The notes under the pieces: model-generated
The model's database searches: none
Told to the model about the DNA's origin: nothing
Seen by the model: only the letters and a program-made list of their open reading frames with translations
Position numbers and translations under genes: made by a program
NCBI RefSeq assembly: GCF_000331535.1
Contig: NZ_AMZN01000004.1
Location: 1 to 64,000, forward strand
Length of the DNA: 64,000 bases
Source of the DNA: Fulvivirga imtechensis AK7
Lineage (GTDB): Bacteria; Bacteroidota; Bacteroidia; Cytophagales; Cyclobacteriaceae
Direction of reading: 5' to 3'
Shown: piece by piece, positions 1 through 64,000 of the stretch
Position numbering within the stretch: position 1 is the stretch's first letter
Layout of the letters: each line of letters starts with the position of its first letter

Positions 1-25
1 TGAGGAGGCCTTTGGCCTGTCACGG

Positions 26-161
26 TGCTGACCGTAAGCGTCAGTATCGTTTCCAGATTTTATCAAACGGGATGTTGTTAATTCAGCATTCCTTTTTTTA
101 TGCAAAACATTTCAGGTCGAGGATGCTGACCGTTTAGCGTCAGTATCGTTTCCAGATTTTA
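26..161. repeat. Pair of direct repeats, about 37 bp each, at 26-62 and 124-161
   Basis: Two near-identical copies begin with TGCTGACCGT and run through GCGTCAGTATCGTTTCCAG into TTTTA, separated by about 61 bp. Each contains a small inverted repeat (CTGAC/GTCAG). They lie just upstream of the 5S-like stretch. No open reading frame is convincing here, and I do not recognise the repeat. Confidence 0.6.
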
Positions 162-217
162 TTATCACCCTGTACTGAAATAGGGCAGGTTTTTTTGTTT
201 TTTTAGTTTTAAAAAGC

Positions 218-332
218 TGTGCTCCGCGGCTTTTATAAACCTGTCGGACCCACCCTTTCTCATTCCGAACAGAGAAGTTAAGCCCTATCCCGATGGCTAT
301 CAAGGTTTCGGGAATAAGTAAAGTAAGACATA
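218..332 (+). pseudogene. Degenerate 5S rRNA-like sequence
   Basis: The segment around 247-296 carries the most conserved part of bacterial 5S rRNA: GGACCCACC, then CATTCCGAACAGAGAAGTTA, then AGCC and a GATGG block. Further on, GGGAATAAGTA resembles the GGGAGAGTAGGT block near the 3' end. The terminal helix cannot be formed convincingly, and several normally invariant positions are changed, for example in the GCCGATGGTA block. I infer a decayed 5S gene or a fragment left after rearrangement of an rRNA operon. A divergent working copy cannot be excluded. The rest of 333-577 is AT-rich with nothing recognisable. Confidence 0.5.
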
Positions 333-577
333 TAGACATGTTGCTAGGAAAAGTCAAAATAGATGCAAAAGTTTCAAACCGAATAATGCTGTGTAATCAT
401 CTGGCTATCAGTGTTTAATGAAAATATGTCATTGGATTTCCTAAGTTGTGAATAGCGTCTTAGTAAGTCATCTCACATCTCATATCTCAATACTAATTCG
501 TTTTTATGGGGCCTTAATTAGACTTCTTTTCGAATAATTAAATCATTTTATATTACTTTGTGTAAAATGAATAGTGA

Positions 578-3307
578 GTGAAAAAAATAGCGATAGTAAT
601 AACGATTGTCGTAGTCTTTTTAACGGCAGGGTATCTGGCCTATGATAAATGGTATAAGTATGAGGTTAGTACGTTGTGGGACAATGTGCCGGGCAATGCG
701 GTTATAGTTTTCGAATCTGGTCATACCATTGAATCATGGCAGCAGTTAAAGGCTTCCAGGCTATGGAATTCGTTACAACGGATCGAAGCCTTTTCAAATA
801 TTGATAAAAATATCGAAGGCATCGATAGTATTAGCAGTAGAGCTCGGGGTGTGGCCGGATTGCTCGGCAAGAACAGCCTTATATCTTTACATGTAACAGG
901 CAAGAACAACTTCGATTTTACTTTTTTTATCGATCTCAATAATCCATCGGCTCAGAATGTAGCTACTGATTTGCTCGAACATTTTAAGAGTAAAAAAGAA
1001 GTAACCTATGCTGAGCGCATTTACCAGGACTTCAAAATATCTGAGCTTACTTCATCAGCGAGGTCCTTTACGTACTTTATTAACAACAATGTTTTAGTAG
1101 GAAGCTTTACTTCATTTCTGGTTGAGGATGTGGTAAGATTAGTAAAGAATGACTATAAAGGTAGCTTTAAACAAAGTAACTACGAGCTATTCGATTTGCC
1201 GAAGTTAAGTAATGATGACGGCAATCTGTATATCAATATGGAAAGCACCTCTCTCTGGTTAAGTACATTCCTCAGGGCAGATAAAAGAAAGTCTGCGAGA
1301 AACGTACAAAACCTTGGAAGGTCATTATTCCTCGATATGGATCTTTCTGAGGATAAATTACTGTTAAATGGTTTTACCACCTTTAGCAGCAATATAGATT
1401 TTCTTAGTACTTTCAATGCTCAAAAACCGGTTAAAGCTGATGTTAAATATTATATTCCCAACAGAGCATCCTGGCTCTATCAGCTTGCTTTTACCGATCC
1501 TGAGATCTGGCATAATGAACTAAAAAAATACTGGGGAAAATATTCTCCTCAGTTTCTTACAGCCAGGCGTGATTTTGAACAGGAGTATAATCTGGATTTT
1601 TCAAAGATATATGATTGGATAGGGACAAGTGTCAGCCTGGTGCAATTAGAGCCGCTTAACTTCTCAGAAAATGAAAGAATAACTTTGGTACACTGCTCCG
1701 ATGTTACGGAGGCTCTGAATCAGCTAAATACTTTTTCCGAATCATTAGCACAGGCTCATGGCGATTCAGTGTATGTTGAAAATTTTGCCGAGTATGAGAT
1801 CAGAGAGCTAAAGGCTAAAGATTTTCCTAAAAATGCTTTCGGTCCCCAATTTGATGGATATGATGAATGCTACTTCACTTTGATGGGTGACTATATAGTT
1901 ATGGCTACAAGTATGCAAACCCTGAAAACGTTAGTTGAAGATTTAGAAGGCGAAAATACCTGGGGGCGTTCGGTCTCTTACAATAATTTTTTGGAAAGTA
2001 CACTTGAAGAGTCAAATATATCATTGATTTTCAATACCCGAAGGGTCTGGATGGAACTCACCTCGCAGGCAGACTCTCGTTGGCAACAGTTCTCAAATGA
2101 AAACGAACAGTCTTTGAAGAGCTTTGGCCTTGGATCTGTGCAATTTAGCCGGTTGGATGAAAATTTTTATACAAGCATAGCACTGCAGCACGAAGATCAG
2201 CCACAGCCTAAGGAGAAAAAGGTTTACGATGCGCTGAAAAGCACCGAGCTAAGTAATAAGATAATTACCAAACCGTATGTGGTGAAAAACCATACCAATA
2301 ATGGTTTGGAAGTAGCGGTGCAAGACTCTGCCTACAACTTTGTATTAATTGGAGTGGATGGTAATGTATTATGGAGAGATTCATTAGGACAAGCTATTGT
2401 ATCAGATATAGAGCAGGTCGATTACTACAAAAATGGTAAGTTGCAATATTTCTTCGCTACCAAATCTGCTTTACACATCATTGACCGATTAGGCAATTAT
2501 ATAGATGGATACCCGGTAAGGTTGGAGAATGTAAATATTAAATACGCATCGGTAGTAGATTATGATAAGAGCAAACGCTACAGGTTCTTGCTTGGGGATG
2601 AACGTGGTAATCTATATTTATTTAACAAGGAAGGGATTAGTCTCGAGGGGTGGTCACCCCGGGAATTGACTGGAAAGTTGGCTTCCAAACCTTTCCACAT
2701 TCGGGTAAGGGGGAAGGACTGTATAGTAGCTATTCAGCAGGATGGAGTAGTCAATGTTATGAATAGAAGAGGGGAAATGATGCCAGGGTTCCCTTTAAAC
2801 GTGGATGCCCGTATAAATACAAAGCCTTTTGTAAATATTGGTTCTGACTTCGATAAAACTATCTTCACACTTTTATCAAGAGAAGGACGTTTGATCAGGT
2901 TTAACCTTAGTGGCACTATTGTCAGTACGGAACAGCTATACAAACCAACTAAAGAAACCAGGTTTGAACTCATCCCAGATGCTTTGGATAAGACCTATAT
3001 TATTGCCAGACAAGATATGTCCCGGTTGGTATTGCTATCTCCAGACCATAAAGAGATTATTTCCAAAGACTACCTGAGTTCCGGGCAGTTGTACGTGCAA
3101 TACTACGATCTTGGATCTGATCATAAGATATATGCTATTACCGATAAAGCTCAGGATTTCACCTACATTTATGATGGGGCGGGAAAACTGATCAGCTCGC
3201 GTCCAATTGACAGTGAGCAGGAAATTGCATTGATGTACTTTGATTCTACAGGAAAATATCAGGTGTATGTGGTGTCTGCTGATACCTTTAAAGTTTTAAG
3301 TTTTTAA
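578..3307 (+). CDS. Membrane-anchored protein with C-terminal beta-propeller-like region, function unknown
   Basis: This 909-aa protein starts at a GTG codon. It has one N-terminal hydrophobic segment (about residues 4-22, no lipobox) that probably serves as signal anchor, so most of the chain should lie in the periplasm. Residues about 30-560 form a domain I cannot name with certainty; it is reminiscent of DUF3352-type proteins. From about 570 to the end there are repeated short strands (for example IDRLGNYIDGYPVRL and VMNRRGEMMPGFPLNV) of the kind seen in PQQ- or WD-like propellers. The next gene, an MscS-type channel, begins 7 bp downstream, so the two are probably co-transcribed. No catalytic motif is visible. 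Confidence 0.8.
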   Translation: MKKIAIVITIVVVFLTAGYLAYDKWYKYEVSTLWDNVPGNAVIVFESGHTIESWQQLKASRLWNSLQRIEAFSNIDKNIEGIDSISSRARGVAGLLGKNSLISLHVTGKNNFDFTFFIDLNNPSAQNVATDLLEHFKSKKEVTYAERIYQDFKISELTSSARSFTYFINNNVLVGSFTSFLVEDVVRLVKNDYKGSFKQSNYELFDLPKLSNDDGNLYINMESTSLWLSTFLRADKRKSARNVQNLGRSLFLDMDLSEDKLLLNGFTTFSSNIDFLSTFNAQKPVKADVKYYIPNRASWLYQLAFTDPEIWHNELKKYWGKYSPQFLTARRDFEQEYNLDFSKIYDWIGTSVSLVQLEPLNFSENERITLVHCSDVTEALNQLNTFSESLAQAHGDSVYVENFAEYEIRELKAKDFPKNAFGPQFDGYDECYFTLMGDYIVMATSMQTLKTLVEDLEGENTWGRSVSYNNFLESTLEESNISLIFNTRRVWMELTSQADSRWQQFSNENEQSLKSFGLGSVQFSRLDENFYTSIALQHEDQPQPKEKKVYDALKSTELSNKIITKPYVVKNHTNNGLEVAVQDSAYNFVLIGVDGNVLWRDSLGQAIVSDIEQVDYYKNGKLQYFFATKSALHIIDRLGNYIDGYPVRLENVNIKYASVVDYDKSKRYRFLLGDERGNLYLFNKEGISLEGWSPRELTGKLASKPFHIRVRGKDCIVAIQQDGVVNVMNRRGEMMPGFPLNVDARINTKPFVNIGSDFDKTIFTLLSREGRLIRFNLSGTIVSTEQLYKPTKETRFELIPDALDKTYIIARQDMSRLVLLSPDHKEIISKDYLSSGQLYVQYYDLGSDHKIYAITDKAQDFTYIYDGAGKLISSRPIDSEQEIALMYFDSTGKYQVYVVSADTFKVLSF

Positions 3308-3314
3308 TAATCTA

Positions 3315-4946
3315 ATGATGAGAATTGTTTTATGTATAATCTTGTGCTTTTGCGTTTCCGTGCAGTTGCTTGCACAAAAAAATATAAAAGATACGCTTGA
3401 GTATAGCCTTGTTACCCCGTATCACACGGTTTTTACGCATCTGAAGTATCTTCAGGATGATAGTTATCACCCGGGGATTGCTGCAAAAGCGCTGCACCCG
3501 GAATATGCTGAAGGCGAAAAAGCTGAGAACTTGGCCATACAATTAAAACAGATTTTAGATGGCCGAGGTATTTATATTGATCTTGATGAGATTCCCCGAA
3601 CAACAGAATATAAGGACTCAGTAACTAATAAATATAGGTATTATCTTACCAAGAAATATCCGGATCTATACCTGGAAAGAGTCGGTAAGCGCTGGTATTA
3701 TTCTGGCAAGACTATAAATAGCATTCCAAAATGGCATAGTGAAGTTTACCCTTTTGGAACGAACAAACTTCTTGATCTGCTCCCCTCGCTTGGTAGCACT
3801 AAAATCCTGGGTTTGTATGCATGGCAGTTAATAGGCATTCTGTTTCTGATTGTTATGTCTTTTCTGCTCCATAAGCTGTTTACATTCCTTATTGAAAAGG
3901 TCATTATTCAGGTATTGCTGAGGTTGGGTTATAAGAAATTGGCCGATGAAGTAGTGGTGCCTGTTGCCAAGCCGATAAGCTTTTTAGTCATATTTCCTTT
4001 ATTAATACTTCTGGTGCCGGTGCTACAACTCCCGATCACCATGAGTGAATACGTAATACTTGCACTTCGAGCTATTTGGCCTGTTTTTGCCATCGTATTT
4101 TTCTACAGACTGGTGGATATAGTTAGTATTTACCTGAGCAAACTGGCTGACAAAACCGAGAGTACGCTTGACGATCAACTTGTTCCTTTACTGAGAAAGG
4201 TATTGAAAACCTTTGTAGTGGTTGTTGGTGGCTTGTTCATCCTGGATAACCTGGAATTTGATATCACTGGCCTTATTGCAGGACTGTCTATCGGAGGACT
4301 GGCCTTTGCTTTGGCCGCTCAGGATACTATAAAAAACTTCTTTGGATCACTGATGATATTCGTTGACCGCCCTTTTCAGGTGGGAGATTGGATTACTTCA
4401 GGCAATGTTGACGGTACTGTTGAAGAAGTGGGTTTCAGATCAACAAGAATACGGACTTTTAGAAATTCACTGATGTACATCCCTAATGGAGTGATCACCA
4501 ATCAGATGATAGATAACCATGGGTTAAGGGTATACAGACGTTTTATGACTAATATAGCGCTTACCTATGATACACCGCCGGATCTGATCGAGGTGTTCGT
4601 TGACGGGCTTAAGGAAATCGTAAAGAAGCACTCCCATACCAGAAAGGATTACTACGAGATCCATTTTAATGATATGGCTGACTCTTCTCTAAATGTTCTG
4701 TTCTATATATTCTTTCAGGTGCCTACATGGTCTGAGGAATTAAGAGCCAGACATGAAATATTACTTCAGATAGTTCGATTAGCAGAAGCTCTTGGTGTTA
4801 ATTTTGCCTTTCCTACCCAGACGCTACATGTGGAGACTTTCCCGGAAAAGAAGGGCAACTCGCCACAGTATATTAAAAGTACTCCCGATTTGAAGAAAAA
4901 GCTCGAAGACTATCTTAACAGCAACAAACCTCCTGATACTCAGTAG
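3315..4946 (+). CDS. MscS-family mechanosensitive channel
   Basis: The 543-aa protein has a cleavable signal peptide (residues 1-20), a periplasmic N-terminal region of about 140 residues, and four to five membrane segments between about 165 and 350. The MscS pore-lining helix follows (GLIAGLSIGGLAFALAAQDT), then the beta domain with FVDRPFQVGDWI and the VEEVGFRSTRIRT motif. The family opens under membrane tension and releases solutes on osmotic downshock. The protein is longer than E. coli MscS (286 aa) because of the N-terminal extension. Its 3' end abuts that of the convergent bioA with no intergenic base. Confidence 0.93.
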   Translation: MMRIVLCIILCFCVSVQLLAQKNIKDTLEYSLVTPYHTVFTHLKYLQDDSYHPGIAAKALHPEYAEGEKAENLAIQLKQILDGRGIYIDLDEIPRTTEYKDSVTNKYRYYLTKKYPDLYLERVGKRWYYSGKTINSIPKWHSEVYPFGTNKLLDLLPSLGSTKILGLYAWQLIGILFLIVMSFLLHKLFTFLIEKVIIQVLLRLGYKKLADEVVVPVAKPISFLVIFPLLILLVPVLQLPITMSEYVILALRAIWPVFAIVFFYRLVDIVSIYLSKLADKTESTLDDQLVPLLRKVLKTFVVVVGGLFILDNLEFDITGLIAGLSIGGLAFALAAQDTIKNFFGSLMIFVDRPFQVGDWITSGNVDGTVEEVGFRSTRIRTFRNSLMYIPNGVITNQMIDNHGLRVYRRFMTNIALTYDTPPDLIEVFVDGLKEIVKKHSHTRKDYYEIHFNDMADSSLNVLFYIFFQVPTWSEELRARHEILLQIVRLAEALGVNFAFPTQTLHVETFPEKKGNSPQYIKSTPDLKKKLEDYLNSNKPPDTQ

Positions 4947-6218
4947 TCATAATTCTTTTAAAAACTGCTCTATTGATGAGTACACTTTTTCGAGTTCATT
5001 ATTCTGAATAACAAAGGGAGGTAGCACGTAGATGACATTACCAAGTGGTCTTAAGAGAATGTCCTTTTCAAGGAAGTAGGGATATATTCTTTTTCTCACC
5101 TCGTTAAAATATGAGGTGCCATCTCCAGTATTCAATTCTACAGCTAGCAAGGTGCCCAGGTTTCGGGTCTTTTTGACCGTTTTGAAACTATTAAACCTGC
5201 TTGCGGCTTTCTTCTGCTGGTCGGAGATCCTTTTAATGGCTTCCTGGCATTCGGCCTTCATCAACAATTCAAAACTTGCATTAGCAGTTGCGCATGCTAT
5301 AGGATTAGCGGTAAATGAGTGACCGTGGAAGAATGTTTTCAGTGTATCTTCAGATTCATACGCTGATACAATTTTTTGTGAGCAGGAAGTAATTCCCAGA
5401 GCCATTGTTCCTCCTGTCAGCCCTTTAGACAGGCACATGATATCCGGGTTATTTTCGAGGTGGTCAGTTGCGAATAGCTTGCCTGTTCTGCCAAACCCGG
5501 TCATGACTTCATCTGCTATGCAAATCACGTCATTATCCTGAGCAAAGCTGATCATTGAATCCAGTATGTCTTTACTGTACACCCGCATTCCTCCGGCTCC
5601 TTGTAACAATGGCTCAAATATGAAAGCACCCACCTGTCCATAACTTACAAGGGACTTGAACTGATCCAATACCTCACTGTCATTTTCTCCGGTGGGAAAA
5701 TCTATGAACTCAACATCGAACAGGTAAGGGTTGAACGGGCTGGAAAAAGGGCTTCTTTCACCAACAGACATAGCACCAAATGTATCTCCATGGTACGCGC
5801 CATTGAGCGCTATAGTCTTCTTTTTATCTATGCCCTGGTTGTACCAGTATTGAAAAGCCATTTTTAGGGCTACTTCTACAGATGTGCTGCCATTGTCAGA
5901 AAAGAAAACTTTCTTTTGATTGGGGGGCAATATCTTCATTAAATTCTCCGCAAGCCTGATAGCTGGCTGATGAGTGAAACCAGCAAAGATCACATGCTCC
6001 AGTTGCCCGGCTTGTTCTGCAATAGCCGCTGCTATGTACGGATGGCTGTGTCCGTGAATATTGACCCACCATGATGAGACGGCATCAAGTATAGCTCTGC
6101 CGTCAGAAGTATAAAGGTACGGACCTTTGGCGCTTTCTATGAATATGGGGGCCGCTCCACCGAGCAGTGAAGTGAAAGGGTGCCATATTAATTCTTTATC
6201 CTTTTCGAGCCAGTTCAT
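4947..6218 (-). CDS. bioA: Adenosylmethionine-8-amino-7-oxononanoate aminotransferase
   Basis: PLP enzyme of class-III aminotransferases that converts 8-amino-7-oxononanoate (KAPA) to 7,8-diaminononanoate using S-adenosylmethionine. Visible hallmarks are the N-terminal IWHPFT, the SSWWVNIHGHSHP substrate-pocket motif, DEVMTGFGRTG, and the SKGLTGG lysine that binds PLP. I chose the ATG at 6218 (MNWLEKDKELIWHPF) because it matches the usual BioA N-terminus. An in-frame ATG at 6245 would add nine residues and deepen the overlap with bioD. The gene is last in a minus-strand bioF-bioD-bioA operon and overlaps bioD by 23 bp. bioB and bioC are not in the window. Confidence 0.95.
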   Translation of the reverse strand: MNWLEKDKELIWHPFTSLLGGAAPIFIESAKGPYLYTSDGRAILDAVSSWWVNIHGHSHPYIAAAIAEQAGQLEHVIFAGFTHQPAIRLAENLMKILPPNQKKVFFSDNGSTSVEVALKMAFQYWYNQGIDKKKTIALNGAYHGDTFGAMSVGERSPFSSPFNPYLFDVEFIDFPTGENDSEVLDQFKSLVSYGQVGAFIFEPLLQGAGGMRVYSKDILDSMISFAQDNDVICIADEVMTGFGRTGKLFATDHLENNPDIMCLSKGLTGGTMALGITSCSQKIVSAYESEDTLKTFFHGHSFTANPIACATANASFELLMKAECQEAIKRISDQQKKAASRFNSFKTVKKTRNLGTLLAVELNTGDGTSYFNEVRKRIYPYFLEKDILLRPLGNVIYVLPPFVIQNNELEKVYSSIEQFLKEL

Positions 6219-6819
6219 TCCAGTTATAGTTAAATTCGTTAGCATATTTCTTTATCACCACAGGATCTATTTGCCCTTCAGGTTTAATATGAAGCAGGCA
6301 TGGTACCTGAGCGTATTTCAATATGATGCTTTCGGTAGATGGTGTTGAAATGCCATTGAAAATGATCCCTTTCAGGGGGTAACCCCTTGATTTAATTACC
6401 TCCAGGGAAAGTAGGGTATGGTTTATGCTTCCCAAATAAATATTCGACACCAGTATCAGTTCTGCATTGAAACGAGGTATCATGTCAACGATAAGTTCGT
6501 CATTGTTAATCGGCACCATTAAACCACCAGCTCCTTCTATCACCAGGGAATTTGATGTATGAGGAAGGTTAAAGTCACTTACCTGAATCTTTTTTTCTTC
6601 TACAGCAGCCGCGGCATGAGGAGAGGCTGGGGTCTCCAGTAGATGCCTTTCAGGATGTATTACAAGGTGCTCAGATACCAACTGGCGGATTGTATCACTG
6701 TCGGTAGGTCTGCCTGCCTGAATGGGTTTCCAATAATCTGCTTGTAAAGCTTCGACAAGTATGGCCGAAGCTATCGTTTTTCCACTGTCTGTACCAATAG
6801 CACTTATGAAATAATTCAT
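6196..6819 (-). CDS. bioD: ATP-dependent dethiobiotin synthetase
   Basis: This 207-aa P-loop protein has the BioD nucleotide-binding motif GTDSGKT at residues 9-15 and the VIEGAGGLMVPIN segment that follows the second strand of the fold. The enzyme carboxylates 7,8-diaminononanoate with CO2 and ATP to form the ureido ring of dethiobiotin. Its length is close to the family norm (about 220 aa). The start codon overlaps the stop of bioF by 4 bp (ATGA type), and its 3' end overlaps the start of bioA, so the three genes are almost certainly translated from one message. Confidence 0.95.
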   Translation of the reverse strand: MNYFISAIGTDSGKTIASAILVEALQADYWKPIQAGRPTDSDTIRQLVSEHLVIHPERHLLETPASPHAAAAVEEKKIQVSDFNLPHTSNSLVIEGAGGLMVPINNDELIVDMIPRFNAELILVSNIYLGSINHTLLSLEVIKSRGYPLKGIIFNGISTPSTESIILKYAQVPCLLHIKPEGQIDPVVIKKYANEFNYNWNELARKG

Positions 6820-7940
6820 AGGACTGCTAAACTATGAATCAATCCTGAAATATCATCGTCAGAGTTATAGATATGCAGGCAAATCCGTAATCTTTCTTCC
6901 CCCTTTTTAACAGTAGGAGACAAAATGGCCCTGATATCATACCCCTTATTTTGAAGGTAGTTCGCTATGCCTTTTGCCTGATCATTGCCGGGAATTACAA
7001 TAGTTTGTATGGGATGATCCAGTGAAGTACGTGTAAACCGGCTGGCAAGATATTGGGTAAACTGTGTATTAAAATATTTAACCCGATCTTTGGCTTGATC
7101 CTGAAGGTGAATGTGTGAGGATAGGTAGGTAAATGCCATTTCGATGGAGGTAATACTATGAGGACTCAATGCAGTTGTATAGATAAATGGCCTTGCAAAG
7201 TTGACCAGGTAGTCGCGAAGTAATTGGTCACAAGCGACTGCTGCACCATGAATCCCCATTGCTTTGCCAAATGTATAAACGCGGATGCTGATCTTATCTT
7301 GCAAATGCAGCTCACACGATAGCCCGCTACCCTGCGGGCCAATTACGCCCGTTGAATGCGCCTCATCCAGAATCACCTGGGCTTGATATTTTTCAGAGAG
7401 CGTCACTAGATCTTCGAGAGGGCAAGCGTCTCCATCCATGGAATAAATGGATTCCACGGCTATGAAAGCATTTCCTGTAGCGGTTTTTAGTTTTGATTCC
7501 AGGTCATCCAGATCATTGTGTCTGAAACTGTACCTGTTTGCCAGGCTGAGTCTTGCACCATCCTTAATGGAAGCATGTGATAGCTCATCATACAAGATGG
7601 TATCACCGCGTTGAGGGAGGCTGGACAGTACTGCAAGATTGGCCGAATACCCGGAGTTAAAGATGAGCGAATTTTGGGATTTAAAGATCTGAGCCAGATA
7701 ATGCTCAACTTTTTCAGTGTATGCCGAGTTACCAGATAGTAACCTGGAACCTGTTGCTCCGTTGGTATTCAGTTCCTTCACCTTATCGTCTATCAAATTT
7801 TTCAGGGCTTTAGAGCGGGCGAACCCAAGGTAATCATTGGATGTGAAATCGATCAGTCCCGGCTTGACTGTAAGGTGTCGTAATGACTGGTTTTCTTTTC
7901 GTGATTCAAGTTGTTTTGAAAGACGATCTTTAAAATTCAT
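6816..7940 (-). CDS. bioF: 8-amino-7-oxononanoate synthase
   Basis: This 374-aa PLP enzyme of the alpha-oxoamine synthase family condenses pimeloyl-ACP (or -CoA) with L-alanine to KAPA. Visible motifs are NDYLG near residue 36, the glycine-rich GATGSRLLSGN, DEAHSTGVIGPQGSG at about 192, and the PLP lysine in FGKAMGIHGAA at about 224. It is the first gene of the minus-strand biotin operon. The 53-bp gap to the divergent LpxR-like gene must hold promoters for both directions, and I saw no obvious BirA-type operator there. Confidence 0.94.
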   Translation of the reverse strand: MNFKDRLSKQLESRKENQSLRHLTVKPGLIDFTSNDYLGFARSKALKNLIDDKVKELNTNGATGSRLLSGNSAYTEKVEHYLAQIFKSQNSLIFNSGYSANLAVLSSLPQRGDTILYDELSHASIKDGARLSLANRYSFRHNDLDDLESKLKTATGNAFIAVESIYSMDGDACPLEDLVTLSEKYQAQVILDEAHSTGVIGPQGSGLSCELHLQDKISIRVYTFGKAMGIHGAAVACDQLLRDYLVNFARPFIYTTALSPHSITSIEMAFTYLSSHIHLQDQAKDRVKYFNTQFTQYLASRFTRTSLDHPIQTIVIPGNDQAKGIANYLQNKGYDIRAILSPTVKKGEERLRICLHIYNSDDDISGLIHSLAVL

Positions 7941-7993
7941 TTGAAAATGTTATATTTATAAGCTAAGTTAAGTAATAAATTGTCTATAGTGGT

Positions 7994-8986
7994 ATGAATA
8001 GGGTTCTCTACGGAATCTTGGTTCTTTTCTTTTTTGTAATTGAACTGCCGTCAGTTTTTGGTCAGGTGTCTTTTAAAAGTCATCGCATGGATCGCGAACT
8101 ATTGTTTAGGTATGACAATGATCTGATCTTTATGACAGACCGGTACTATACCTCTGGCGTGAACATTACTTACAGCCGATTGATCAAACCGGAAAGTGAT
8201 TTCTATAAGTTTTTTTGCAGCAAAAAATCCGATAGCTCAAAGCTTATAACTCATTATGACTATGGCCATAAAATGTTTACTCCTCGAAAAATTTCAGAAA
8301 AGGATGTTGAAGATTTTGACCGGCCATATGCAGGTTGGCATTACGTAGCGTTGCGGGTTCAAAACTTTCCAAACTTTAATAATACGAACAAGTATCAGAT
8401 AGAGGTGGGCCTTGTTGGCGAAGTCTCCGGAATAGGTCAGTTTCAGGAGTGGTGGCATGATAAGTTAGGTATCATGCAGCCAAAGGGCTGGGAGCACGAA
8501 ATTGAAAATGAGTTGGTTATAAATCTTACATATAACAGGCTAAGGAGTTGGGGATTGATAAAAGGAGTGGATATTATTACTGATTCGGGGGTTAAATTTG
8601 GTAACGGACAAAACAAGCTTTCACAGGGGGCGACCCTGCGATTAGGTGATTTTAATACATTGAACAATTCGGGATTTAGTGAGAGTAGGGTATCTTTCAA
8701 AAGGCCGAAATATAATCCTGTGAAAGATGAAATAGATGAGGTATTCTTTTTCTACGGTGTTACAGCGCATCAAGTGCTAAGCAATATATTCATTCAAGGT
8801 AGCCTTCTTAGCGATGACAGCCCCCACACGGAACATTTGGAAGAATTTGTGATTACACGACAATGGGGTATTATGCTTAGCAATTATTACACTACTTTTT
8901 ACTTTACCGTTCACCGGATAAGCCCTGAGGTGGTAGGTGGAAGGGTTCATAGGTTTCTTAGCTTGAATTTATCTTTCAGGTTCTAA
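7994..8986 (+). CDS. LpxR-like outer-membrane lipid A 3'-O-deacylase family protein (DUF2219)
   Basis: A 330-aa protein with a signal peptide cleaved after VFGQ (about residue 24). The chain then shows the family signatures: YDNDLIFMTDRYYTSG, resembling the NDxxxxTDRYYTxG block that holds the catalytic Asn-Asp and Thr of LpxR, and FDRPYAGWHY. The C-terminus ends in alternating hydrophobic residues and a final Phe (SLNLSFRF), typical of an outer-membrane barrel. The known member removes the 3'-acyloxyacyl group of lipid A; the substrate here is not proven. The stop codon sits directly against a repeat A element. Confidence 0.8.
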   Translation: MNRVLYGILVLFFFVIELPSVFGQVSFKSHRMDRELLFRYDNDLIFMTDRYYTSGVNITYSRLIKPESDFYKFFCSKKSDSSKLITHYDYGHKMFTPRKISEKDVEDFDRPYAGWHYVALRVQNFPNFNNTNKYQIEVGLVGEVSGIGQFQEWWHDKLGIMQPKGWEHEIENELVINLTYNRLRSWGLIKGVDIITDSGVKFGNGQNKLSQGATLRLGDFNTLNNSGFSESRVSFKRPKYNPVKDEIDEVFFFYGVTAHQVLSNIFIQGSLLSDDSPHTEHLEEFVITRQWGIMLSNYYTTFYFTVHRISPEVVGGRVHRFLSLNLSFRF

Positions 8987-9152
8987 ATTACGCGGGTATG
9001 ATGTAAATGCGCCCTTAATAGCACTCTAACAAAGGAAGGATCGCACCAGAAAAACTACTGCCATTTCATTGCTGAGTAAGATTCTTCGTACCTGAGAATG
9101 GTTAAAAGGGAGTTTTTGTGCTTTGGAATTACATCGAACCCGCGTTAAATTA
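8983..9152. repeat. Repeat A copy 1, lying flush between two convergent genes
   Basis: A diverged member of the repeat A family. The left end ACGCGGGTATGATGTAA and the right end TTACATCGAACCCGCGT are inverted repeats of each other. The interior keeps AGTAAGATTCTTCGT, the family core. It fills the whole gap between the stop codon of the LpxR-like gene (8984-8986) and the stop of the minus-strand SDR (9150-9152). The folded palindrome could serve both genes as a transcription stop. Confidence 0.65.
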
Positions 9153-10007
9153 CCTGTTCCTCATTTTTTCCAATTGGTCCCATATTTCCTGAGGTACTTC
9201 GTCCAGACTGTTGAACTCTCCTCCGCCCTTTATCCATTCACCACCATCTATGGTTACAACCTCCCCATTGACATACGCGGAATAATCCGACATGAGATAG
9301 GCTGCGAGATTAGCCAGCTCCTGATGCTCACCAAAGCGCCCCAGCGGAATTCTTTTCAAGGGATCGATCTTTTCAGCTACTTCGCCGGGGAACAACCTTT
9401 TCCATGCTCCTTCCGTTGGGAAGGGGCCGGGAGCGATGGCATTGGAGCGTATGCCATACTTTGCCCACTCTGAGGCGAGAGAGCGCGTCATGGCTAAAAC
9501 ACCTGCTTTTGCACAGGCAGATGGAACTACATAACCGGAGCCGGTCCATGCATAGGTGGTGACAATGTTCAGGAAAGTGCCACCTTGCTTATTATTGATC
9601 CAGTTTTTGCCCATAGCCAACGTGAAATTATAGGTCCCTCTTAAAACAATATCTACAACTATATCAAATGCGCGGTGAGAAAGTCTTTCCGTTGGGCTGA
9701 TAAAGTTTCCCGCGGCATTATTGAGTACGCCATGTATTTGCCCGAATCGTTCTTCAGTCTTTCTGATCACTTGTTCAATTTCTTCATACTTACGGATATC
9801 ACAGGCAACAGGCAGTACTTTTCCTCCTGTTTCCTGTTCTAATTCTTTTGCGGCCTTTTCAAGCACATCCATTTTGCGGCTTGAAATAACCAAATTAGCC
9901 CCCAGCTCCAGGAAATACTTTCCCATAGACCGGCCCAAACCTGTGCCGCCACCCGTTACTATAATGGTTTTACCTTTTAAACTGTTTTCCTTGAGCATTC
10001 CTTCCAT
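9150..10007 (-). CDS. SDR oxidoreductase resembling 2,4-dienoyl-CoA reductase
   Basis: This 285-aa Rossmann protein has the NADP(H) motif TGGGTGLG near residue 18, the SSRK stretch that favours NADPH, and NNAAGNFISPTERLS, a close match to peroxisomal or mitochondrial 2,4-dienoyl-CoA reductases. The usual YxxxK is replaced by SACAK, which is also the case in that subgroup, where a different Tyr and the Lys act. The likely role is reducing dienoyl-CoA intermediates during beta-oxidation of unsaturated fatty acids. It is transcribed alone on the minus strand. Confidence 0.85.
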   Translation of the reverse strand: MEGMLKENSLKGKTIIVTGGGTGLGRSMGKYFLELGANLVISSRKMDVLEKAAKELEQETGGKVLPVACDIRKYEEIEQVIRKTEERFGQIHGVLNNAAGNFISPTERLSHRAFDIVVDIVLRGTYNFTLAMGKNWINNKQGGTFLNIVTTYAWTGSGYVVPSACAKAGVLAMTRSLASEWAKYGIRSNAIAPGPFPTEGAWKRLFPGEVAEKIDPLKRIPLGRFGEHQELANLAAYLMSDYSAYVNGEVVTIDGGEWIKGGGEFNSLDEVPQEIWDQLEKMRNR

Positions 10008-10061
10008 AGCATATATTTTTTGATCGAAATTTAAAGATAGGGATAACTAAAAAATTATAAA

Positions 10062-10069
10062 TAGATTTG
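10062..10069 (+). promoter_or_regulatory. Candidate -7 element (TAGATTTG)
   Basis: TAGATTTG fits the Bacteroidota -7 consensus TAnnTTTG and lies 52 bp upstream of the OmpA-family gene. No good TTTG (-33) is present at the expected 19-bp spacing, so this is only a weak prediction. Confidence 0.3.
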
Positions 10070-10121
10070 AAATATAATTGATTCCGTAGAGTTTTACTAT
10101 TCAATTTAATCAGAGAACAAC

Positions 10122-11063
10122 ATGAGAACCCTTATTGGCCTTACCATACTTTTGTTTGCTACAGCTTGTGTTACCCAAAAGAAGTATGATGATCTAATGT
10201 CTGAAAAAATACAACTTGAGTCTGATCTGGCTATGTGCAAAGACAGCCTTGAGTCTGCAACAGCAAATGTGGGCCGCCTGTCAAGCCTGGTAGACCAGCT
10301 TAAATCTGATACCTCCCGCCTCGGACGCCGGATCAGAAATAATGAACTTGAGATGGCTGAATTGACAAAGGAGCACAAGCAGCTTGAAGCCTATTATAAT
10401 AATTTGCTTAATAATAGTGGAAAGCTTACCCGGGATTTAGCAGAGCAACAGGAACACTTGCTTGCACTGAAAGAAAATTTGGAACAAACAAAACGTTTGA
10501 ACGAAAGTTTGAGTGCTGATCTTTCTGAAAGAGAGAAAAAAGTAAAGGAACTGGAGACTATCCTTGAAAATAAGGAGAAGGCCGTGCAGGAACTGAAAAA
10601 CAGAATTACTAATGCCCTCTTGAGCTTTAAGGAGAATGATTTGACCGTGGAAGTTAAAAACGGAAAAGTATATGTATCTCTTGCTGAACAACTACTATTC
10701 AAGTCGGGTAGTACGGTGGTTGATTCCAAAGGAGTAACTGCACTTCAGCAACTGGCAAAAGCGCTTAAAGGGCAAAAGGATATACATGTAATGGTAGAAG
10801 GTCATACAGACAATGTGCCCATATCCAGAACTTCAACTTATATGAAAGACAACTGGGATTTAAGTGTGCTAAGGGCCACCTCAATTATTCGTATCTTAAC
10901 TGAATCGGGCGTTGGACCTGAGCAGATCACGGCTGCAGGACGAGGGGAGTTCGCCCCGGTAGCCACCAACGATAGCGCTGGGGGTAAACAAAAGAACAGG
11001 AGAACGGAAATCATTATTACGCCTGATCTTGATGAGTTGTTTAAGATCCTTGAGACGAACTAA
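10122..11063 (+). CDS. OmpA-family peptidoglycan-binding lipoprotein with coiled coil
   Basis: A 313-aa protein with a lipobox (LLFATAC, Cys16), so it should be lipid-anchored. Residues about 20-165 are heptad-rich and charged (a long coiled coil). From about 190 comes an OmpA/MotB-type domain with the family sequence EGHTDNVPISR, LRATSIIRILTESGV and the KNRRTEIII peptidoglycan-contact region. It most likely ties the outer membrane to the cell wall. A strong hairpin terminator follows directly. Confidence 0.9.
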   Translation: MRTLIGLTILLFATACVTQKKYDDLMSEKIQLESDLAMCKDSLESATANVGRLSSLVDQLKSDTSRLGRRIRNNELEMAELTKEHKQLEAYYNNLLNNSGKLTRDLAEQQEHLLALKENLEQTKRLNESLSADLSEREKKVKELETILENKEKAVQELKNRITNALLSFKENDLTVEVKNGKVYVSLAEQLLFKSGSTVVDSKGVTALQQLAKALKGQKDIHVMVEGHTDNVPISRTSTYMKDNWDLSVLRATSIIRILTESGVGPEQITAAGRGEFAPVATNDSAGGKQKNRRTEIIITPDLDELFKILETN

Positions 11064-11083
11064 GACTTGTTAGCTATAAAATA

Positions 11084-11119
11084 AATAAGGGGCCGCCCTG
11101 TTGCGGCCCCTTATTTATT
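11084..11119. terminator. Bidirectional rho-independent terminator
   Basis: AATAAGGGGCCGC and GCGGCCCCTTATT form a perfect 13-bp stem around a 6-base loop (CCTGTT). A-rich and T-rich sequence lies on the outer sides. It is placed between the stop of the OmpA gene and the stop of the convergent His-rich gene, so it can stop transcription from both sides. Confidence 0.9.
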
Positions 11120-11807
11120 AACGACCCCTTTTCACATACACCGCACGTCCTTGTTCAGACTTTCCTTTTTCACGTCCCTTATGGTCACCATTATAATGAC
11201 TTTCCCTGGAGTTGTGGTATCGGTCACGTCTTTCTCTGTACCCGTCATCATCAGGTCTGCTATGGTTTTGAGGCTTATTGTGTTTATGGCCGTGACCACC
11301 CTTATTATTATGTCCGGTGCCATGCCCATGTTTATGGCCCTGTCCGTTTGATTTATAGACATAGTGTGTACTATGGGTGTGATGATAACCATATGGCCTG
11401 TACACATAAGCTACATGATTATGCCCATGATGATGGCTGCTGTGGCAGCTTTTGTAGTGGGTTCTGTAGTATGTTGCATGATATCCGCAATGGCTGCTGC
11501 AAACATGATCGTGAAGCGGATAGTAGTCCCTGACAAAATTCCTGGTGATGTACCCGTCCTTTCGTATGGTCAATTCTACAAACATATCGCCACGTTGTAG
11601 TACTACATCAAAAAATAATCCACCACTATGATACGCTCTTGAAGCGTGTACCCATTCATAGCCATAGTAGTGGTCATATACAACATTGGATATATGCGTG
11701 GGAATATCCCAGCTATGCTCAACTCCGAATGATGCAATAAAGTGCTGCGCCTTGCCCTGCAAAGAAACTCCGGTTGAGAGTAGTAAAAATAGTATCATCT
11801 TTTTCAT
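11118..11807 (-). CDS. Secreted histidine-rich protein, function unknown
   Basis: I place the start at 11807 (MKKMILFLLL), which gives a normal signal peptide ending in GKAQ; an upstream in-frame ATG at 11855 would put 16 residues before it. The first ~90 residues after the signal resemble a small beta-rich domain. Residues about 95-229 are low-complexity, with runs such as SSHHHGHNH and GHKHGHGTGH and basic stretches. I count about 32 His in 229 residues. Zinc, copper or nickel binding is a reasonable inference from composition only. No metal transporter is adjacent. Confidence 0.75.
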   Translation of the reverse strand: MKKMILFLLLSTGVSLQGKAQHFIASFGVEHSWDIPTHISNVVYDHYYGYEWVHASRAYHSGGLFFDVVLQRGDMFVELTIRKDGYITRNFVRDYYPLHDHVCSSHCGYHATYYRTHYKSCHSSHHHGHNHVAYVYRPYGYHHTHSTHYVYKSNGQGHKHGHGTGHNNKGGHGHKHNKPQNHSRPDDDGYRERRDRYHNSRESHYNGDHKGREKGKSEQGRAVYVKRGR

Positions 11808-11909
11808 GGCACTTAGTGTTTGGTTATACCAGACCATTATCAATATTGATGCCAATGAAGAAAATTTTTGTGTAAGTATCTTATATTCAATATGTTATGA
11901 TGGTGTATA

Positions 11910-13889
11910 TTAGTTCCCCTGAACTAATATTTTTTTAGTTTCGGTACTACTATTACGGGTGATCTGTAAGAAATATACTCCTTGCCTAAGGCCTGACGTG
12001 TTAATATTTGCCCGGCCATTATCATGTTCTGAAATAATTCGTTCAATGATAGTTTGTCCAAAAGTATTGATCAGTCGCAGGTGTATTTTTCCCGAATCCA
12101 TTGTCTCAAATTTAAATTCGTTTTTGATAACAGGATTAGGATAAACTTTGGCCGTGCAGTTGCCTTCGGTTCTGGTAATACTTATTACTTCCGACTGGTC
12201 AACATGCCCGTCATAGTCAAAGCTTTTTAACTGGTAGTAAAGCGTACCACACGGTGCTCCGTTGATAATATGACTATAGTGGTTAACATTTTTTTGCAGG
12301 TTGGCTTTGGGTATGCTGGCTACCTCCCGTAGCTCCCGGGCATTCCCTATACCCTGATAGATCTCGAAATGGCTATTATTTACTTCCTCCGTAGTGGTCC
12401 AACGCAGTTCTACTCCCTCTTCTGTAGCTTTTGCCTCAAATCCCAGAAGTTTGATAGGCAACGGCTCCTCTGTGAAAGTAAATGTAACCATATATGAAGA
12501 CCCTGGGGCCAAAGTATTTCTGTCCCCATAGGCTGTTGCTTTTATAGTATACTCACCTTCTGATGGTACAAATGATTTATGGTTGTTGTTTCCTATGGAA
12601 TAGTTGCTGTTAATATTATTGTCATTGAGTGAAATGAAATTTCGGTTTTCATTAAGTCCAAAACGCACACTTGCCCGGGTATTAAGGTTTTCCACTGTAG
12701 CAATAATATTCAATAGTGATGGGTCATGGCCACTGAGGCTAATTGTCTGATTATTGCTGATGGGGCCCAGGTCTTTATTGTTTTTTCCATCGTAAAGCCG
12801 TAGTTCTGTTACTGCGGGTCCCGTGGTACTGCTGTTGACAGTAACCCCTACCGTATCGCTATTTGTAAGGCCTTCATTATCCGTTACTTTAAGCATGAAC
12901 TTGTAGACAGACCCGGATGGGCTTAGATTCAATATTAAATGATCACTACCATCTTGAAATGATACGCTTGGCCCGGCCAACTGTTCCCAGTTGTACAAGT
13001 TGATACTGCCGTTCGGGTCATAGGCAAAGCTATTAATTTTAATAGAGTGGCCGGGATCAACTATGGTTATATCCGGTCCTATGTTGACCAAAGGCCTGTA
13101 ATTGCTTGAAATATCTTTCTTTAACGACAATAACCATTCATAAAGGTTGTAACCTGCGCTTAAGTCATAAACCTGATCCCATCCATTATGGCCCTTCGCA
13201 TCAAACAATGTGATGTATGCGGGCAGGTATGGTGCATTTGGACAATTGTTGATAGTTTCTACTACTGTTTGGCCACCTTTACGATCGGCTCCACCTGTAG
13301 GGGGGATGGTGCCGTCTGCTTCACCGTGAAATGCCCAAACAGCTACACCATCCAGTGTACAGATATTCTCAATGGGTGCATTACCGCTGAACGGAGCCAG
13401 GCCGATCAGTTTATCGGGATAAGCCAAAGCATAGTCCCAAATGCCTTTGGCGCCCAGACTGATACCACTTCCGAAGATCCGGCCGGTATCGATATTATAT
13501 TCACCAATAAAATGATCCACTACCTCATTGACCATGGCAGGATCCCATTCATAATCATTGTTAGCCAAATCGCTGCATTTTGAGCCAAGTCTAACATGAG
13601 GAGCAACAACAAACATTTTTAGGGTATCAAAGAAAGTATTACTGTTATTATTAATAGCACCGGGGAGTCCTTTACCAAATGAGCAGTTTATTTGATGGCC
13701 TATAGCTTGTGCGCCATGGAGGTAAACTATTAAGGGATAGGTTGTGCTTGCATCACCGGCATCGTACCCGGTAGGGGTAAATACCAGGTATTCGGTACCT
13801 CCTGGTGAGGTTTCAATAGTCATGTTGTTCTGGGCATAGCAGAAAAAGCTCCAAAAGAGGCAGAGGGTCAGAGTAAAAATACAACGCAT
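11910..13889 (-). CDS. T9SS-exported alpha/beta-hydrolase (esterase/depolymerase-like) with PKD domain
   Basis: This 659-aa protein has a signal peptide (to FCYAQ) followed by a PHB-depolymerase/dienelactone-type hydrolase at about 30-260. The visible triad is Ser144 in GSGISLGAKG, Asp192 in HGEADGTIPP and His234 in AKGHNGWD. A PKD/cadherin-like domain follows (about 268-350), then a beta-sandwich (about 360-460), a fibronectin-like segment, and a C-terminal T9SS sorting domain starting at KVYPNP (about 577) and ending in ETKKILVQGN. It should be exported across the outer membrane and attached or released by the sortase. The substrate is unknown; an ester polymer is plausible. Confidence 0.87.
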   Translation of the reverse strand: MRCIFTLTLCLFWSFFCYAQNNMTIETSPGGTEYLVFTPTGYDAGDASTTYPLIVYLHGAQAIGHQINCSFGKGLPGAINNNSNTFFDTLKMFVVAPHVRLGSKCSDLANNDYEWDPAMVNEVVDHFIGEYNIDTGRIFGSGISLGAKGIWDYALAYPDKLIGLAPFSGNAPIENICTLDGVAVWAFHGEADGTIPPTGGADRKGGQTVVETINNCPNAPYLPAYITLFDAKGHNGWDQVYDLSAGYNLYEWLLSLKKDISSNYRPLVNIGPDITIVDPGHSIKINSFAYDPNGSINLYNWEQLAGPSVSFQDGSDHLILNLSPSGSVYKFMLKVTDNEGLTNSDTVGVTVNSSTTGPAVTELRLYDGKNNKDLGPISNNQTISLSGHDPSLLNIIATVENLNTRASVRFGLNENRNFISLNDNNINSNYSIGNNNHKSFVPSEGEYTIKATAYGDRNTLAPGSSYMVTFTFTEEPLPIKLLGFEAKATEEGVELRWTTTEEVNNSHFEIYQGIGNARELREVASIPKANLQKNVNHYSHIINGAPCGTLYYQLKSFDYDGHVDQSEVISITRTEGNCTAKVYPNPVIKNEFKFETMDSGKIHLRLINTFGQTIIERIISEHDNGRANINTSGLRQGVYFLQITRNSSTETKKILVQGN

Positions 13890-14257
13890 AATCTTAGTTG
13901 GTTTGGTGGATGGTGATTATGCTAAAGTCAGGTAAGTTTTTGGTCGAAAAGCACTTTCTTTTGTGCTCTGGTAAATATAATTAATTTTATATGGAAAAGG
14001 TTTCAGATGATAAGTTTTTAGTTGAAAAAGAGTAGGGGTTTTTGATGTAGCTTAACAAGAGATCTAACTAAGGGTTTGGAGATCGTATATCTCCCGTCAG
14101 CCTAGTTAGTGCTTGTAAGAAAACTCTAAGTGGCTTTAAGAAATGAAGTCCTAAAAAGCGGAGCGTACTGGGGTACGGTAGCATTTTTGGGGCAAGCGTA
14201 ACGCAGACATTGGCGTTTTCTTAAAGCCACTAGTTAGATCTCTTTTAATATAGAGCT
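13890..14257. other. Gene-free gap of 368 bp, partly repeat B
   Basis: The first 160 bases are AT-rich with no recognisable gene. A perfect 14-bp inverted repeat, AAGAGATCTAACTA at 14057-14070 and TAGTTAGATCTCTT at 14231-14244, encloses repeat B copy 1. A small palindrome (GGAGATCGTATATCTCC) lies at about 14078-14094. Confidence 0.6.
14104..14232. repeat. Repeat B copy 1
   Basis: It starts with TAGTGCTTGTAAGAAAACTC and ends with TTGGCGTTTTCTTAAAGCCA. The interior has AAAAAGCGGAGCGTACTG, GGGTACGG, a CATTTTTGG block and CAAGCGTAACGCAGACA, shared with the copies at 19757 and 37138. The ends are imperfect inverted repeats. It contains no open reading frame of note. Confidence 0.75.
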
Positions 14258-17200
14258 TTATTCACCAATAATAACAGCATCTATCTGTTTGTCTTTTACC
14301 AGTTTATTAAACAGAGGAATATCATCCTTAAGGATCTTTGAGAATTTATCCAACTCCTTGTCTATTTCTGCTGTTACTTCTTTCTTAAAAGCTACGGCCT
14401 GGTCGGTGGGTTTATAATCACCCATGGCCATTAATGAATTCAAATGCCCCAGCTTGTTGTTAAGTCTGATGGGAAAATTCAAAGGGTCCTGACCACTTCT
14501 GTTCTTGGTTTGATACAGCGCTTCTTCCACGGCTTTCATATCCGCTAGTATGGCATCAGCTTTTTCCCTGATCTCTTTATAATCCTTATCATCCATTTTG
14601 TTAGTAACTGCTTTGATCTGTTCCCTTGCCTCCCTGATTTTTTTGATAGTGTTATTGGTTTCGGTAAGTTTTGCGATCACGGAATTGAGGTAGTCAAACT
14701 GCTCTTTAAGGTCAGCCAGGGTCGATGAGGACCGGGGATCTGCCAATATTTCAAATTCTGTGTTTGAGACCGGTTCATTTGTAACGAGGCTGGCTTTATA
14801 CATTCCTGGCAAGGCCGTGGGACCATTAAGGGATGACCACCAGAGGATCATACCTTCGAAACCTTCAGCTCCGGGATATTTCATATCCCAGACAAAGCGG
14901 TTCATGCCCGGTTTTACGGACAGTTCTCCTTCTTTTTTCTTTGCATCTGGCCTGGTGCTGTATCGCTTTATAAGCTTGCCTTCCATATCCGTGATTTCCA
15001 GTGCCAGGGTATCAATATTAGCAGTATCCTTAACATAAAAATGGATCATTACACCACCAGGATGGTTAGTCCCTCTGGTTTTTGAAGCACTGTAATCTCC
15101 ACCGTCAATTCTATAGCCGGGCATTGGCCGGTAAAGATGATACTTGCTACCGGCAATTTGCTGATTGAGCTGGTGTAAAGGGGTAAGGTCATCGATCAGC
15201 CAAAACCCGCGCCCCTGAGTGGCAGCAATTAGGTTATCATTTTTTATGGCCAGGTCGGTAATGGGTACTAGGGGTAAATTCAACTGAAAAGACTTCCAAC
15301 TGGCTCCGTCATCAAAAGATATATACATGCCGTTCTCTGTGCCGGCATACAGTAATCCCTTTTTCATTGCGTCTGCGCGAACCACCCTTGTAAAATGCTC
15401 TTTATCAATGCCTGTTGTTATTTTGGTCCAGGTTTTTCCATAGTCTTCAGTTTTGTAAAGATATGGCTCATAATCACCCAGTTTGTACCTGGTGCCGGCA
15501 ATATAGGCTCCCCCCTTTATAAATGGATGGGGGTCAATACTGTTGACCATCATCCACTTAGGCATACCGGCGGGAGTTACGTTCTGCCAGTTCTGGCCCC
15601 CGTCACGACTGACATGCACGAGTCCGTCATCAGAACCGGTCCATAGCAACCCTTTCTCGTAGGGTGATTCGCAAGCGGCAAATATAGTGGAGTAATACTC
15701 AACGCTGGTATTATCTTTTGTGATCGGCCCTCCTGAAGGACCTAGTTTCGTTGAATCGTTAGTGGTAAGGTCGGGGCTAATTACCTCCCAGGATTGTCCC
15801 TCATTAGTTGTCGCATGCAGGTGATTTGAGGCAGTGTAGAGTTTATTTGGATCATGTGGACTAAAGAAAATGGGAAAATTCCACTGGAAGCGATATTTCA
15901 TTGCTTCTGCTCCATGGCCCATGGGATTATCCGGCCAAACATTTATGGCTCGTATTTCACCGGTTTTATGATTTACCCGTGTGAGGAAGCCATCATAACT
16001 GCCGCCATATACAATATCATTATCTTCTGGGTCTACTGCAATATGTGCGCTTTCGCCTCCGGCAGTGGGCTCCCAATCTCTTTCAGTAATGGAACCCCCG
16101 GTTGTTCGGTGCAAAATTCTGACGGTAGAGTTGTCCTGCTGAGCGCCATAAATGCGATATGGAAAATGATTATCTGTGGTAACCCTATAAAACTGTGCCG
16201 TAGGCTGGTTATGATAGGTTGTCCAGTTATCACCTCCGTCAAAAGTCACCTGGGCACCACCATCATCGCCAATGATCATTCGTTGATTGTCTTCAGGTGC
16301 TATCCACAGGTCATGATGGTCGCCATGTGGCGCGTAGGACGATTCAAAGGTTTTTCCTCCGTCTTTAGATCTATGGTAGGCTACATTGAGTACGTACACC
16401 TTATCTTCATCCTGAGTGTCGGCATATATACGTGTATAATACCACGCCCTTTGTCTCAGGTTTCTGTCATCATTGAGCTTCCTCCAGCTTTTTCCGCTAT
16501 CATCTGAGCGGAAAACTCCGCCCTCTTTATTTTCTATGATTGCCCAGACCCTGTTTGAATTGACGGGAGAAACTGTGACCCCGGAAATGCCCCATATACC
16601 GTCTGGCAACCCTTTGTTTTTGGAAATATCTTCCCAGGTTTCGCCTGCATCAGTACTTTTCCATATCGCTGATCCTTCACCGCCACTTTCAAGGCTATAA
16701 GGTGTTCTTCTGATCTTCCATGTGCTGGCATAGAGAATCCTTGGATTATTAGGGTCCATGATCAGGTCAACGGCTCCGGCATCAGCATTGGCAAAAAGTA
16801 CTCGCTTCCAGGTATTTCCACCATCTATACTTTTATAAACGCCTCTTTCATCGGTTGACTTAAAAAGATCTCCAAGTACCGCAGCATATACTATATCCGG
16901 GTTTTTAGGATGAATGGCAATGCGCGGTATATGACGGGAGTTTCTGAGGCCAATATGTGTCCAGGTTTTTCCTGCATCTACTGATTTCCACATGCCATTT
17001 CCATAGGAAACATTACCTCTGACAGTTTTTTCTCCTCCTCCTACATATATTACATTATTGTCCCATGTGCTAACCGCAACTGCACCGATGGACCCTCCGA
17101 AAAAGCCATCAGAAATGTTTTCCCAAGTATTTCCGGCATCGGTCGTACGCCATACCCCGCCACCGGTGGCTCCGAAATAGAATAAATTGGGTCTGCCGGG

Positions 17201-17386
17201 TACGCCCGTAACGGTAGCTGATCTGCCACCTCGGTGTGGACCTATATTTCTCCACTTTAAACCGTCATATAACTCTTTATTATAAGAAATGGAAGACGGC
17301 AGGTCTTGCTTTTTACGCTGGCCATAGCTTACCGAAATAGATAAACTTAAGATAAAGAGCATGAATAGTTGTAAAATATTGCTCAT
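14258..17386 (-). CDS. Giant BNR/Asp-box (VPS10/sortilin-like) repeat protein
   Basis: A 1042-aa secreted protein with a signal peptide ending at SVSYG. From residue ~45 to ~730 it is built from propeller blades with many Asp-box motifs of the form S-x-D-x-G-x-T-W, for example TTDAGNTW, SVDAGKTW, SIDGGNTW, STDAGETW, SRDGGQNW and TEDYGKTW. Residues ~800-890 look like a beta-sandwich; the last ~150 are helical. This architecture is common in Bacteroidota proteins labelled glycosyl hydrolase or sortilin-like, but no sialidase catalytic residues are evident, so catalysis is unproven. No T9SS signal is seen at the end. It is transcribed alone. Confidence 0.87.
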   Translation of the reverse strand: MSNILQLFMLFILSLSISVSYGQRKKQDLPSSISYNKELYDGLKWRNIGPHRGGRSATVTGVPGRPNLFYFGATGGGVWRTTDAGNTWENISDGFFGGSIGAVAVSTWDNNVIYVGGGEKTVRGNVSYGNGMWKSVDAGKTWTHIGLRNSRHIPRIAIHPKNPDIVYAAVLGDLFKSTDERGVYKSIDGGNTWKRVLFANADAGAVDLIMDPNNPRILYASTWKIRRTPYSLESGGEGSAIWKSTDAGETWEDISKNKGLPDGIWGISGVTVSPVNSNRVWAIIENKEGGVFRSDDSGKSWRKLNDDRNLRQRAWYYTRIYADTQDEDKVYVLNVAYHRSKDGGKTFESSYAPHGDHHDLWIAPEDNQRMIIGDDGGAQVTFDGGDNWTTYHNQPTAQFYRVTTDNHFPYRIYGAQQDNSTVRILHRTTGGSITERDWEPTAGGESAHIAVDPEDNDIVYGGSYDGFLTRVNHKTGEIRAINVWPDNPMGHGAEAMKYRFQWNFPIFFSPHDPNKLYTASNHLHATTNEGQSWEVISPDLTTNDSTKLGPSGGPITKDNTSVEYYSTIFAACESPYEKGLLWTGSDDGLVHVSRDGGQNWQNVTPAGMPKWMMVNSIDPHPFIKGGAYIAGTRYKLGDYEPYLYKTEDYGKTWTKITTGIDKEHFTRVVRADAMKKGLLYAGTENGMYISFDDGASWKSFQLNLPLVPITDLAIKNDNLIAATQGRGFWLIDDLTPLHQLNQQIAGSKYHLYRPMPGYRIDGGDYSASKTRGTNHPGGVMIHFYVKDTANIDTLALEITDMEGKLIKRYSTRPDAKKKEGELSVKPGMNRFVWDMKYPGAEGFEGMILWWSSLNGPTALPGMYKASLVTNEPVSNTEFEILADPRSSSTLADLKEQFDYLNSVIAKLTETNNTIKKIREAREQIKAVTNKMDDKDYKEIREKADAILADMKAVEEALYQTKNRSGQDPLNFPIRLNNKLGHLNSLMAMGDYKPTDQAVAFKKEVTAEIDKELDKFSKILKDDIPLFNKLVKDKQIDAVIIGE

Positions 17387-17635
17387 ATTTATTACGTTTA
17401 CTTGATGGGTTGAAAATAAAGCTAGTGTAAATAAGAATTTAGGAGAAGATAAATTATATTAGCGGTTGGAACGGCCTGGACCAACTGATTCGGCAAGGTT
17501 TTTGAAAAAGGCAACTCAACCTAAACGCTTATACCGCTTTTCAAGAAGTAATTTGCTCAATGTCAGCGAATTATGATATTTTATACATTTAAATTTGATG
17601 TTGCGATTTAGTTGAGTAGTTGGTTTTATGTTCTG

Positions 17636-19756
17636 ATGAAGACGCTTTTTACATTCATTGCCTTTCTCGTTATGCCTTTGATGGCATTTTCGCAGCATGT
17701 CTCCCATATTGACAGCCTTTATGCTTCGTTAAGAGCCGTTAGCGGGGTAGACCGTGTTGATGTCTATAATGCATTGGCATGGGAATACCGCAAATCTTAT
17801 CCTGACAGTACCATCTACTACGGCAACCAGGCCTTATATCTGCTAAAGGAGCTAAAGATAGAAGGAAAGAAGGCTCAATCACTTAACTATATAGGAATCG
17901 CTTATCATTATAAGGGTGATCAGGTCAGGTCTTTTGATTATTACCACATGGCAATGGATGAGGCCATTCAGCATGGAGATTCCATTCAATATGCACATTC
18001 TCTCAACAGTCTTGGCCGATTATTCCTGACACAGGGCGACTTCCTGAAATCTTATGATTATTATTTCACGGCTCTAGGCATTTTTGAGGAGTTAAATGAT
18101 CAGGAGGGGCTTAGCTACAGCTATAAGAGTCTCTCGGATCTTTATCAGACTCAAAATAACTATGCCAAAGCTCAGGAAATGTCAGAAAAGGCTTTTAATA
18201 TCAGGCTTGCAACCGGTAATGTACCGGGACAGATATCAATGCTGATCGAGCTGGCCCAGATCCAGGAATATAATAAAAACTATGAGAAGGCATTTGATTA
18301 CTATCTCCAGGCAAAGGTAAAAGCGGAGTCTATTAATGATGGGATAAATATTGCAAGTATTAACGTAGGTATCGCCAACCTTTATTTTGCTCAGGAGAAG
18401 TATCCCGAATCATTGATCTTCGCTAAGAAGGCATTGAATTTGGCAGGGGATACTAAAAATTTGCACCTGGTAGCTCTGATCTATCTTCAATTGGCAAAGA
18501 TCTATTACGAGGAGCGGGATTTCGCGCTGGCAGAGTTATATTTCAAGCAAGCGCTGAAGGCATCTGAAAAGTCTCGCGAGTATTCGCTGAGGCAGGAGGC
18601 TTATTATTTTTTATCTGAAATATGCAAAAGCCGGGGAGATATTGCCTGTTCTTATGAAAACTTCCAGCATTCTGTAAAGCTCAGGCAGATACTTAACGAT
18701 GCAGAAGCTGCCCGGTCAATTGAAAGGCTGGAGTCACGGTTGGAAATTGAAAAGCGGGAACGTGAAAACGAATTATTAAAGGCTAATCAGGCTCGTGACC
18801 AGGCGATGATTGACAGGCAGAGAACTTATAATGTGGCGCTGATCATTATTGTGTTGGCAGTGGTATCACTGGTCATCAACCTATGGATCACTAGTATGAG
18901 AAGGAGGGTAGACAATCAAAAACTGCAACGTAAGAATGACCACATAGCTGTACAGCGTGAGGAGATCACACAACAAAATCGCAAGATCAATCAGCAGAAT
19001 AAAGAATTGCAGAAGCATAATAAAGCTCTGGCCGAACTGAATAAGGAGAAGGACACCCTGATGAACATTGTGGCTCATGACCTGAAGTCACCATTTAGCA
19101 GGATCAATGGTATCGGAGAGTTGCTTACCTTATCTGGACTTAATGAGGAGCAAAGGAATTATGTGGCACTCCTAAAGAGTATTGCTCAGAGTGGCATTGA
19201 TCTGATCCGTGATCTGTTGGATGTTAATGCTTTTGAGTACGACAGACGCAAGCCTGAGATCAGTAAAGTAGACCTACACGACCTGCTTATTGAAAAGATG
19301 AAGGGATTTTATGCAGATGCTAAATCGAAATACATCGAACTTAAGATGGAGGGTGCGGATTCTCCTGTGTTTATCAAATCAGACAAAATCTATCTCTCCC
19401 GAATCCTGGATAACCTGATTTCCAACGCTATCAAATTTTCTGATCCTGGGAAGCCTGTTATTTTAAAGGCTGGCAGAAGCGATAACCATGTTTTTATCTC
19501 TATTAAAGACTTCGGGCAAGGGTTTAGCGATGAAGATAAGATACATATCTATCAGAAATTCACCAAACTTAGCGCTCAGCCAACAGCAGGAGAAAGCTCC
19601 AATGGTTTGGGGCTTGCTATTGTGAAAACGCTGGTCGACAGGCTAGGAGCAGAAATAGAGCTGGAAACTGAGGTAGGTAAGGGAAGTGAATTTACTATTA
19701 AGTTTACTCCAACAAGGCAGGAAGTCACCTACGAGAACCTGATCTCCCAAAATTAA
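17636..19756 (+). CDS. TPR-containing sensor histidine kinase
   Basis: I start at the ATG at 17636 (MKTLFTFIAFL), which gives a clean signal peptide ending in AFSQ; a TTG at 17612 is also in frame. About seven TPR repeats fill residues 25-360, followed by a coiled coil and one membrane helix at about 398-420. A second coiled coil and the HisKA box VAHDLKSP with phospho-acceptor His near 481 come next. The ATP-binding domain has DNLISNAIKFSDP (N box), DFGQGFS (G1) and GLGLAIVK (G2). The TPR region is presumably periplasmic and senses a protein or peptide signal. No response regulator is adjacent, so its partner lies elsewhere. Confidence 0.92.
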   Translation: MKTLFTFIAFLVMPLMAFSQHVSHIDSLYASLRAVSGVDRVDVYNALAWEYRKSYPDSTIYYGNQALYLLKELKIEGKKAQSLNYIGIAYHYKGDQVRSFDYYHMAMDEAIQHGDSIQYAHSLNSLGRLFLTQGDFLKSYDYYFTALGIFEELNDQEGLSYSYKSLSDLYQTQNNYAKAQEMSEKAFNIRLATGNVPGQISMLIELAQIQEYNKNYEKAFDYYLQAKVKAESINDGINIASINVGIANLYFAQEKYPESLIFAKKALNLAGDTKNLHLVALIYLQLAKIYYEERDFALAELYFKQALKASEKSREYSLRQEAYYFLSEICKSRGDIACSYENFQHSVKLRQILNDAEAARSIERLESRLEIEKRERENELLKANQARDQAMIDRQRTYNVALIIIVLAVVSLVINLWITSMRRRVDNQKLQRKNDHIAVQREEITQQNRKINQQNKELQKHNKALAELNKEKDTLMNIVAHDLKSPFSRINGIGELLTLSGLNEEQRNYVALLKSIAQSGIDLIRDLLDVNAFEYDRRKPEISKVDLHDLLIEKMKGFYADAKSKYIELKMEGADSPVFIKSDKIYLSRILDNLISNAIKFSDPGKPVILKAGRSDNHVFISIKDFGQGFSDEDKIHIYQKFTKLSAQPTAGESSNGLGLAIVKTLVDRLGAEIELETEVGKGSEFTIKFTPTRQEVTYENLISQN

Positions 19757-19903
19757 TTAGTGATTGTAAGAAAACGCTAAGTGGCTTAAGAAAACGTTCC
19801 CGCTAAAGAGCGGGGTGAGGTGCTAAAAAGCGGAGCGTACTGAGGTACGTGGGCATTTTGGGTCGAGCGTAACGCAGACATTGGCGTTTTCTTACAGACA
19901 CTA
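19757..19903. repeat. Repeat B copy 2
   Basis: It starts with TAGTGATTGTAAGAAAACGC and ends with TTGGCGTTTTCTTACAGACA then CTA. About 20 of 23 terminal bases pair as an inverted repeat. The interior contains GCGGAGCGTACTGAGGTACG and GAGCGTAACGCAGACA, as in the other copies. It begins at the stop codon of the histidine kinase and touches repeat A copy 2 on its right side. Confidence 0.8.
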
Positions 19904-20040
19904 CTTAGTAAGATTCTTCGTGCCTCCCCGAAGCAAGTTAGGCAAGTTTGGGACAGGCAGAATGATCGTAAAAAGAGTTTTTTAGGTTATTTTCGGATAC
20001 GAATACAATTTAATCGGTTCTACTATTTCGAACTCGCGTT
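19904..20040. repeat. Repeat A copy 2 (right half only)
   Basis: A truncated copy running from the core AGTAAGATTCTTCGTGCCTC to the right end CTACTATTTCGAACTCGCGT. It is almost identical to the right half of the complete copy that follows, including the flank AATTATTTTAA. This suggests a local tandem duplication with loss of the left half. Confidence 0.8.
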
Positions 20041-20048
20041 AATTATTT

Positions 20049-20275
20049 TAACGTGAGTTCGATGTAAAATGCTTAAAAAAGGGCAGTCATCCTGACGTGA
20101 GGAAGGATCTTCCTAAGTTGTTGGTAGTATCCTTGAACTTAGTAAGATTCTTCGTGCCTCCCCGAAGCAAGTTAGGCAAGTTTGGGACAGGCAGAATGAC
20201 CGTAAAAAGAGTTTTTTAGGTTATTTTAGGGTACGAATACAATTTAATCGGTTCTACTATATCGAACTCACGTTA
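20049..20275. repeat. Repeat A copy 3, complete reference copy (227 bp)
   Basis: Left end TAACGTGAGTTCGATGTA and right end ATATCGAACTCACGTTA form terminal inverted repeats of about 17 bp with one mismatch. An inner inverted pair, GAAGGATCTTCCTAAGTT and AACTTAGTAAGATTCTTC, lies around the centre. A second imperfect palindrome, GCCTCCCCGAAGC...GTTTGGGACAGGC, lies in the right half. Both flanks read ATTATTT, a possible target duplication. It has no coding capacity, so it is transposase-less (MITE-like). Confidence 0.85.
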
Positions 20276-20332
20276 ATTATTTTAATACTTGAGCCTTTGG
20301 CTCTTCAGCTTCTGAGAATTCAAAATTTGCAT

Positions 20333-20401
20333 TTCATTGCGAACAAAGTGCCGTAATCTACTCTGGGTTTAGAAGAGATGCTTTACAAGGTTCGCAATGA
20401 A
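20333..20401. repeat. Inverted repeat TTCATTGCGAAC / GTTCGCAATGAA
   Basis: A perfect 12-bp inverted repeat separated by 45 bases, placed 3' of the minus-strand cystathionine gamma-synthase gene (stop at 20428). It may fold as a hairpin and help end that transcript. No T-run follows on the minus strand. The remainder of 20276-20427 shows nothing recognisable. Confidence 0.6.
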
Positions 20402-20427
20402 CAAATATTTTTGGACGGTTCCTTGTT

Positions 20428-21567
20428 TTAATCCAAAGCTGATTCCAGGTCAGCAATAAGATCTTCGGCATCCTCAACGCCTACGCTAAGCCTGATCAGC
20501 GAGTCGAGCAAACCAACTTTTATTCTTTCTTCTTTTGGAATGCTTGCATGAGTCATCGTGGCCGGGTGATTAACAAGTGATTCAACGCCACCGAGAGATT
20601 CTGCCAGAGAGAAGAATTTAAAACGCTCCATGATCCTAAAGGCTTCTTCCTGGCTATCTCCTTTAAGAGTAAAGGAGATCATACCTCCAAAATCACGCAT
20701 TTGTTGTTTTGCAATGTCGTGGTTGGGGTGATTTTCGAGGCCCGGCCAGTATAACTTATCAACTTTCGGGTGTGTTTTCAGATACTCAGCTATTTTTCTG
20801 CCATTTTCAGAATGCCTTTGCATACGCAGGTGCAAGGTCTTTATTCCCCTAAGCACCAGAAAGCAATCCTGTGGACCCGGAGTTGCTCCGCTACTATTCT
20901 GCAGGAACGCCAGATCATCATTAAGCTTTTTGTCCTTAACAATAAGCGCTCCCATTACCACGTCAGAGTGTCCTCCAAGATATTTTGTAACGGAGTGCAT
21001 GACAATATCTGCGCCCATGTCTAAAGGATTTTGCAGATACGGGGTAGCGAAAGTGTTGTCCACCGCCAGCATTACCTGATGTTTCCTGGCAATTTGAGCT
21101 GCCGCTTTAATATCAATAATATTCATCATAGGGTTGGTAGGCGTTTCCAACCAGATCAATTTTGTATTTTTATTGATGTGCTGCTCTATATCAATAGCTT
21201 TTTCCATGCTGACGAAATGAAACTTGATGCCATATTTGGCAAATACCTTGGTGAACAATCTATAAGTGCCACCATACAGGTCATTAGCAGCAATTACTTC
21301 ATCGCCGGGGTTTAATAGCTTTATCACAGCGTCAATAGCTGCCAACCCTGATGAAAAACACAAGCCATGGGAGCCATTTTCAAGAGCGGCGAGGCTTTTT
21401 TGCAAAGCATCGCGCGTTGGGTTTTGCGTTCTGGAATATTCATAGCCCTTATGTGCTCCAGGGGAAGCCTGCACGTAAGTAGATGTTTGATATACTGGTG
21501 TCATAATGGCACCGGTAGATGGATCCGGCTCTACACCGGCATGTATGGCTTTAGTTCCAAATTTCAT
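20428..21567 (-). CDS. Cystathionine gamma-synthase/lyase family PLP enzyme
   Basis: A 379-aa Cys/Met-metabolism PLP protein of normal length. Visible are TKAIHAG at the N-terminus, YEYSRTQNPTR, SSGLAAIDAV, the DNTFATPYLQNP block, the PLP lysine in SVTKYLGGHSD (Lys195), and SLGGVESLVNHPATMTH. The family makes cystathionine from an activated homoserine and cysteine (MetB) or cleaves it (CGL); sequence alone does not decide between them. It is a single-gene unit. I saw no SAM riboswitch in the short upstream region. Confidence 0.9.
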   Translation of the reverse strand: MKFGTKAIHAGVEPDPSTGAIMTPVYQTSTYVQASPGAHKGYEYSRTQNPTRDALQKSLAALENGSHGLCFSSGLAAIDAVIKLLNPGDEVIAANDLYGGTYRLFTKVFAKYGIKFHFVSMEKAIDIEQHINKNTKLIWLETPTNPMMNIIDIKAAAQIARKHQVMLAVDNTFATPYLQNPLDMGADIVMHSVTKYLGGHSDVVMGALIVKDKKLNDDLAFLQNSSGATPGPQDCFLVLRGIKTLHLRMQRHSENGRKIAEYLKTHPKVDKLYWPGLENHPNHDIAKQQMRDFGGMISFTLKGDSQEEAFRIMERFKFFSLAESLGGVESLVNHPATMTHASIPKEERIKVGLLDSLIRLSVGVEDAEDLIADLESALD

Positions 21568-21682
21568 ATTTAAAGCAATATTTAGGTTTCTAATCTCTGA
21601 ATTTTGCTAAAATAGAGGATAAATAGGACTTCAAATGTCCGTTGGGGATAAAATTTACAAATGAATGGTGAGGTTGAAGATC

Positions 21683-22045
21683 TTACCTGTTCTTCCAGTA
21701 GGTTTGGATGTTGTCTTTCCAGTTGGACTTGTCATTCAGGTACAATACAGTATTGATTAACATTTTATCAGCGGCTGATGAGTGGTCAAGCCCCTCCAGG
21801 GTTTCTCTAATGATATTATAAAATGATGATCTGAATTCGTCCCCTTCTTTACCGGCCAGCATACGGAGTTCGGATATAATATCTTCCTTTGTGGCAGCCT
21901 TTTTTTCTTCCTTAGGCTCTGGGGCAACCGGTTGGATATTTTTTTCTTCTTTCTGAGTGCCTACTTTTTTCGGATTTACCAAAGAAGAAGCCTCTTGTTT
22001 TAGAAAGGCATCCAGGTCTTTTAACGGATTTTTTCTTTTCGCCAT
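21683..22045 (-). CDS. Small basic protein encoded with ParA, possible ParA partner
   Basis: A 120-aa protein with a Lys/Glu/Pro-rich, probably disordered N-terminal half (residues 1-55) and a C-terminal helical part (about 56-120, with EDIISELRMLAG and DKMLINTVLYLND). It starts 1 bp after the ParA stop codon, so the two are translationally linked. Small partners of ParA-type ATPases are often basic and disordered at the N-terminus, where they stimulate the ATPase. That role here is an inference from position and composition. I recognise no named domain. Confidence 0.7.
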   Translation of the reverse strand: MAKRKNPLKDLDAFLKQEASSLVNPKKVGTQKEEKNIQPVAPEPKEEKKAATKEDIISELRMLAGKEGDEFRSSFYNIIRETLEGLDHSSAADKMLINTVLYLNDKSNWKDNIQTYWKNR

Positions 22046-22046
22046 T

Positions 22047-22670
22047 TTACACTTCTTTAATTATTGCTTTTGCTATATCAAGATACTCTTTTTCTGCCAG
22101 AATAGTACTGAAGTTTACAAATAGGTTCTTTTGTGGTACAGCTACATTCAATAGGTGTGCATCCAGATTACTCATCGCTTCTTCGATGGTCCGGTGTTTC
22201 GTAAGGCTGTGTATACGGTTGGGAAGAATGAGTATTTTTAGTTTCCTGTTCAATTCTCTGGCAGGGGTGAGGTCTGTTACAGTCTGGTAGGTTACCAGTA
22301 AATCATTTTGGGTCAGGCTGGTGGGTACTATTACTGCATTACTTACCAGGCATAGTTTCTTAATCCCCTCATCGGTGGGTTTCCCGGCACTGTCTACCAC
22401 TATATAGTCGTACTTAGAGCGAGACCTTATCTGTTCTATCTCATCCGCAATCCTGCTGTCTTCAGAGCCCATGATCTCAAATAATGAGTTTTCCTTAGCT
22501 CCAGCCTGAAATACCTCCATTTTTCTAAGGGTATTCAAAGTGTAATTCGTATCGGTTTCTACCAGGGCTACTTTATGGCCTAGATTATTGAGCATGGTAG
22601 CAAGGTTGATTGCATTGGTCGTTTTCCCCGTGCCACCCTTTCTGCTGATGAATGATATTATTTTAGTCAT
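22047..22670 (-). CDS. ParA/MinD-type ATPase (orphan, not next to parB)
   Basis: A 207-aa protein with the deviant Walker A motif KGGTGKTT at residues 11-18, including the signature Lys11. VETDTNYTLNTL occupies the place of the usual DxDPQ switch, and YIVVDSAG forms the Walker B region. It belongs to the short ParA group that positions cargo on the nucleoid rather than segregating chromosomes. It is encoded upstream of a small basic protein and there is no parB or parS site in view. The cargo is unknown. Confidence 0.85.
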   Translation of the reverse strand: MTKIISFISRKGGTGKTTNAINLATMLNNLGHKVALVETDTNYTLNTLRKMEVFQAGAKENSLFEIMGSEDSRIADEIEQIRSRSKYDYIVVDSAGKPTDEGIKKLCLVSNAVIVPTSLTQNDLLVTYQTVTDLTPARELNRKLKILILPNRIHSLTKHRTIEEAMSNLDAHLLNVAVPQKNLFVNFSTILAEKEYLDIAKAIIKEV

Positions 22671-22784
22671 TAGCTAAAAATATAAAGAGGCACAATTAAA
22701 AACAAGTAAACAGGTTTTTATGCATGCCGAATAGTACTCCTTATAGAAGGAAAGTTTGTATATTCATGGTTCAACTTGCGTATT

Positions 22785-25196
22785 ATGAAAATAATAAAAT
22801 ATGTCTTCATTACACTGGTCATGCTGTTGTTGGTTTCCAGTGCGTTTCTTTTCTTCTACACCAGGCATTTAACTCCGAAATATAGTGGGGAGGCTGACCT
22901 GCCGGGCCTTACTCAAACTGCAGAAGTGCTCTTTGACAGCTATGGTACACCTCATATTTTTGCTGAAAGTGACGAAGATGCTTTCCGGGCTCTGGGCTAT
23001 GTACACGCCCAGGACCGGCTCTGGCAGATGGAGCTAATGAGGCGTATCGCCCCGGGGCGTTTGTCAGAGCTTTTTGGGAGCGATCTGGTTGAAACAGATG
23101 TTTTCTTCCGAACACTGGGCATTCATGAATATTCGAAAAGCTCTGTTGAAGCGTTGAAGAAAAGAGGGGGTAAAATGCTGGTATTGGCGGAGGCTTATCT
23201 GCAGGGAGTTAATCAATTTCAAAAAGATGGGCCAACTCCCATAGAATGCACTATGTTGGGTGTGGAGGACGAACCATTTACCCTCGAAGATATATACAAT
23301 ATAACGGGATATATGTCTTTCAGCTTTGCCAATGCATTCAAAACCGAACCTGCAGTGAGCGCTTTTGCGGCTATGGGTTACGACTATTTGAAAGTATTTG
23401 ATCTTGATACGACCCGTTCAGAGAGAATTAAAAGTTATACCACAGATTCCAATCATGTGGCTATTGCCAATCAGGTAAATGAAGTATTTAATAAGCTTCC
23501 ACTGGCTCCCTTTATTGGCAGTAATAGTTGGGTTATTGCCCCTCAGAAGTCGTCTACCGGTCGTGTTATATTGTGCAACGACCCACATATTGGCTATTCT
23601 CAACCAGCCGTCTGGTATGAGGCACATCTTTCTTCTCCCGGACTAAATTATGTTGGCTATCATGTGGCGGGGGTACCTTTCGCCTTTCTGGTACACAGTG
23701 AGTATGTAGCCAATGGATTAACGATGTTTGAAAATGATGATGTAGATTTTTACAGAGAGCAAGTTAATGAGCAAAATCCGGATCAATACTGGGCTGTTGA
23801 TCATTGGGAGGCTTTTGATAAGCGCCGGGAGGTGATTAAAGTTAAGGACTCTGCCGATGTGGAGATTGAGGTGCGGCTAACCCGGCATGGTCCGGTGATC
23901 AATGAAGCGATTAAGGGATTGGCAGAAACAGAAGCGCCAATATCCGTATGGTGGGTTTACTTCAAGTTTCCGAACTATATTTTAGATGCTGCTCATGAAA
24001 TGGCTGTTGCTAAAAACATGGAGGATATGCGAAAAGCCGCTGAAAAAATTCATGCTCCTGGCCTCAATTTGATGTATGGTGATAATGATGGAAATGTTGC
24101 CTGGTGGGCAGTTGGTAAGCTTGTGAAACGGCCTTCGCATGTAAACTCAAAATTGATACTTGACGGGGCCAGCGGAGCCGATGATCCGCAGGGCTATTAT
24201 GAATTTAACGAAAACCCTCAGGCTGTAAACCCGCCATGGGGCTATGTGTATAGTGCCAACAATCAGCCCGTAATGAATATTGAAGACAGCACCGTCCTTT
24301 ATCCTGGCTATTACCTTCCGGGTAACAGAGCCGAGCGCATTGTGAAAGTACTTGAGGCTCAAGAGAAATTTTCAAAAGATGACCTGAAGAACCTTTTTCT
24401 GGACAGTAAATCGATCAGTGCTATTGAGATGCAAAAGAGTTTAATGTCACTTGTCGAAATCAATGCACTTAATGAAGGAGAACGTACAGCGTTAGAGCAG
24501 TTTAATAGTTGGGATGGAATGCATGAAGAAGATACATATGGCGCTGCCATTTACTACACCTGGGTATATTTTATCTATGAAATAGCGATGATCGATGATC
24601 TGAAGGAGCGTTTTGGAGAAAAGGGGAGTGATATTTTTAAGGCATTCATGTCAGCTCATTTGATGAAACGAAGTATTCCCACTTTTATATCAGCCGCGGA
24701 TTCTCCATGGTGGGATGACGTGGCAACGGAAACAACAGAAGGACGGCCTGAAATGGTTACAGCAGCATTTAAGGAAACTGTTAGGTATCTTTCTGACCGC
24801 TTTGGCGAAGACCAGGAAAATTGGAAGTGGACAAATGTTCACACCCTGGAACACCCGCATCCATTGGGAGCGGTGGATATGCTGAAACCGCTTTTTAATG
24901 TTGGCCCTTTTGCCATTACAGGTTCAGATATGGTAGTGAATAATCAGGGTTTCCCTTTTAGTAAAGACAAGCTGTTCAATGTCAGCTTTGGTCCCTCCAC
25001 CAGGAGGATTATCGACTTTAGTGATATTAACAATAGTGAGAGTATTTTGCCAACTGGCCAATCGGGGGTGCCATTTAGTGATCATTATGATGATCAGTCT
25101 GAAATGTATATCAAAGGAGGGTGGAGGCCGGTGTATTTGTCGAGAACGAAAATAGAGGAGAATGCTACTTTGTTAACCTTAAAACCGACCAATTAA
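22785..25196 (+). CDS. Penicillin acylase family protein (peptidase S45)
   Basis: An Ntn-hydrolase precursor of about 803 aa. The start is placed at the ATG at 22785 (MKIIKYVFITL); a TTG at 22776 is also in frame. It has an N-terminal hydrophobic segment, an alpha-chain region with VHAQDRLWQMELMRR, and the autoprocessing site IGSNSW, where Ser246 becomes the N-terminal nucleophile of the beta chain. CNDPHIG and the GVPFAFLVHSE region follow. Family members hydrolyse amide bonds of beta-lactams or N-acyl-homoserine lactones; the natural substrate here is unknown. It overlaps no neighbour but is followed after 1 bp by the ArsC-like gene. Confidence 0.92.
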   Translation: MKIIKYVFITLVMLLLVSSAFLFFYTRHLTPKYSGEADLPGLTQTAEVLFDSYGTPHIFAESDEDAFRALGYVHAQDRLWQMELMRRIAPGRLSELFGSDLVETDVFFRTLGIHEYSKSSVEALKKRGGKMLVLAEAYLQGVNQFQKDGPTPIECTMLGVEDEPFTLEDIYNITGYMSFSFANAFKTEPAVSAFAAMGYDYLKVFDLDTTRSERIKSYTTDSNHVAIANQVNEVFNKLPLAPFIGSNSWVIAPQKSSTGRVILCNDPHIGYSQPAVWYEAHLSSPGLNYVGYHVAGVPFAFLVHSEYVANGLTMFENDDVDFYREQVNEQNPDQYWAVDHWEAFDKRREVIKVKDSADVEIEVRLTRHGPVINEAIKGLAETEAPISVWWVYFKFPNYILDAAHEMAVAKNMEDMRKAAEKIHAPGLNLMYGDNDGNVAWWAVGKLVKRPSHVNSKLILDGASGADDPQGYYEFNENPQAVNPPWGYVYSANNQPVMNIEDSTVLYPGYYLPGNRAERIVKVLEAQEKFSKDDLKNLFLDSKSISAIEMQKSLMSLVEINALNEGERTALEQFNSWDGMHEEDTYGAAIYYTWVYFIYEIAMIDDLKERFGEKGSDIFKAFMSAHLMKRSIPTFISAADSPWWDDVATETTEGRPEMVTAAFKETVRYLSDRFGEDQENWKWTNVHTLEHPHPLGAVDMLKPLFNVGPFAITGSDMVVNNQGFPFSKDKLFNVSFGPSTRRIIDFSDINNSESILPTGQSGVPFSDHYDDQSEMYIKGGWRPVYLSRTKIEENATLLTLKPTN

Positions 25197-25197
25197 T

Positions 25198-25560
25198 ATG
25201 AAAAAAGTATATTACCTATCTACATGTGATACCTGTAAGAGAATAATAAATGAACTGGAACTTGGTGAAGAGTTTGAATACCAGGATATAAAGAAGGATA
25301 AAATCACTGAAAGCCAGTTGGAGCAGATGAAGGAAATGGAAGGGTCGTATGAGGACCTGTTTAGCAGGGTGGCTAGAAAGTACAAAGAACTGGGATTAAA
25401 AGATAAACAGCTAACAGAGGCTGACTACAAACGCTATGTCCTTGAGGAATATACTTTTCTGAAAAGACCGGTCATTATTATTGAAGATAGGATCTTTATA
25501 GGCAATTCCAAAAAGACAGTAGAGAGGATAAAGACCTGCTTAGCAGGAAATATTGTTTGA
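25198..25560 (+). CDS. ArsC/Spx-family thioredoxin-fold protein
   Basis: A 120-aa protein with a CxxC (Cys10-Asp-Thr-Cys13) after the first strand and FLKRPVIIIEDRIFIG near the end, which matches the cis-Pro and following strand of the ArsC/Spx fold. The length is typical. Arsenate reductases use the first Cys with a distal Arg, but that Arg context is not clear here, so a redox or Spx-like role is just as likely. It is coupled by a 1-bp gap to the penicillin acylase gene. Confidence 0.8.
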   Translation: MKKVYYLSTCDTCKRIINELELGEEFEYQDIKKDKITESQLEQMKEMEGSYEDLFSRVARKYKELGLKDKQLTEADYKRYVLEEYTFLKRPVIIIEDRIFIGNSKKTVERIKTCLAGNIV

Positions 25561-25579
25561 TCAACTGTATTATTTACAA

Positions 25580-25718
25580 AAAAGAGGACGTCTCAAAAGT
25601 CTCCTTCTGACGTCATCCTGAACTTTGATTCAGGATCCCCTGATTAGCTTCTGCGCATTTTTTAGGGGATTCCAAATCAAGTTTGGAATGACGATTGACT
25701 TTTGAGATGTCCTCTTTT
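25580..25718. repeat. Long near-palindromic hairpin element between convergent genes
   Basis: Outer arms AAAAGAGGACGTCTCAAAAG (25580 onward) and its near-complement ending at 25718 pair over about 22 bp. The inner arms, starting GTCATCCTGAACTTTGATTC and ending GATTCCAAATCAAGTTTGGAATGAC, continue the stem, so almost the whole 139 bp folds on itself. It lies between the stop of the ArsC-like gene and the stop of the minus-strand E2 gene and ends in a T-run. It can act as a terminator for both and looks like a mobile palindromic unit of its own family. Confidence 0.8.
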
Positions 25719-25734
25719 ATAATAGATATAAAAA

Positions 25735-27057
25735 TTACAAGCTTCGATCCAAATCAAATTTTTCAAGGTAATCAGCCACACGCCTTACTACCATACCGCC
25801 CAGCGAACCATCAACTACTCTGTGGTCGTAGCTATGTGATAAGAACATTTTATGCCTGATACCGATCGTGTCGCCCTGAGGCGTTTCTATAACGGCAGGC
25901 TTCTTCACTATCGCTCCAAGGGCAAGGATACCCACTTGTGGCTGCATAATGATTGGTGTACCCATCACATTGCCAAATGAGCCCACGTTAGACACTGTAA
26001 ACGTACCTCCTGATAGTTCGTCAGGGGTAAGTTTGTTTTCACGTGCTCTTTTTGCCAGGTCATTCACCTTTTTAGCCAGGCCGGTCAGGTTATATTGATC
26101 AGCATTTCTGATCACGGGTACAATAAGATTACCACTTGGTAAAGCCACAGCCATACCGATATTGATATCTTTTTTCTTAATGATCCTGTCACCATCTACC
26201 TGTACATTGATCATCGGGTAGTCTTTGATAGCTTTTACCACCGCCTCAACGAAGATCGGAGTGAAGGTCAGGTTATCGCCCTCTCTCTGTTTGAATTCAT
26301 TTTTCTTTCTGTTTCTCCAAAAGACGATATTAGTAACATCAGCCTCTACAAAGGAAGTAACGTGCGGAGAGATCCTTTTGGAGTCTACCATACGTTCAGA
26401 GATCATCTTACGCATGCGGTCCATCTCTATAATCTCATCGCCTGCGCTAATGGAGACATTAACCTTCTGAACAGGTCTTTCCTGGACAGGAGTTGACACT
26501 TGCTGAGTAGCTTGGGGTGGAGCTTGAGGTGCAGGCTGCGATCCTCGTGTTTCAAGGTAAGATAATATATCTTTTTTTGTCACCCTTCCTTCTTTGCCGG
26601 AGCCCGGTACAGTCTCAAGCTCCGCCATCGGAATACCTTCCTCTTTTGCTATATTTTTAACCAGGGGAGAGTAGAACCTTCCTGATACAGGCTCTTCAAG
26701 TTTTACCACACCATTTGAAGCATGGGCAGAGGTGCCTACAGCTTCAGCCATTGCAGGTTGTTTTTCAGCTACTTTTTCCTCTTTTGCCGGCTGTCCTGAA
26801 GATGAGGTGTCTTCACCATCAGTAGCAATGATAGCAATGGGTTTTCCTACCTCAACTACGTCACCATCTTTGGCTAATATTTCTTTAAGTACACCTGCAT
26901 GGGTTGAAGGTACCTCGGTATCTACCTTGTCCGTAGCTACTTCCAGTACAGATTCGTCCTGTTCAATGGGATCACCTTCTTTTTTAAGCCATGAAAGCAC
27001 TGTGGCTTCCATAATACTCTCGCCCATTTTGGGCATTATTAGTTCTACTAGTGCCAT
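25735..27057 (-). CDS. Dihydrolipoamide acyltransferase (E2) of a 2-oxo acid dehydrogenase complex
   Basis: This 440-aa protein has one lipoyl domain (residues 1-80, lipoylated Lys44 in EVATDKVDTE) and an Ala/Pro/Gln linker. A peripheral-subunit binding domain lies at about 130-170 (SPLVKNIAKEEGIPM, GRVTKKDILSYL), with a second Pro/Gln linker and the CoA-dependent acyltransferase domain (about 205-440) with the catalytic HSYDHRVVDG. It transfers the acyl group from E1 to CoA. The substrate (pyruvate, branched-chain oxo acids or 2-oxoglutarate) cannot be decided, since E1 and E3 genes are absent from the window. Confidence 0.93.
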   Translation of the reverse strand: MALVELIMPKMGESIMEATVLSWLKKEGDPIEQDESVLEVATDKVDTEVPSTHAGVLKEILAKDGDVVEVGKPIAIIATDGEDTSSSGQPAKEEKVAEKQPAMAEAVGTSAHASNGVVKLEEPVSGRFYSPLVKNIAKEEGIPMAELETVPGSGKEGRVTKKDILSYLETRGSQPAPQAPPQATQQVSTPVQERPVQKVNVSISAGDEIIEMDRMRKMISERMVDSKRISPHVTSFVEADVTNIVFWRNRKKNEFKQREGDNLTFTPIFVEAVVKAIKDYPMINVQVDGDRIIKKKDINIGMAVALPSGNLIVPVIRNADQYNLTGLAKKVNDLAKRARENKLTPDELSGGTFTVSNVGSFGNVMGTPIIMQPQVGILALGAIVKKPAVIETPQGDTIGIRHKMFLSHSYDHRVVDGSLGGMVVRRVADYLEKFDLDRSL

Positions 27058-27113
27058 TTATTTTTGATAGTTCTACTTTTTCCTCCTTTAAAATCACCCG
27101 CAAATTTAGCATT

Positions 27114-28379
27114 TTACTCCTTTATCTCAATCGATTTCGGTAAAGTTATCCGTATTAGGTTCAATAATGCTATTGCAGTAGCTTCTATGTTGATCCTCCG
27201 GTCTTTCCATAACTGCAGTTTACGCGTAATTGTTTGCTCTCTGTCAGCGTATGCTATCCATACAGTGCCAACGGGCTTTTCAGGGGTGCCTCCGGATGGA
27301 CCTGCGACACCACTCGTGGCTACACCAATATCGGCATTGAATTGCTCCCTTACCCGGTTGGCCATTTCATAAACCGTTTCTTCACTTACAGCCCCATGCG
27401 CTTTTAAGGTATCTTCCTTGACCCCGAGATTATGGATCTTCACGTCATTGTGGTACGGTATTATCGAGCCTCGGTAGTACTCGGAGCTGCCTGCAACACT
27501 GGTGATCAGGTGCGATACATACCCACCGGTACAGCTTTCAGCCAGGGCAATGGTTTTTCCGTATTTCACCAACATGCTGCCTACTGCTCCCTCGATGCGG
27601 TCATTGTCATAGCCATAGATGTATTTTTCGGCACAACTGAGAAGCTTGTCGATCTGTGATTGTACTTCACTTTTTAGTGCATCCAGGTCGTCACCTATGG
27701 CGGTTAATCGAAGCTTAACCTCACCCATGCTTGGCAGATACGCCAGTTTAATATGTTTTGGCAGGTTATCCTCCCACTCTTTGATCAACTCAGCCAGCCA
27801 CGATTCGCCAATGCCAATTGTTTTGATGATCTTATGATAAATGACATCTGTCTGATAGGTTTGCTGTAATCGCGGGATCACCGTATCGGTCATCATTCGT
27901 TTCATCTCGTGAGGGACTCCGGGCATCGACACAAATACTTTTCCGTTTCTATGGATCCAAATGCCACAGGCCGTTCCCAATGGATTGCTGATCATGTCGC
28001 TACATTCAGGCAAAGCAGCCTGAAGGCGGTTCACCTCATTAAGCTCGCGACCTTTACTACTAAAAAATTCAGTAAGCTCCTTCAGTGCCTGCTCGTTCAT
28101 GACAATGGGCGAATCAAAGTATTCCGAAAGGCAGGGTTTGGTAAGATCATCGTTAGTAGGCCCCAATCCACCGGTGATCAGAATGATATCCGCTCTTAAT
28201 TCGGCTTCTCTGAAAGCTGTCAGAATATCTTCCCGCGAGTCGCTAACCGTAGTTTTTCTTATGGTTTTAATGCCTATGCTATCCAGTTCTGCACTCATCC
28301 ACTGCGAATTAGTGTCTAGCAACTGTCCATAAAGAATTTCATCACCTATGGTCAGGATCTCAGCCTTTGTCTTGGTCAT
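27114..28379 (-). CDS. cinA: CinA-family protein: MoCF-like domain plus nicotinamide-nucleotide amidase
   Basis: A 421-aa two-domain protein. Residues 1-170 form the MoCF/molybdopterin-binding-like domain with LTIGDEILYGQLLDTNS and TGGLGPTNDD. Residues ~265-415 form the PncC-type deamidase with AESCTGGYVSHLIT, YYRGSIIPYHNDVK and ATSGVAGPSGGTPEKPVGTVW. CinA recycles pyridine nucleotides by hydrolysing NMN to nicotinic acid mononucleotide, and the N-terminal domain has ADP-ribose pyrophosphatase activity in some members. The length agrees with full-size CinA. The E2 gene lies 56 bp downstream on the same strand. Confidence 0.95.
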   Translation of the reverse strand: MTKTKAEILTIGDEILYGQLLDTNSQWMSAELDSIGIKTIRKTTVSDSREDILTAFREAELRADIILITGGLGPTNDDLTKPCLSEYFDSPIVMNEQALKELTEFFSSKGRELNEVNRLQAALPECSDMISNPLGTACGIWIHRNGKVFVSMPGVPHEMKRMMTDTVIPRLQQTYQTDVIYHKIIKTIGIGESWLAELIKEWEDNLPKHIKLAYLPSMGEVKLRLTAIGDDLDALKSEVQSQIDKLLSCAEKYIYGYDNDRIEGAVGSMLVKYGKTIALAESCTGGYVSHLITSVAGSSEYYRGSIIPYHNDVKIHNLGVKEDTLKAHGAVSEETVYEMANRVREQFNADIGVATSGVAGPSGGTPEKPVGTVWIAYADREQTITRKLQLWKDRRINIEATAIALLNLIRITLPKSIEIKE

Positions 28380-28488
28380 TGCGAAATATTTAAGGTGTAA
28401 ATATCTGAAAGTATGGCAAAAACCGTATCTTGATCGGATAATATTTTGGCAACGATTTTGTTAGGATCACTCTGTAAAAGGATTAACT

Positions 28489-29214
28489 ATGATGAAGAAT
28501 TTGGCAATTGTATTTTTATCAGCAGCTCTCATTTTGGGAGCCTGTACCTCAACACAGATCAATCAGACTTTAGGAGGAATAAACGATGCACTGGGTAATG
28601 AGTCGCTCACTACGGAGCAGGTTGTAGCAGGATTGAAGGAGGCCTTGATCAAAGGAATAACCACGGGCTCGTCACAGGCTTCAAGGGTTGATGGTTATTT
28701 TAAAAATCCAAAGATCAAGATCCCATTTCCCCCTGACGTTCAGCGGGTGGAAGAGAAGCTCAGGCAAATAGGTATGGGCAATGAAGTAGATAAGTTTGTG
28801 ATGACGCTTAACCGGGGGGCTGAAGATGCTGCCAAGGAAGCGAAACCGATCTTTGTCAACGCCATTAAGTCTATGACTATCCAGGACGCCTGGGGTATTT
28901 TAAAGGGTAATAACGATGCTGCAACACAATACCTCATCCGTACGACCTCCGGTCAGTTGAAGGCTAAGTTCAAACCTGTAATAAAGAACTCATTAGACAA
29001 GGTAAACGCAACCAAATACTATGGAGATATTGTGACTACCTACAATAAGGTGCCTTTTGTGGAAAAAGTGAATCCTGACCTGGATGACTATGCTACCGAC
29101 AAAGCTATTGAAGGTTTATTTTACCTGGTAGCTCAGGAAGAAGCTAAGATCAGGAAAGATCCTTTGGCCCGTACTACTGACCTGCTGAAGAAAGTATTTG
29201 CAGCACAGGATTAG
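28489..29214 (+). CDS. DUF4197 lipoprotein
   Basis: A 241-aa protein with lipobox LILGAC (Cys19), then the DUF4197 signatures: LTTEQVVAGLKEALIKGI, the GYFKNPKIKIPFP stretch, NRGAEDAAKEAKPIF, and DYATDKAIEGLFYLVAQEEAKIRKDP near the end. The function of the family is unknown; it is found widely in Bacteroidota and Proteobacteria as a periplasmic or outer-membrane-anchored protein. It stands alone between the divergent cinA and the convergent subtilisin gene. Confidence 0.9.
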   Translation: MMKNLAIVFLSAALILGACTSTQINQTLGGINDALGNESLTTEQVVAGLKEALIKGITTGSSQASRVDGYFKNPKIKIPFPPDVQRVEEKLRQIGMGNEVDKFVMTLNRGAEDAAKEAKPIFVNAIKSMTIQDAWGILKGNNDAATQYLIRTTSGQLKAKFKPVIKNSLDKVNATKYYGDIVTTYNKVPFVEKVNPDLDDYATDKAIEGLFYLVAQEEAKIRKDPLARTTDLLKKVFAAQD

Positions 29215-29271
29215 TTTTCTTTTTTCAAGGCAAATTTTGCAGGCATAGCTAGACCCGGTAACAGCTTCTTA

Positions 29272-32200
29272 CTAGTCTGCCTGCTTAATGAGTTTTTTGA
29301 AATATACTGTGCCCTTATGAGAGAATTTAAGCGTATATGTACCGGAAGGAATATGCCGTATATCTATATAATCATTAGTTGCTGTAAGTGTTGTAATATG
29401 TCTACCATGGCCATCAAGCAGGTCAATGGTAGTGGCATCGTTGAAGTTGATCAGATGTAGCTTATCCCGGGCAGGGTTTGGATATATCTGGATCTCAACC
29501 CCACTATTTTGGCTTAGTCCTGTCACAGGCACCACCTCCAGTGTTTTTACAGATACATCCATGCACCCGGTTTCATTTTTTGCGATCAATTGGATCTCAT
29601 ATGAGCCGGTTTGGTTAATGAACAGGTCAGGAACAAATTCTGTACTTAGTGTATCACCATTGATGAGCCAAATGTACTCTGAGGCCGATTTACTTTCGTT
29701 TAATATTTTCAGACTATTGATCTTGCTTAGATCAATGCTGGATGGTGTAAGTGTAAACGTGGCCAAAATGTCGCTGACATTGACCTTGATTTCAGCCGGG
29801 GCGCTCTCGAGCAGGAGGTCTGCATTCGTAACAAATATACTTGTGTCATTCGTTACATTTTCAAGGGTTATACTTCTGCCCTTATACTGGAGATTTTGCA
29901 GGGCTGCATCGCTGTAAAAGTAGAAATACAATCCGTTATCCGGTTTTATATTGATCTTGTTTAGTGAGCACACTTCAATATTTGAAGACGAAGGGGCTCC
30001 GCTTATGGCCGGTGTGATCACTTGTTTCAGCGTATCAAAGCATCCTGTTGCATTTTCTGCTATCAGCGTCACTTCAAACTGGTCTTTGTCACTATAGTCG
30101 AACTCGAAGTCTGTATTTACAGTTTTCAACTGATTATCTATATACCAATAATAAAGTTGATAATTTTCACTTGTATTGGTGAACTGCAACAATGTTTTGC
30201 TGTTAAGGTCTGTTGTGTCTGGACTATACATAAAATTGGCCTTCAGATCGCTAACAAAAATGGCTACTGTTTTAGGGTCGCTGGCATAGGTAGAGTCAGT
30301 ACTTATCACATAAAAAGTAGTATCATTTTTTATGGCTCCTGTTACGAACGAAGTGCCTGAGAAGATCTCATTGGCAAGAGCGGGGTCTGTATATACTTTC
30401 AGATTAGTAGCATTATCGGGATCCAGTGTAACACTTTCTCCTTTACAGATATTTTGATCGCTGAGATCAGGTTTAGTGCTTTGGCAGGCTACTACCAGTA
30501 CTTTTGTGATGGTTTCCGTACAACCCATAGTGTTGGTGGCTGTTAGCTCTACATTGTAGCTGCCTGATTTTGTGAAATTCATGATAGGGTTTTGAACAGT
30601 GGCTGTGAAACCATTGTCAAAATCCCATTGCCACGAAACAGCCCCTGCGCTCTCGTCAGTGAAAGTCACGAGTGTTTTCCTGTCTTCATTTATAAGCAAT
30701 GGATCGGGATTCATAGAAAAGCTGGCCATTACGGGATTAGGAGCTGCCTGCACCCTGTATACATCGCCATCGTAGGCGTTGTCTTTGTTCACGACATAAT
30801 ATGTCTGAGTTGTATTCACAGATGGAGTAATGTAGGATGTGCCGGTGGTTAGCAGATTGGTGAGCGCCAAATCGCTATAAAACTCATAAATATCACCTTG
30901 AGGAGGATCAATAGAGGCATTTGTGCCAGGGCAGGTGTAGGCGGTATACAACAATGGAGGGGTATTCAGGTATGCCAGATATTTACTTTGGGCGGATGCT
31001 ACAGCAGCCTGGAGTTCAGATAGTGTGTTGCCCGCTACTACTGCAATCGCTACTTTTTGACTTTGGTTAACGGCTAACGCATTAACGTTAGCACCTAATA
31101 CGTGTGATACATCGTTGCCATTGTTAGCATCTCCCGCGCTGGTTTGAGCCACACCTTGCGAGACGAGATTGTATTTCACTGCATCGTCCATCACAGGAGG
31201 GATGTCAGCGTTATTACCGTTAAAATTGCGATTATCTATGGCGAAATAGATAGGATCCTGGTCCGTTAGCAGAGCCAGGCCGGTATATAAAGTATCCGTT
31301 TCTGTATCCTTTACATACCCCAGCTTGTATGAATCGTCCCAGCCGGCTTTATTATAATCCTTGTTGTTGAGGTTCCAGTTGGCAAACACTGCAGTTTTGA
31401 GATTTTTAATAGAATCACTGCCACTGTTAATAATGCGATATTCCAATACTATAGCGTTGCTATTGTCAGGTCTTTTCCATGTTAGTGTCTTCTGTTCGAT
31501 ATTAATACCAATTATACCGGTATGATCAAAGAACGTATTTCTTATATCTATATCAGCTTCTGAATTGGTATAGAATTTAACATTTTGAGAGGCCTGATAA
31601 TTTTTATCACGGGTATGAACGGAATTGCTAATAGGTGCATTGTCCGCGACAGTGGAGCTGCTCGTAGCATTGATAAGGCCAATGCCATCGAGTACTTTTG
31701 TTCCTTTCCATGTGATACCCACTCCCTCCACAGAACCGTCAAGATTGTATCCCAGGTTGCCATTGCTGCTAACTGTCATGGCGAGAGACTCATCCTCAAT
31801 AGTAATATATCTGGGTGAACTCATAATGGTAAAATGCTGAAAATCGTCATAAGCACCGTCTTTAAAATCCACTCTGAATCTGAGCGTTTCGTCAGTATGA
31901 AGGTCGTCTGCTAACAGCACCTTCAGGGGAACGGAGGTATTGGATGTTTTTGCGAGCGTGCCTATAGCTCCTATGTTGACAACAGAATCTATGATTGTAA
32001 CATAAGGAGAAGTAGAGGAAATGGTAGCTGTGGCTGAAGGTGATGTCGGAGCCAGATAATTTTTAAAGTCCATTGTGATTGAAAGTGTATCACCATAAAA
32101 AGCATACTCCCCTACGCCATTGGTATATGAAACATTTTCAACTCTTACCGCGGGAGAAGTTTCATCCGTTAATGCTTTGAGCATGTTGAGACGCCCTTTG

Positions 32201-33507
32201 CCCAATTGGCCGGGGAAAGATGCATTTCCCGGTAAATGGTAAATTTCATCAGCGGTAACCCGTATTTTTTCCATAATCTGCTGAGCTGTCAGATGAGGGT
32301 AGCGTGCCCAAAGTAAAGCTGCTGTACCTGATACCATTGGCGCTGAGAAGGAGGTGCCTGCCCCATTAAAGAGGTAGGAATTGCTATTGTCAGTAGTATA
32401 AACACCGGTGCCAGGGGCCATCAGGTCGATATGGTAGCTGTACGTGGCCCATGAAGCTTTCTGATCATTAAGAGCAGTAGCGCCAACGGAAAGCACATTG
32501 TCAAACGAGGCAGGGTAAAAATCGAGTGGCATATCAGTATTGCCTGCCGCAGCTACCACCACGGCATTCTTTTCCAAAACTGCATAGTTGATCACTTCCT
32601 GCCCGAAGTCGCTATACGATCCAATACTTCCCCACGACAGGTTGATAACTTTACAGCCAAGATCTGCCGCAAGAGCGATGGCTTCATAGCCTCTGCTGAA
32701 CATGTTTGATCCACTTGCGAATACTTTGATGGGCAAGAATTTGCTTCTGAAACCAACACCGGCTATTCCCGTACCATTATTGGTAGATGCGGATGATATA
32801 CCTGCCACCCGGGTGCCATGACTATCGGTGTCTGCTTCGGGTATATTGTCACCATTCGCTATATCCCATCCCGAATAATTGTCTACCAGTCCATCGTTGT
32901 CGTCATCCACTCCGTTAATGGGATCATTTACATTATAAAAAATATTGCCTTTAAGATCTTCATGATCGAGTTCTACGCCTGTATCTAATATGCCTATTAC
33001 AATGGTGCTGTCACCTTTTTCAATATCCCATGCATCATAGGCGCTGATAATGCCTAAATACGTTTGCATACCTGCGGTGGCATCTGACTCGGGGTCGTTA
33101 GGCACATACAAAGGGCGATGATTGAAATATGGTTCGGCATAAACGACCTCTTCATATTGAAGTAGTTCATTAATGGAGTTGATTACATCCTCACCTTGAT
33201 GTAGCGTTATTTTATAGATGTTGGTAAGCGGGTGAACGCCTGCAGAACGAGCATTGGAAGGAAGCTTTTCTATATAAGGTAGTGCAGCTTCGATATTAGA
33301 AGCGTTGATCTTATTTAGGAAAGAAGATGATTTTAAAGAAGAGCCACCTTTGGCATTGCTGCTTGCGGAAGGTTTTATCCTGACCACTATTACCTGAGGA
33401 TCATAGCTGCCAGCCGGCATATGCTCAGGGAGTGTGTATTTTCGCTGCTGAGCAAAAGCTGTTGATGTAAGTAATAGAGATATAAGTAACAGTAAATATT
33501 GCTTCAC
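29272..33507 (-). CDS. T9SS-exported subtilisin-like (S8) protease with PKD and Ig-like domains
   Basis: This 1411-aa protein carries a signal peptide (to AFAQ), a propeptide-like region (~25-130), and an S8 domain with triad Asp175 (GILDTGVELDH), His230 (DSHGTRVAG) and Ser386 (GTSFSAPM). Next come a beta-sandwich region (~460-850), then three alternating repeats: an Ig-like unit (CPGTNASIDP, CKGESVTLDP, CSLNKINIKP) followed by a PKD unit (FTDESAGAVSWQWDFDNG and relatives). The end is a T9SS sorting domain from IQIYPNPARDKL to FKKLIKQAD. It should be a cell-surface or secreted protease. Confidence 0.93.
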   Translation of the reverse strand: MKQYLLLLISLLLTSTAFAQQRKYTLPEHMPAGSYDPQVIVVRIKPSASSNAKGGSSLKSSSFLNKINASNIEAALPYIEKLPSNARSAGVHPLTNIYKITLHQGEDVINSINELLQYEEVVYAEPYFNHRPLYVPNDPESDATAGMQTYLGIISAYDAWDIEKGDSTIVIGILDTGVELDHEDLKGNIFYNVNDPINGVDDDNDGLVDNYSGWDIANGDNIPEADTDSHGTRVAGISSASTNNGTGIAGVGFRSKFLPIKVFASGSNMFSRGYEAIALAADLGCKVINLSWGSIGSYSDFGQEVINYAVLEKNAVVVAAAGNTDMPLDFYPASFDNVLSVGATALNDQKASWATYSYHIDLMAPGTGVYTTDNSNSYLFNGAGTSFSAPMVSGTAALLWARYPHLTAQQIMEKIRVTADEIYHLPGNASFPGQLGKGRLNMLKALTDETSPAVRVENVSYTNGVGEYAFYGDTLSITMDFKNYLAPTSPSATATISSTSPYVTIIDSVVNIGAIGTLAKTSNTSVPLKVLLADDLHTDETLRFRVDFKDGAYDDFQHFTIMSSPRYITIEDESLAMTVSSNGNLGYNLDGSVEGVGITWKGTKVLDGIGLINATSSSTVADNAPISNSVHTRDKNYQASQNVKFYTNSEADIDIRNTFFDHTGIIGINIEQKTLTWKRPDNSNAIVLEYRIINSGSDSIKNLKTAVFANWNLNNKDYNKAGWDDSYKLGYVKDTETDTLYTGLALLTDQDPIYFAIDNRNFNGNNADIPPVMDDAVKYNLVSQGVAQTSAGDANNGNDVSHVLGANVNALAVNQSQKVAIAVVAGNTLSELQAAVASAQSKYLAYLNTPPLLYTAYTCPGTNASIDPPQGDIYEFYSDLALTNLLTTGTSYITPSVNTTQTYYVVNKDNAYDGDVYRVQAAPNPVMASFSMNPDPLLINEDRKTLVTFTDESAGAVSWQWDFDNGFTATVQNPIMNFTKSGSYNVELTATNTMGCTETITKVLVVACQSTKPDLSDQNICKGESVTLDPDNATNLKVYTDPALANEIFSGTSFVTGAIKNDTTFYVISTDSTYASDPKTVAIFVSDLKANFMYSPDTTDLNSKTLLQFTNTSENYQLYYWYIDNQLKTVNTDFEFDYSDKDQFEVTLIAENATGCFDTLKQVITPAISGAPSSSNIEVCSLNKINIKPDNGLYFYFYSDAALQNLQYKGRSITLENVTNDTSIFVTNADLLLESAPAEIKVNVSDILATFTLTPSSIDLSKINSLKILNESKSASEYIWLINGDTLSTEFVPDLFINQTGSYEIQLIAKNETGCMDVSVKTLEVVPVTGLSQNSGVEIQIYPNPARDKLHLINFNDATTIDLLDGHGRHITTLTATNDYIDIRHIPSGTYTLKFSHKGTVYFKKLIKQAD

Positions 33508-33641
33508 GTGTTCTTACTAATTTTCAATTATTAATATACTTAATGACAGAAACGTAAACTAAAAAAAATCTCTTTCGGTTCTTTTGTCCTGATTTAAAAA
33601 ATAGCCTTAGATGCCTTATCTTCGTGTACAACTAATAAAAA

Positions 33642-35321
33642 ATGCAGTTAACCATGAGCTTATTCGAAAAACATAAAAATATTCTCAACAAAGCTATCAA
33701 TGCCTTACATGAAAGAACTTTTTTTGCTGCTTACCCAGAACACCCATCTCCTACAATATACGGAGAATCTGCGGATGAAGATGGTCGAAAGAAGTTTCAA
33801 TCTTCCGTAGGTAAGAAATTTGATGAATTAAAACAATCCGGAGCAGCCGGTTGGGTGGGGGTAGAAGAGTCGCCCTACATGCAGGAGCCTTTAAATATTC
33901 AATATCCATCTGTATCTGCAGATACGTTAATTGAAAATGCCAAAAAAGCTTTTCACCAATGGAGGAAAACAGATGTTCAGGACAGAGCGGGTATACTGGT
34001 GGAATCTCTGGAGCGTGTTAAGGCCAGGTTTTTTGAAGTGGCATATGCAACGATGCACACCACGGGGCAGGGGTATATGATGGCTTTTCAGGCTTCCGGA
34101 CCCCATGCAGCAGACAGGGCTTTGGAAGCTATAGCGGCAGGTTATGAAGAGTTAAGCAGGTTTCCTCAAGGTGTAATATGGGATAAGCCCATGGGTAAAT
34201 ATAATATCAAGCTGGACAAAGAGTGGAGGGCTGTTCCGAAAGGTATCGGCCTGGTTATCGGATGTTCTACATTCCCTACCTGGAACTCTGTACCCGGTAT
34301 TTATGCCAGTCTGATCACAGGAAACCCTGTAATAGTAAAACCTCACCCAGGAGCAGTGCTTCCCATTGCCATATTCATTGCTGAGATACAAAATGTGCTT
34401 TCCGACAACGGACTGGATCCTAATATTTGCCAGTTGGCCGTGGATACATATGACAAAATGATCTCGAAGGAGCTGGCTGAGCATCCCGATGTAAAGATCA
34501 TTGACTTTACAGGTAACTCTGAATTTGGAAGCTACCTGGAACGCCTGGAAGGCAAAGCAGTATTCACTGAAAAAACAGGTGTAAATTCGGTAATTCTGGA
34601 TGCCGTAGATGACGTGGATAAGGTAGCCGCTAACCTGGCTTTTTCAGTGACATTGTATTCAGGGCAGATGTGTACTGCTCCTCAGAACTTTTATATTCCT
34701 GAGAATGGTATTAACACCCCCAACGGCCGTGTTAGCTTTGATGAATTTGCTCAAAAGCTGGTAGATAACATCAATGGATTAGTGGACAACCCTAAAGCCG
34801 GACCTTTCGTGCTCGGAACCATCCAAAATAAAAACACCTGTAGCAGAGTGGACAAAGCCAAAGAGATAGGCGGCAAAGTATGGTTGGAATCCCGAAGTAT
34901 CGAAAATCCGATGTTTAAAAATGCAAGGATATCAACACCCGTTATCATTGAAGTAGATGCTACGGACAAGGAGAAGTTTAGTAAAGAACTCTTCGGTCCG
35001 ATTGCGCTGCTGATCAAGACGAAAGATACAAATGCTTCGATTGCCCTGGCTAAGGAAATGGCCCTGAAGTACGGAGCGATATCGTGTGGTGCATATACTA
35101 CTGACCCTGGAGTAAAGGAGAAAATTGCAGATGAGATGGCCCTGGCAGCAACACCTGTTTCCTTCAACCTTGTTGGCGGGATCTATATGAATCAAAATGC
35201 CGGGTTTAGCGATTTTCATGTTACAGGCGGTAACCCTGCCGGTAATGCTTCATTCACCAATCCGGAATATGTGATCAAGAGATTCACCTGGGTAGGTCAC
35301 CGAGAACCTGCAAAGGTATAA
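33642..35321 (+). CDS. PaaN-type aldehyde dehydrogenase (phenylacetic acid degradation family)
   Basis: A 559-aa member of the aldehyde dehydrogenase superfamily, close to the PaaN branch: long N-terminal extension (HERTFFAAYPEHPSP, GWVGVEESPY), nucleotide-binding region VIGCSTFPTWNSVPG and VIVKPHPGAVLP, the FTEKTGVNSVI segment and the active-site Cys344 in YSGQMCTAPQNF. PaaN oxidises an aldehyde intermediate in aerobic phenylacetate breakdown in some bacteria. No other paa genes are nearby, so the pathway assignment is open. An ATG 12 bp downstream (33654) is a possible alternative start. Confidence 0.88.
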   Translation: MQLTMSLFEKHKNILNKAINALHERTFFAAYPEHPSPTIYGESADEDGRKKFQSSVGKKFDELKQSGAAGWVGVEESPYMQEPLNIQYPSVSADTLIENAKKAFHQWRKTDVQDRAGILVESLERVKARFFEVAYATMHTTGQGYMMAFQASGPHAADRALEAIAAGYEELSRFPQGVIWDKPMGKYNIKLDKEWRAVPKGIGLVIGCSTFPTWNSVPGIYASLITGNPVIVKPHPGAVLPIAIFIAEIQNVLSDNGLDPNICQLAVDTYDKMISKELAEHPDVKIIDFTGNSEFGSYLERLEGKAVFTEKTGVNSVILDAVDDVDKVAANLAFSVTLYSGQMCTAPQNFYIPENGINTPNGRVSFDEFAQKLVDNINGLVDNPKAGPFVLGTIQNKNTCSRVDKAKEIGGKVWLESRSIENPMFKNARISTPVIIEVDATDKEKFSKELFGPIALLIKTKDTNASIALAKEMALKYGAISCGAYTTDPGVKEKIADEMALAATPVSFNLVGGIYMNQNAGFSDFHVTGGNPAGNASFTNPEYVIKRFTWVGHREPAKV

Positions 35322-35347
35322 CCCGATCAAGGAAACGCTTGAAAGGT

Positions 35348-35428
35348 AGCCGTCTCAAAAAAGAGCACCGTCCATCATCATTTCACATGGTAGTCAATTC
35401 GAGGGGAAGGTTTGGTTTTGAGACGGCT
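35348..35428. terminator. Inverted repeat behind paaN-like gene, probable terminator
   Basis: AGCCGTCTCAAAA (35348-35360) and TTTTGAGACGGCT (35416-35428) are perfectly complementary over 13 bp, with a loop of 55 bases. A short T-run follows. It lies 26 bp after the PaaN stop codon. The outer arms resemble the CTCAAAA arm of the palindrome at 25580, so it may be a relative of that element. Confidence 0.65.
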
Positions 35429-35499
35429 TTTACTTCATACATACTCAAGCCAACTGGCATTAAATCTGTGTTTTACCTATGAAACAAACGGGAAGCATA

Positions 35500-36033
35500 A
35501 TGAAGTTTAGAAACACCATAGTGATAGGAGCCATATCGCTGTTTTTAATTTTGGGATCATGCAGTAAAAGAAATCAGGTATTTATGGAAAAGGGAGAATA
35601 CATTATTTTCGGCCACTTTTATGGCTTCTGTCAGGGAGAGCACTGTATCGAGATCTTCAAGTTGACGGGTGATCAACTTTATGAAGACAGGAATGATACC
35701 TACCCTTCCAGCGAGTCACCATATAATGGAGATTTTGAGGCTATGGCTCAGGAAAAATACCAAAAGGTGAGGTCTCTGGCCAACAAAGTGCCTCGGGAAT
35801 TACTCAATAATACAGAACATTTAATTGGCGCCCCCGATGCTGCTGATGGAGGAGGTATTTATTTTGAATATGCCATGGGCGGCAAAAGGCACTATTGGTT
35901 AATTGATCAGATGGATGATAACATACCGGAGTACCTTCGTCCATTTAAGGAGGAGATCAATAAGGCAATAGAAAAAATTAGCGATACTCCTGCGATCAAC
36001 AATAAACTACCGGGAATGGATGAGGGGGATTGA
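35500..36033 (+). CDS. Lipoprotein of unknown function
   Basis: About 177 aa from the ATG at 35500 (MKFRNTIVIGAISLF); an upstream ATG at 35479 would add seven residues ahead of the signal. The lipobox is LILGSC (Cys21). The mature part has EYIIFGHFYGFCQGEHCIEIFKL near its start and DGGGIYFEYAMGGKRHYWLID later, which looks like a small beta-rich fold with two Cys. I recognise no family with a known function. Confidence 0.75.
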   Translation: MKFRNTIVIGAISLFLILGSCSKRNQVFMEKGEYIIFGHFYGFCQGEHCIEIFKLTGDQLYEDRNDTYPSSESPYNGDFEAMAQEKYQKVRSLANKVPRELLNNTEHLIGAPDAADGGGIYFEYAMGGKRHYWLIDQMDDNIPEYLRPFKEEINKAIEKISDTPAINNKLPGMDEGD

Positions 36034-36183
36034 TTTGATTTTTATCAAAAATTATCTATGTTTGGGCTCAGGTTGTAAGGGCAGCCTGTTCCCACAAAAG
36101 ATGAATTCACCCTTTGTTAAATAAATTGAAGTTGTTAAGTTAATTTCTGCCAATAAGTGGGGTTTGGCGATAAGGAAATTAAT

Positions 36184-36714
36184 ATGAGCAACCTAACACC
36201 TATCCGGCTGAATGAACTAAAGCTTCAGGCCAATTTTCTTCTCAAAGATCTTAAAAGTAACTCAGAAAGGGCCGAAGCTGCAACTTCCCGTTTTAGTAAG
36301 CTACCGTATTTTGCCCATGTACTCTCAGATAAGAGTTCACTGCCAGTATCGCAGGTCAGGCTTAAACATGCTTATGAAGTGATTGCCCTGGAAAATGACT
36401 TCCCCAACTGGAGCTCTCTCAGGCAATATGTGGTGGAAAAAGATTGTCTTTACAGGGGTTCTCTGGTCGCCTTCGTACATTCCTGGTTTCAAAATTATGC
36501 AGAAGCTGAGGCATATCTCAATAAAAACGGGGGGTATTTGCTGGCATTCTGGAATGACTTCATTATCTGCGGCCCCGAATATGTAAAGGGTTTGGGACTG
36601 CATTCCTATCAGTCTTATTGGGAACGCATACATTACAACTGGATAAAGCCGGCTGACCTTCAGGCATGGGAACTCCTGCGCTCCCGTGCAAAAGAGATCT
36701 ATGTAAACCAATAA
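36184..36714 (+). CDS. Conserved hypothetical protein with short helical N-terminal motif
   Basis: About 176 aa from the ATG at 36184 (MSNLTPIRLNELK); an upstream in-frame start at 36157 is less likely. Residues ~50-75 (VRLKHAYEVIALENDFPNW then SSLRQYV) resemble the helix pair that precedes many ankyrin or glyoxalase-type domains in environmental bacteria. The C-terminal half is rich in aromatic residues (HSWFQNYAEAEAYL, YWERIHYNWIKP). The function is unknown. The next gene, a VOC protein, lies 26 bp downstream in the same direction. Confidence 0.7.
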   Translation: MSNLTPIRLNELKLQANFLLKDLKSNSERAEAATSRFSKLPYFAHVLSDKSSLPVSQVRLKHAYEVIALENDFPNWSSLRQYVVEKDCLYRGSLVAFVHSWFQNYAEAEAYLNKNGGYLLAFWNDFIICGPEYVKGLGLHSYQSYWERIHYNWIKPADLQAWELLRSRAKEIYVNQ

Positions 36715-36740
36715 ATTATTATACTAAACTTTAATTGAAA

Positions 36741-37133
36741 ATGAAAAATCAAATCGGACGCATAGTGATCCTGGTAGAGGATTATAATGCCGCGCTTGAA
36801 TTTTATCAAAAGAACTTTGGATTTAAAAAGCTGCATGATGTAACAACGGATGTCGGACAGCGATTTCTACATATAGGCACAGATAAAATGGATGCTTTGG
36901 GTATCTGGTTTTTGAGGCCCGGGAGACAGGCGCAAAAATCGAGAGTAGGTGACCAGACGACAGGACATCCTGTAATGGTTATTTACACTACCGATATCAA
37001 TCAGTTGTATCATCAACTAAAAGCCAATGATGTCAAAATAAAGGTGGAGTTGGTGATGACTCCTGAATACAAATTTTTTCATTGCCTGGACCTCTACGGT
37101 AATGAAATTGTGGTGGTGGAACTGCCCTCATAA
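36741..37133 (+). CDS. VOC-superfamily (glyoxalase/bleomycin-resistance-like) protein
   Basis: A 130-aa single-module VOC protein from the ATG at 36741 (MKNQIGRIVILVEDYN). It has two beta-alpha-beta-beta-beta units: RIVILVEDYNAALEFYQKNFGFK and later GHPVMVIYTTDINQLYHQL, FHCLDLYGNEIVVVE. The Glu at the end of the second unit is a usual metal ligand. The substrate cannot be told from sequence; the family covers glyoxalases, extradiol dioxygenases and antibiotic-binding proteins. Confidence 0.85.
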   Translation: MKNQIGRIVILVEDYNAALEFYQKNFGFKKLHDVTTDVGQRFLHIGTDKMDALGIWFLRPGRQAQKSRVGDQTTGHPVMVIYTTDINQLYHQLKANDVKIKVELVMTPEYKFFHCLDLYGNEIVVVELPS

Positions 37134-37137
37134 CTAT

Positions 37138-37286
37138 TTTGGTGTTTGTAAGAAAACTTTAAGTGGCTTTAAGAAAACGTTCCCGCCAAAGGGCGGGACG
37201 AAGCCTAAAAAGCGGATCGTACTGAGGTACGAGAGCATTTTTGGAACGAGCGTAACGAGGATATTGACGTTTTCTCAGAGACACTA
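37138..37286. repeat. Repeat B copy 3
   Basis: It begins GGTGTTTGTAAGAAAACTTT and ends GACGTTTTCTCAGAGACACT. The interior shows AAAAAGCGGATCGTACTGAG, GTACG, GCATTTTTGG and CGAGCGTAACG. It starts within a few bases of the VOC stop codon and ends 2 bp before a repeat A copy, the same B-then-A order as at 19757-20040. Confidence 0.75.
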
Positions 37287-37288
37287 TT

Positions 37289-37465
37289 TAACGTGAGTTA
37301 GACATAGTAGAACCGATTAGATTAAAGATATGTAGATCAGTCATTTCTGTCTGTCCCGAATTTGCTTCGAACTTGTCGCGGGGGAAGCATGAAGAATCTT
37401 ATTAAGCTCAATGGCACTATTCAGAGGGAGGTCCTTCCTCCAGTATCATTGATAAGTTTACGTAA
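37289..37465. repeat. Repeat A copy 4 (inverted orientation)
   Basis: It opens with AACGTGAGTTAGACATAGTA then GAACCGATTAG, which is the reverse complement of the right end of copy 3. The core TGAAGAATCTTATTAAGCTC is present. The far end has decayed (GTTTACGTAACTAG). The remaining bases to the sulfotransferase start at 37657 contain no gene I can support. Confidence 0.7.
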
Positions 37466-37656
37466 CTAGTTGATAATGAGATTGTTTTCTTCTGATGTTC
37501 AGATTGCAATTTTGTGTCGATTTTGATTTTTCTAATAACCAACGGGCAAATCCATTGTTAAATACCAGGGGGCAGACAAGGTTTTTTGAGCACGGCCGGT
37601 AGTTGTTCCGCCTCTGGTGTTGACTATGGGCAGGTTTTAAAATTAAGACGAAGACA

Positions 37657-38574
37657 ATGAGCATATTGCAGTGCGGGGTGCCGAAATCGGGCAATTTTTG
37701 GTTGTATAAAATTATACAGCAGATTCTGACAAGGAAGGCACGTGATACAATGAGCTATATACAGCAACACCCCATATACCCCATAGCAAGTACATGGCAA
37801 CTTAATTTTCCCGACCAGGCGAAAATAGATGTGCTTGAGGTTACAGACCTGCAGTATAGCTATCGTATCAGTAGCATTTTCAGGATGCCCATTGAAGATA
37901 TTGACAGTTACGTAGGCCAGTCACCACATGTATGGACTCACTCGCCTGTTTGTGCAAGAACTCCCCAATTGCTTCCGCTTTTTGATAAAAAGGTATATAT
38001 AATACGTGATCCCCGTGATAGAGCGTTGTCGGCAGCCAGATACTATTGCTCTGATTATATGCTCAAATATTTCCCTCAGGAGGAAAAAGATCCGGGGAGG
38101 TTTCTGGATAAAAATTTTGAATATCTCATGCATGAATGGGTGTGGCACGTATTTGACTACCTCAGACTGACTAAGGCATTTGACATACACGTTACTTTTT
38201 TTGAGGGCCTTCTGCTTGACTTTCAGGTGGAGTTGGAGCGTCTGCTGAATTATTTAGAAACACCACTTAGCGATCAGCAGAAGAGCCAACTTGAAGAAGC
38301 GGTGAGTTTTAAAATCTTGAAGCGTAAAAACCCTAAACATCTTAAAAAAGGACAGGCCGGTTACTGGATGGACCAACTTTCCGATGAGCACTTTGAAAAA
38401 GCTGAAATAATAGCAGGGCCACTTATGCGTTTTTTGGGATACCCTTCTGAAAGGGATGGTGATATGCATTTTTCTCATGAAATGGAGTTGTATGCACTAA
38501 ATGACCTGAAACAGGAGATACTGCGTTCTCAGAAGCAGTTATATGCCAGTATTCACTACCAAACCCCCAACTGA
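37657..38574 (+). CDS. Sulfotransferase-domain protein
   Basis: A 305-aa protein with the PAPS-binding landmarks of the sulfotransferase family: GVPKSGNFWLYKII near residue 7 (5'-phosphosulfate loop), IIRDPRDRALSAARYY near 112 (3'-phosphate motif), and KKGQAGYW near 230 (the RKGxxGxW motif). It would transfer sulfate from PAPS to an alcohol or amine. The acceptor is unknown, and no PAPS synthesis genes are nearby. It is cytosolic (no signal peptide). Its last 19 bases overlap the end of the convergent DinB-like gene, and repeats flank the region. Confidence 0.87.
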   Translation: MSILQCGVPKSGNFWLYKIIQQILTRKARDTMSYIQQHPIYPIASTWQLNFPDQAKIDVLEVTDLQYSYRISSIFRMPIEDIDSYVGQSPHVWTHSPVCARTPQLLPLFDKKVYIIRDPRDRALSAARYYCSDYMLKYFPQEEKDPGRFLDKNFEYLMHEWVWHVFDYLRLTKAFDIHVTFFEGLLLDFQVELERLLNYLETPLSDQQKSQLEEAVSFKILKRKNPKHLKKGQAGYWMDQLSDEHFEKAEIIAGPLMRFLGYPSERDGDMHFSHEMELYALNDLKQEILRSQKQLYASIHYQTPN

Positions 38575-39041
38575 CGTCCTATGGCTTTGATCTGGCCAAT
38601 GTGATAGGCATTGTGCTGCAATATCGCCACTGCTGCCCAGTAGATTGATTTGCCATTCTTTTGTGGTCCAAATAGATGTGTATTTCTATTTTTTACTATG
38701 GCAATTACTTCGTTTAAGTTTTGTTCGAAGCTGTCTATCGCGTCATTCCATGCTCCTTCATTTGCTGGCACAGGGTTGTCGGGCCAGTAAGGATCAGGCC
38801 ACACATTGTGATGGTTTTGGGGGTCATTCATAAAACGTAGAAGGATGAGCTGTCGCCATCGCATATGCTCCAGCAGTGACCAGGTAGAGAAGGGCAACCC
38901 ATCGAGCATATAGTCAGTTTTGTTATAGTGGAATTCACGGAGAAGGATCACTACCGGGGCAAAACCACCTTTGAGCAGTTCCGCTAAATGATCTCTGGTT
39001 GCTTCCATATCACTTTCTAATTGCTGTATATCAAATGCCAT
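38556..39041 (-). CDS. DinB-like four-helix-bundle protein
   Basis: A 161-aa protein of the DinB/YfiT metal-binding superfamily. The His ligands fit at LLEHMRWRQ (after the second helix) and at LQHNAYHIGQIKAIGRQLG near the C-terminus, the typical HxxxHxGQ signature. Family members are often small-molecule thiol transferases or are of unknown function. The gene ends tail-to-tail with the sulfotransferase gene, overlapping by 19 bp, and its start lies close to a repeat A copy. Confidence 0.88.
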   Translation of the reverse strand: MAFDIQQLESDMEATRDHLAELLKGGFAPVVILLREFHYNKTDYMLDGLPFSTWSLLEHMRWRQLILLRFMNDPQNHHNVWPDPYWPDNPVPANEGAWNDAIDSFEQNLNEVIAIVKNRNTHLFGPQKNGKSIYWAAVAILQHNAYHIGQIKAIGRQLGVW

Positions 39042-39370
39042 AAGGTTAGTATGTTAATAATTTAGCATGAGTTCGATATGGTAGAACCGATTAAAGGTGT
39101 GCAAACCGAAGTCATTTCGGAAGAATGAAGAATCTTATTCAGTTCAAGGTACATTAGCAACTTAGGAAAGTCCTTCTCCCCGAAGGCTTTAAGCTTTCGG
39201 GATAGGGTGACCGCCTATTTTTAACCATTTAATCCATTTAATATCGAACTCACTTTACTTTAAAAACCCGCATTTATCTTGAAATGTTTTGCAGAAAGTT
39301 TATTGAAAACAACTAATTTGGGGGCTAACGTATCATTGAAGATTCTGTCAGACATTAATATTTGAAAAAT
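39042..39370. other. Gap of 329 bp dominated by repeat A copy 5
   Basis: Bases 39056-39256 are a repeat A element (annotated separately). The last ~115 bp before the SemiSWEET start are AT-rich and probably hold its promoter, but I do not see a clear consensus pair. Confidence 0.5.
39056..39256. repeat. Repeat A copy 5 (inverted, about 200 bp)
   Basis: The left end is TAGCATGAGTTCGATATGGT followed by AGAACCGATTAAAGG; the right end is ATATCGAACTCACTTTA. The core GAATGAAGAATCTTATTCAG, then CAACTTAGGAAAGTCCTT, is present. The inner palindrome CCCCGAAGGCTTTAAGCTTT then CGGGA replaces the one seen in copy 3. Confidence 0.8.
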
Positions 39371-39667
39371 ATGGACTGGATTGAGATTGTCGGTCATCTG
39401 GGGGCATTGCTCAGCAGTATTACTTTTATTCCTCAGGTGTATAAAGTTTATAAGTCAAAAAGTGTGGGAGATTTGAGCCTCTATATGATGCTCATTGTTT
39501 TTAGCAGCACACTGGTGTGGCTGGTATATGGTATAGCACTTACACTTTGGCCGGTTATTTTGGCAAATGGCTTTATTTGCTTCCTTAGTACGCTGTTGAT
39601 CTATTTTAAATTTGCCTTTGCTAAAAGGACGATACCTGTTGTACCTGTTGATGAAAATTTAAACTGA
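39371..39667 (+). CDS. SemiSWEET-type sugar transporter
   Basis: A 98-aa protein from the ATG at 39371 (MDWIEIVGHLGALLS). Three membrane helices form one PQ-loop triple-helix bundle. The family PQ motif is in TFIPQVYKVYKSKSVGDLS, and WLVYGIAL and NGFICFLSTLLIYFKF form helices 2 and 3. SemiSWEETs dimerise and move sugars down their gradient. The GNAT gene follows 7 bp downstream and is probably co-transcribed. Confidence 0.92.
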   Translation: MDWIEIVGHLGALLSSITFIPQVYKVYKSKSVGDLSLYMMLIVFSSTLVWLVYGIALTLWPVILANGFICFLSTLLIYFKFAFAKRTIPVVPVDENLN

Positions 39668-39674
39668 AAAGTCA

Positions 39675-40190
39675 ATGTATCTTGCTTCAGAACGACTGGT
39701 TTACAGTAAGTTTAGAGAATCGGAATATGCTATTTATGCCAGTTGGTACACGAATGCTGCCGTAATGAAGCATATCACTGGAAAAGCCCTGACAGAGCAG
39801 GAGGCCCGGGAGAGATTTGGTAAGGCTATGGCGACTAACCAGGAGCACCCTGATATGGGATTTTTTGCGGCCAGGTTAAAAGCAACGAATCAATTTATCG
39901 GCATAGCCAAGCTGGCGTACTACCAATCGGAATATATTGAGGTAGGTTATGGATTTTTGCCTGAGTATTGGGGGAAGGGGTTTGCCACTGAAATGCTAAC
40001 ATTTTTGGTTGATTATTCTCGTCATCTGCCGGGTGGAAGAGATTTGATAGCTATTGTAGACCCCAAAAATACAGGCTCCAAAAAAGTATTGACAAACCAA
40101 GGCTTTGTCTTGTACGATTCAAAACCCGAAGATGGAAGACCGACAGAATACTATAAGTTAAGTTGGGTTCGATATAGTGGTACCGATTAA
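39675..40190 (+). CDS. GNAT-family N-acetyltransferase with repeat-derived C-terminus
   Basis: A 171-aa RimJ/RimL-type acetyltransferase: N-terminal TERL-like LASERLVYSKF, strand-rich middle with FIGIAKLAYYQSEYIEVGYGF, acetyl-CoA loop YWGKGFATEML, and IVDPKNTGSKKVLTNQGFVL. The substrate is unknown (protein N-terminus, amino acid or drug). The last ten or so codons, including the stop, lie inside the end of a repeat A element (GGTTCGATATAG then CCGATTAAAGG), so the natural C-terminus was probably replaced on insertion. Confidence 0.87.
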   Translation: MYLASERLVYSKFRESEYAIYASWYTNAAVMKHITGKALTEQEARERFGKAMATNQEHPDMGFFAARLKATNQFIGIAKLAYYQSEYIEVGYGFLPEYWGKGFATEMLTFLVDYSRHLPGGRDLIAIVDPKNTGSKKVLTNQGFVLYDSKPEDGRPTEYYKLSWVRYSGTD

Positions 40191-40335
40191 AGGTATGCAT
40201 ATCAGAAAAACAGACCAAAAACCCTCTTTTTTAAGGTCATTCTGAAGAATGAAGAATCTTACTAAGTTCAAGGGTACTATCAATAACTTAGGATCCTTCC
40301 TTTCTTACCAATGACAAGTTTTGCAATGCATTGAT
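40157..40335. repeat. Repeat A copy 6, overlapping the GNAT gene end
   Basis: It begins inside the acetyltransferase coding region (GTTGGGTTCGATATAGTGGT) and continues with ACCGATTAAAGGTATGCATA, matching the left end of copy 5. The core GAATGAAGAATCTTACTAAG then TTCAAGGGTACTATCAATAA is well kept. No right-hand terminal repeat is found nearby, so this copy is truncated. Confidence 0.75.
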
Positions 40336-40562
40336 AATCAACGCTTTGCTAAGTTGTGGATTTTGTGCAATTTTTGGTTTTCATCGCTTAAGTCTTACTT
40401 TTTTGTTCCCGAAGAGCTATAAAGCTTTCGAGATAACAAAAAAAGTCAAGGCTGTGAGCAAATGGCTAAATTTCAATGCCTGCGATGACAAATCACAAAC
40501 TCGCCCCGTGAAAAAAAGGGGCTCAAACAGTGTGATTTATAAAGTGTACGTGTGGCATTGAA

Positions 40563-40719
40563 ATTCTTAACGCCATTTCCTCAAGGCCGTTCAGGTAACT
40601 GTCATTATCTAAAAAATCAACTGAAAGTTGTTGGATGCCTCCCCGAGGCAAGTTAGGCAAGTTCGGGACAGGCAGGATGACCGCCTATTTTCAGGCATTT
40701 TATATCGAACTCACGTTAG
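40563..40719. repeat. Repeat A copy 7
   Basis: The right end is TTTTATATCGAACTCACGTT. The middle carries the palindrome GCCTCCCCGAGGCAAGTTAG, then GCAAGTTCGGGACAGGCAGG. Its left part (CGCCATTTCCTCAAGGCCGT then TCAGGTAACTGTCATTAT) is the reverse complement of sequence next to copy 8 at 55250, so these two copies share an extended variant of the element. Confidence 0.75.
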
Positions 40720-40734
40720 GTTAATTACGACTAG

Positions 40735-40910
40735 ACAGGGTCTGTAAGCAAACTCCAATGTCTGTGTTACGCTTGTCTCAATACTCCGCTTTTTGACACT
40801 TCGCGCCTTTGTGCCATAGCACTTCGGTGCGCAGGCACAAAAACCCTTGCTCTGCCAAAGCGGCTACGCGAGGGTAGTTTAACCTTGACGTTTTTCTTAA
40901 GGCACTCGGG
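40735..40910. repeat. Repeat B copy 4 (inverted, diverged)
   Basis: The reverse complement runs AAGAAAAACGTCAAGG ... GACATTGGAGTTTGCTTACA, and the interior keeps TGTGTTACGCTTG and ACTCCGCTTTTTGACACTTC, as in the other B copies. A GC-rich hairpin (GTGCCATAGCACTTCGGTGC then GCAGGCAC) is inserted in the middle. Confidence 0.6.
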
Positions 40911-40939
40911 GTATTCTTATAAGCCATTGAATAGAAGTA

Positions 40940-41689
40940 TTAAAAAAACCAGAGTTTAATCGCAAGAGCAATAACCATCACCACCAGAAATCTCTTGATC
41001 CATTTGTCACCTTTTTTAACAGACCAGCGGCTGGCTATCCAGGCTCCTGCTGAATTGCCTATGGCCAAAGTAAGACCGTACTTCCAGTTGATAACGCCTT
41101 CAAGAATAAATACACCTAGAGAAGACAAGGTGTAAATAAATACCACCAGAACTTTTGCACTGTTAGTTTTTACCAGGGTAAAACGGTTAATGCCTGTTAG
41201 AGCAGCCATGATAATGAAGCCAACGCCGGCCTGAATAAATCCACCATAGATGCCTACAAAAAAGAAGGCAATGATACCTGCGATCACCGACCTCCTGTCC
41301 ATCCGCTCATCCTCTATGTGGCCCGACCTTTTTTTTCCGAAAACCATGGCAAAGACCACCAGTACCATTATTACAGCAATAATCCTGTTAAACAAGTCAT
41401 CATCAAGGTTGACGGATATCTTGGCCCCGATGATAGCCCCAAAAAAGGCTGAGATACCGAGGTAAAGGCTGTAGGGATAAGCTGACACACCTTTGGACCT
41501 GAAGCCAAGGACTCCAAAAATATTCTGAGAGAAAATGGCTACACGGTTTGTTGCATTGGCTACGGCAGGAGGCAAACCCATAAAAATAAGTACCGGTAAG
41601 CTGAGCAAAGAGCCGCCTCCGGCTACGGTGTTTGCAAATCCGGCTACAAGACCGGTGGCTATCAATAGGAGAAAATCAGTGATGTCCAT
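40940..41689 (-). CDS. TauE/SafE-family membrane transporter
   Basis: A 249-aa integral membrane protein with seven to eight hydrophobic segments. The family repeats are visible: GLVAGFANTVAGGGSLLSLP in the first half and GIYGGFIQAGVGFIIMAAL in the second. The family exports sulfite, sulfonates or similar organic anions. The window does not reveal the substrate. It is flanked by repeat B elements on both sides and is transcribed alone on the minus strand. Confidence 0.9.
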   Translation of the reverse strand: MDITDFLLLIATGLVAGFANTVAGGGSLLSLPVLIFMGLPPAVANATNRVAIFSQNIFGVLGFRSKGVSAYPYSLYLGISAFFGAIIGAKISVNLDDDLFNRIIAVIMVLVVFAMVFGKKRSGHIEDERMDRRSVIAGIIAFFFVGIYGGFIQAGVGFIIMAALTGINRFTLVKTNSAKVLVVFIYTLSSLGVFILEGVINWKYGLTLAIGNSAGAWIASRWSVKKGDKWIKRFLVVMVIALAIKLWFF

Positions 41690-41902
41690 GTCATTGATGA
41701 TAAATACAAGCCACTAAACTAAAATAAGTGGAAGGATAAAAAAATACCTTACCGAACTAGTGTGGTGAATGCTAAATTGGTTCACTGAATTTTTGCCGCT
41801 GTTTTTCTTTATGCAAGGCAATTTGCAGGCGTAGTCATAGCTAAGGCGAAAAAATTTAACGCAGAAAAAGGGAAAACAGAACGAAAATTAGCTTGGCAAT
41901 TA

Positions 41903-42053
41903 GTGTTTGTAAGAAAACTCACAACTTATCGTCATCGGTAACGAAGTGCGGCAATTCCCTCTTTCTTGGCATGCATTAAGAGAGGATCGCCTCGATTCCT
42001 TCCCGAGACAAGCCTCGGGGAAAGCCCGATGACGGCCAGAGTTTTCTTAGTCA
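41903..42053. repeat. Repeat B copy 5 with a different interior
   Basis: The left end is AGTGTTTGTAAGAAAACTCA and the right end AGAGTTTTCTTAGTCAACAC, fitting the B termini. The interior, however, reads CGTCATCGGTAACGAAG and CCTTCCCGAGACAAGCCTCG, a separate palindromic unit. The element thus carries a foreign filling or belongs to a hybrid subfamily. Confidence 0.6.
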
Positions 42054-42133
42054 ACACCAACTATCTCTTTGTGATTGTCAGGGGCGAGGGGTGAAAAAAT
42101 GCCATTTCAGAGAACAAAAAAATTAATAATACG

Positions 42134-42173
42134 TTTGTGATAGTAATACTATTATTTAAAATTGTATTACTAT
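42134..42173 (+). promoter_or_regulatory. Predicted promoter with overlapping 10-bp inverted-repeat operator
   Basis: TTTG at 42134-42137 and TAAAATTG at 42157-42164 are separated by 19 bp, matching the Bacteroidota -33/-7 promoter (TTTG / TAnnTTTG, one mismatch). The perfect inverted repeat ATAGTAATAC (42140-42149) and GTATTACTAT (42164-42173) flanks and overlaps the -7 element. A TetR dimer bound there would block the promoter, so autorepression of the downstream TetR-ABC-HlyD-TolC operon is likely. This is inferred from sequence only. Confidence 0.6.
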
Positions 42174-42183
42174 TTAAATTAAT

Positions 42184-42867
42184 ATGAATACTACGCCTCT
42201 TAGGTTGGTTATGAACAAAAACTTATATCAACGTGATCCGCAGGATACTGAGTTGGGAAGAAAGATCATTCAGGAGAGTATCAAAATGATCGATGAACTT
42301 GGATTCGAGAAATTTACTTTTAAAAAGCTGGCAGAACAAATAGAGTCAACGGAAGCTTCTGTTTACCGGTACTTTGATAACAAGCACCGCCTCCTGGTAT
42401 ATCTTATTGCCTGGTATTGGGTCTGGTTGGAGTACCGGATCGATTTTGGAACGCAGAATATTGAATCCCCTTTAAAAAAACTTGAAATAGCATTGGACAT
42501 ATTGGCGCAGAAAAAGGTGCTCGATCCTGCCTTTCCGCTTGTAGATGAAACAGCACTTTTCAGGATTGTAATTGCAGAATCGGACAAGACTTATCTGACT
42601 AAACAAGTGGATGAAGATAATAAAGAGGGGTTGTTTCGTGGTTTCAAATCGTTGTGTGATAAAATAGCCGGTTTCGTTAAGGAAGTTAACCCCGATTTTA
42701 AATTTCCATATTCCCTTATTAGTACAGCGCTTCAGGCATCTCACCAGCAACTCTTCTACAGCGATCATCTGCCATCTTTAACAGAGTTGGGTAAGACGAA
42801 CGAGGATGTGAATGTTGCAAATGCCCGTTTTTTAAGGGAAATGGTATTTAGATCAATCGGTAAATAA
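42184..42867 (+). CDS. TetR-family transcriptional regulator
   Basis: A 227-aa protein with an N-terminal TetR DNA-binding domain at about residues 20-65: IIQESIKMIDELGFEKFTFK, then KLAEQIESTEASVYRYF with the typical YRYFxxK end of the recognition helix. The C-terminal ligand domain is not diagnostic. It opens a four-gene unit (6 bp to the ABC gene) that encodes an exporter, so it probably represses that operon in the absence of an effector. An inverted repeat overlapping its own promoter is a natural binding site. Confidence 0.9.
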   Translation: MNTTPLRLVMNKNLYQRDPQDTELGRKIIQESIKMIDELGFEKFTFKKLAEQIESTEASVYRYFDNKHRLLVYLIAWYWVWLEYRIDFGTQNIESPLKKLEIALDILAQKKVLDPAFPLVDETALFRIVIAESDKTYLTKQVDEDNKEGLFRGFKSLCDKIAGFVKEVNPDFKFPYSLISTALQASHQQLFYSDHLPSLTELGKTNEDVNVANARFLREMVFRSIGK

Positions 42868-42873
42868 ATAAAC

Positions 42874-45045
42874 ATGACCAACAGGCACATTATTCGCATC
42901 TTACGAAGATCGGCAGATATACTGGAGCAGGATTTTGATGGTCTTGCACTGGTGGATTTGGAGAATAATTTTCGTCAGTACGGCGATAACGAACTTGAGG
43001 TGTTCAAACACGATCTTATAGAGGCTGGGAATAAACTCAACATTATTTTTCTTGAAAATTATCTGGGGAAAGACGAGTTCAGGGCGTTTTTGAGCGAAGT
43101 GGAGATGCCTTTGGTAGCTTTCGGCAGTAGTGGTGGAGGCTATATTCCCGTTATCTTTTATAAAAAAAAGAATAGAACTTTTTATCAATGGATGGACGAA
43201 GAGGGTGCATCTTCTCCTGTAAAGGATAACTTCCCGAACCTGTATACCGATCCGCAGGGCGGGGTGGTTTTTCTCGGTGTATTTGCATATAAAAGCCTGG
43301 TGAGCGATGATCGTGCGGATGAAGAAGAGGTTAAAACTTTCACACCATTCCAGCGCCTGGTCAGGTTACTTTCCGAAGAGAAAAAAGACATATTTTATAT
43401 ATATGTATACGCACTGTTTATCGGGCTGATAGGCCTGTCCCTGCCTCTGGGTATACAGGCGATAGTATCGTTGATTTCGGGAGGTGTATTTTTTAGCTCT
43501 ATCTATCTTCTCATTTCTTTGGTAATAGTGGGTGTTTTGGCTGTCGGTGGCCTTCAGGTTATGCAAATTTCACTGGTGGAGTATTTGCAACGGAGGGTTT
43601 TTGCCAAGGCAGCATTTGAGTTTGCTTTCCGGGTGCCGCGAATAAAAGCCGAGGCGCTTTTTAAATATCATGCTCCCGAACTGATGAACAGGTTTTTTGA
43701 TGTGCTTACCATTCAAAAGGGCTTGCCAAAAATACTCATTGACTTTTCTTCCGGTGCCATACAAATATTATTCGGACTGATTCTTCTGTCACTCTATCAC
43801 CCGTTTTTCGTCTTTTTCGGACTTTTTTTACTGGCCTTTTTAGCTGTCATTTTTTATATGACCGGGAGTAGAGGACTGGCCTCATCCATACAGGAGTCGA
43901 AGTATAAATATAAAGTGGTGCATTGGCTGGAGGAGCTGGCCAGGACTATCAACAGTTTCAAGCTGTCAGGCAGTACCAATCTCCCGATGAGGCGGACGGA
44001 TTACTTCACCAACAACTATCTGAAGAACAGGAAGAGCCACTTTAAGGTACTGATCGAGCAATATAGCTTTATGGTACTTTTCAAAGCGCTGGTTACGGGA
44101 GGGCTGCTCATCATCGGCACCTTACTGGTGGTAGAGCGGGAGATTACTCTAGGACAATTCGTGGCCGCTGAAGTGATCATTATTTTAATCATCAGTAGTG
44201 TAGAAAAAATCATTATGTATATGGATGTAGTGTATGACATCCTCACGGCTGTTGATAAAATATCACAGGTTACGGACCTGCCGCTTGAGCGTGGAGGAGG
44301 GCTAATATTGCCTCAGCAGGCAGGTAACGAGGGGCTTGAATTAAAAGTTAAAGGTTTGTCATATAAATTTCCTGAAGAGGAGGAGTATGTGTTGCAGGAT
44401 ATTGATCTGACAGTGGCCAGAGGCGAACATGTATGCATAGCAGGTCCGGGTGGCGCCGGAAAAACATTGCTAACAAACATGATATCCGGTCTGCATATAA
44501 ACTTTTCAGGGGCTATAACTATCAATGGTTTTTCAATACGAGACCTGGATCTTAACAGGCTCAGAGATAGAATGGGCAAGAACGTGTCACAGGAAGATAT
44601 TTTTGAAGGTTCTATCCTCGATAATATTATATTGTCCAAACCGTTTGCCCGAACTGAAGATGCCGTTTGGGCTTTGGAAAAAGTTGGTTTATCGGATGAA
44701 GTAAATGCAATGCCTCAAGGACTCAGTACGCCTGTAATAAGTGGAGGAAAGGGTTTTTCCAGTAGCTTTGTTAACCGCCTCATCCTGGCACGCTGTCTGG
44801 CAAAAAATCCTGGCCTGCTTATTCTCAATGACTTTTTTAGTGGTTTTCGCAGAGCAGAACGAATGGAGTTGATGTCGATGCTCATGCATCCGGAACATAA
44901 GTGGACTATTTGGATAGTTTCAAATGATCCTGTTGTTATGGCAGCCTGTGATAAGGTGGTGGTGCTAGATAAAGGAAGGAAGATAGCAGAAGGTCCGTTT
45001 GAAGACCTTATGCATCAGGAGGCTCTAAAGCAAATACTGAATTAA
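42874..45045 (+). CDS. Type-I-secretion-like ABC transporter with degenerate ATPase motifs
   Basis: This 723-aa protein has an N-terminal cytosolic region (1-160) in the place of a C39 peptidase or its inactive CLD form, with no Cys/His pair visible. Six membrane helices follow (~175-480; KDIFYIYVYALFIGLIGLSL), then the nucleotide-binding domain (~505-723). Its motifs deviate: Walker A is GPGGAGKT (~523), the signature region reads SGGKGFSSSFVN instead of LSGGQ (~622), Walker B ends in LLILND rather than LLILDE (~650), and the H-loop has SND (~681). The frame is intact and is coupled to HlyD and TolC genes, so it is not a pseudogene. It probably moves a substrate with slow or unusual ATP use. 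Confidence 0.85.
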   Translation: MTNRHIIRILRRSADILEQDFDGLALVDLENNFRQYGDNELEVFKHDLIEAGNKLNIIFLENYLGKDEFRAFLSEVEMPLVAFGSSGGGYIPVIFYKKKNRTFYQWMDEEGASSPVKDNFPNLYTDPQGGVVFLGVFAYKSLVSDDRADEEEVKTFTPFQRLVRLLSEEKKDIFYIYVYALFIGLIGLSLPLGIQAIVSLISGGVFFSSIYLLISLVIVGVLAVGGLQVMQISLVEYLQRRVFAKAAFEFAFRVPRIKAEALFKYHAPELMNRFFDVLTIQKGLPKILIDFSSGAIQILFGLILLSLYHPFFVFFGLFLLAFLAVIFYMTGSRGLASSIQESKYKYKVVHWLEELARTINSFKLSGSTNLPMRRTDYFTNNYLKNRKSHFKVLIEQYSFMVLFKALVTGGLLIIGTLLVVEREITLGQFVAAEVIIILIISSVEKIIMYMDVVYDILTAVDKISQVTDLPLERGGGLILPQQAGNEGLELKVKGLSYKFPEEEEYVLQDIDLTVARGEHVCIAGPGGAGKTLLTNMISGLHINFSGAITINGFSIRDLDLNRLRDRMGKNVSQEDIFEGSILDNIILSKPFARTEDAVWALEKVGLSDEVNAMPQGLSTPVISGGKGFSSSFVNRLILARCLAKNPGLLILNDFFSGFRRAERMELMSMLMHPEHKWTIWIVSNDPVVMAACDKVVVLDKGRKIAEGPFEDLMHQEALKQILN

Positions 45046-45047
45046 AC

Positions 45048-46406
45048 ATGTTGAATTTATCCTCAGTTTCGGTTAAAAAAAGAGTTAGAAAAAGTGACTT
45101 CTATACTTTGAAAACACTCAAAACGCCTAGTGCTGGAAAAACGCTGGCCAGGTGGCTTATTGGGTTCTTTCTTCTGTTTATTGTTTGTCTTTTTTTACCC
45201 TGGCAGCAAAACATACAGGGCAAAGGTAAGGTTACGGCACTAACTCCTGAAAACAGGCCACAGGCTGTGGAGAGTGCCATAGCCGGAAGAATTAGCAACT
45301 GGAAAGTGGTCGAAGGGCAGTATGTAAGTAAGGGCGACACCATTTTGCAGCTATCGGAAATAAAGGAGAAGTATTTCGACCCTCAGATGTTGGAGAGACT
45401 CGGAGAGCAAATAACCTCTAAAGAAAAAGCGCTCACCTCCAAAATAGCAAAAGCCCAGGCGCTGCAGGACCAGATAAAAGCCTTACAAAAAGCCATGAAT
45501 ATAAAGTTGAATCAAGCGCAAAACAAATATGTGCAGGCCCGGCTCAAGCTTACCAGCGATAGTGTGGACTATGAGGCGGAAAGGGTGCGGTATGCCAACT
45601 TTAGAAACCAGTACGAACGCAACAAAACTCTCTATGAAGCGGGAAACATAGCACTTACAAAGCTTCAGGACCTGGAATCAAAGTTTCAGGAAAGCAAAAT
45701 GAAGGTTGTTTCAGCCGAGAATAAGTTTTTACAGAGTAAGACGGAGTTGGTGACCGCTCGTATTGATATTAATGCTGTGGAGGCGGATTATTATGATAAG
45801 ATCAACAAAGCAGAATCGGAGTTGAATGCAACGTTGTCCGATACCTATAACACCGAAGGGGAGTTATTCAAACTGCGTAACGAATATACTAATATGGAGA
45901 TAAGGAACGAGCAGTATGTTTTGCGGGCTCCGCAGGATGGGTACGTTGTGCAGGCTATGAAAGCCGGTATAGGAGAAACAATAAAGGAAGGTGAACCGGT
46001 GGTGTCTATCCTGCCTCAATCGCTCGACAAAGCGGTGGCGCTGTTTATTAAACCTATGGACATGCCGCTAATAGCCAGAGGGAACAAGGTGAGGGTAGAG
46101 TTTGACGGATGGCCGGCATTACAATTTTCCGGTTGGCCAAACGTTTCTGTCGGTTCCTTTGGGGGGATAGTTCAAGTGGTTGACAGGGTGAATAGCGTTG
46201 AAGGGTTGTTCAGAATATTGGTTACTCCTGATCCTGATGATGAGCCATGGCCGGAAAGGCTAGCTCTTGGTTCAGGCGCCAAAGGTTGGGTAATGCTGGA
46301 GGATGTGCCCCTGTGGTATGAGATTTGGCGACAGCTCAACGGGTTTCCTCCAAGTTTATACGAAGAAAATAAAGATATGACCTTTGTAAAGGATGATAAA
46401 AAATAG
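45048..46406 (+). CDS. HlyD-family periplasmic adaptor
   Basis: A 452-aa membrane-fusion protein with one N-terminal helix (about 38-52, LIGFFLLFIVCLFLP). The first half-lipoyl segment is AVESAIAGRISNWKVVEGQYVSKGDTI, followed by a long coiled-coil hairpin (~110-270). The returning lipoyl half is VLRAPQDGYVVQAMKAGIGETIKEGEPV, and a beta-barrel region with VRVEFDGWPALQF completes the chain. It links the inner-membrane ABC protein to the TolC-type channel. It starts 2 bp after the ABC stop and overlaps the TolC gene by 14 bp. Confidence 0.93.
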   Translation: MLNLSSVSVKKRVRKSDFYTLKTLKTPSAGKTLARWLIGFFLLFIVCLFLPWQQNIQGKGKVTALTPENRPQAVESAIAGRISNWKVVEGQYVSKGDTILQLSEIKEKYFDPQMLERLGEQITSKEKALTSKIAKAQALQDQIKALQKAMNIKLNQAQNKYVQARLKLTSDSVDYEAERVRYANFRNQYERNKTLYEAGNIALTKLQDLESKFQESKMKVVSAENKFLQSKTELVTARIDINAVEADYYDKINKAESELNATLSDTYNTEGELFKLRNEYTNMEIRNEQYVLRAPQDGYVVQAMKAGIGETIKEGEPVVSILPQSLDKAVALFIKPMDMPLIARGNKVRVEFDGWPALQFSGWPNVSVGSFGGIVQVVDRVNSVEGLFRILVTPDPDDEPWPERLALGSGAKGWVMLEDVPLWYEIWRQLNGFPPSLYEENKDMTFVKDDKK

Positions 46407-47814
46407 AGTTTGGTTATTGCTTTTTTTGGGGGTTACTGTTCAGTCGCATGGACAGTCTGTTAAATCTGCCCCCGTGTTCTCTTTTGACGATTTCTATAGT
46501 ATAGTAATGGAGTATCATCCGGTGGTGCAGCAGGCGAGGCTACTTCCGGAGCAGGCAATGCAAGAGCTACGTATGGCACGTGGAGCTTTCGATCCTAAGG
46601 TTGAAACCTTATGGAGTAAGAAGTCATACAACGATACGGAGTACTACAACATATTTAAAAGCGCCTTGAAAATACCGGTTTGGCTGCCTTTAGACCCTGA
46701 AGTGGGTATCGAGCAAAATACCGGTGCTTACCTAAACCCTGAAAGGTATATTTCAGAAAGTACGGATCACCGGCAGGTCTATGGTGGTATTTCCGTGCCT
46801 GTCGGACGGGGCCTTTTTATAGATGAACGAAGGGCGACAGTACAAAAAGCTGCTCTGTTTAAAGATATGTCGGAGGTGGAGCAGATCAAACTGATCAACA
46901 AACTGCTGCTTTCCGCTGCAAACGACTATTGGGAATGGTATGACGCTTATAACCAATATATACTGGCAGAACAAGCCATAGAAATTGCACAGGATATCTT
47001 TGACAGGACCAGGCTTGCATTTGAATATGGTGAAGTAGCAGCTATTGATACCGTTCAGGCGGGCATCTCTTTGCAAAAGCGCTTTATTGAATTTCAACAA
47101 GCTGATGCGGATAGGGTAACAACTGCCCTTAAGCTTTCCAATCATCTGTGGGCAGAAGGAGGGCTGCCTCTGGAACTGCGAGATGATGTGGCGCCTGAAG
47201 CTATTGCAGTTATTGCTACTTCTGCCTTTGAGCTTGAAGCACTGGTTGAGCAGGCTCGCAATAATCACCCCGAGCTTCGAAAGCTCGAACTTAAAAATGA
47301 CATGCTGCAGGTGGATCAGCGACTGGCCAGAGAAAACTTAAAGCCAACATTGGATATCGGCTATTATTTGCTGGACCAGCCTTTCAATGCCAACGGAGAG
47401 CGGCAGGCATTTTCTCTTACTGATAATTACAAGATCGGTTTGCAGTTCTCATTTCCTCTTTTGCTACGCAAGGAGAGAGCAAAGGTAAACCATACCTCTT
47501 TAAAAATTTTGGATAACAACTATGAACGCAGTTACCGTGAGCGTGAGATCATCAATGAGATCAACGCGCTTTATACCTCATTATTAAATACCTCTGAAAT
47601 TATAGGCCGTCAGCGACAGATGGTGGAAGGCTATGAAAGAATTGTGGATGCGGAAAGGATGAATCTTGAAAATGGAGAGAGTGATTTGTTTAAGATCAAT
47701 GTACAATTGGATAAACTTATCGAGGCCAGAAGCAAATACATAAAGCTTAACACTAAATACAAAAAGAATGAAGCGTATCTGTATTGGGCTGCAGGTATGG
47801 CTGTTGTGAATTGA
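46393..47814 (+). CDS. TolC-family outer-membrane channel
   Basis: A 473-aa outer-membrane efflux protein with a signal peptide to SHGQ. It has the two structural repeats of the family: FDDFYSIVMEYHPVVQQARL in repeat one and FELEALVEQARNNHPELRKL in repeat two, each followed by long helices. FSFPLLLRKERAKV marks the second barrel strand/helix junction. With the HlyD-type adaptor and the ABC protein upstream it completes a tripartite exporter from cytoplasm to outside. It is the last gene of the unit; the next gene is convergent. Confidence 0.93.
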   Translation: MIKNRVWLLLFLGVTVQSHGQSVKSAPVFSFDDFYSIVMEYHPVVQQARLLPEQAMQELRMARGAFDPKVETLWSKKSYNDTEYYNIFKSALKIPVWLPLDPEVGIEQNTGAYLNPERYISESTDHRQVYGGISVPVGRGLFIDERRATVQKAALFKDMSEVEQIKLINKLLLSAANDYWEWYDAYNQYILAEQAIEIAQDIFDRTRLAFEYGEVAAIDTVQAGISLQKRFIEFQQADADRVTTALKLSNHLWAEGGLPLELRDDVAPEAIAVIATSAFELEALVEQARNNHPELRKLELKNDMLQVDQRLARENLKPTLDIGYYLLDQPFNANGERQAFSLTDNYKIGLQFSFPLLLRKERAKVNHTSLKILDNNYERSYREREIINEINALYTSLLNTSEIIGRQRQMVEGYERIVDAERMNLENGESDLFKINVQLDKLIEARSKYIKLNTKYKKNEAYLYWAAGMAVVN

Positions 47815-47820
47815 TTAATG

Positions 47821-48615
47821 CTACCTCACCTTCGCTTTCCTCACCATATTGGCAAATATACCCGGGAAGAACCGTTTTATGTAAACGCCATATTTTTCCT
47901 TTCCTCCTATATACACCTCACGCTTATTAGCCTCTATGGCTGCGATCATTTTTTTCGCGAAAACCTCCGGTGCCATTCCTGAAGCCTGGGCATTGTCCAT
48001 CTTGTTGAGTTTTTCTCCTGTTTCAGTGAGTGCATTTACGGAGACGTTGGTGTGAATGAACCCGGGACAAACAATGGTGGTGGTGATCCCCGTACTATGT
48101 AATTCAGCCCTTAAAGAATCAAAAAAGCCGTGTAGTGCATGCTTTGAAGCGCTATAACCAGAGCGGTAAGGAGTGCCGAATTTTCCAACCAGACTGGTTA
48201 CCGTTACATACTGACCTGACTTTCTTTCCAAAAAGTGGGGCAGAAGGTATTTTGTTAGTTCAATAGTGCCAAAATAATTTACCTCCATGATCTTTCGGTC
48301 GACATCGGGTGGGGTATCCTTGGCAAGCGACCTCTGGCTAATCCCCGCGTTGTTGATCAGGATGTCGATATGACCGAATAATTGTATGGCAGCCGCTGTG
48401 GTTAGTTTTAGGGAATTTCTCTGCGCAATGTCCAGTGGTAGTATTTTGATATTTTGCTCAGATCCGTCACACGAACTCATTACCCTCTCCAGTTCCGCTC
48501 TTCTCCTTGCCGATAAAATAAGATTAGCCCCTTTTTGAGATAAAGTGTAAGCCAGTGCTTCACCAATGCCCGAGGAAGCTCCTGTGATCCAGATTACTTT
48601 GCCTTTGACTTTCAT
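47821..48615 (-). CDS. SDR-family oxidoreductase
   Basis: A 264-aa classical short-chain dehydrogenase: GASSGIGEA at residue ~12, LSARRR favouring NADP(H), NNAGISQRS, catalytic TSLVGKFGTPYRSGYSASKHAL (Ser, Tyr, Lys in the YxxxK pattern), and VCPGFIHTNV. The C-terminus (YGVYIKRFFPGIFANMVRK) looks membrane-associated, as in DltE/RDH-like members. The substrate is unknown. It lies 6 bp downstream of dihydrofolate reductase on the minus strand and is probably co-transcribed with it. Confidence 0.92.
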   Translation of the reverse strand: MKVKGKVIWITGASSGIGEALAYTLSQKGANLILSARRRAELERVMSSCDGSEQNIKILPLDIAQRNSLKLTTAAAIQLFGHIDILINNAGISQRSLAKDTPPDVDRKIMEVNYFGTIELTKYLLPHFLERKSGQYVTVTSLVGKFGTPYRSGYSASKHALHGFFDSLRAELHSTGITTTIVCPGFIHTNVSVNALTETGEKLNKMDNAQASGMAPEVFAKKMIAAIEANKREVYIGGKEKYGVYIKRFFPGIFANMVRKAKVR

Positions 48616-48621
48616 TAGCTC

Positions 48622-49122
48622 CTATTTCTTCTGATAAGTTACAAAATCAAAAGCATATTCATGTCTTTCATCTACGCTGTGGTGTATTCTTTCGATCTCG
48701 AGCCATTTTGATCTGTCAAATTCCGGAAAGAAAGCGTCACCGTCAAAAGTGCCTTTCACCTCAGTAATGTACATAGTATCGGCCACATCCATTGCTAATT
48801 GATAGATCTCTCCGCCTCCGATAATAAAAGCCTCTTTTTCTTTATTTTTTTTAGCAATGTCCAAGGCATCGTTCAGCGTATTTACTACATGAGCACCTTG
48901 TATGTGTAGGCCGGGCTGTCTGGTCATTATAATATTGGTTCTGTTAGGCAAGGGGCGAAACTTTTCAGGTAGTGACTCGAAATTCTTTCGTCCCATGACA
49001 ACATGGTGCCCAGAAGTTTTTTGCATAAAGAACTTCATATCATCAGGCAGGTGCCATACCAGGTCATTATCTTTTCCTATTACATTATTTTCAGCAACGG
49101 CTGCTATCATTGAGATTTTCAT
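48622..49122 (-). CDS. folA: Dihydrofolate reductase
   Basis: A 166-aa DHFR of standard length: MIAAVAENNVIGKDNDLVWHLPDDMKFF covers the N-terminal strand, Met20-like loop and the catalytic acid (Asp in LPDDMKFF). HHVVMGRKNFESLPEKFRPLPNR is the NADPH-binding segment, and FIIGGGEIYQLAM is the second nucleotide-binding block. It reduces dihydrofolate to tetrahydrofolate for thymidylate and purine synthesis. No thyA lies next to it in the window. Confidence 0.95.
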   Translation of the reverse strand: MKISMIAAVAENNVIGKDNDLVWHLPDDMKFFMQKTSGHHVVMGRKNFESLPEKFRPLPNRTNIIMTRQPGLHIQGAHVVNTLNDALDIAKKNKEKEAFIIGGGEIYQLAMDVADTMYITEVKGTFDGDAFFPEFDRSKWLEIERIHHSVDERHEYAFDFVTYQKK

Positions 49123-49307
49123 CGGATATTTCAGGTTATCTGTTTCCTGATGTTTGTAGCACAGGAAAACAGGTTCGTTTTCGTTTTGTTATAAGTGTTA
49201 AGAGCACTTAAAACTGCTTTTTTATAGTACCGGGTACATGATTAAATGCCTCATTTCAAAAGTAAATTTTAACATTAAAATTAAACAATATATGTGTACA
49301 TTTAATT

Positions 49308-50096
49308 ATGATAATGAAATGGTTTTTACTATTTGCTTTTAACCTCAATTCCACTGTACCTGTTCAAGATATGGAACAAGAATTTTATTATCTAAGGGTG
49401 TCCTCCAACAGTGCAGAAGTAGTATGCCTGCTTAATGGGTTTCCCGTTTATGACATCAGCACAGAGGGGCAGGTGGCCAATCAACTTCCAGTAAACCTTG
49501 CGCTGATTGGTAAAGGAAATAAGCTCCTGATACTCATCAAATCTTTGGGAGACAATGCCTTTGTAAAGGGAAGCGTAACCTTGTATAAAAGTGGTGAAGT
49601 AGTAAGTTCGGATGACGAAAGGAAAAATGTAGTTGAGTTCACCATTGATGCATCCAAAGAACAGGAACGATTGATCACTTTTGACAATGAGCAGTTTGAT
49701 TTTAGTGAGGTGATACTTAGATCTCCAGTTATCAATGACACATCACAATTGATAGAATATGCGCTAAAGCTTAAATCATGGGTTAAGAATCATGATATTG
49801 AAAAGCTATTGGAGCATATGTCTCCTAAAGTTCGTGATTATGCCCTTTCTTATTCTGTGGAAGAAGAGATAATCAGGGAAAGTCTGAAACAGTCATTTAC
49901 CGGGGATATGTTTAATATGGAATGGGAGGAGGTATCCCGAGAAGATGTGATCCCTGTATCCTATTGTGAAGGCCGAATATGGGAATTGACCACCTCAAAA
50001 GGCCACCCACTGTTTTATTCTGAAAACGAAGAGGGTCATACCTCTCTACCAGTATATGTAGCCGAGATCAATGGCGAGATGAGAGTAGTGAGATAG
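49308..50096 (+). CDS. Hypothetical protein with N-terminal hydrophobic stretch
   Basis: A 262-aa protein with a short hydrophobic start (MIMKWFLLFAFNLN), possibly a weak signal peptide. Residues ~25-140 are beta-rich (YYLRVSSNSAEVVCLLNGFPVYD, NLALIGKGNKLLILIKSLG); residues 145-262 are helical then mixed (LIEYALKLKSWVKNHDIEKLLEHM, SYCEGRIWELTTSKGHPLFY). I recognise no family. It ends ~190 bp before the ECF sigma gene; the gap carries a strong hairpin and a candidate ECF promoter, so it is probably not part of that operon. Confidence 0.7.
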   Translation: MIMKWFLLFAFNLNSTVPVQDMEQEFYYLRVSSNSAEVVCLLNGFPVYDISTEGQVANQLPVNLALIGKGNKLLILIKSLGDNAFVKGSVTLYKSGEVVSSDDERKNVVEFTIDASKEQERLITFDNEQFDFSEVILRSPVINDTSQLIEYALKLKSWVKNHDIEKLLEHMSPKVRDYALSYSVEEEIIRESLKQSFTGDMFNMEWEEVSREDVIPVSYCEGRIWELTTSKGHPLFYSENEEGHTSLPVYVAEINGEMRVVR

Positions 50097-50132
50097 TTAA
50101 CAGGTCTCGTTCACAGTTTTTAGTTTCTTCTT

Positions 50133-50177
50133 TTCGTGGCACCACTATTCGTGAGATGCAGACAGTGGTGGCACGAA
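50133..50177. repeat. Perfect inverted repeat (hairpin) upstream of ECF sigma gene
   Basis: TTCGTGGCACCACT (50133-50146) and AGTGGTGGCACGAA (50164-50177) are perfectly complementary over 14 bp with a 17-base loop. There is no T-run right after the stem, so it is a terminator only by inference. It could insulate the sigma-factor operon from the gene upstream. Confidence 0.65.
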
Positions 50178-50245
50178 TAACCAGCGGCAAGAAGCCAGCC
50201 ACCAGCCACCAGAAACGAGAAAACCGGAATTTTTTTTCATATTGC

Positions 50246-50271
50246 TGTAACATTCATTGTAACCTGTCGTC
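50246..50271 (+). promoter_or_regulatory. Candidate ECF-type promoter of the sigma-factor operon
   Basis: TGTAAC at 50246-50251 and CGTC at 50268-50271 are separated by 16 bp, a layout like the AAC...CGT promoters used by many ECF sigma factors. A second TGTAAC lies at 50258-50263. The ATG of the sigma gene follows 13 bp later, so the leader would be very short. If the operon's own sigma factor uses this site, the unit is autoregulated. This is inference from motif and position. Confidence 0.45.
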
Positions 50272-50284
50272 TTGAAGTTGAGTT

Positions 50285-50803
50285 ATGAGTTTGGAAGCGT
50301 TTAAAAGCCGTGTTCTGCCAGTAAAGGATAAGCTTTACAGGTTTGCATTAAGATTCCTGCGGGATGAGGATGAGGCACGGGATGTCGTTCAGGAGGTGTT
50401 GATAAAAGTGTGGAACAAGCGTGAGGAGATGGATCAGCTTGAGAATATGGAAGCATGGTGTATGAGGATAACAAGAAATGTTTCTCTTGACAGACTGAAA
50501 TCCAAACACAATAAATATACAACCCCTATAGAAGAAGGCTTTGACGTAAGTGGCGGAGACAGGGAGACACCCTACCGCTCAACCGAATTAAGTGACACAA
50601 TGAAAACGATCGGCAGTTTTATACAGGCATTACCAGAGAAGCAGCGTCAGGTTATCCAACTGCGGGATGTGGAGGGATATAGCTATCAGGAGATCAGTGA
50701 GATCATGGAAATAGATATGAATCAGGTAAAGGTTAACCTGTTTAGAGCAAGAAAGGCCGTAAAAGAGAATTTATTAAACATCAACGCATATGGACTTGGA
50801 TAG
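50285..50803 (+). CDS. ECF-type RNA polymerase sigma factor
   Basis: A 172-aa sigma-70-family protein with region 2 (YRFALRFLRDEDEARDVVQEVLIKVW and a following W/C segment, residues ~18-75) and region 4 (ALPEKQRQVIQLRDVEGYSYQEISEIMEIDMNQVKVNLFRARKAVKE, ~118-165). Region 3 is absent, as in ECF factors. It overlaps the next gene, a membrane protein of anti-sigma size, by 14 bp. Three DUF4252 genes follow. The inducing signal is unknown. Confidence 0.93.
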   Translation: MSLEAFKSRVLPVKDKLYRFALRFLRDEDEARDVVQEVLIKVWNKREEMDQLENMEAWCMRITRNVSLDRLKSKHNKYTTPIEEGFDVSGGDRETPYRSTELSDTMKTIGSFIQALPEKQRQVIQLRDVEGYSYQEISEIMEIDMNQVKVNLFRARKAVKENLLNINAYGLG

Positions 50804-51320
50804 GATAGAGCAGTTGTTGGAAAGATATTGGGAGTGTGAAACTACATTGGAGGAAGAGAAGGAGTTGAAGAAATTCTTTAATTCCGGTAAAGTGCCTGCA
50901 AAGTGGCAGTCTGTAGCCCCATTATTTCAGTACTACGAGGAAGAAAAGAAAAGTGGAAAACTAGACGGGCTATTTGACGAAAAAATAATAACGGAGATAC
51001 AGACACAAGGACCCCCGGAAGCTTCCGCTGCTGGTAAGGGAAAGGTAATAAAACTCTTTTACAACATAGCCAGAGTGGCCGCAGTGGGGTTGATCCTGAT
51101 AACAGCAACTTATTTTGTCAGAGAGGAGTACATAAACAAAAAAGACACCATGGACCCTTATCTGGCTGACACTTTCGAAGACCCGAAAGTGGCTTATGAA
51201 GAAACAAAAAAGGCTTTGATGATGATCTCCAAAAACTTTAACAAAGGCAGAAAAGAAGTACGGAAGGTGGGAGTCTTCAGTGAAGCACAGGATAAAGTAA
51301 AAGATACAGAAGCACTATAA
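50790..51320 (+). CDS. Probable anti-sigma factor (single-pass membrane protein)
   Basis: A 176-aa protein with an N-terminal soluble part (1-88; LEQLLERYWECETTLEEEKEL-like acidic helices), one membrane helix at about 93-110 (IARVAAVGLILITATYFV) and a C-terminal ~65-residue periplasmic tail. This layout, and the 14-bp overlap with the ECF sigma gene, fit a membrane anti-sigma factor. No zinc-binding ZAS motif (HxxxCxxC) is visible, so the assignment rests on context. Confidence 0.65.
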   Translation: MDLDRIEQLLERYWECETTLEEEKELKKFFNSGKVPAKWQSVAPLFQYYEEEKKSGKLDGLFDEKIITEIQTQGPPEASAAGKGKVIKLFYNIARVAAVGLILITATYFVREEYINKKDTMDPYLADTFEDPKVAYEETKKALMMISKNFNKGRKEVRKVGVFSEAQDKVKDTEAL

Positions 51321-51339
51321 AAATATTAAATTAAAGAAA

Positions 51340-51867
51340 ATGAAAAAGGTAATAATTTTAATCGTGGGAGTAATGATAACTGTGCAACTTAATGCGCAGG
51401 ATGCCATCAGTAAGTTCTTTAATAAGTATGAATCTGATACCGATTTTACCCATGTGTCTATTACAAGCAGAATGTTTGGTCTGTTTACCAACATGGAAAT
51501 GCAGACGCAGGAGGACCAGGAGATAATGGATGCTATCAGTAAGCTTAAGGGACTTAAAATACTGGCAAAAAACAATACCACCAAAGGAAAGGAGCTGTAT
51601 AAAGAAGCCTTTACACTCATTCCTAAAACAGAATATGACGAGCTGATGTCAGTCCGCGATGAAGACCGGGACATGAAGTTTATGATCAAAGAGAAGAACG
51701 GAAAGATCAGCGAGTTGCTGATGGTGATGGGTGGCGATAAGGAGTTCTTTATTCTCAGCCTGTTCGGTGAGATAGACTTAAAGCAGATATCAAAAATATC
51801 AAGAGCAATGGATATCGATGGACTGGATAAGCTGCAAAAACTCGATGATAAGAAAAAAGGAAATTAA
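51340..51867 (+). CDS. DUF4252 protein 1
   Basis: A 175-aa secreted protein with a signal peptide ending NAQ. The DUF4252 pattern is visible: AISKFFNKYESDTDFTHVSI at the N-terminus of the mature chain, a central IMDAISKLKGLKILA, YDELMSVRDEDRDMKF, and the end FFILSLFGEIDLKQISKIS. DUF4252 has no established biochemical function. This is the first of three tandem paralogues behind the sigma/anti-sigma pair, so it is a likely target or sensor component of that system. Confidence 0.85.
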   Translation: MKKVIILIVGVMITVQLNAQDAISKFFNKYESDTDFTHVSITSRMFGLFTNMEMQTQEDQEIMDAISKLKGLKILAKNNTTKGKELYKEAFTLIPKTEYDELMSVRDEDRDMKFMIKEKNGKISELLMVMGGDKEFFILSLFGEIDLKQISKISRAMDIDGLDKLQKLDDKKKGN

Positions 51868-51907
51868 TAACAGCAAATAAGGTCAAAAACTCAAAATAAA
51901 TTAAATT

Positions 51908-52411
51908 ATGAAAAAGTTAATCACATTATTGTTACTGGTAAGTGCAACTTCCTTAGTATTTGGTCAAAGCAAGACAATAGAAGCGTTTCATTCTAAATAC
52001 AAGGAAGACCGCGATGCAAAGGTAATATCACTCAATGGCAGTCTTTTTAAGTTGATGGCGTCTATTGCCTCGTTTGATGAGTCAGATGAAGACCTCAAAA
52101 CAATCGGCAGGATAGCAGATGGCATTACTTCTATGGAAATACTGGCGATACCTATGTATAAAACAGGCTTCGACCATAAATCCCTTGATGACATGAGAAG
52201 TCAGTTGAAAGGAGAGAAGTATGAGGAACTGATGACTGTGAAAGAGGGTAGCGACCGCATTTATTTCATGACTCAGGGAACAAACTCACAGATTAAAAAT
52301 ATGCTTGTGCTGATCAAAGAGGACGATGAGTTTATGGTGATGAATATTAATGGCTCATTAGATATGAAAGACCTCGCATACCTGGCTAAGCAGCGCAAAA
52401 ACTGGAATTAA
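51908..52411 (+). CDS. DUF4252 protein 2
   Basis: A 167-aa paralogue of the preceding gene: signal peptide ending VFGQ, then TIEAFHSKYKEDRDAKVISL, a central TSMEILAIP, YEELMTVKEGSDRIYFM, and the closing FMVMNINGSLDMKDLAYLAK. The shared EEL-M-V-E-S-D pattern and final LD-K-L motif show common descent with the genes on both sides. It lies 40 bp downstream of protein 1. A hairpin follows its stop codon. Confidence 0.85.
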   Translation: MKKLITLLLLVSATSLVFGQSKTIEAFHSKYKEDRDAKVISLNGSLFKLMASIASFDESDEDLKTIGRIADGITSMEILAIPMYKTGFDHKSLDDMRSQLKGEKYEELMTVKEGSDRIYFMTQGTNSQIKNMLVLIKEDDEFMVMNINGSLDMKDLAYLAKQRKNWN

Positions 52412-52428
52412 AAATTAATATCATTTAT

Positions 52429-52469
52429 TATTGTTGATCAGGGGCATGATCTGCACCTGATCAACAATA
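52429..52469. terminator. Hairpin between the second and third DUF4252 genes (attenuator-like)
   Basis: TATTGTTGATCAGG (52429-52442) and CCTGATCAACAATA (52456-52469) pair perfectly over 14 bp around a 13-base loop. A weak T-run (GATTTTT) comes about 8 bases later. It may partly end transcription or protect the upstream message, so that genes before and after are made in different amounts. Confidence 0.6.
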
Positions 52470-52488
52470 GCACAAGATTTTTAGGATC

Positions 52489-52956
52489 ATGAGAACATTA
52501 ATAATAGCCATCTGCCTGTTTATATGCTATCAGGGATATACCCAGAGCGAAACAACAAAAAAATACTCCAAAAGATACGAAGGAGCATTTACCTTGTTTT
52601 TTTATAACAATACGCTGAAAATGCTCAACCAGGAAAATAATGCTGAGTTCGAAGCGCTTATCAGGGATATTGATAAGATGAAGTTTATGCGTATTAATAA
52701 GAAAGAAAACAAGATCAGCGATAGCGACTATAAAGTTATGGAGGCTGATTACCTGAAAGAGAAATTTGAGGAGATGATGACCATGCGTCATGAAGGGATG
52801 AATGTCAAAGTGCTTATCCAGGAAGATGATGGTATCACTACAGGTCTTGTACTGCTGATGAACGATCCCGAAAGCCTTTCTATTCTGGATATTAAGGGGG
52901 CGGTGCCTCTAAACCAGCTAGCCAACCTCATCTCGAAGGTACAGAATATTAATTGA
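52489..52956 (+). CDS. DUF4252-like protein 3
   Basis: A 155-aa, more diverged paralogue: signal peptide ending GYTQ, mature start ETTKKYSKRYEGAFTLFFYN, central IRDIDKMKFMRI, FEEMMTMRHEGMNVKVL, and closing LSILDIKGAVPLNQLANLIS. The spacing of these blocks matches the two upstream paralogues. It is separated from them by a hairpin and overlaps the next gene by one base (TGATG). Confidence 0.75.
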   Translation: MRTLIIAICLFICYQGYTQSETTKKYSKRYEGAFTLFFYNNTLKMLNQENNAEFEALIRDIDKMKFMRINKKENKISDSDYKVMEADYLKEKFEEMMTMRHEGMNVKVLIQEDDGITTGLVLLMNDPESLSILDIKGAVPLNQLANLISKVQNIN

Positions 52957-53549
52957 TGAAGAGGATTACACTGCTCTATTTAGAGGGGGTTCGCATATTT
53001 CTTGGGCTTATATTCTTCACAGCGGGCATGTCAAAGCTTATGCCCTTTCCCGGTCTTATAGGTCCTGAGTGGCTGGAGCAGGAGCTGGCTCCTTATGGTT
53101 TAGCGCTCTTTGCCCGTTTCGTGGCATTTTCCCAGGTCCTGGTTGGTCTTTTATTGCTTACCAAACGGTTTGCTACTTTGGGGGCAGTTATGCTTTTCCC
53201 ATTGTTGGTCTGCATCCTGGTTGTCACCATATCTCTGAACTGGGTGGGTACTCCCTACGTAAATACATTTCTACTCCTGCTGAATATCAGTCTGTTAGCA
53301 GCCGACTACCATCGGCTAAAATTCATTTTTACAGATGATGTCGAAAGCCTCAGAGCGATTCCCGCTACACGTCAACGGACCCGCGATGACTATGTCTGGC
53401 TGGCAGCAGTAGTCATCTTCTTTGCAGGCCTTTTAAGCATTAATTATACCCCTGGCCATAAAATTTTACTTTGCATGGGTGGGCTTGCGTTTATGGGCTT
53501 AGGAATAACGAATGCATTTTATAAATTGAGGAAGAAAAAGAAAGTTTAA
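52956..53549 (+). CDS. DoxX-like membrane protein
   Basis: About 197 aa with five to six membrane helices. The N-terminal segment RIFLGLIFFTAGMSKLMPFPG is typical of DoxX/MauE-type proteins. The start ATG at 52956 overlaps the stop of the DUF4252-like gene (TGATG), so translation is coupled. Family members act in membrane redox or electron-transfer processes in some species; the role here is unknown. Confidence 0.75.
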   Translation: MKRITLLYLEGVRIFLGLIFFTAGMSKLMPFPGLIGPEWLEQELAPYGLALFARFVAFSQVLVGLLLLTKRFATLGAVMLFPLLVCILVVTISLNWVGTPYVNTFLLLLNISLLAADYHRLKFIFTDDVESLRAIPATRQRTRDDYVWLAAVVIFFAGLLSINYTPGHKILLCMGGLAFMGLGITNAFYKLRKKKKV

Positions 53550-53555
53550 ATCATT

Positions 53556-54455
53556 TTGGATACAGTTTTAAAAATTGAAAACCTCACGAAGCAATATGGT
53601 CGTATTACTGCGGTCAGGAACCTTTCGTTAGAGGTGCACCGTGGTAATGTCTTTGGCATACTCGGGCCCAATGGAAGTGGCAAAACTACCACCCTGGGCA
53701 TACTGCTCGATGTAATTAAAAAGACCAGTGGTTCCTTTAGCTGGTTTGGACAGCCGCCCACCAAGGAAATGAGAAAGAAGATTGGGGCAATATTGGAGAC
53801 CCCGATTTTCTACCCTTATTTGTCAGCAGTGAAAAATCTGGAAATAGTTGCGGAGATCAAGGGCGCCCCGGTGGATAGGATAGAACCCGTTTTAAAGAAA
53901 GTGGAGCTTTATGAAAGACGTCACGATAAATTCAGGACCTACTCATTGGGTATGAAGCAAAGGTTATCCATAGCTTCAGCCTTACTTTGCGATCCTGAGG
54001 TGATGATCCTTGATGAACCAACGAATGGCCTTGATCCGCAAGGGATTGCCGAGATCAGAGAATTGATAAAGCAGATTGCCAGAGAAGGAAAGACGATCAT
54101 ATTGGCAAGCCACCTGCTGGATGAAGTACAGAAGGTGTGTACTCATTTCTGTGTACTGAAAAGAGGATCACTCCTGTATTCGGGAAGCGTGGAGGAAGTA
54201 AATAAAGGCGTTGAATCGGTGGAGGTAATTGCTGATGCCAGCGATATGGAGATGGTGTTGCAAGGCTACCCGATGGCAGCCAAAGTAGTGGAGGAAGATG
54301 GTAAGTATATCGTAACACTGGAGAATGGCGCCCGGGCGGCAGATCTGAATGCCTACCTGTTTAGCAAGGGCATAACGATATCACACCTGCTCACGCAAAG
54401 AAAGAGTCTCGAAAAACAGTTTTTAGAACTTTTAGCCGAATCAGATAATGCTTAG
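53556..54455 (+). CDS. ABC transporter ATP-binding protein
   Basis: A 299-aa ATPase of the CcmA/DrrA type, starting at a TTG codon 6 bp after the DoxX-like gene. It has canonical motifs, unlike the ABC protein at 42874: Walker A GPNGSGKTT, signature YSLGMKQRLSIASALL, Walker B VMILDEPTNGLDP, H-loop ILASHLLDEV. The C-terminal ~80 residues form an accessory domain. It overlaps the permease gene by 8 bp; the pair forms a two-gene ABC exporter or membrane-protein remodeller. Confidence 0.92.
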   Translation: MDTVLKIENLTKQYGRITAVRNLSLEVHRGNVFGILGPNGSGKTTTLGILLDVIKKTSGSFSWFGQPPTKEMRKKIGAILETPIFYPYLSAVKNLEIVAEIKGAPVDRIEPVLKKVELYERRHDKFRTYSLGMKQRLSIASALLCDPEVMILDEPTNGLDPQGIAEIRELIKQIAREGKTIILASHLLDEVQKVCTHFCVLKRGSLLYSGSVEEVNKGVESVEVIADASDMEMVLQGYPMAAKVVEEDGKYIVTLENGARAADLNAYLFSKGITISHLLTQRKSLEKQFLELLAESDNA

Positions 54456-55248
54456 ATTATTACGAATAGACCTTAAAAAACTTGTCAATTACAGGGCGTT
54501 TTGGGTGCTCAATATTATGTACGGTCTGCTGATCTTCAGTATCCCCATTTCTGTAATGGAATTTTTAAAATGGCTGAAGGAAAAGGGAGCTGAACTTGAT
54601 GGGTTTGATCCAATGAAGATCCCTGTGCTCCACTTCCCTGATATATGGCAAAATATTACCTATGTGTATGTCTTTCTGAAGATATTTCTGGCCATTGTTG
54701 TTATCATTTCAATTTCGAATGAATACAGTTATAAAACAATTCGCCAAAATATCATCGATGGCATGAGCCGGGTTGACTTTATCAAATCCAAGCTGCTTAC
54801 TATTTTATTGCTGAGCCTCGGCTCTACATTGTTTGTATTTCTCACCGGATTGCTCACCGGATTTATTTATACACCTAATGTAGCGGTTTCAGATATGTTT
54901 ACGGGGATTGAGTTCGTTTTTGCATACTTTCTCGACCTGTTCACTTATTTGGTATTTGCCTTTTTGCTCACTGTCTTGCTTAAGCGATCGGCACTAACGA
55001 TATTTATTTTGCTGCTATATCTTCCAATAGAATATGCTATCACAGGCAATCTGCCGGAGTCTATGGAGTTCATAGCTGAATATTTTCCACTACACGCTAT
55101 CAATAATCTGATCGAATTTCCATTTGCCAAATATTGGTTCCAGGAAATCCAGGACTATGTTAGCCTTTCCGCTGTAGGTGTGGTTTTTGTGTATCTGGCA
55201 TTGTTTATCTATGCCATATATGCAAAGCTAAAAGCAAGCGATCTGTAA
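54448..55248 (+). CDS. ABC transporter permease (ABC-2 type)
   Basis: A 266-aa integral membrane protein with about six helices (for example FWVLNIMYGLLIFSIPISVM, VYVFLKIFLAIVVIISISNE, LLTILLLSLGSTLFVFLTGLL). The EYSYKTIRQNIIDGMSR segment between helices is typical of ABC-2 permeases paired with CcmA-type ATPases. The exported substrate is unknown. It is the last gene in the 50285-55248 unit and is followed by the repeat nest. Confidence 0.88.
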   Translation: MLRLLRIDLKKLVNYRAFWVLNIMYGLLIFSIPISVMEFLKWLKEKGAELDGFDPMKIPVLHFPDIWQNITYVYVFLKIFLAIVVIISISNEYSYKTIRQNIIDGMSRVDFIKSKLLTILLLSLGSTLFVFLTGLLTGFIYTPNVAVSDMFTGIEFVFAYFLDLFTYLVFAFLLTVLLKRSALTIFILLLYLPIEYAITGNLPESMEFIAEYFPLHAINNLIEFPFAKYWFQEIQDYVSLSAVGVVFVYLALFIYAIYAKLKASDL

Positions 55249-55249
55249 A

Positions 55250-55380
55250 TAACGTGAGTTCGATATAAAATGCTTAAAAAAGGGCAGTCATCCTGCCTGT
55301 CCCGAACTTGCCTTGGGGAGGCAGCCAACAACTTTTTAGTTGATGTTGTGTATAATGACAGTTACCTGAACGGCCTTGAG
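55250..55380. repeat. Repeat A copy 8 (left part)
   Basis: It begins with AACGTGAGTTCGATATAAAA then TGCTTAAAAAAGGGCAGTCA, identical to copy 3, and continues with the palindrome GTCCCGAACTTGCC...GGGGAGGCAG. The next segment, CAGTTACCTGAACGGCCTTG then AGGAAATGGCG, is the reverse complement of the far part of copy 7. Confidence 0.8.
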
Positions 55381-55480
55381 GAAATGGCGCAGGAAAAATC
55401 CCCATTCTTCGGCTTTTCATTTGCTTTTGGCGGAGTGTCACTACGGTTAATCACCCTTCTCTCAAGGGCCCCGGAACAGG
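55381..55480. repeat. Direct repeat D, copy 1 (second copy at 55986-56087)
   Basis: Both copies contain CTTTTGGCGGAGTGTCACTA then CGGTTAATCACCCTT and end in a GGAACA motif. They are about 90 percent alike by eye. They flank the inserted repeat C plus about 190 bp of extra sequence, consistent with an older duplication. Confidence 0.75.
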
Positions 55481-55799
55481 TCCCATAGCCGTTAACTTAA
55501 GCATCCCGGTAGGGATGCAATATTGGTAGCCCGGGGTGAAGCCCCGGGATAGGATTAGATTTTTTTATGCGCCACATTCAAGCTTGGGAAGATGAGAAGG
55601 CTATTTTGGCGCATCCATGCTTACTAAGGTAAATGCTTCGAACTCATTCCTGCCATGTGTGCCAAGGAAGCCTGTGTTCCATGGTTGGGCCTTCCTATGG
55701 CACACTCAACTTCTCGTTTAAACCCGGGGCTTCACCCCGGGCTACAAAGATTTACCCCCTCTGGGGGCTCGTTATTCTCTTAAGTTAACGGCTATGGGA
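55481..55799. mobile_element. Repeat C: 319-bp MITE-like insertion with 21-bp terminal inverted repeats
   Basis: The left end TCCCATAGCCGTTAACTTAA then G (55481-55501) is perfectly repeated in inverse orientation at 55779-55799. ACAGG directly flanks it on both sides (55476-55480 and 55800-55804), a 5-bp target-site duplication. The interior has two GC-rich palindromes around TAGCCCGGGGTGAAGCCCCG at about 55528 and its inverse at about 55722. There is no coding sequence. It must have been moved by a transposase encoded elsewhere, and it inserted next to repeat D. Confidence 0.85.
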
Positions 55800-56088
55800 A
55801 CAGGTCCGGGGACTAGTGGTTATGGATTTTTTTATTGAAGAATTGGTAAACAAAGTCTATTCATCCATTCCGGTGATAAGCCATAAAAATAGCAACTAAC
55901 CGGCCCCCTCGCACCAGTTCCCGGACCAGTTCCGGGACCCCTCCGCAAAGTACTTCTTGAGAAGTAGCCCGATAAACCCAGGCAATAAAATGGTGCAGAA
56001 AAAAATCCCTATTCTTCGGAATTTCATTTGCTTTTGGCGGAGTGTCACTACGGTTAATCACCCTTTTCTCAGGGGCTCTGGAACAAGC

Positions 56089-56193
56089 CCTAGGCAAGTT
56101 CGGGACAGGCAGAATGACCTTAAAGAAGTTTTTTAGGTCTGTGTTTAGATACGAATATAATTTAATCGGGTCTACTATATCTAACTCATGTTA
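56089..56193. repeat. Repeat A copy 9 (right part)
   Basis: It carries GGCAAGTTCGGGACAGGCAG then AATGACC, the TTTTTTAGG block and the right end TCTACTATATCTAACTCATG then TTAAC. Together with copy 8 it could be the two ends of one element that was split by later insertions and duplications. Confidence 0.75.
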
Positions 56194-56384
56194 ACTTATA
56201 GTATGGGGGCTCTTTAGCGAATTGGATTAAATAATTGACACCTGATGTAAGGTTTATTTGATATACAAATAGTTTTTTTCTATTTTGTGACTGCAAATGA
56301 CAATCTTAAGTCTTTCTGAAAGGCTGAGGTCGTTGTTTGTCTATAATGGCTGATTAAGACTATTGCGCGAGAACGTGAATAGCC

Positions 56385-58466
56385 ATGAAGTTTATATACC
56401 TGACCTTAACCATCTTATTCCTCTCCATAAGCACCTTTACTTTCGGGCAAAGCTATAAAGCCTATATGAAGAAGGCTAATCGCTATTATAAATATGGTGA
56501 CTATCACAATGCTGTTAAATACTACCACAGGGCGGCTAACCTCAAGAAGGGAAATGTAAAAGTCACCTATATGTTAGGGTTGGCTTACCTAGCCGGTGAT
56601 AACAAAACAGAGGCGCTGAAATATCTGGAAACTGTTTATAAGCTTGATCCAAAAGTGGATGCTGATATGGAATACCATCTCGGACTGGCTTATCAGTATC
56701 ACAACAGGTTTGATGAGGCCATAGCTGCTTTTAAAAGATATAAGGATAGGCACAGAAAGCGGACCTTTATTGCTGATCATAAAATTGACCAATGCATGCT
56801 TGGAGATTCCCTTATTCGTCATTCCGCAGGAATTGAGGTGCGCAACGCAGGAATGAATATTAATTCGCCTTACAATGATTACACACCACTCATCTTTGAC
56901 AATGGACAATCGCTGATTTTCACGTCTAATCGCGCCGGATCGACAGGCGGCTTGAGGCTAAGTGATGGCTCGTACTACGAAGATATTTATATTTCTCATC
57001 GCGATGGCAACGATTGGGACAAGCCGCAAAAGATCGGGTCCGGTATAAACCTGAAATATCATGATGCAGCAGCTTCTATCTCTCCTGACGGTAAAACCCT
57101 GTTTTTGTACTATGAAAAGGGCGGTGGTGATATCTATACATCCAAATTTGAAAACAATGAATGGACCACGCCAGAACCGCTGAGTAAACACATCAATTCT
57201 GTATTCTGGGAAACAGCAGCCTCTATCACCGCTGACGGTAAAACCATATACTTTACCAGCAACAGGCCGGGAGGAATAGGTGACCTGGATATCTATAGGA
57301 GTGAATTGGATGAGAATGGTGAATGGGGCCCTGCTCAAAATCTGGGGCCAACTATTAATACTCCCGCCAGCGAAGACGCCCCATTTATCCATCCCGATGG
57401 TAAAACCTTGTATTTTGGCTCTACCGGCCATCTGGGAATGGGGGGTTCAGATATTTTTTACAGTCAACTGGTTGATGGCAAGTTTCAGGAGCCGGTTAAC
57501 ATGGGTTATCCTATCAATACTGTGTTTAATGACAATTATTTTGTAATAACCCCTGACCGAAAAGAGGCCTACTATACCTCATTGAGGAGTGGAGGCACCG
57601 GAATGGCAGATATTTACTATGCAAATATGGATGTGCCTGAGCCAATAAAACAGGAACCGGCAATAACCGAAGAAATAATTGCAGAATTACCGGTATCTCC
57701 AAAAGAATTAATTGCAGATGCCGGAGACCCTGAGCCTATGCTAGATGATAACACGGAGGAGGCAACAACAAAATACTATGATGAGGGTTTTATGCAGCTC
57801 CAGAAAGATCTGGGAGTGGTAACCGTTTTGAGAGGCAAAGTGATAGATGCAACAACAGCAAAGCCTTTGTTTGCCAAACTAAAATTAATGAACAACGAAA
57901 CAAATATCCTGGTGGCGGAGGTGGATTCAGATCCGGAAACAGGCGAATTTGAGTTGGTGATTCCCCATGGTGGAAATTATGGAGTTTCTACCAGTAAAAT
58001 TGGGTATTTGTTTAACTCCATAAACTTTAATCTCCCCGCTTTCCATGACTACCAGGAGGTGGATACGCACGTACTACTGCAAAAAGCTAAAGTTGGCTCA
58101 AAAGTAATTCTCAAAAACATCTTCTTCGATACAGGCAAAGCAGACCTGAGAACAGAGTCGTTGGCAGAATTAGACAGGATTAAAGAGTTGCTGCTTGATA
58201 ATGGTTCGCTTCAGGTGCAGATCAACGGGCATACGGATAATGTGGGCAATGCAGTCTATAATAAGATCCTCTCAAAAAAAAGAGCACAGGCTGTAGTTGA
58301 TTACTTGGTTGCCAGAGGGATACCTGGCGGACGTTTATTTGCGAAGGGATTTGGAGAAGAAAGGCCTCTTGTTTCAAATGATGATGAAAAGGATGGCCGT
58401 GAGATCAACAGAAGAACAGAGATCGAGATCATAGGAATGGGAGAATCTCTGGCTGTAAATGAGTAG
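56385..58466 (+). CDS. PorE-like OmpA-family protein of the type IX secretion system
   Basis: A 693-aa protein with signal peptide (to FGQ). Domain order: TPR repeats (~20-140), a WD40-like/PD40 propeller (~150-410; SPDGKTLFLYYEKGGGDIYT, TADGKTIYFTSNRPGGIGDLDIY, HPDGKTLYFGSTGHLGMGGSDIF), an acidic linker, a carboxypeptidase-regulatory-like domain (~485-570; VLRGKVIDATTAKPLFAKL) and an OmpA C-terminal domain (~575-690; INGHTDNVGNAVYNKILSKKRAQAV). This matches P. gingivalis PorE, which anchors the T9SS to peptidoglycan. At least two T9SS clients are encoded in this window. Other OmpA-TPR-PD40 proteins exist, so PorE function is likely but not certain. Confidence 0.88.
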   Translation: MKFIYLTLTILFLSISTFTFGQSYKAYMKKANRYYKYGDYHNAVKYYHRAANLKKGNVKVTYMLGLAYLAGDNKTEALKYLETVYKLDPKVDADMEYHLGLAYQYHNRFDEAIAAFKRYKDRHRKRTFIADHKIDQCMLGDSLIRHSAGIEVRNAGMNINSPYNDYTPLIFDNGQSLIFTSNRAGSTGGLRLSDGSYYEDIYISHRDGNDWDKPQKIGSGINLKYHDAAASISPDGKTLFLYYEKGGGDIYTSKFENNEWTTPEPLSKHINSVFWETAASITADGKTIYFTSNRPGGIGDLDIYRSELDENGEWGPAQNLGPTINTPASEDAPFIHPDGKTLYFGSTGHLGMGGSDIFYSQLVDGKFQEPVNMGYPINTVFNDNYFVITPDRKEAYYTSLRSGGTGMADIYYANMDVPEPIKQEPAITEEIIAELPVSPKELIADAGDPEPMLDDNTEEATTKYYDEGFMQLQKDLGVVTVLRGKVIDATTAKPLFAKLKLMNNETNILVAEVDSDPETGEFELVIPHGGNYGVSTSKIGYLFNSINFNLPAFHDYQEVDTHVLLQKAKVGSKVILKNIFFDTGKADLRTESLAELDRIKELLLDNGSLQVQINGHTDNVGNAVYNKILSKKRAQAVVDYLVARGIPGGRLFAKGFGEERPLVSNDDEKDGREINRRTEIEIIGMGESLAVNE

Positions 58467-58598
58467 GGTGTTTCTGCTACACCGATATTAGATTGACTTT
58501 TTACACCGCAATTTTTTTCAAAAAAACATTTTAAATAGCCGCCGGAATAAAACACCTAAATCCTGTGCTTGTTTCTATTATGAAAACATAAACGGATT

Positions 58599-59090
58599 AT
58601 GAATATCAGTAGAAAACAGGCAATGAAAGTAGCAGTGGGTATGGGAGCTATTGCAGGTATGCGATCAATGGTTGCCCCGGCTATACTTAGTCACTACCTT
58701 GCTGGTCGTCCTGAAAATGGTCTGCTGCATTCTAAATTGAGTTTCCTGCGGTCAACGATATTTTCAAGAGGGGTAAAGTTGCTGGCGGCAGGAGAGGTAG
58801 TAGGAGACAAGACACCACAGGCGCCCAACCGGATACACCCTGTCTCACTTCTGGGTAGGGCTGCTTCAGGCGGATTGATCGGAGCCGCAGCATTTGTCTA
58901 TAACAAAGAAAAGGCCTGGCATGGAGTTGTTGCAGGTGCAGCGGCAGCCATAGCCTCAGCTTTCCTTTCCTTTTATCTCAGGAAGCAGATAGGTAAGGAT
59001 CTAAATCTTAATGATAAAATAGTAGGTGCAGTTGAAGATATTGCTGTTATTACCGGTGGTAAGGCTATAATGAGCAATGGAAGGCTCTAA
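58599..59090 (+). CDS. DUF4126-like membrane protein
   Basis: A 163-aa protein with three to four hydrophobic segments rich in Gly and Ala (GMGAIAGMRSMVAPAILSHYL; ASGGLIGAAAFVYN; GVVAGAAAAIASAFLSFYLRK). The GMRSMVAPA and VVGDKTPQAPNRI segments match DUF4126. The function is unknown. It follows the PorE-like gene by 132 bp in the same direction, but independent transcription is possible. Confidence 0.78.
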   Translation: MNISRKQAMKVAVGMGAIAGMRSMVAPAILSHYLAGRPENGLLHSKLSFLRSTIFSRGVKLLAAGEVVGDKTPQAPNRIHPVSLLGRAASGGLIGAAAFVYNKEKAWHGVVAGAAAAIASAFLSFYLRKQIGKDLNLNDKIVGAVEDIAVITGGKAIMSNGRL

Positions 59091-59103
59091 CTCTGGCCAC
59101 ATT

Positions 59104-59146
59104 AACTAACGTGAGTTCGATATAAAATGCCGAACTCACGTTAACT
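59104..59146. repeat. Repeat A copy 10, minimal form
   Basis: TAACGTGAGTTCGATATAAA then ATGCCGAACTCACGTTA: the two terminal repeats of repeat A joined with almost nothing between. It is a 40-base palindrome between convergent genes and may act as a terminator. It suggests that the ends alone can persist, probably by internal deletion. Confidence 0.8.
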
Positions 59147-59149
59147 ATA

Positions 59150-59854
59150 TTATTGAGTAATAATAATCCCAATCGAGATCTCCAATCCTGTGAAATCGAC
59201 TTTGGAATCAGCATAATCTTTTTGTTTTGTTTCCAGGGGGCCGGTCATCATGCCTCCGGTATAGCTGCCTTTTAGTCCCAGACCGGCATCTCCAACGAAA
59301 TAATTGGCCTCTAAAGACAAGCCCCATTGCCGGGTAACAAAAATAATGTACTCTGCTCCGAAAAAATAACCAAGGCCGAGTCCATGATCAAAATCAAATG
59401 CTGAATTGGCAACATCCCAGCCTTCATACTTTCGTATCGCTTTATCCAGGTTTCCATAATTGAGCTTATTATCAAATCCATAAAACCCAAATCCACCGCC
59501 TTTAATTCTGAATTCCTGCCCCCGGCCGACAAACTGCAAAACCAGTTCCACGGGTACCAAAATGGTGAAATTAGGTCCCAGGATTGGATCCTCAGTTTTA
59601 AAATCTTCAATATCTTTTACATTTAAGCCGGACATACGATAAAGAGAGGCTCCGGTTTGCAGGGCAACATAACGGTTCAGGTCAACACCTAATCCCCGGA
59701 TTGAGAATGGACTGATAGGTGTCGAAAAATAGCCATTCTTAGGAAGGAAGTAAGAAAACGACAAACCAACCTCCTGGGCATTGGCAAAAGGAACTATAAG
59801 AAAAAAACAAACGCATATGCTAATTATCGACCGTTTAAATAGTTTACATGTCAT
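59150..59854 (-). CDS. Outer-membrane beta-barrel protein, unknown function
   Basis: A 234-aa protein with a signal peptide (to NAQ) and alternating hydrophobic/aromatic strands (VGLSFSYFLPKNGYFS, FTILVPVELVLQFVG, WGLSLEANYFVGDAGLGLKG, GLEISIGIIITQ). The pattern suggests an eight-stranded barrel of the kind common in Bacteroidota. There is no family motif that names a function. Its 3' end lies next to the minimal repeat A copy. Confidence 0.75.
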   Translation of the reverse strand: MTCKLFKRSIISICVCFFLIVPFANAQEVGLSFSYFLPKNGYFSTPISPFSIRGLGVDLNRYVALQTGASLYRMSGLNVKDIEDFKTEDPILGPNFTILVPVELVLQFVGRGQEFRIKGGGFGFYGFDNKLNYGNLDKAIRKYEGWDVANSAFDFDHGLGLGYFFGAEYIIFVTRQWGLSLEANYFVGDAGLGLKGSYTGGMMTGPLETKQKDYADSKVDFTGLEISIGIIITQ

Positions 59855-59937
59855 ATCAGAAGTTAGTATTTAGTTTATTTAGAAATTGAATGGTAACTTC
59901 AGGACCATCAAAACAGAACTTAAAGATAAAGTATTAT

Positions 59938-61668
59938 ATGAAGTTAAGTCAGAAATTATTCGGGCTTTATCTGCTCGGTCTTCTTTTTTTCTGCGCCTGT
60001 AGCGGAGAAAGAGAAGTGGAAAAAGCAGACATGATCATACAAGGAGGTACGATTTACACTATGGATGAAGCTCAACCAGAGGCAGAAGCGGTGGCGGTAA
60101 AAGGTAACAGGATCATCTTTGTGGGAAGTAGTGCCGGGGCTCAGGATTACGTAGCCGGTTCTACCGAGATAATTGATTTGAAGGGGCTTACTATGACCCC
60201 CGGGCTGATTGAGGGGCATGGGCACTTCATGGGGCTGGGTTATAGCGAGCTAAATCTTAATCTTTTGGATGTTACCAGCTATAAGGAGTTGGTGGAGCGT
60301 GTAGAAGCTGCCGTGGCAAAAGCGGAACCCGGCCAATGGATAACAGGGAGAGGCTGGCATCAAAGTAAATGGACCCCTGCTCCTGAGCCTATGGTCCATG
60401 GCTTTCAGACACATCAACTGCTGAGCGAAGTTTCACCGGACAACCCTGTGTTCCTGCGTCATGCCAGTGGCCATGCGGGCTTTGCCAATGCCAGGGCAAT
60501 GGAGATTGCAGGAGTAATGCCGCTGTCGAAGGAGAATATACACGAACTGAATATGGAGGGCGGAGAGATCATCAGAGATGAACTGGGTAACCCTACGGGG
60601 ATATTTAATGAACGTGCCATGGAGCTGATTGCCCGGCATATACCGGAAAGTACACCCGAAAAAGATAGGCAGGCGCTGGCGTTGGCGGTTAAAGCCTGTC
60701 ACGCAAGCGGTATCACCAGCTTTCATGATGCAGGCATAGGCAGGGAGACCATTGAGCTATACCACAACGCTAAGGAAAAGGGTGAATTGGGTGTGCGAAT
60801 ATATGCCATGCTTACGGGCTTCGATCCTGACCTGTTGGAGGAATGGTATGACAGAGGGCCGGAAATTGATACAACAGACCACCTGCTGACCATACGTTCC
60901 ATAAAGTTAAACTGTGACGGGGCATTAGGTTCCAGAGGAGCCTGGCTTCTGGAAGCATATACCGACAGGCCGGGTCATTTCGGTCATGAAACCTTGCCCA
61001 TGGAATTTGTTTTGGCAACTTCTCAAAAGGCCTTGAAAAGTGGCTTTCAGGTCTGCTCGCATGCTATCGGTGACCGCGCCAACCAGGAGATTTTGGATCG
61101 GTATGAAAAGGCTTTTAACAAAAACCCTGAAGCAGCAAAGGATCACAGGTTCAGGATTGAGCATGCTCAGCACCTGCACCCTGATGATATTCCAAGGTTT
61201 GCTTCACTAGGTGTAGTGCCAGCGATGCAGGCCATTCATATGTCGTCAGACAGGCCGTGGGCCATCGATCGCTTAGGTGAAAAGCGAATTAAGGAAGGCG
61301 CTTATGTCTGGCAGAAGTTGCTGCAGTCGGGAGCCAGAATTGTTAATGGCACAGACGTGCCTGTGGAGCCTATCAACCCCATTGCCAGCTTTTATGCGAG
61401 CGTAAGCCGTAAAACACTTGAGGGGACACCCGAAGACGGGTATGAGCCGGAGCAAAAAATGACGCGCGAGCAGGCTCTAAGATCTTATACTCTGGATGCT
61501 GCGTATGGGGCCTTTGAAGAGGACATTAAAGGCTCAATCGAGCCGGATAAACTTGCTGATTTTACGATCTTTTCTCAGGATATAATGACTGTACCCGAAG
61601 ATAAGCTTTTGCAAACCAAGGTTAAAATGACTATTGTCGGGGGGAAGGTTGTCTATAACGGCTTGTAG
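59938..61668 (+). CDS. YtcJ-like amidohydrolase (lipoprotein)
   Basis: About 576 aa from the ATG at 59938 (MKLSQKLFGLYLLG), with lipobox LFFCAC (Cys21), so it is lipid-anchored; an upstream in-frame start at 59890 seems artificial. It is an amidohydrolase of the AH3 branch: metal His motif EGHGHFMGLGY, GRGWHQSKW, a central FHDAGIGRETIELY, KLNCDGALGSRGAWL, QVCSHAIGDRANQ, RIEHAQHLHPDDI, and NGTDVPVEPINP. The family hydrolyses amide or cyclic amide bonds; the substrate is unknown. DUF2911 follows 52 bp downstream. Confidence 0.9.
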   Translation: MKLSQKLFGLYLLGLLFFCACSGEREVEKADMIIQGGTIYTMDEAQPEAEAVAVKGNRIIFVGSSAGAQDYVAGSTEIIDLKGLTMTPGLIEGHGHFMGLGYSELNLNLLDVTSYKELVERVEAAVAKAEPGQWITGRGWHQSKWTPAPEPMVHGFQTHQLLSEVSPDNPVFLRHASGHAGFANARAMEIAGVMPLSKENIHELNMEGGEIIRDELGNPTGIFNERAMELIARHIPESTPEKDRQALALAVKACHASGITSFHDAGIGRETIELYHNAKEKGELGVRIYAMLTGFDPDLLEEWYDRGPEIDTTDHLLTIRSIKLNCDGALGSRGAWLLEAYTDRPGHFGHETLPMEFVLATSQKALKSGFQVCSHAIGDRANQEILDRYEKAFNKNPEAAKDHRFRIEHAQHLHPDDIPRFASLGVVPAMQAIHMSSDRPWAIDRLGEKRIKEGAYVWQKLLQSGARIVNGTDVPVEPINPIASFYASVSRKTLEGTPEDGYEPEQKMTREQALRSYTLDAAYGAFEEDIKGSIEPDKLADFTIFSQDIMTVPEDKLLQTKVKMTIVGGKVVYNGL

Positions 61669-61720
61669 CTTATTAAAATATTTATCATATTGAAAAACAA
61701 GCTTAAACAAATATATTGTC

Positions 61721-62326
61721 ATGCAAATAGTAAACAAAGTTCTGATTCTACTTTTGGCTACAGCATCTGTTTTCACAGTATCCTGTAACCAAAAAACCGC
61801 TGACGAGTCTGATACGGCATCTGATACAGCTAAAGTGGCAACTGAGGTTGAAGAAAAGCCGGTAATAGCCAGCCCGAGAAAGCAGGCGGCTGGCCAAATT
61901 GGTGATGTCAATGTAGTGATAGATTATGGATCACCAGGGGTGAAGGGTAGGAAAATATGGGGCGGCCTCGAGAGTTATGGAGCGGTTTGGCGCGCAGGTG
62001 CAAATGAAACCACTTCCATAGAATTCAGCCAGGACGTGACAATCGGGGATAAAACAGTCCCTGCCGGTAAATATGGGTTTTATATTATTCCTAAGGAAAA
62101 CGAAAATTGGGTAGCAGTTATTAACACCGACTGGAACAGGGAGAAACATGGTGCATGGGGTGCATATAACTATACACCTGACCATGACATAGTACGCGTG
62201 GAAGTGTCACCGGAATGGGTGGAAGAGAGTGAGGAGCGGCTGAAATATGTCGTGAGTGAAAATGCGATACATTTTGCCTGGGAGAAAGTACGGTTAACCA
62301 TTCCCGTGGAGCCAACGGAGCAATAG
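61721..62326 (+). CDS. DUF2911 lipoprotein
   Basis: A 201-aa protein with lipobox FTVSC (Cys22), an acidic Thr/Ser-rich linker and the DUF2911 domain: VNVVIDYGSPGVKGRKIWG, the YGAVWRAGANETTSIEFS block, VPAGKYGFYIIPKENENW, and NTDWNREKHGAWGAYNY. The family has no assigned function but is frequent as a secreted lipoprotein in Bacteroidota. The next gene starts only 13 bp downstream. Confidence 0.9.
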   Translation: MQIVNKVLILLLATASVFTVSCNQKTADESDTASDTAKVATEVEEKPVIASPRKQAAGQIGDVNVVIDYGSPGVKGRKIWGGLESYGAVWRAGANETTSIEFSQDVTIGDKTVPAGKYGFYIIPKENENWVAVINTDWNREKHGAWGAYNYTPDHDIVRVEVSPEWVEESEERLKYVVSENAIHFAWEKVRLTIPVEPTEQ

Positions 62327-62339
62327 TAAAGATTCATTG

Positions 62340-63443
62340 ATGAATATTACGCAACCAACCTTGCTGATTGATGAGCGGAAGTGCCGGAGCAACATCGCTC
62401 GTATGTGTGAAAAGGCCCGTAGGAATGACCTCATTTTCAGACCGCATTTTAAAACCCACCAGTCCAAAAAGGTGGGAGAATGGTTCAGACAGGAGGGTGT
62501 GGAGGCTATTACGGTTTCTTCTTTAGGCATGGCAACATATTTTGCCGAAGCAGGATGGAAGGAAATCACGGTGGCGTTTCCTGTCAACTTACTACAAATA
62601 GATGTTATCAATGCTTTGGCCAGCCATGCAACTGTCAATCTTTTAGCCGATGATCGTGATGTTATCGTTGAGTTGGATAGTATGCTGACGTATAAAGTTC
62701 ATTTGTTTATTGAAATAGATTCCGGAGGTGGCCGAACCGGTATTCCACACAGTGATCTTAAGCGTATCTCCTCAATGGTGGCTACTGTCACCGCTGCTGA
62801 TAATATCAACCTAAAGGGTTTTTATACGCATGCCGGTCATTCATATGATGCGCGTTCGAAAGATGATATAAGAAAGGTGTTCAGTCGTACCGTACAGTGT
62901 ATGCAGGAGGTGCGACAGTGGGCAGAGAGCAATGATTTGAATGTGGAGTTCTGTATGGGTGATACTCCGGGTTGCAGTGTGGGAGAGCGCTTTGACGAGA
63001 TAGATGCTATTAGTCCTGGTAATTTTGTTTTCTACGATGTAATGCAAACAATAATAGGATCTTGCGCTGATGACCAAATTGCTGTAGCTATGGCTTGTCC
63101 TGTTGTATCCAAAAATGCTGGCAGCAATGATGTTTGTATATATGGGGGTGCGGTACATTTTTCAAAAGACAGCATAGAGGACGGGCAGAAGAAGATCTTC
63201 GGTATGGTAGTGAGGTTGGGATCTAATGGTTGGAGTGAACCACTGGAGGGATGTTTTGTGAAGAGCCTTTCCCAGGAGCATGGTATTGTACACCTCTCTG
63301 CAGAAGAGTTTGAGCAGACAAAAATAGGAGATGTTTTGGGGGTATTGCCTGTGCATTCATGCCTTACAGCGGAGGCGATGGGAGTTTACAGGAATTTTAA
63401 CGGGGAGTTGATTGATCATTATGCACAAAAAAACCGGGATTAA
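62340..63443 (+). CDS. D-serine dehydratase / D-threonine aldolase-like PLP enzyme (alanine racemase fold)
   Basis: A 367-aa fold-type III PLP protein from the ATG at 62340. The N-terminal barrel has the PLP Lys38 in FRPHFKTHQSKKVG, and IDSGGGRTGIP, YTHAGHSYDA and MGDTPGCS phosphate-binding loops. The C-terminal domain has VLPVHSCLTAEAM, where a His and a Cys two residues apart match the zinc ligands of eukaryotic-type D-serine dehydratase. It probably handles D-amino or D-3-hydroxyamino acids. The product cannot be settled from sequence. It ends in a hairpin that includes its stop codon. Confidence 0.85.
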   Translation: MNITQPTLLIDERKCRSNIARMCEKARRNDLIFRPHFKTHQSKKVGEWFRQEGVEAITVSSLGMATYFAEAGWKEITVAFPVNLLQIDVINALASHATVNLLADDRDVIVELDSMLTYKVHLFIEIDSGGGRTGIPHSDLKRISSMVATVTAADNINLKGFYTHAGHSYDARSKDDIRKVFSRTVQCMQEVRQWAESNDLNVEFCMGDTPGCSVGERFDEIDAISPGNFVFYDVMQTIIGSCADDQIAVAMACPVVSKNAGSNDVCIYGGAVHFSKDSIEDGQKKIFGMVVRLGSNGWSEPLEGCFVKSLSQEHGIVHLSAEEFEQTKIGDVLGVLPVHSCLTAEAMGVYRNFNGELIDHYAQKNRD

Positions 63444-63452
63444 CCCGGTTCG
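63429..63452. terminator. Terminator overlapping the end of the PLP-enzyme gene
   Basis: AACCGGG (63432-63438) and CCCGGTT (63444-63450) form a 7-bp stem with loop ATTAA, which contains the stop codon (63441-63443). A-rich sequence on its left side becomes a T-run on the minus strand, so it serves the convergent TerB-like gene best. It may also serve the plus-strand gene. Confidence 0.65.
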
Positions 63453-63457
63453 TTATA

Positions 63458-63853
63458 TTACCTGAGGTATTTTTGAGCCCTTTGCTTAAGCCTTTCTCTA
63501 TCTGAAGTAATAGACGGGTCACTGAAGATCTTGGATGATAATTCACCGATCACACCTTTTTTATATCCAAGGCGAGAAGCTACATCCTCACAAAAAACTA
63601 TCTCACTTTTAAATACCTGGCCATCTACTTTCATCAGTTGCACAACGTGATATAAGTGTTCAAATTTTTGATCGTCTGTCAATGTTCCCAAATCTCCGAT
63701 AGGTCTTCCGGGATTCTTAAGCATATCATCAATCTCATCTTTAGATATACCGTTAGATTGTCCTATCATATGTATAAGTTTGGCTTCCTTTTCTGCAACC
63801 TTATTATCACTAGCAGCCAACTGTATAAGTACATTTAATTGTTCCTTAATCAT
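63458..63853 (-). CDS. TerB-like (tellurite-resistance family) helical protein
   Basis: A 131-aa all-helical protein with the TerB-family pattern: LIQLAASDNKVAEKEAKLIHMIGQSNGIS in the first half (a DxxVxxxE motif) and LMKVDGQVFKSEIVFCEDVA in the second (DGQ...E). Such domains occur in tellurite-resistance and stress proteins and bind metals in some. The window ends shortly upstream of its start, so its operon context is unknown. The last ~145 bases of the window are AT-rich with nothing recognisable. Confidence 0.8.
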   Translation of the reverse strand: MIKEQLNVLIQLAASDNKVAEKEAKLIHMIGQSNGISKDEIDDMLKNPGRPIGDLGTLTDDQKFEHLYHVVQLMKVDGQVFKSEIVFCEDVASRLGYKKGVIGELSSKIFSDPSITSDRERLKQRAQKYLR

Positions 63854-64000
63854 CTTGAGAATAGATTAGTAGTATTTAGTAGTTTATAATTTATGATTTA
63901 ATGCTAAGTTATTATTTACGTTCATCCAATATAGTCAAAAAAATAATTAAATATTATACCGGACATAAAAAAGAGGCGCTATTAAACACATTTTACGGGG

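Follow-up and report, generated by a model that had tools for sequence, protein, structure and literature searches.

An ECF sigma factor operon of Fulvivirga imtechensis AK7 with three DUF4252 genes, an ABC-2 transporter pair and a candidate self-promoter

Why should one operon join a sigma factor gene to three paralogous DUF4252 genes and a transporter? The question is raised by a locus on contig NZ_AMZN01000004.1 of Fulvivirga imtechensis AK7, of which a stretch of 64,000 nt (the window) was analysed. Eight ORFs in one direction were read on the forward strand at 50285–55248, coding in order for an ECF sigma factor (50285–50803), an anti-sigma factor candidate (50790–51320), DUF4252 proteins 1, 2 and 3 (51340–51867, 51908–52411 and 52489–52956), a DoxX-like membrane protein (52956–53549), and the ATPase (53556–54455) and permease (54448–55248) of an ABC-2 type transporter. 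All ORFs described in an earlier note on this DNA were recovered, with the overlaps and short gaps claimed there. The anti-sigma candidate gene overlaps the sigma gene by 14 nt and the permease gene overlaps the ATPase gene by 8 nt. The ATG of the DoxX gene (52956) overlaps the preceding TGA, while the ORF tool placed its start at TTG 52953 instead. The start codon of the ATPase gene is TTG, as in 11 of 13 genus loci displayed, with ATG in L051 and L052. The same gene order is seen in the genus and in the family. No structured RNA of a known family was found within 49000–57000 at gathering thresholds.

The sigma gene product, of 172 aa, has Sigma70_r2 (PF04542) and r4_2 (PF08281) domains, both above the Pfam cut-offs, and is a short ECF sigma factor with regions 2 and 4 only. 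It belongs to the GFO_1088 / sigma_PG0214 family, scoring 216.7 bits with the NCBIfam profile NF058625 (curated cut-off 130), and is the only one above this cut-off among 40 matches in the genome. An ECF sigma gene lies just upstream of DUF4252 in 57 of the 61 DUF4252 genomes sampled (51 recognized by the sigma profile, four by BLAST and two in a separate check). The 51 comprise 33 with sigma factors above the NF058625 cut-off and 18 below it, at 117–129 bits. In the other four genomes, every DUF4252 copy examined lacked an upstream ECF sigma gene. The sigma–DUF4252 link proposed in the earlier note is therefore borne out by this neighbourhood survey as well as by joint regulation in published tables, and the refuting outcome named there, DUF4252 genes standing apart from sigma factors elsewhere, did not materialize.

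These tables concern distant relatives. In Porphyromonas gingivalis, co-regulated sigma, hypothetical (anti-sigma) and DUF4252 genes resemble the Fulvivirga core; PG_0214–0218 changed jointly by 5.3- to 10.6-fold and PG_0985–0987 by 5.6- to 7.1-fold in one published table (PMC10101095), and the PG0985–0987 operon is reported to be lower in sphingolipid mutants. The published descriptions of these operons, so far as consulted, name no ABC pair, unlike Fulvivirga. In P. bivia, a sigma gene, a hypothetical gene and three DUF4252 genes were jointly down in a published table. The effect of iron on such genes was small (1.4- to 1.7-fold, p 0.005–0.101), and the published conditions are diverse (oxidant, haem/iron, sphingolipid loss). 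The suggestion of a system of a new kind is not supported: NCBIfam already holds NF058625 plus two families matching the DUF4252 proteins, and P. gingivalis and P. bivia have been observed to change the expression of their sigma, anti-sigma and DUF4252 genes in concert. Annotators have thus already recorded the sigma/anti-sigma/DUF4252 core in many relatives. The unusual features are the ABC pair that has joined it and a set of conserved promoter sites that is small and centred on the operon itself.

The 176-aa protein encoded next to the sigma factor has no Pfam family match, and its designation as an anti-sigma candidate comes from gene position, conservation and one predicted TM helix (residues 86–104), followed by a predicted short periplasmic helix. 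Its AF2 model has four N-terminal helices, with block pLDDT of 91–95 over residues 1–50 and overall pTM of 0.40, and matches RsiW weakly (Z 2.7, rmsd 7.5 over 61 residues). The hallmark of zinc-binding anti-sigma (ZAS) proteins is the HxxxCxxC motif; none was seen by eye in the candidate, which has a single Cys. A FecI/FecR/SusCD type is not indicated either, as the candidate is without a Pfam match and no TonB receptor is among the ten proteins scanned. The periplasmic helix is kept alongside DUF4252 and differs where DUF4252 is absent; two scanned proteins in the anti-sigma slot of loci without DUF4252 carry HEAT repeats. This difference, a correlation among related genomes, suggests contact between anti-sigma factor and DUF4252. 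Fusions of the two were also considered, and the long DUF4252 ORFs of L083, L090, L094 and L099 were judged to be over-extended low-complexity frames.

The promoter postulated just upstream of the sigma gene is present as an exact site at 50246–50271 on the forward strand, with TGTAAC at 50246–50251, a 16-nt spacer and CGTC at 50268–50271. Because it ends 13 nt short of the sigma ATG, the predicted transcript would be near-leaderless. Another TGTAAC lies within the spacer, at 50258–50263. TGTAAC-N16/17-CGTC stands at the sigma start in 37 of 52 sigma loci, and in none of 200 dinucleotide shuffles of each; the exact site is missing from 15. Across 60 loci there are 40 exact sites, 37 of which lie at the sigma start. 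Named loci have the site in 69 of 76 cases, and one exact site heads the unit in 14 of 15 genomes of the genus. Autoregulation, as a prediction, is thus supported by a site whose conservation in front of the sigma gene extends far outside the genus. RpoE/RseA and SigW/RsiW are autoregulated ECF pairs with a single-pass anti-sigma factor encoded beside the sigma gene and an AAC/CGTC self-promoter, features that the Fulvivirga unit appears to share in its single-pass candidate and its AAC and CGTC boxes. It differs from them in the lack of a zinc motif, in the paralogous, putatively exported proteins of the operon, and in having few other conserved sites.

A search for the motif elsewhere in the genome, advised in the earlier note, yielded a few conserved targets but no enrichment. 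The pattern occurs 14 times in the own genome versus 57 for the reversed control; summed counts are 21 versus 17 in the genus and 33 versus 55 in the family, and a large regulon is not supported. A site precedes a DUF5686 gene in six of 15 Fulvivirga genomes, with diverged spacers, and is absent from nine. Six sigma-distant DUF4252 genes were inspected: two have an exact site upstream of the gene, at a distance of 47 nt in L237 and 49 nt in L100, one (L238) has a one-mismatch site by reading, and three have none. TGTAAC-N17-CGTC also stands in front of another ECF sigma gene in this genome (C55), so the promoter boxes may be shared. One site (C3:48690), preceding a DUF6326 gene, was dropped, as the protein was matched in only one of 14 other genus genomes. 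A literature search for TGTAAC promoters of ECF sigma factors in Bacteroidota returned a sole match, on Bradyrhizobium by its title, and no paper on DUF5686 was found in the library searched.

All three DUF4252 proteins pass the curated PF14060 cut-off of 23.9 bits (98.3, 72.5 and 55.0 bits for proteins 1, 2 and 3), in agreement with the paralogy claimed for them, and their N-termini, read by eye, are signal-peptide-like, consistent with secretion. Proteins 1 and 2 match the GFO_1090 and GFO_1091 families, which are named after neighbouring gene numbers, but stay below the cut-offs (best 112.4 bits against 150 for NF058626 and 37.4 against 115 for NF058619, the GFO_1091 lipoprotein); protein 3 matches neither profile. 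Compared with the GFO_1088–1091 type, the Fulvivirga operon adds the ABC-2 pair and the third DUF4252 gene, and by reading it shows no clear lipobox. DUF4252 is named in just five papers of the literature searched, and no paper joining it with ECF and anti-sigma factors was found there. No solved relative was found for it by sequence. The AF2 model of protein 1 (pLDDT 77.7) gave no Foldseek match with E ≤ 0.001; its best structural match has Z 7.3 and rmsd 5.1 over 104 residues, so that no fold match is confident and a PsbP/DcrB/DUF1795-like fold is no more than a possibility.

The DUF4252 proteins could be pure outputs, acting as periplasmic or outer-membrane chaperones of lipids or proteins and taking no part in signalling, while sensing would fall to the anti-sigma factor by itself or with a protease cascade encoded elsewhere. 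That an operon can hold as many as three paralogues, and that sigma-distant copies follow the same promoter, is what effectors would show, and the best rows of the structural search, weak and inconclusive, include PA1624, SciW/EagT6, PA94, DcrB, PsbP and the outer domain of PknH. On the other hand, just 4 of 61 DUF4252 genomes are without an upstream ECF sigma gene, and the anti-sigma periplasmic part changes where DUF4252 is absent, which hints at contact; both are correlations among related genomes. This possibility is a serious one, at somewhat below even odds.

The downstream genes allow another explanation, rather unlikely in our estimation, namely that the ABC-2 pair removes a membrane-active peptide antibiotic or lipid in a BcrAB/LanFEG-like manner, with DUF4252 protein 3 providing immunity alongside it and the sigma circuit doing no more than inducing the module. 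The ATPase (PF00005, ABC_tran, 100.8 bits) and the adjacent small permease resemble BcrAB and lantibiotic-protection transporters, and the ATPase scores best with the lantibiotic-protection (TIGR03740, 222.3 bits) and DrrA (TIGR01188, 198.9 bits) families, but below their cut-offs of 309.75 and 312.45. The permease is itself below threshold for ABC2_membrane families (ABC2_membrane_2, 24.8 against 27.2 bits), with homologues behind the ATPase in relatives. The two ABC genes are an extra element that accompanies the third DUF4252 paralogue, which sets them apart from those transporters but fits an immunity partnership: both are present in 18 of 60 loci, DUF4252-3 only in one, the ABC pair only in none, and neither in 41. 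As 32 of the 60 loci have sigma factor and DUF4252 but no ABC pair within the stretch examined, detoxification by the pump is unlikely as the ancestral role.

The DoxX gene is real (PF07681, 29.6 bits, curated cut-off 23.6) but is an isolated, strain-specific insertion, so its inclusion in the unit could not be upheld as a core part. No DoxX match was found in the 60 related loci; matches of 41% and 27% identity occur elsewhere in two of 14 other genus genomes, and in L218 a relative with 32% identity occupies the same slot.

Between DUF4252 genes 2 and 3, an RNA hairpin with a 15-bp main stem is predicted at 52428–52470 on the forward strand (gap fold −25.2 kcal/mol, z −4.9); seven of nine genus gaps with the same label are below z −3, and hairpins differing in sequence divide many related operons. 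That this strong hairpin ends a first unit of sigma, anti-sigma and DUF4252 genes 1 and 2, with DUF4252-3, DoxX and the ABC genes read separately, is improbable, since only 18 nt separate it from the DUF4252-3 start codon, an E. coli-type promoter scan of the gap, which would miss Bacteroidota-type promoters, gave no match, a consensus scan did not class it as terminator-like, and 77 of 80 named loci have an ATPase gene downstream of their DUF4252 genes.

The unit is best explained, with a probability of about 0.6, as an autoregulated, cell-envelope-responsive ECF sigma circuit in which DUF4252 acts in the periplasm; an envelope role of the operon is plausible. The membrane-bound anti-sigma candidate would hold the sigma factor until envelope disturbance frees it, and the freed factor would transcribe mainly its own operon. 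Putative further targets are a DUF5686 gene, in some members of the genus, and isolated DUF4252 genes in a different family. The DUF4252 proteins would have their site of action in the periplasm, where the likeliest targets are the periplasmic helix of the anti-sigma factor, envelope lipids or both. In Fulvivirga's family, the DUF4252-3/ABC-2 arm may export a membrane-active molecule or lipid, the hairpins between DUF4252 genes probably reduce its expression, and DoxX would be an optional passenger.

A more specific version, which we regard as doubtful, makes the DUF4252 proteins dedicated periplasmic anti-sigma partners that bind the conserved juxtamembrane helix and reset or gauge the switch. 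The amount of its exported proteins left unbound would then tell the operon the condition of the envelope, and the third copy would have been recruited by the ABC-2 exporter, making transport part of the sensor. If true, ECF control would be set by self-made exported proteins and not by a protease cascade or a TonB receptor. With DUF4252 so closely linked to a single ECF sigma family and its near relatives, with a far-conserved promoter and with few conserved targets, its role is directly testable, in a system that is also present in human-associated Bacteroidota.

All eight genes that the earlier note described at 50285-55248 are present when the open reading frames of the window are read, and both the coherent unit and its conserved promoter candidate are real. 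The genome of F. imtechensis AK7 is 6.7 Mb, and among 40 matches in it to NF058625, the NCBIfam ECF sigma family named after GFO_1088 and PG0214, only the sigma factor of the unit reached the cut-off of 130, with 216.7 bits. All three DUF4252 proteins (PF14060) passed the Pfam cut-off. The 176-aa protein coded at 50790-51320, overlapping the sigma gene, matched no family in a Pfam scan, and one TM helix is predicted in it; in its AF2 model (pTM 0.40) the N-terminal part is helical and confidently predicted, the TM stretch falls within a long helix, and one last helix follows. It is treated here as the anti-sigma candidate. Past the operon, the stretch at 55270-56120 is repeat-rich: a 90-nt direct repeat (90%) lies at 55394 and 56001, and the arms of three long inverted pairs are 91-94% complementary. 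This may be a degenerate mobile or REP-like element.

The link between sigma factor and DUF4252 is widespread. Of 198 genomes drawn evenly from the phylum, 61 have DUF4252. With scoring limited to the 16 best candidates of a genome, a sigma gene was found upstream on the same strand in 51 of the 61, the matched stretches being 498-1029 bp apart. The NF058625 score of these 51 sigma genes was above the cut-off for 33 and 117-129 bits for 18. Reading the loci of the ten remaining genomes added a sigma gene in four by BLAST (L096-L099) and in two more (L242, L243), which gives 57/61 DUF4252 genomes, or 57/198 drawn; none was found in the DUF4252 stretches examined from G045, G072, G154, and G166. 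Conversely, DUF4252 lies within 6 kb of 33 of 40 above-cut-off sigma genes. The neighbourhood survey thus bears out the proposed association, but not its novelty: family names in NCBIfam refer to GFO_1088, GFO_1090, and GFO_1091, so members of such a locus were already familiar to curators, and the curated module occurs across the phylum. In a locus designated L073, DUF4252 forms the N-terminus of a 421-aa protein whose C-terminal part is long and repetitive.

The order sigma, anti-sigma, DUF4252-1, -2, -3, ATPase, and permease is kept in the genus, except in L053, which has no ABC pair, and in L045, a contig fragment. Beyond the genus, the ABC pair is present in family loci L058, L059, L062, and L063 and absent from L056, L057, L060, L061, and L064. 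In 77 of 80 named loci, which are close relatives because they are the best 80 of 259 matches, and whose genomes are partly shared with the other loci compared, an ABC ATPase follows the DUF4252 genes; L211 and L213 stop at a contig edge, and L156 has no ATPase despite enough flank. Among 60 loci, 18 have both DUF4252-3 and the ABC pair, one DUF4252-3 alone, none the pair alone, and 41 neither, a count inflated by related genomes and including, among the 41, five loci without DUF4252 (L065-L069) and four without sigma (L070, L071, L100, L101). The copy adjoining the ATPase is type 3 in 17/17 hand-chosen named loci, and the five two-copy loci among them carry types 1 and 3. Comparison of the window with the 60 loci places DoxX inside the unit in the window only. 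In named locus L218 a 32% relative occupies this position, and DoxX matches (41% and 27%) lie outside the unit in two further genus genomes.

The promoter candidate, TGTAAC-N16-CGTC at 50246-50271 (+), ends 13 nt 5' of the sigma ATG, so the transcript would have almost no leader. Sixty loci (621 kb in total), picked for holding sigma or DUF4252, contain 40 exact TGTAAC-N15-17-CGTC sites, of which 37 lie at a sigma gene start. The others are 5' of a sigma-distant DUF4252 pair (L100), inside a sigma ORF whose start is taken as over-called (L093), and upstream of a sigma-less anti-sigma-like/DUF4252/ABC locus (L072). Where the region upstream of sigma was usable (52 loci), 37 carry the site, with spacing 16 in 21 and spacing 17 in 16; dinucleotide shuffling, 200 times per region, gave 0 sites. 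Several of the other 15 retain close variants, for example TGTAAC-N16-CATC. Within the best 80 of 259 matches, 69 of the 76 loci having upstream DNA possess it. Some of these named loci (L175, L181, L199, L206, and others) hold a second exact TGTAAC-N16-CGTC within the anti-sigma coding region, 191-197 nt past its start, which is either a coding coincidence or an internal promoter.

The stricter TGTAAC-N15-TCGTCT occurs 21 times in 15 genus genomes (our own and 14 further Fulvivirga) versus 17 for the reversed control, and 14 of the 21 sites are at the head of the unit; the sole genome without one there is G201, in which the unit is at a contig end. In 60 family genomes there are 33 sites versus 55 for the control, and by comparison of positions 11 of the 33 precede a first DUF4252 gene by 1.0-1.2 kb. 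Within AK7 itself, the loose pattern occurs less often than its reversed control (14 vs 57). Conserved targets therefore centre on the unit itself. A candidate target in trans is a DUF5686 gene: all 15 genus genomes gave a match to the protein, and the site is 5' of its gene in six (AK7, G205, G211, G198, and G200 with N16, G202 with N17), with differing spacers, and was not found there in nine; caution is needed for AK7 and G200, where the first box shares bases with the stop codon of the preceding gene, nadD-like by reading. Six sigma-distant DUF4252 loci (L237-L240, L100, L101) are from family f7, which we take to be probably flavobacterial; two have an exact site 47 and 49 nt 5' of the ATG, one has a one-mismatch site by reading, and in three no site was found. 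Elsewhere in AK7, at C55:233798-233964 (L111, L112), TGTAAC-N17-CGTC lies 5' of another ECF sigma gene and of a divergent DUF6249 gene, which may mark a second circuit that regulates itself through the same boxes at spacing 17.

The folding of gaps of 35-260 nt between genes was compared with that of 100 shuffles per gap; the sample was the window, 14 loci of the genus, and 24 further hand-chosen loci. In the genus, z was below -3 in 7/9 DUF4252-2/-3 gaps, with differing sequences. Outside it, this was so for 12/20 gaps after DUF4252-1 and 2/5 between the second and third copies. The remaining gaps gave 1/39 (DUF1-DUF2 in genus 1/12, DUF2-ABC 0/1, DUF3-ABC 0/10 and 0/7, anti-sigma-DUF1 0/9). 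Numbering in L045 is off by one because its first copy is cut off; renumbered, the counts are 7/10 and 1/38. The hairpins suggest partial termination or processing.

Where DUF4252 is present, the periplasmic part of the anti-sigma has 51-92 residues and a similar helix (for example EETKKALxxIS in the genus and KQAxxALAIV in distant members), with L074 (135 residues) and sigma-less L072 (38) as exceptions. This part measures 147-153 residues in five proteins from L065, L066, and L067, three loci that lack DUF4252, and both proteins scanned from this group matched HEAT repeats; two further proteins, from the DUF4252-free L068 and L069, have short tails unlike the others. As judged from sequence, DUF4252 may be tied to the form of this part, which is suggestive only because independent cases are few; the mechanism by which DUF4252 acts is one that we infer. 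L065 and L066 have an NF058625-type sigma gene without DUF4252, divergent to a second sigma/anti-sigma pair, with long anti-sigmas; the L065 protein scanned has HEAT repeats.

Excerpts of published studies indicate how related loci are expressed. In Porphyromonas gingivalis FLL361, PG_0214 to PG_0218 (sigma, anti-sigma, DUF4252, two hypotheticals) changed 5.3- to 10.6-fold and PG_0985-0987 5.6- to 7.1-fold under HPS, read here as peroxide stress, and the text gives about 10-fold upregulation of sigma and anti-sigma (PMC10101095). The PG0985-0987 operon was reduced in two sphingolipid-pathway mutants (PMC9045371) and appears in an iron stimulon (1.4-1.7-fold, p 0.005-0.101; PMC10434189). PG0215, PG0216, PG0985, and PG0987 were at 0.59-0.66 in a Fur-orthologue mutant (PMC4222909), and a PG0720 table has negative values for PG0217, PG0218, and PG0987 (PMC8757827). 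An earlier listing has PG0216-0218 as clustered, lineage-specific proteins (PMC1887533). Prevotella bivia in a mixed biofilm had a sigma gene, a gene for a hypothetical protein, and three DUF4252 genes jointly down (PMC11410844).

The unit of F. imtechensis is an instance of the curated sigma/DUF4252 module plus an exporter added at the level of the family.
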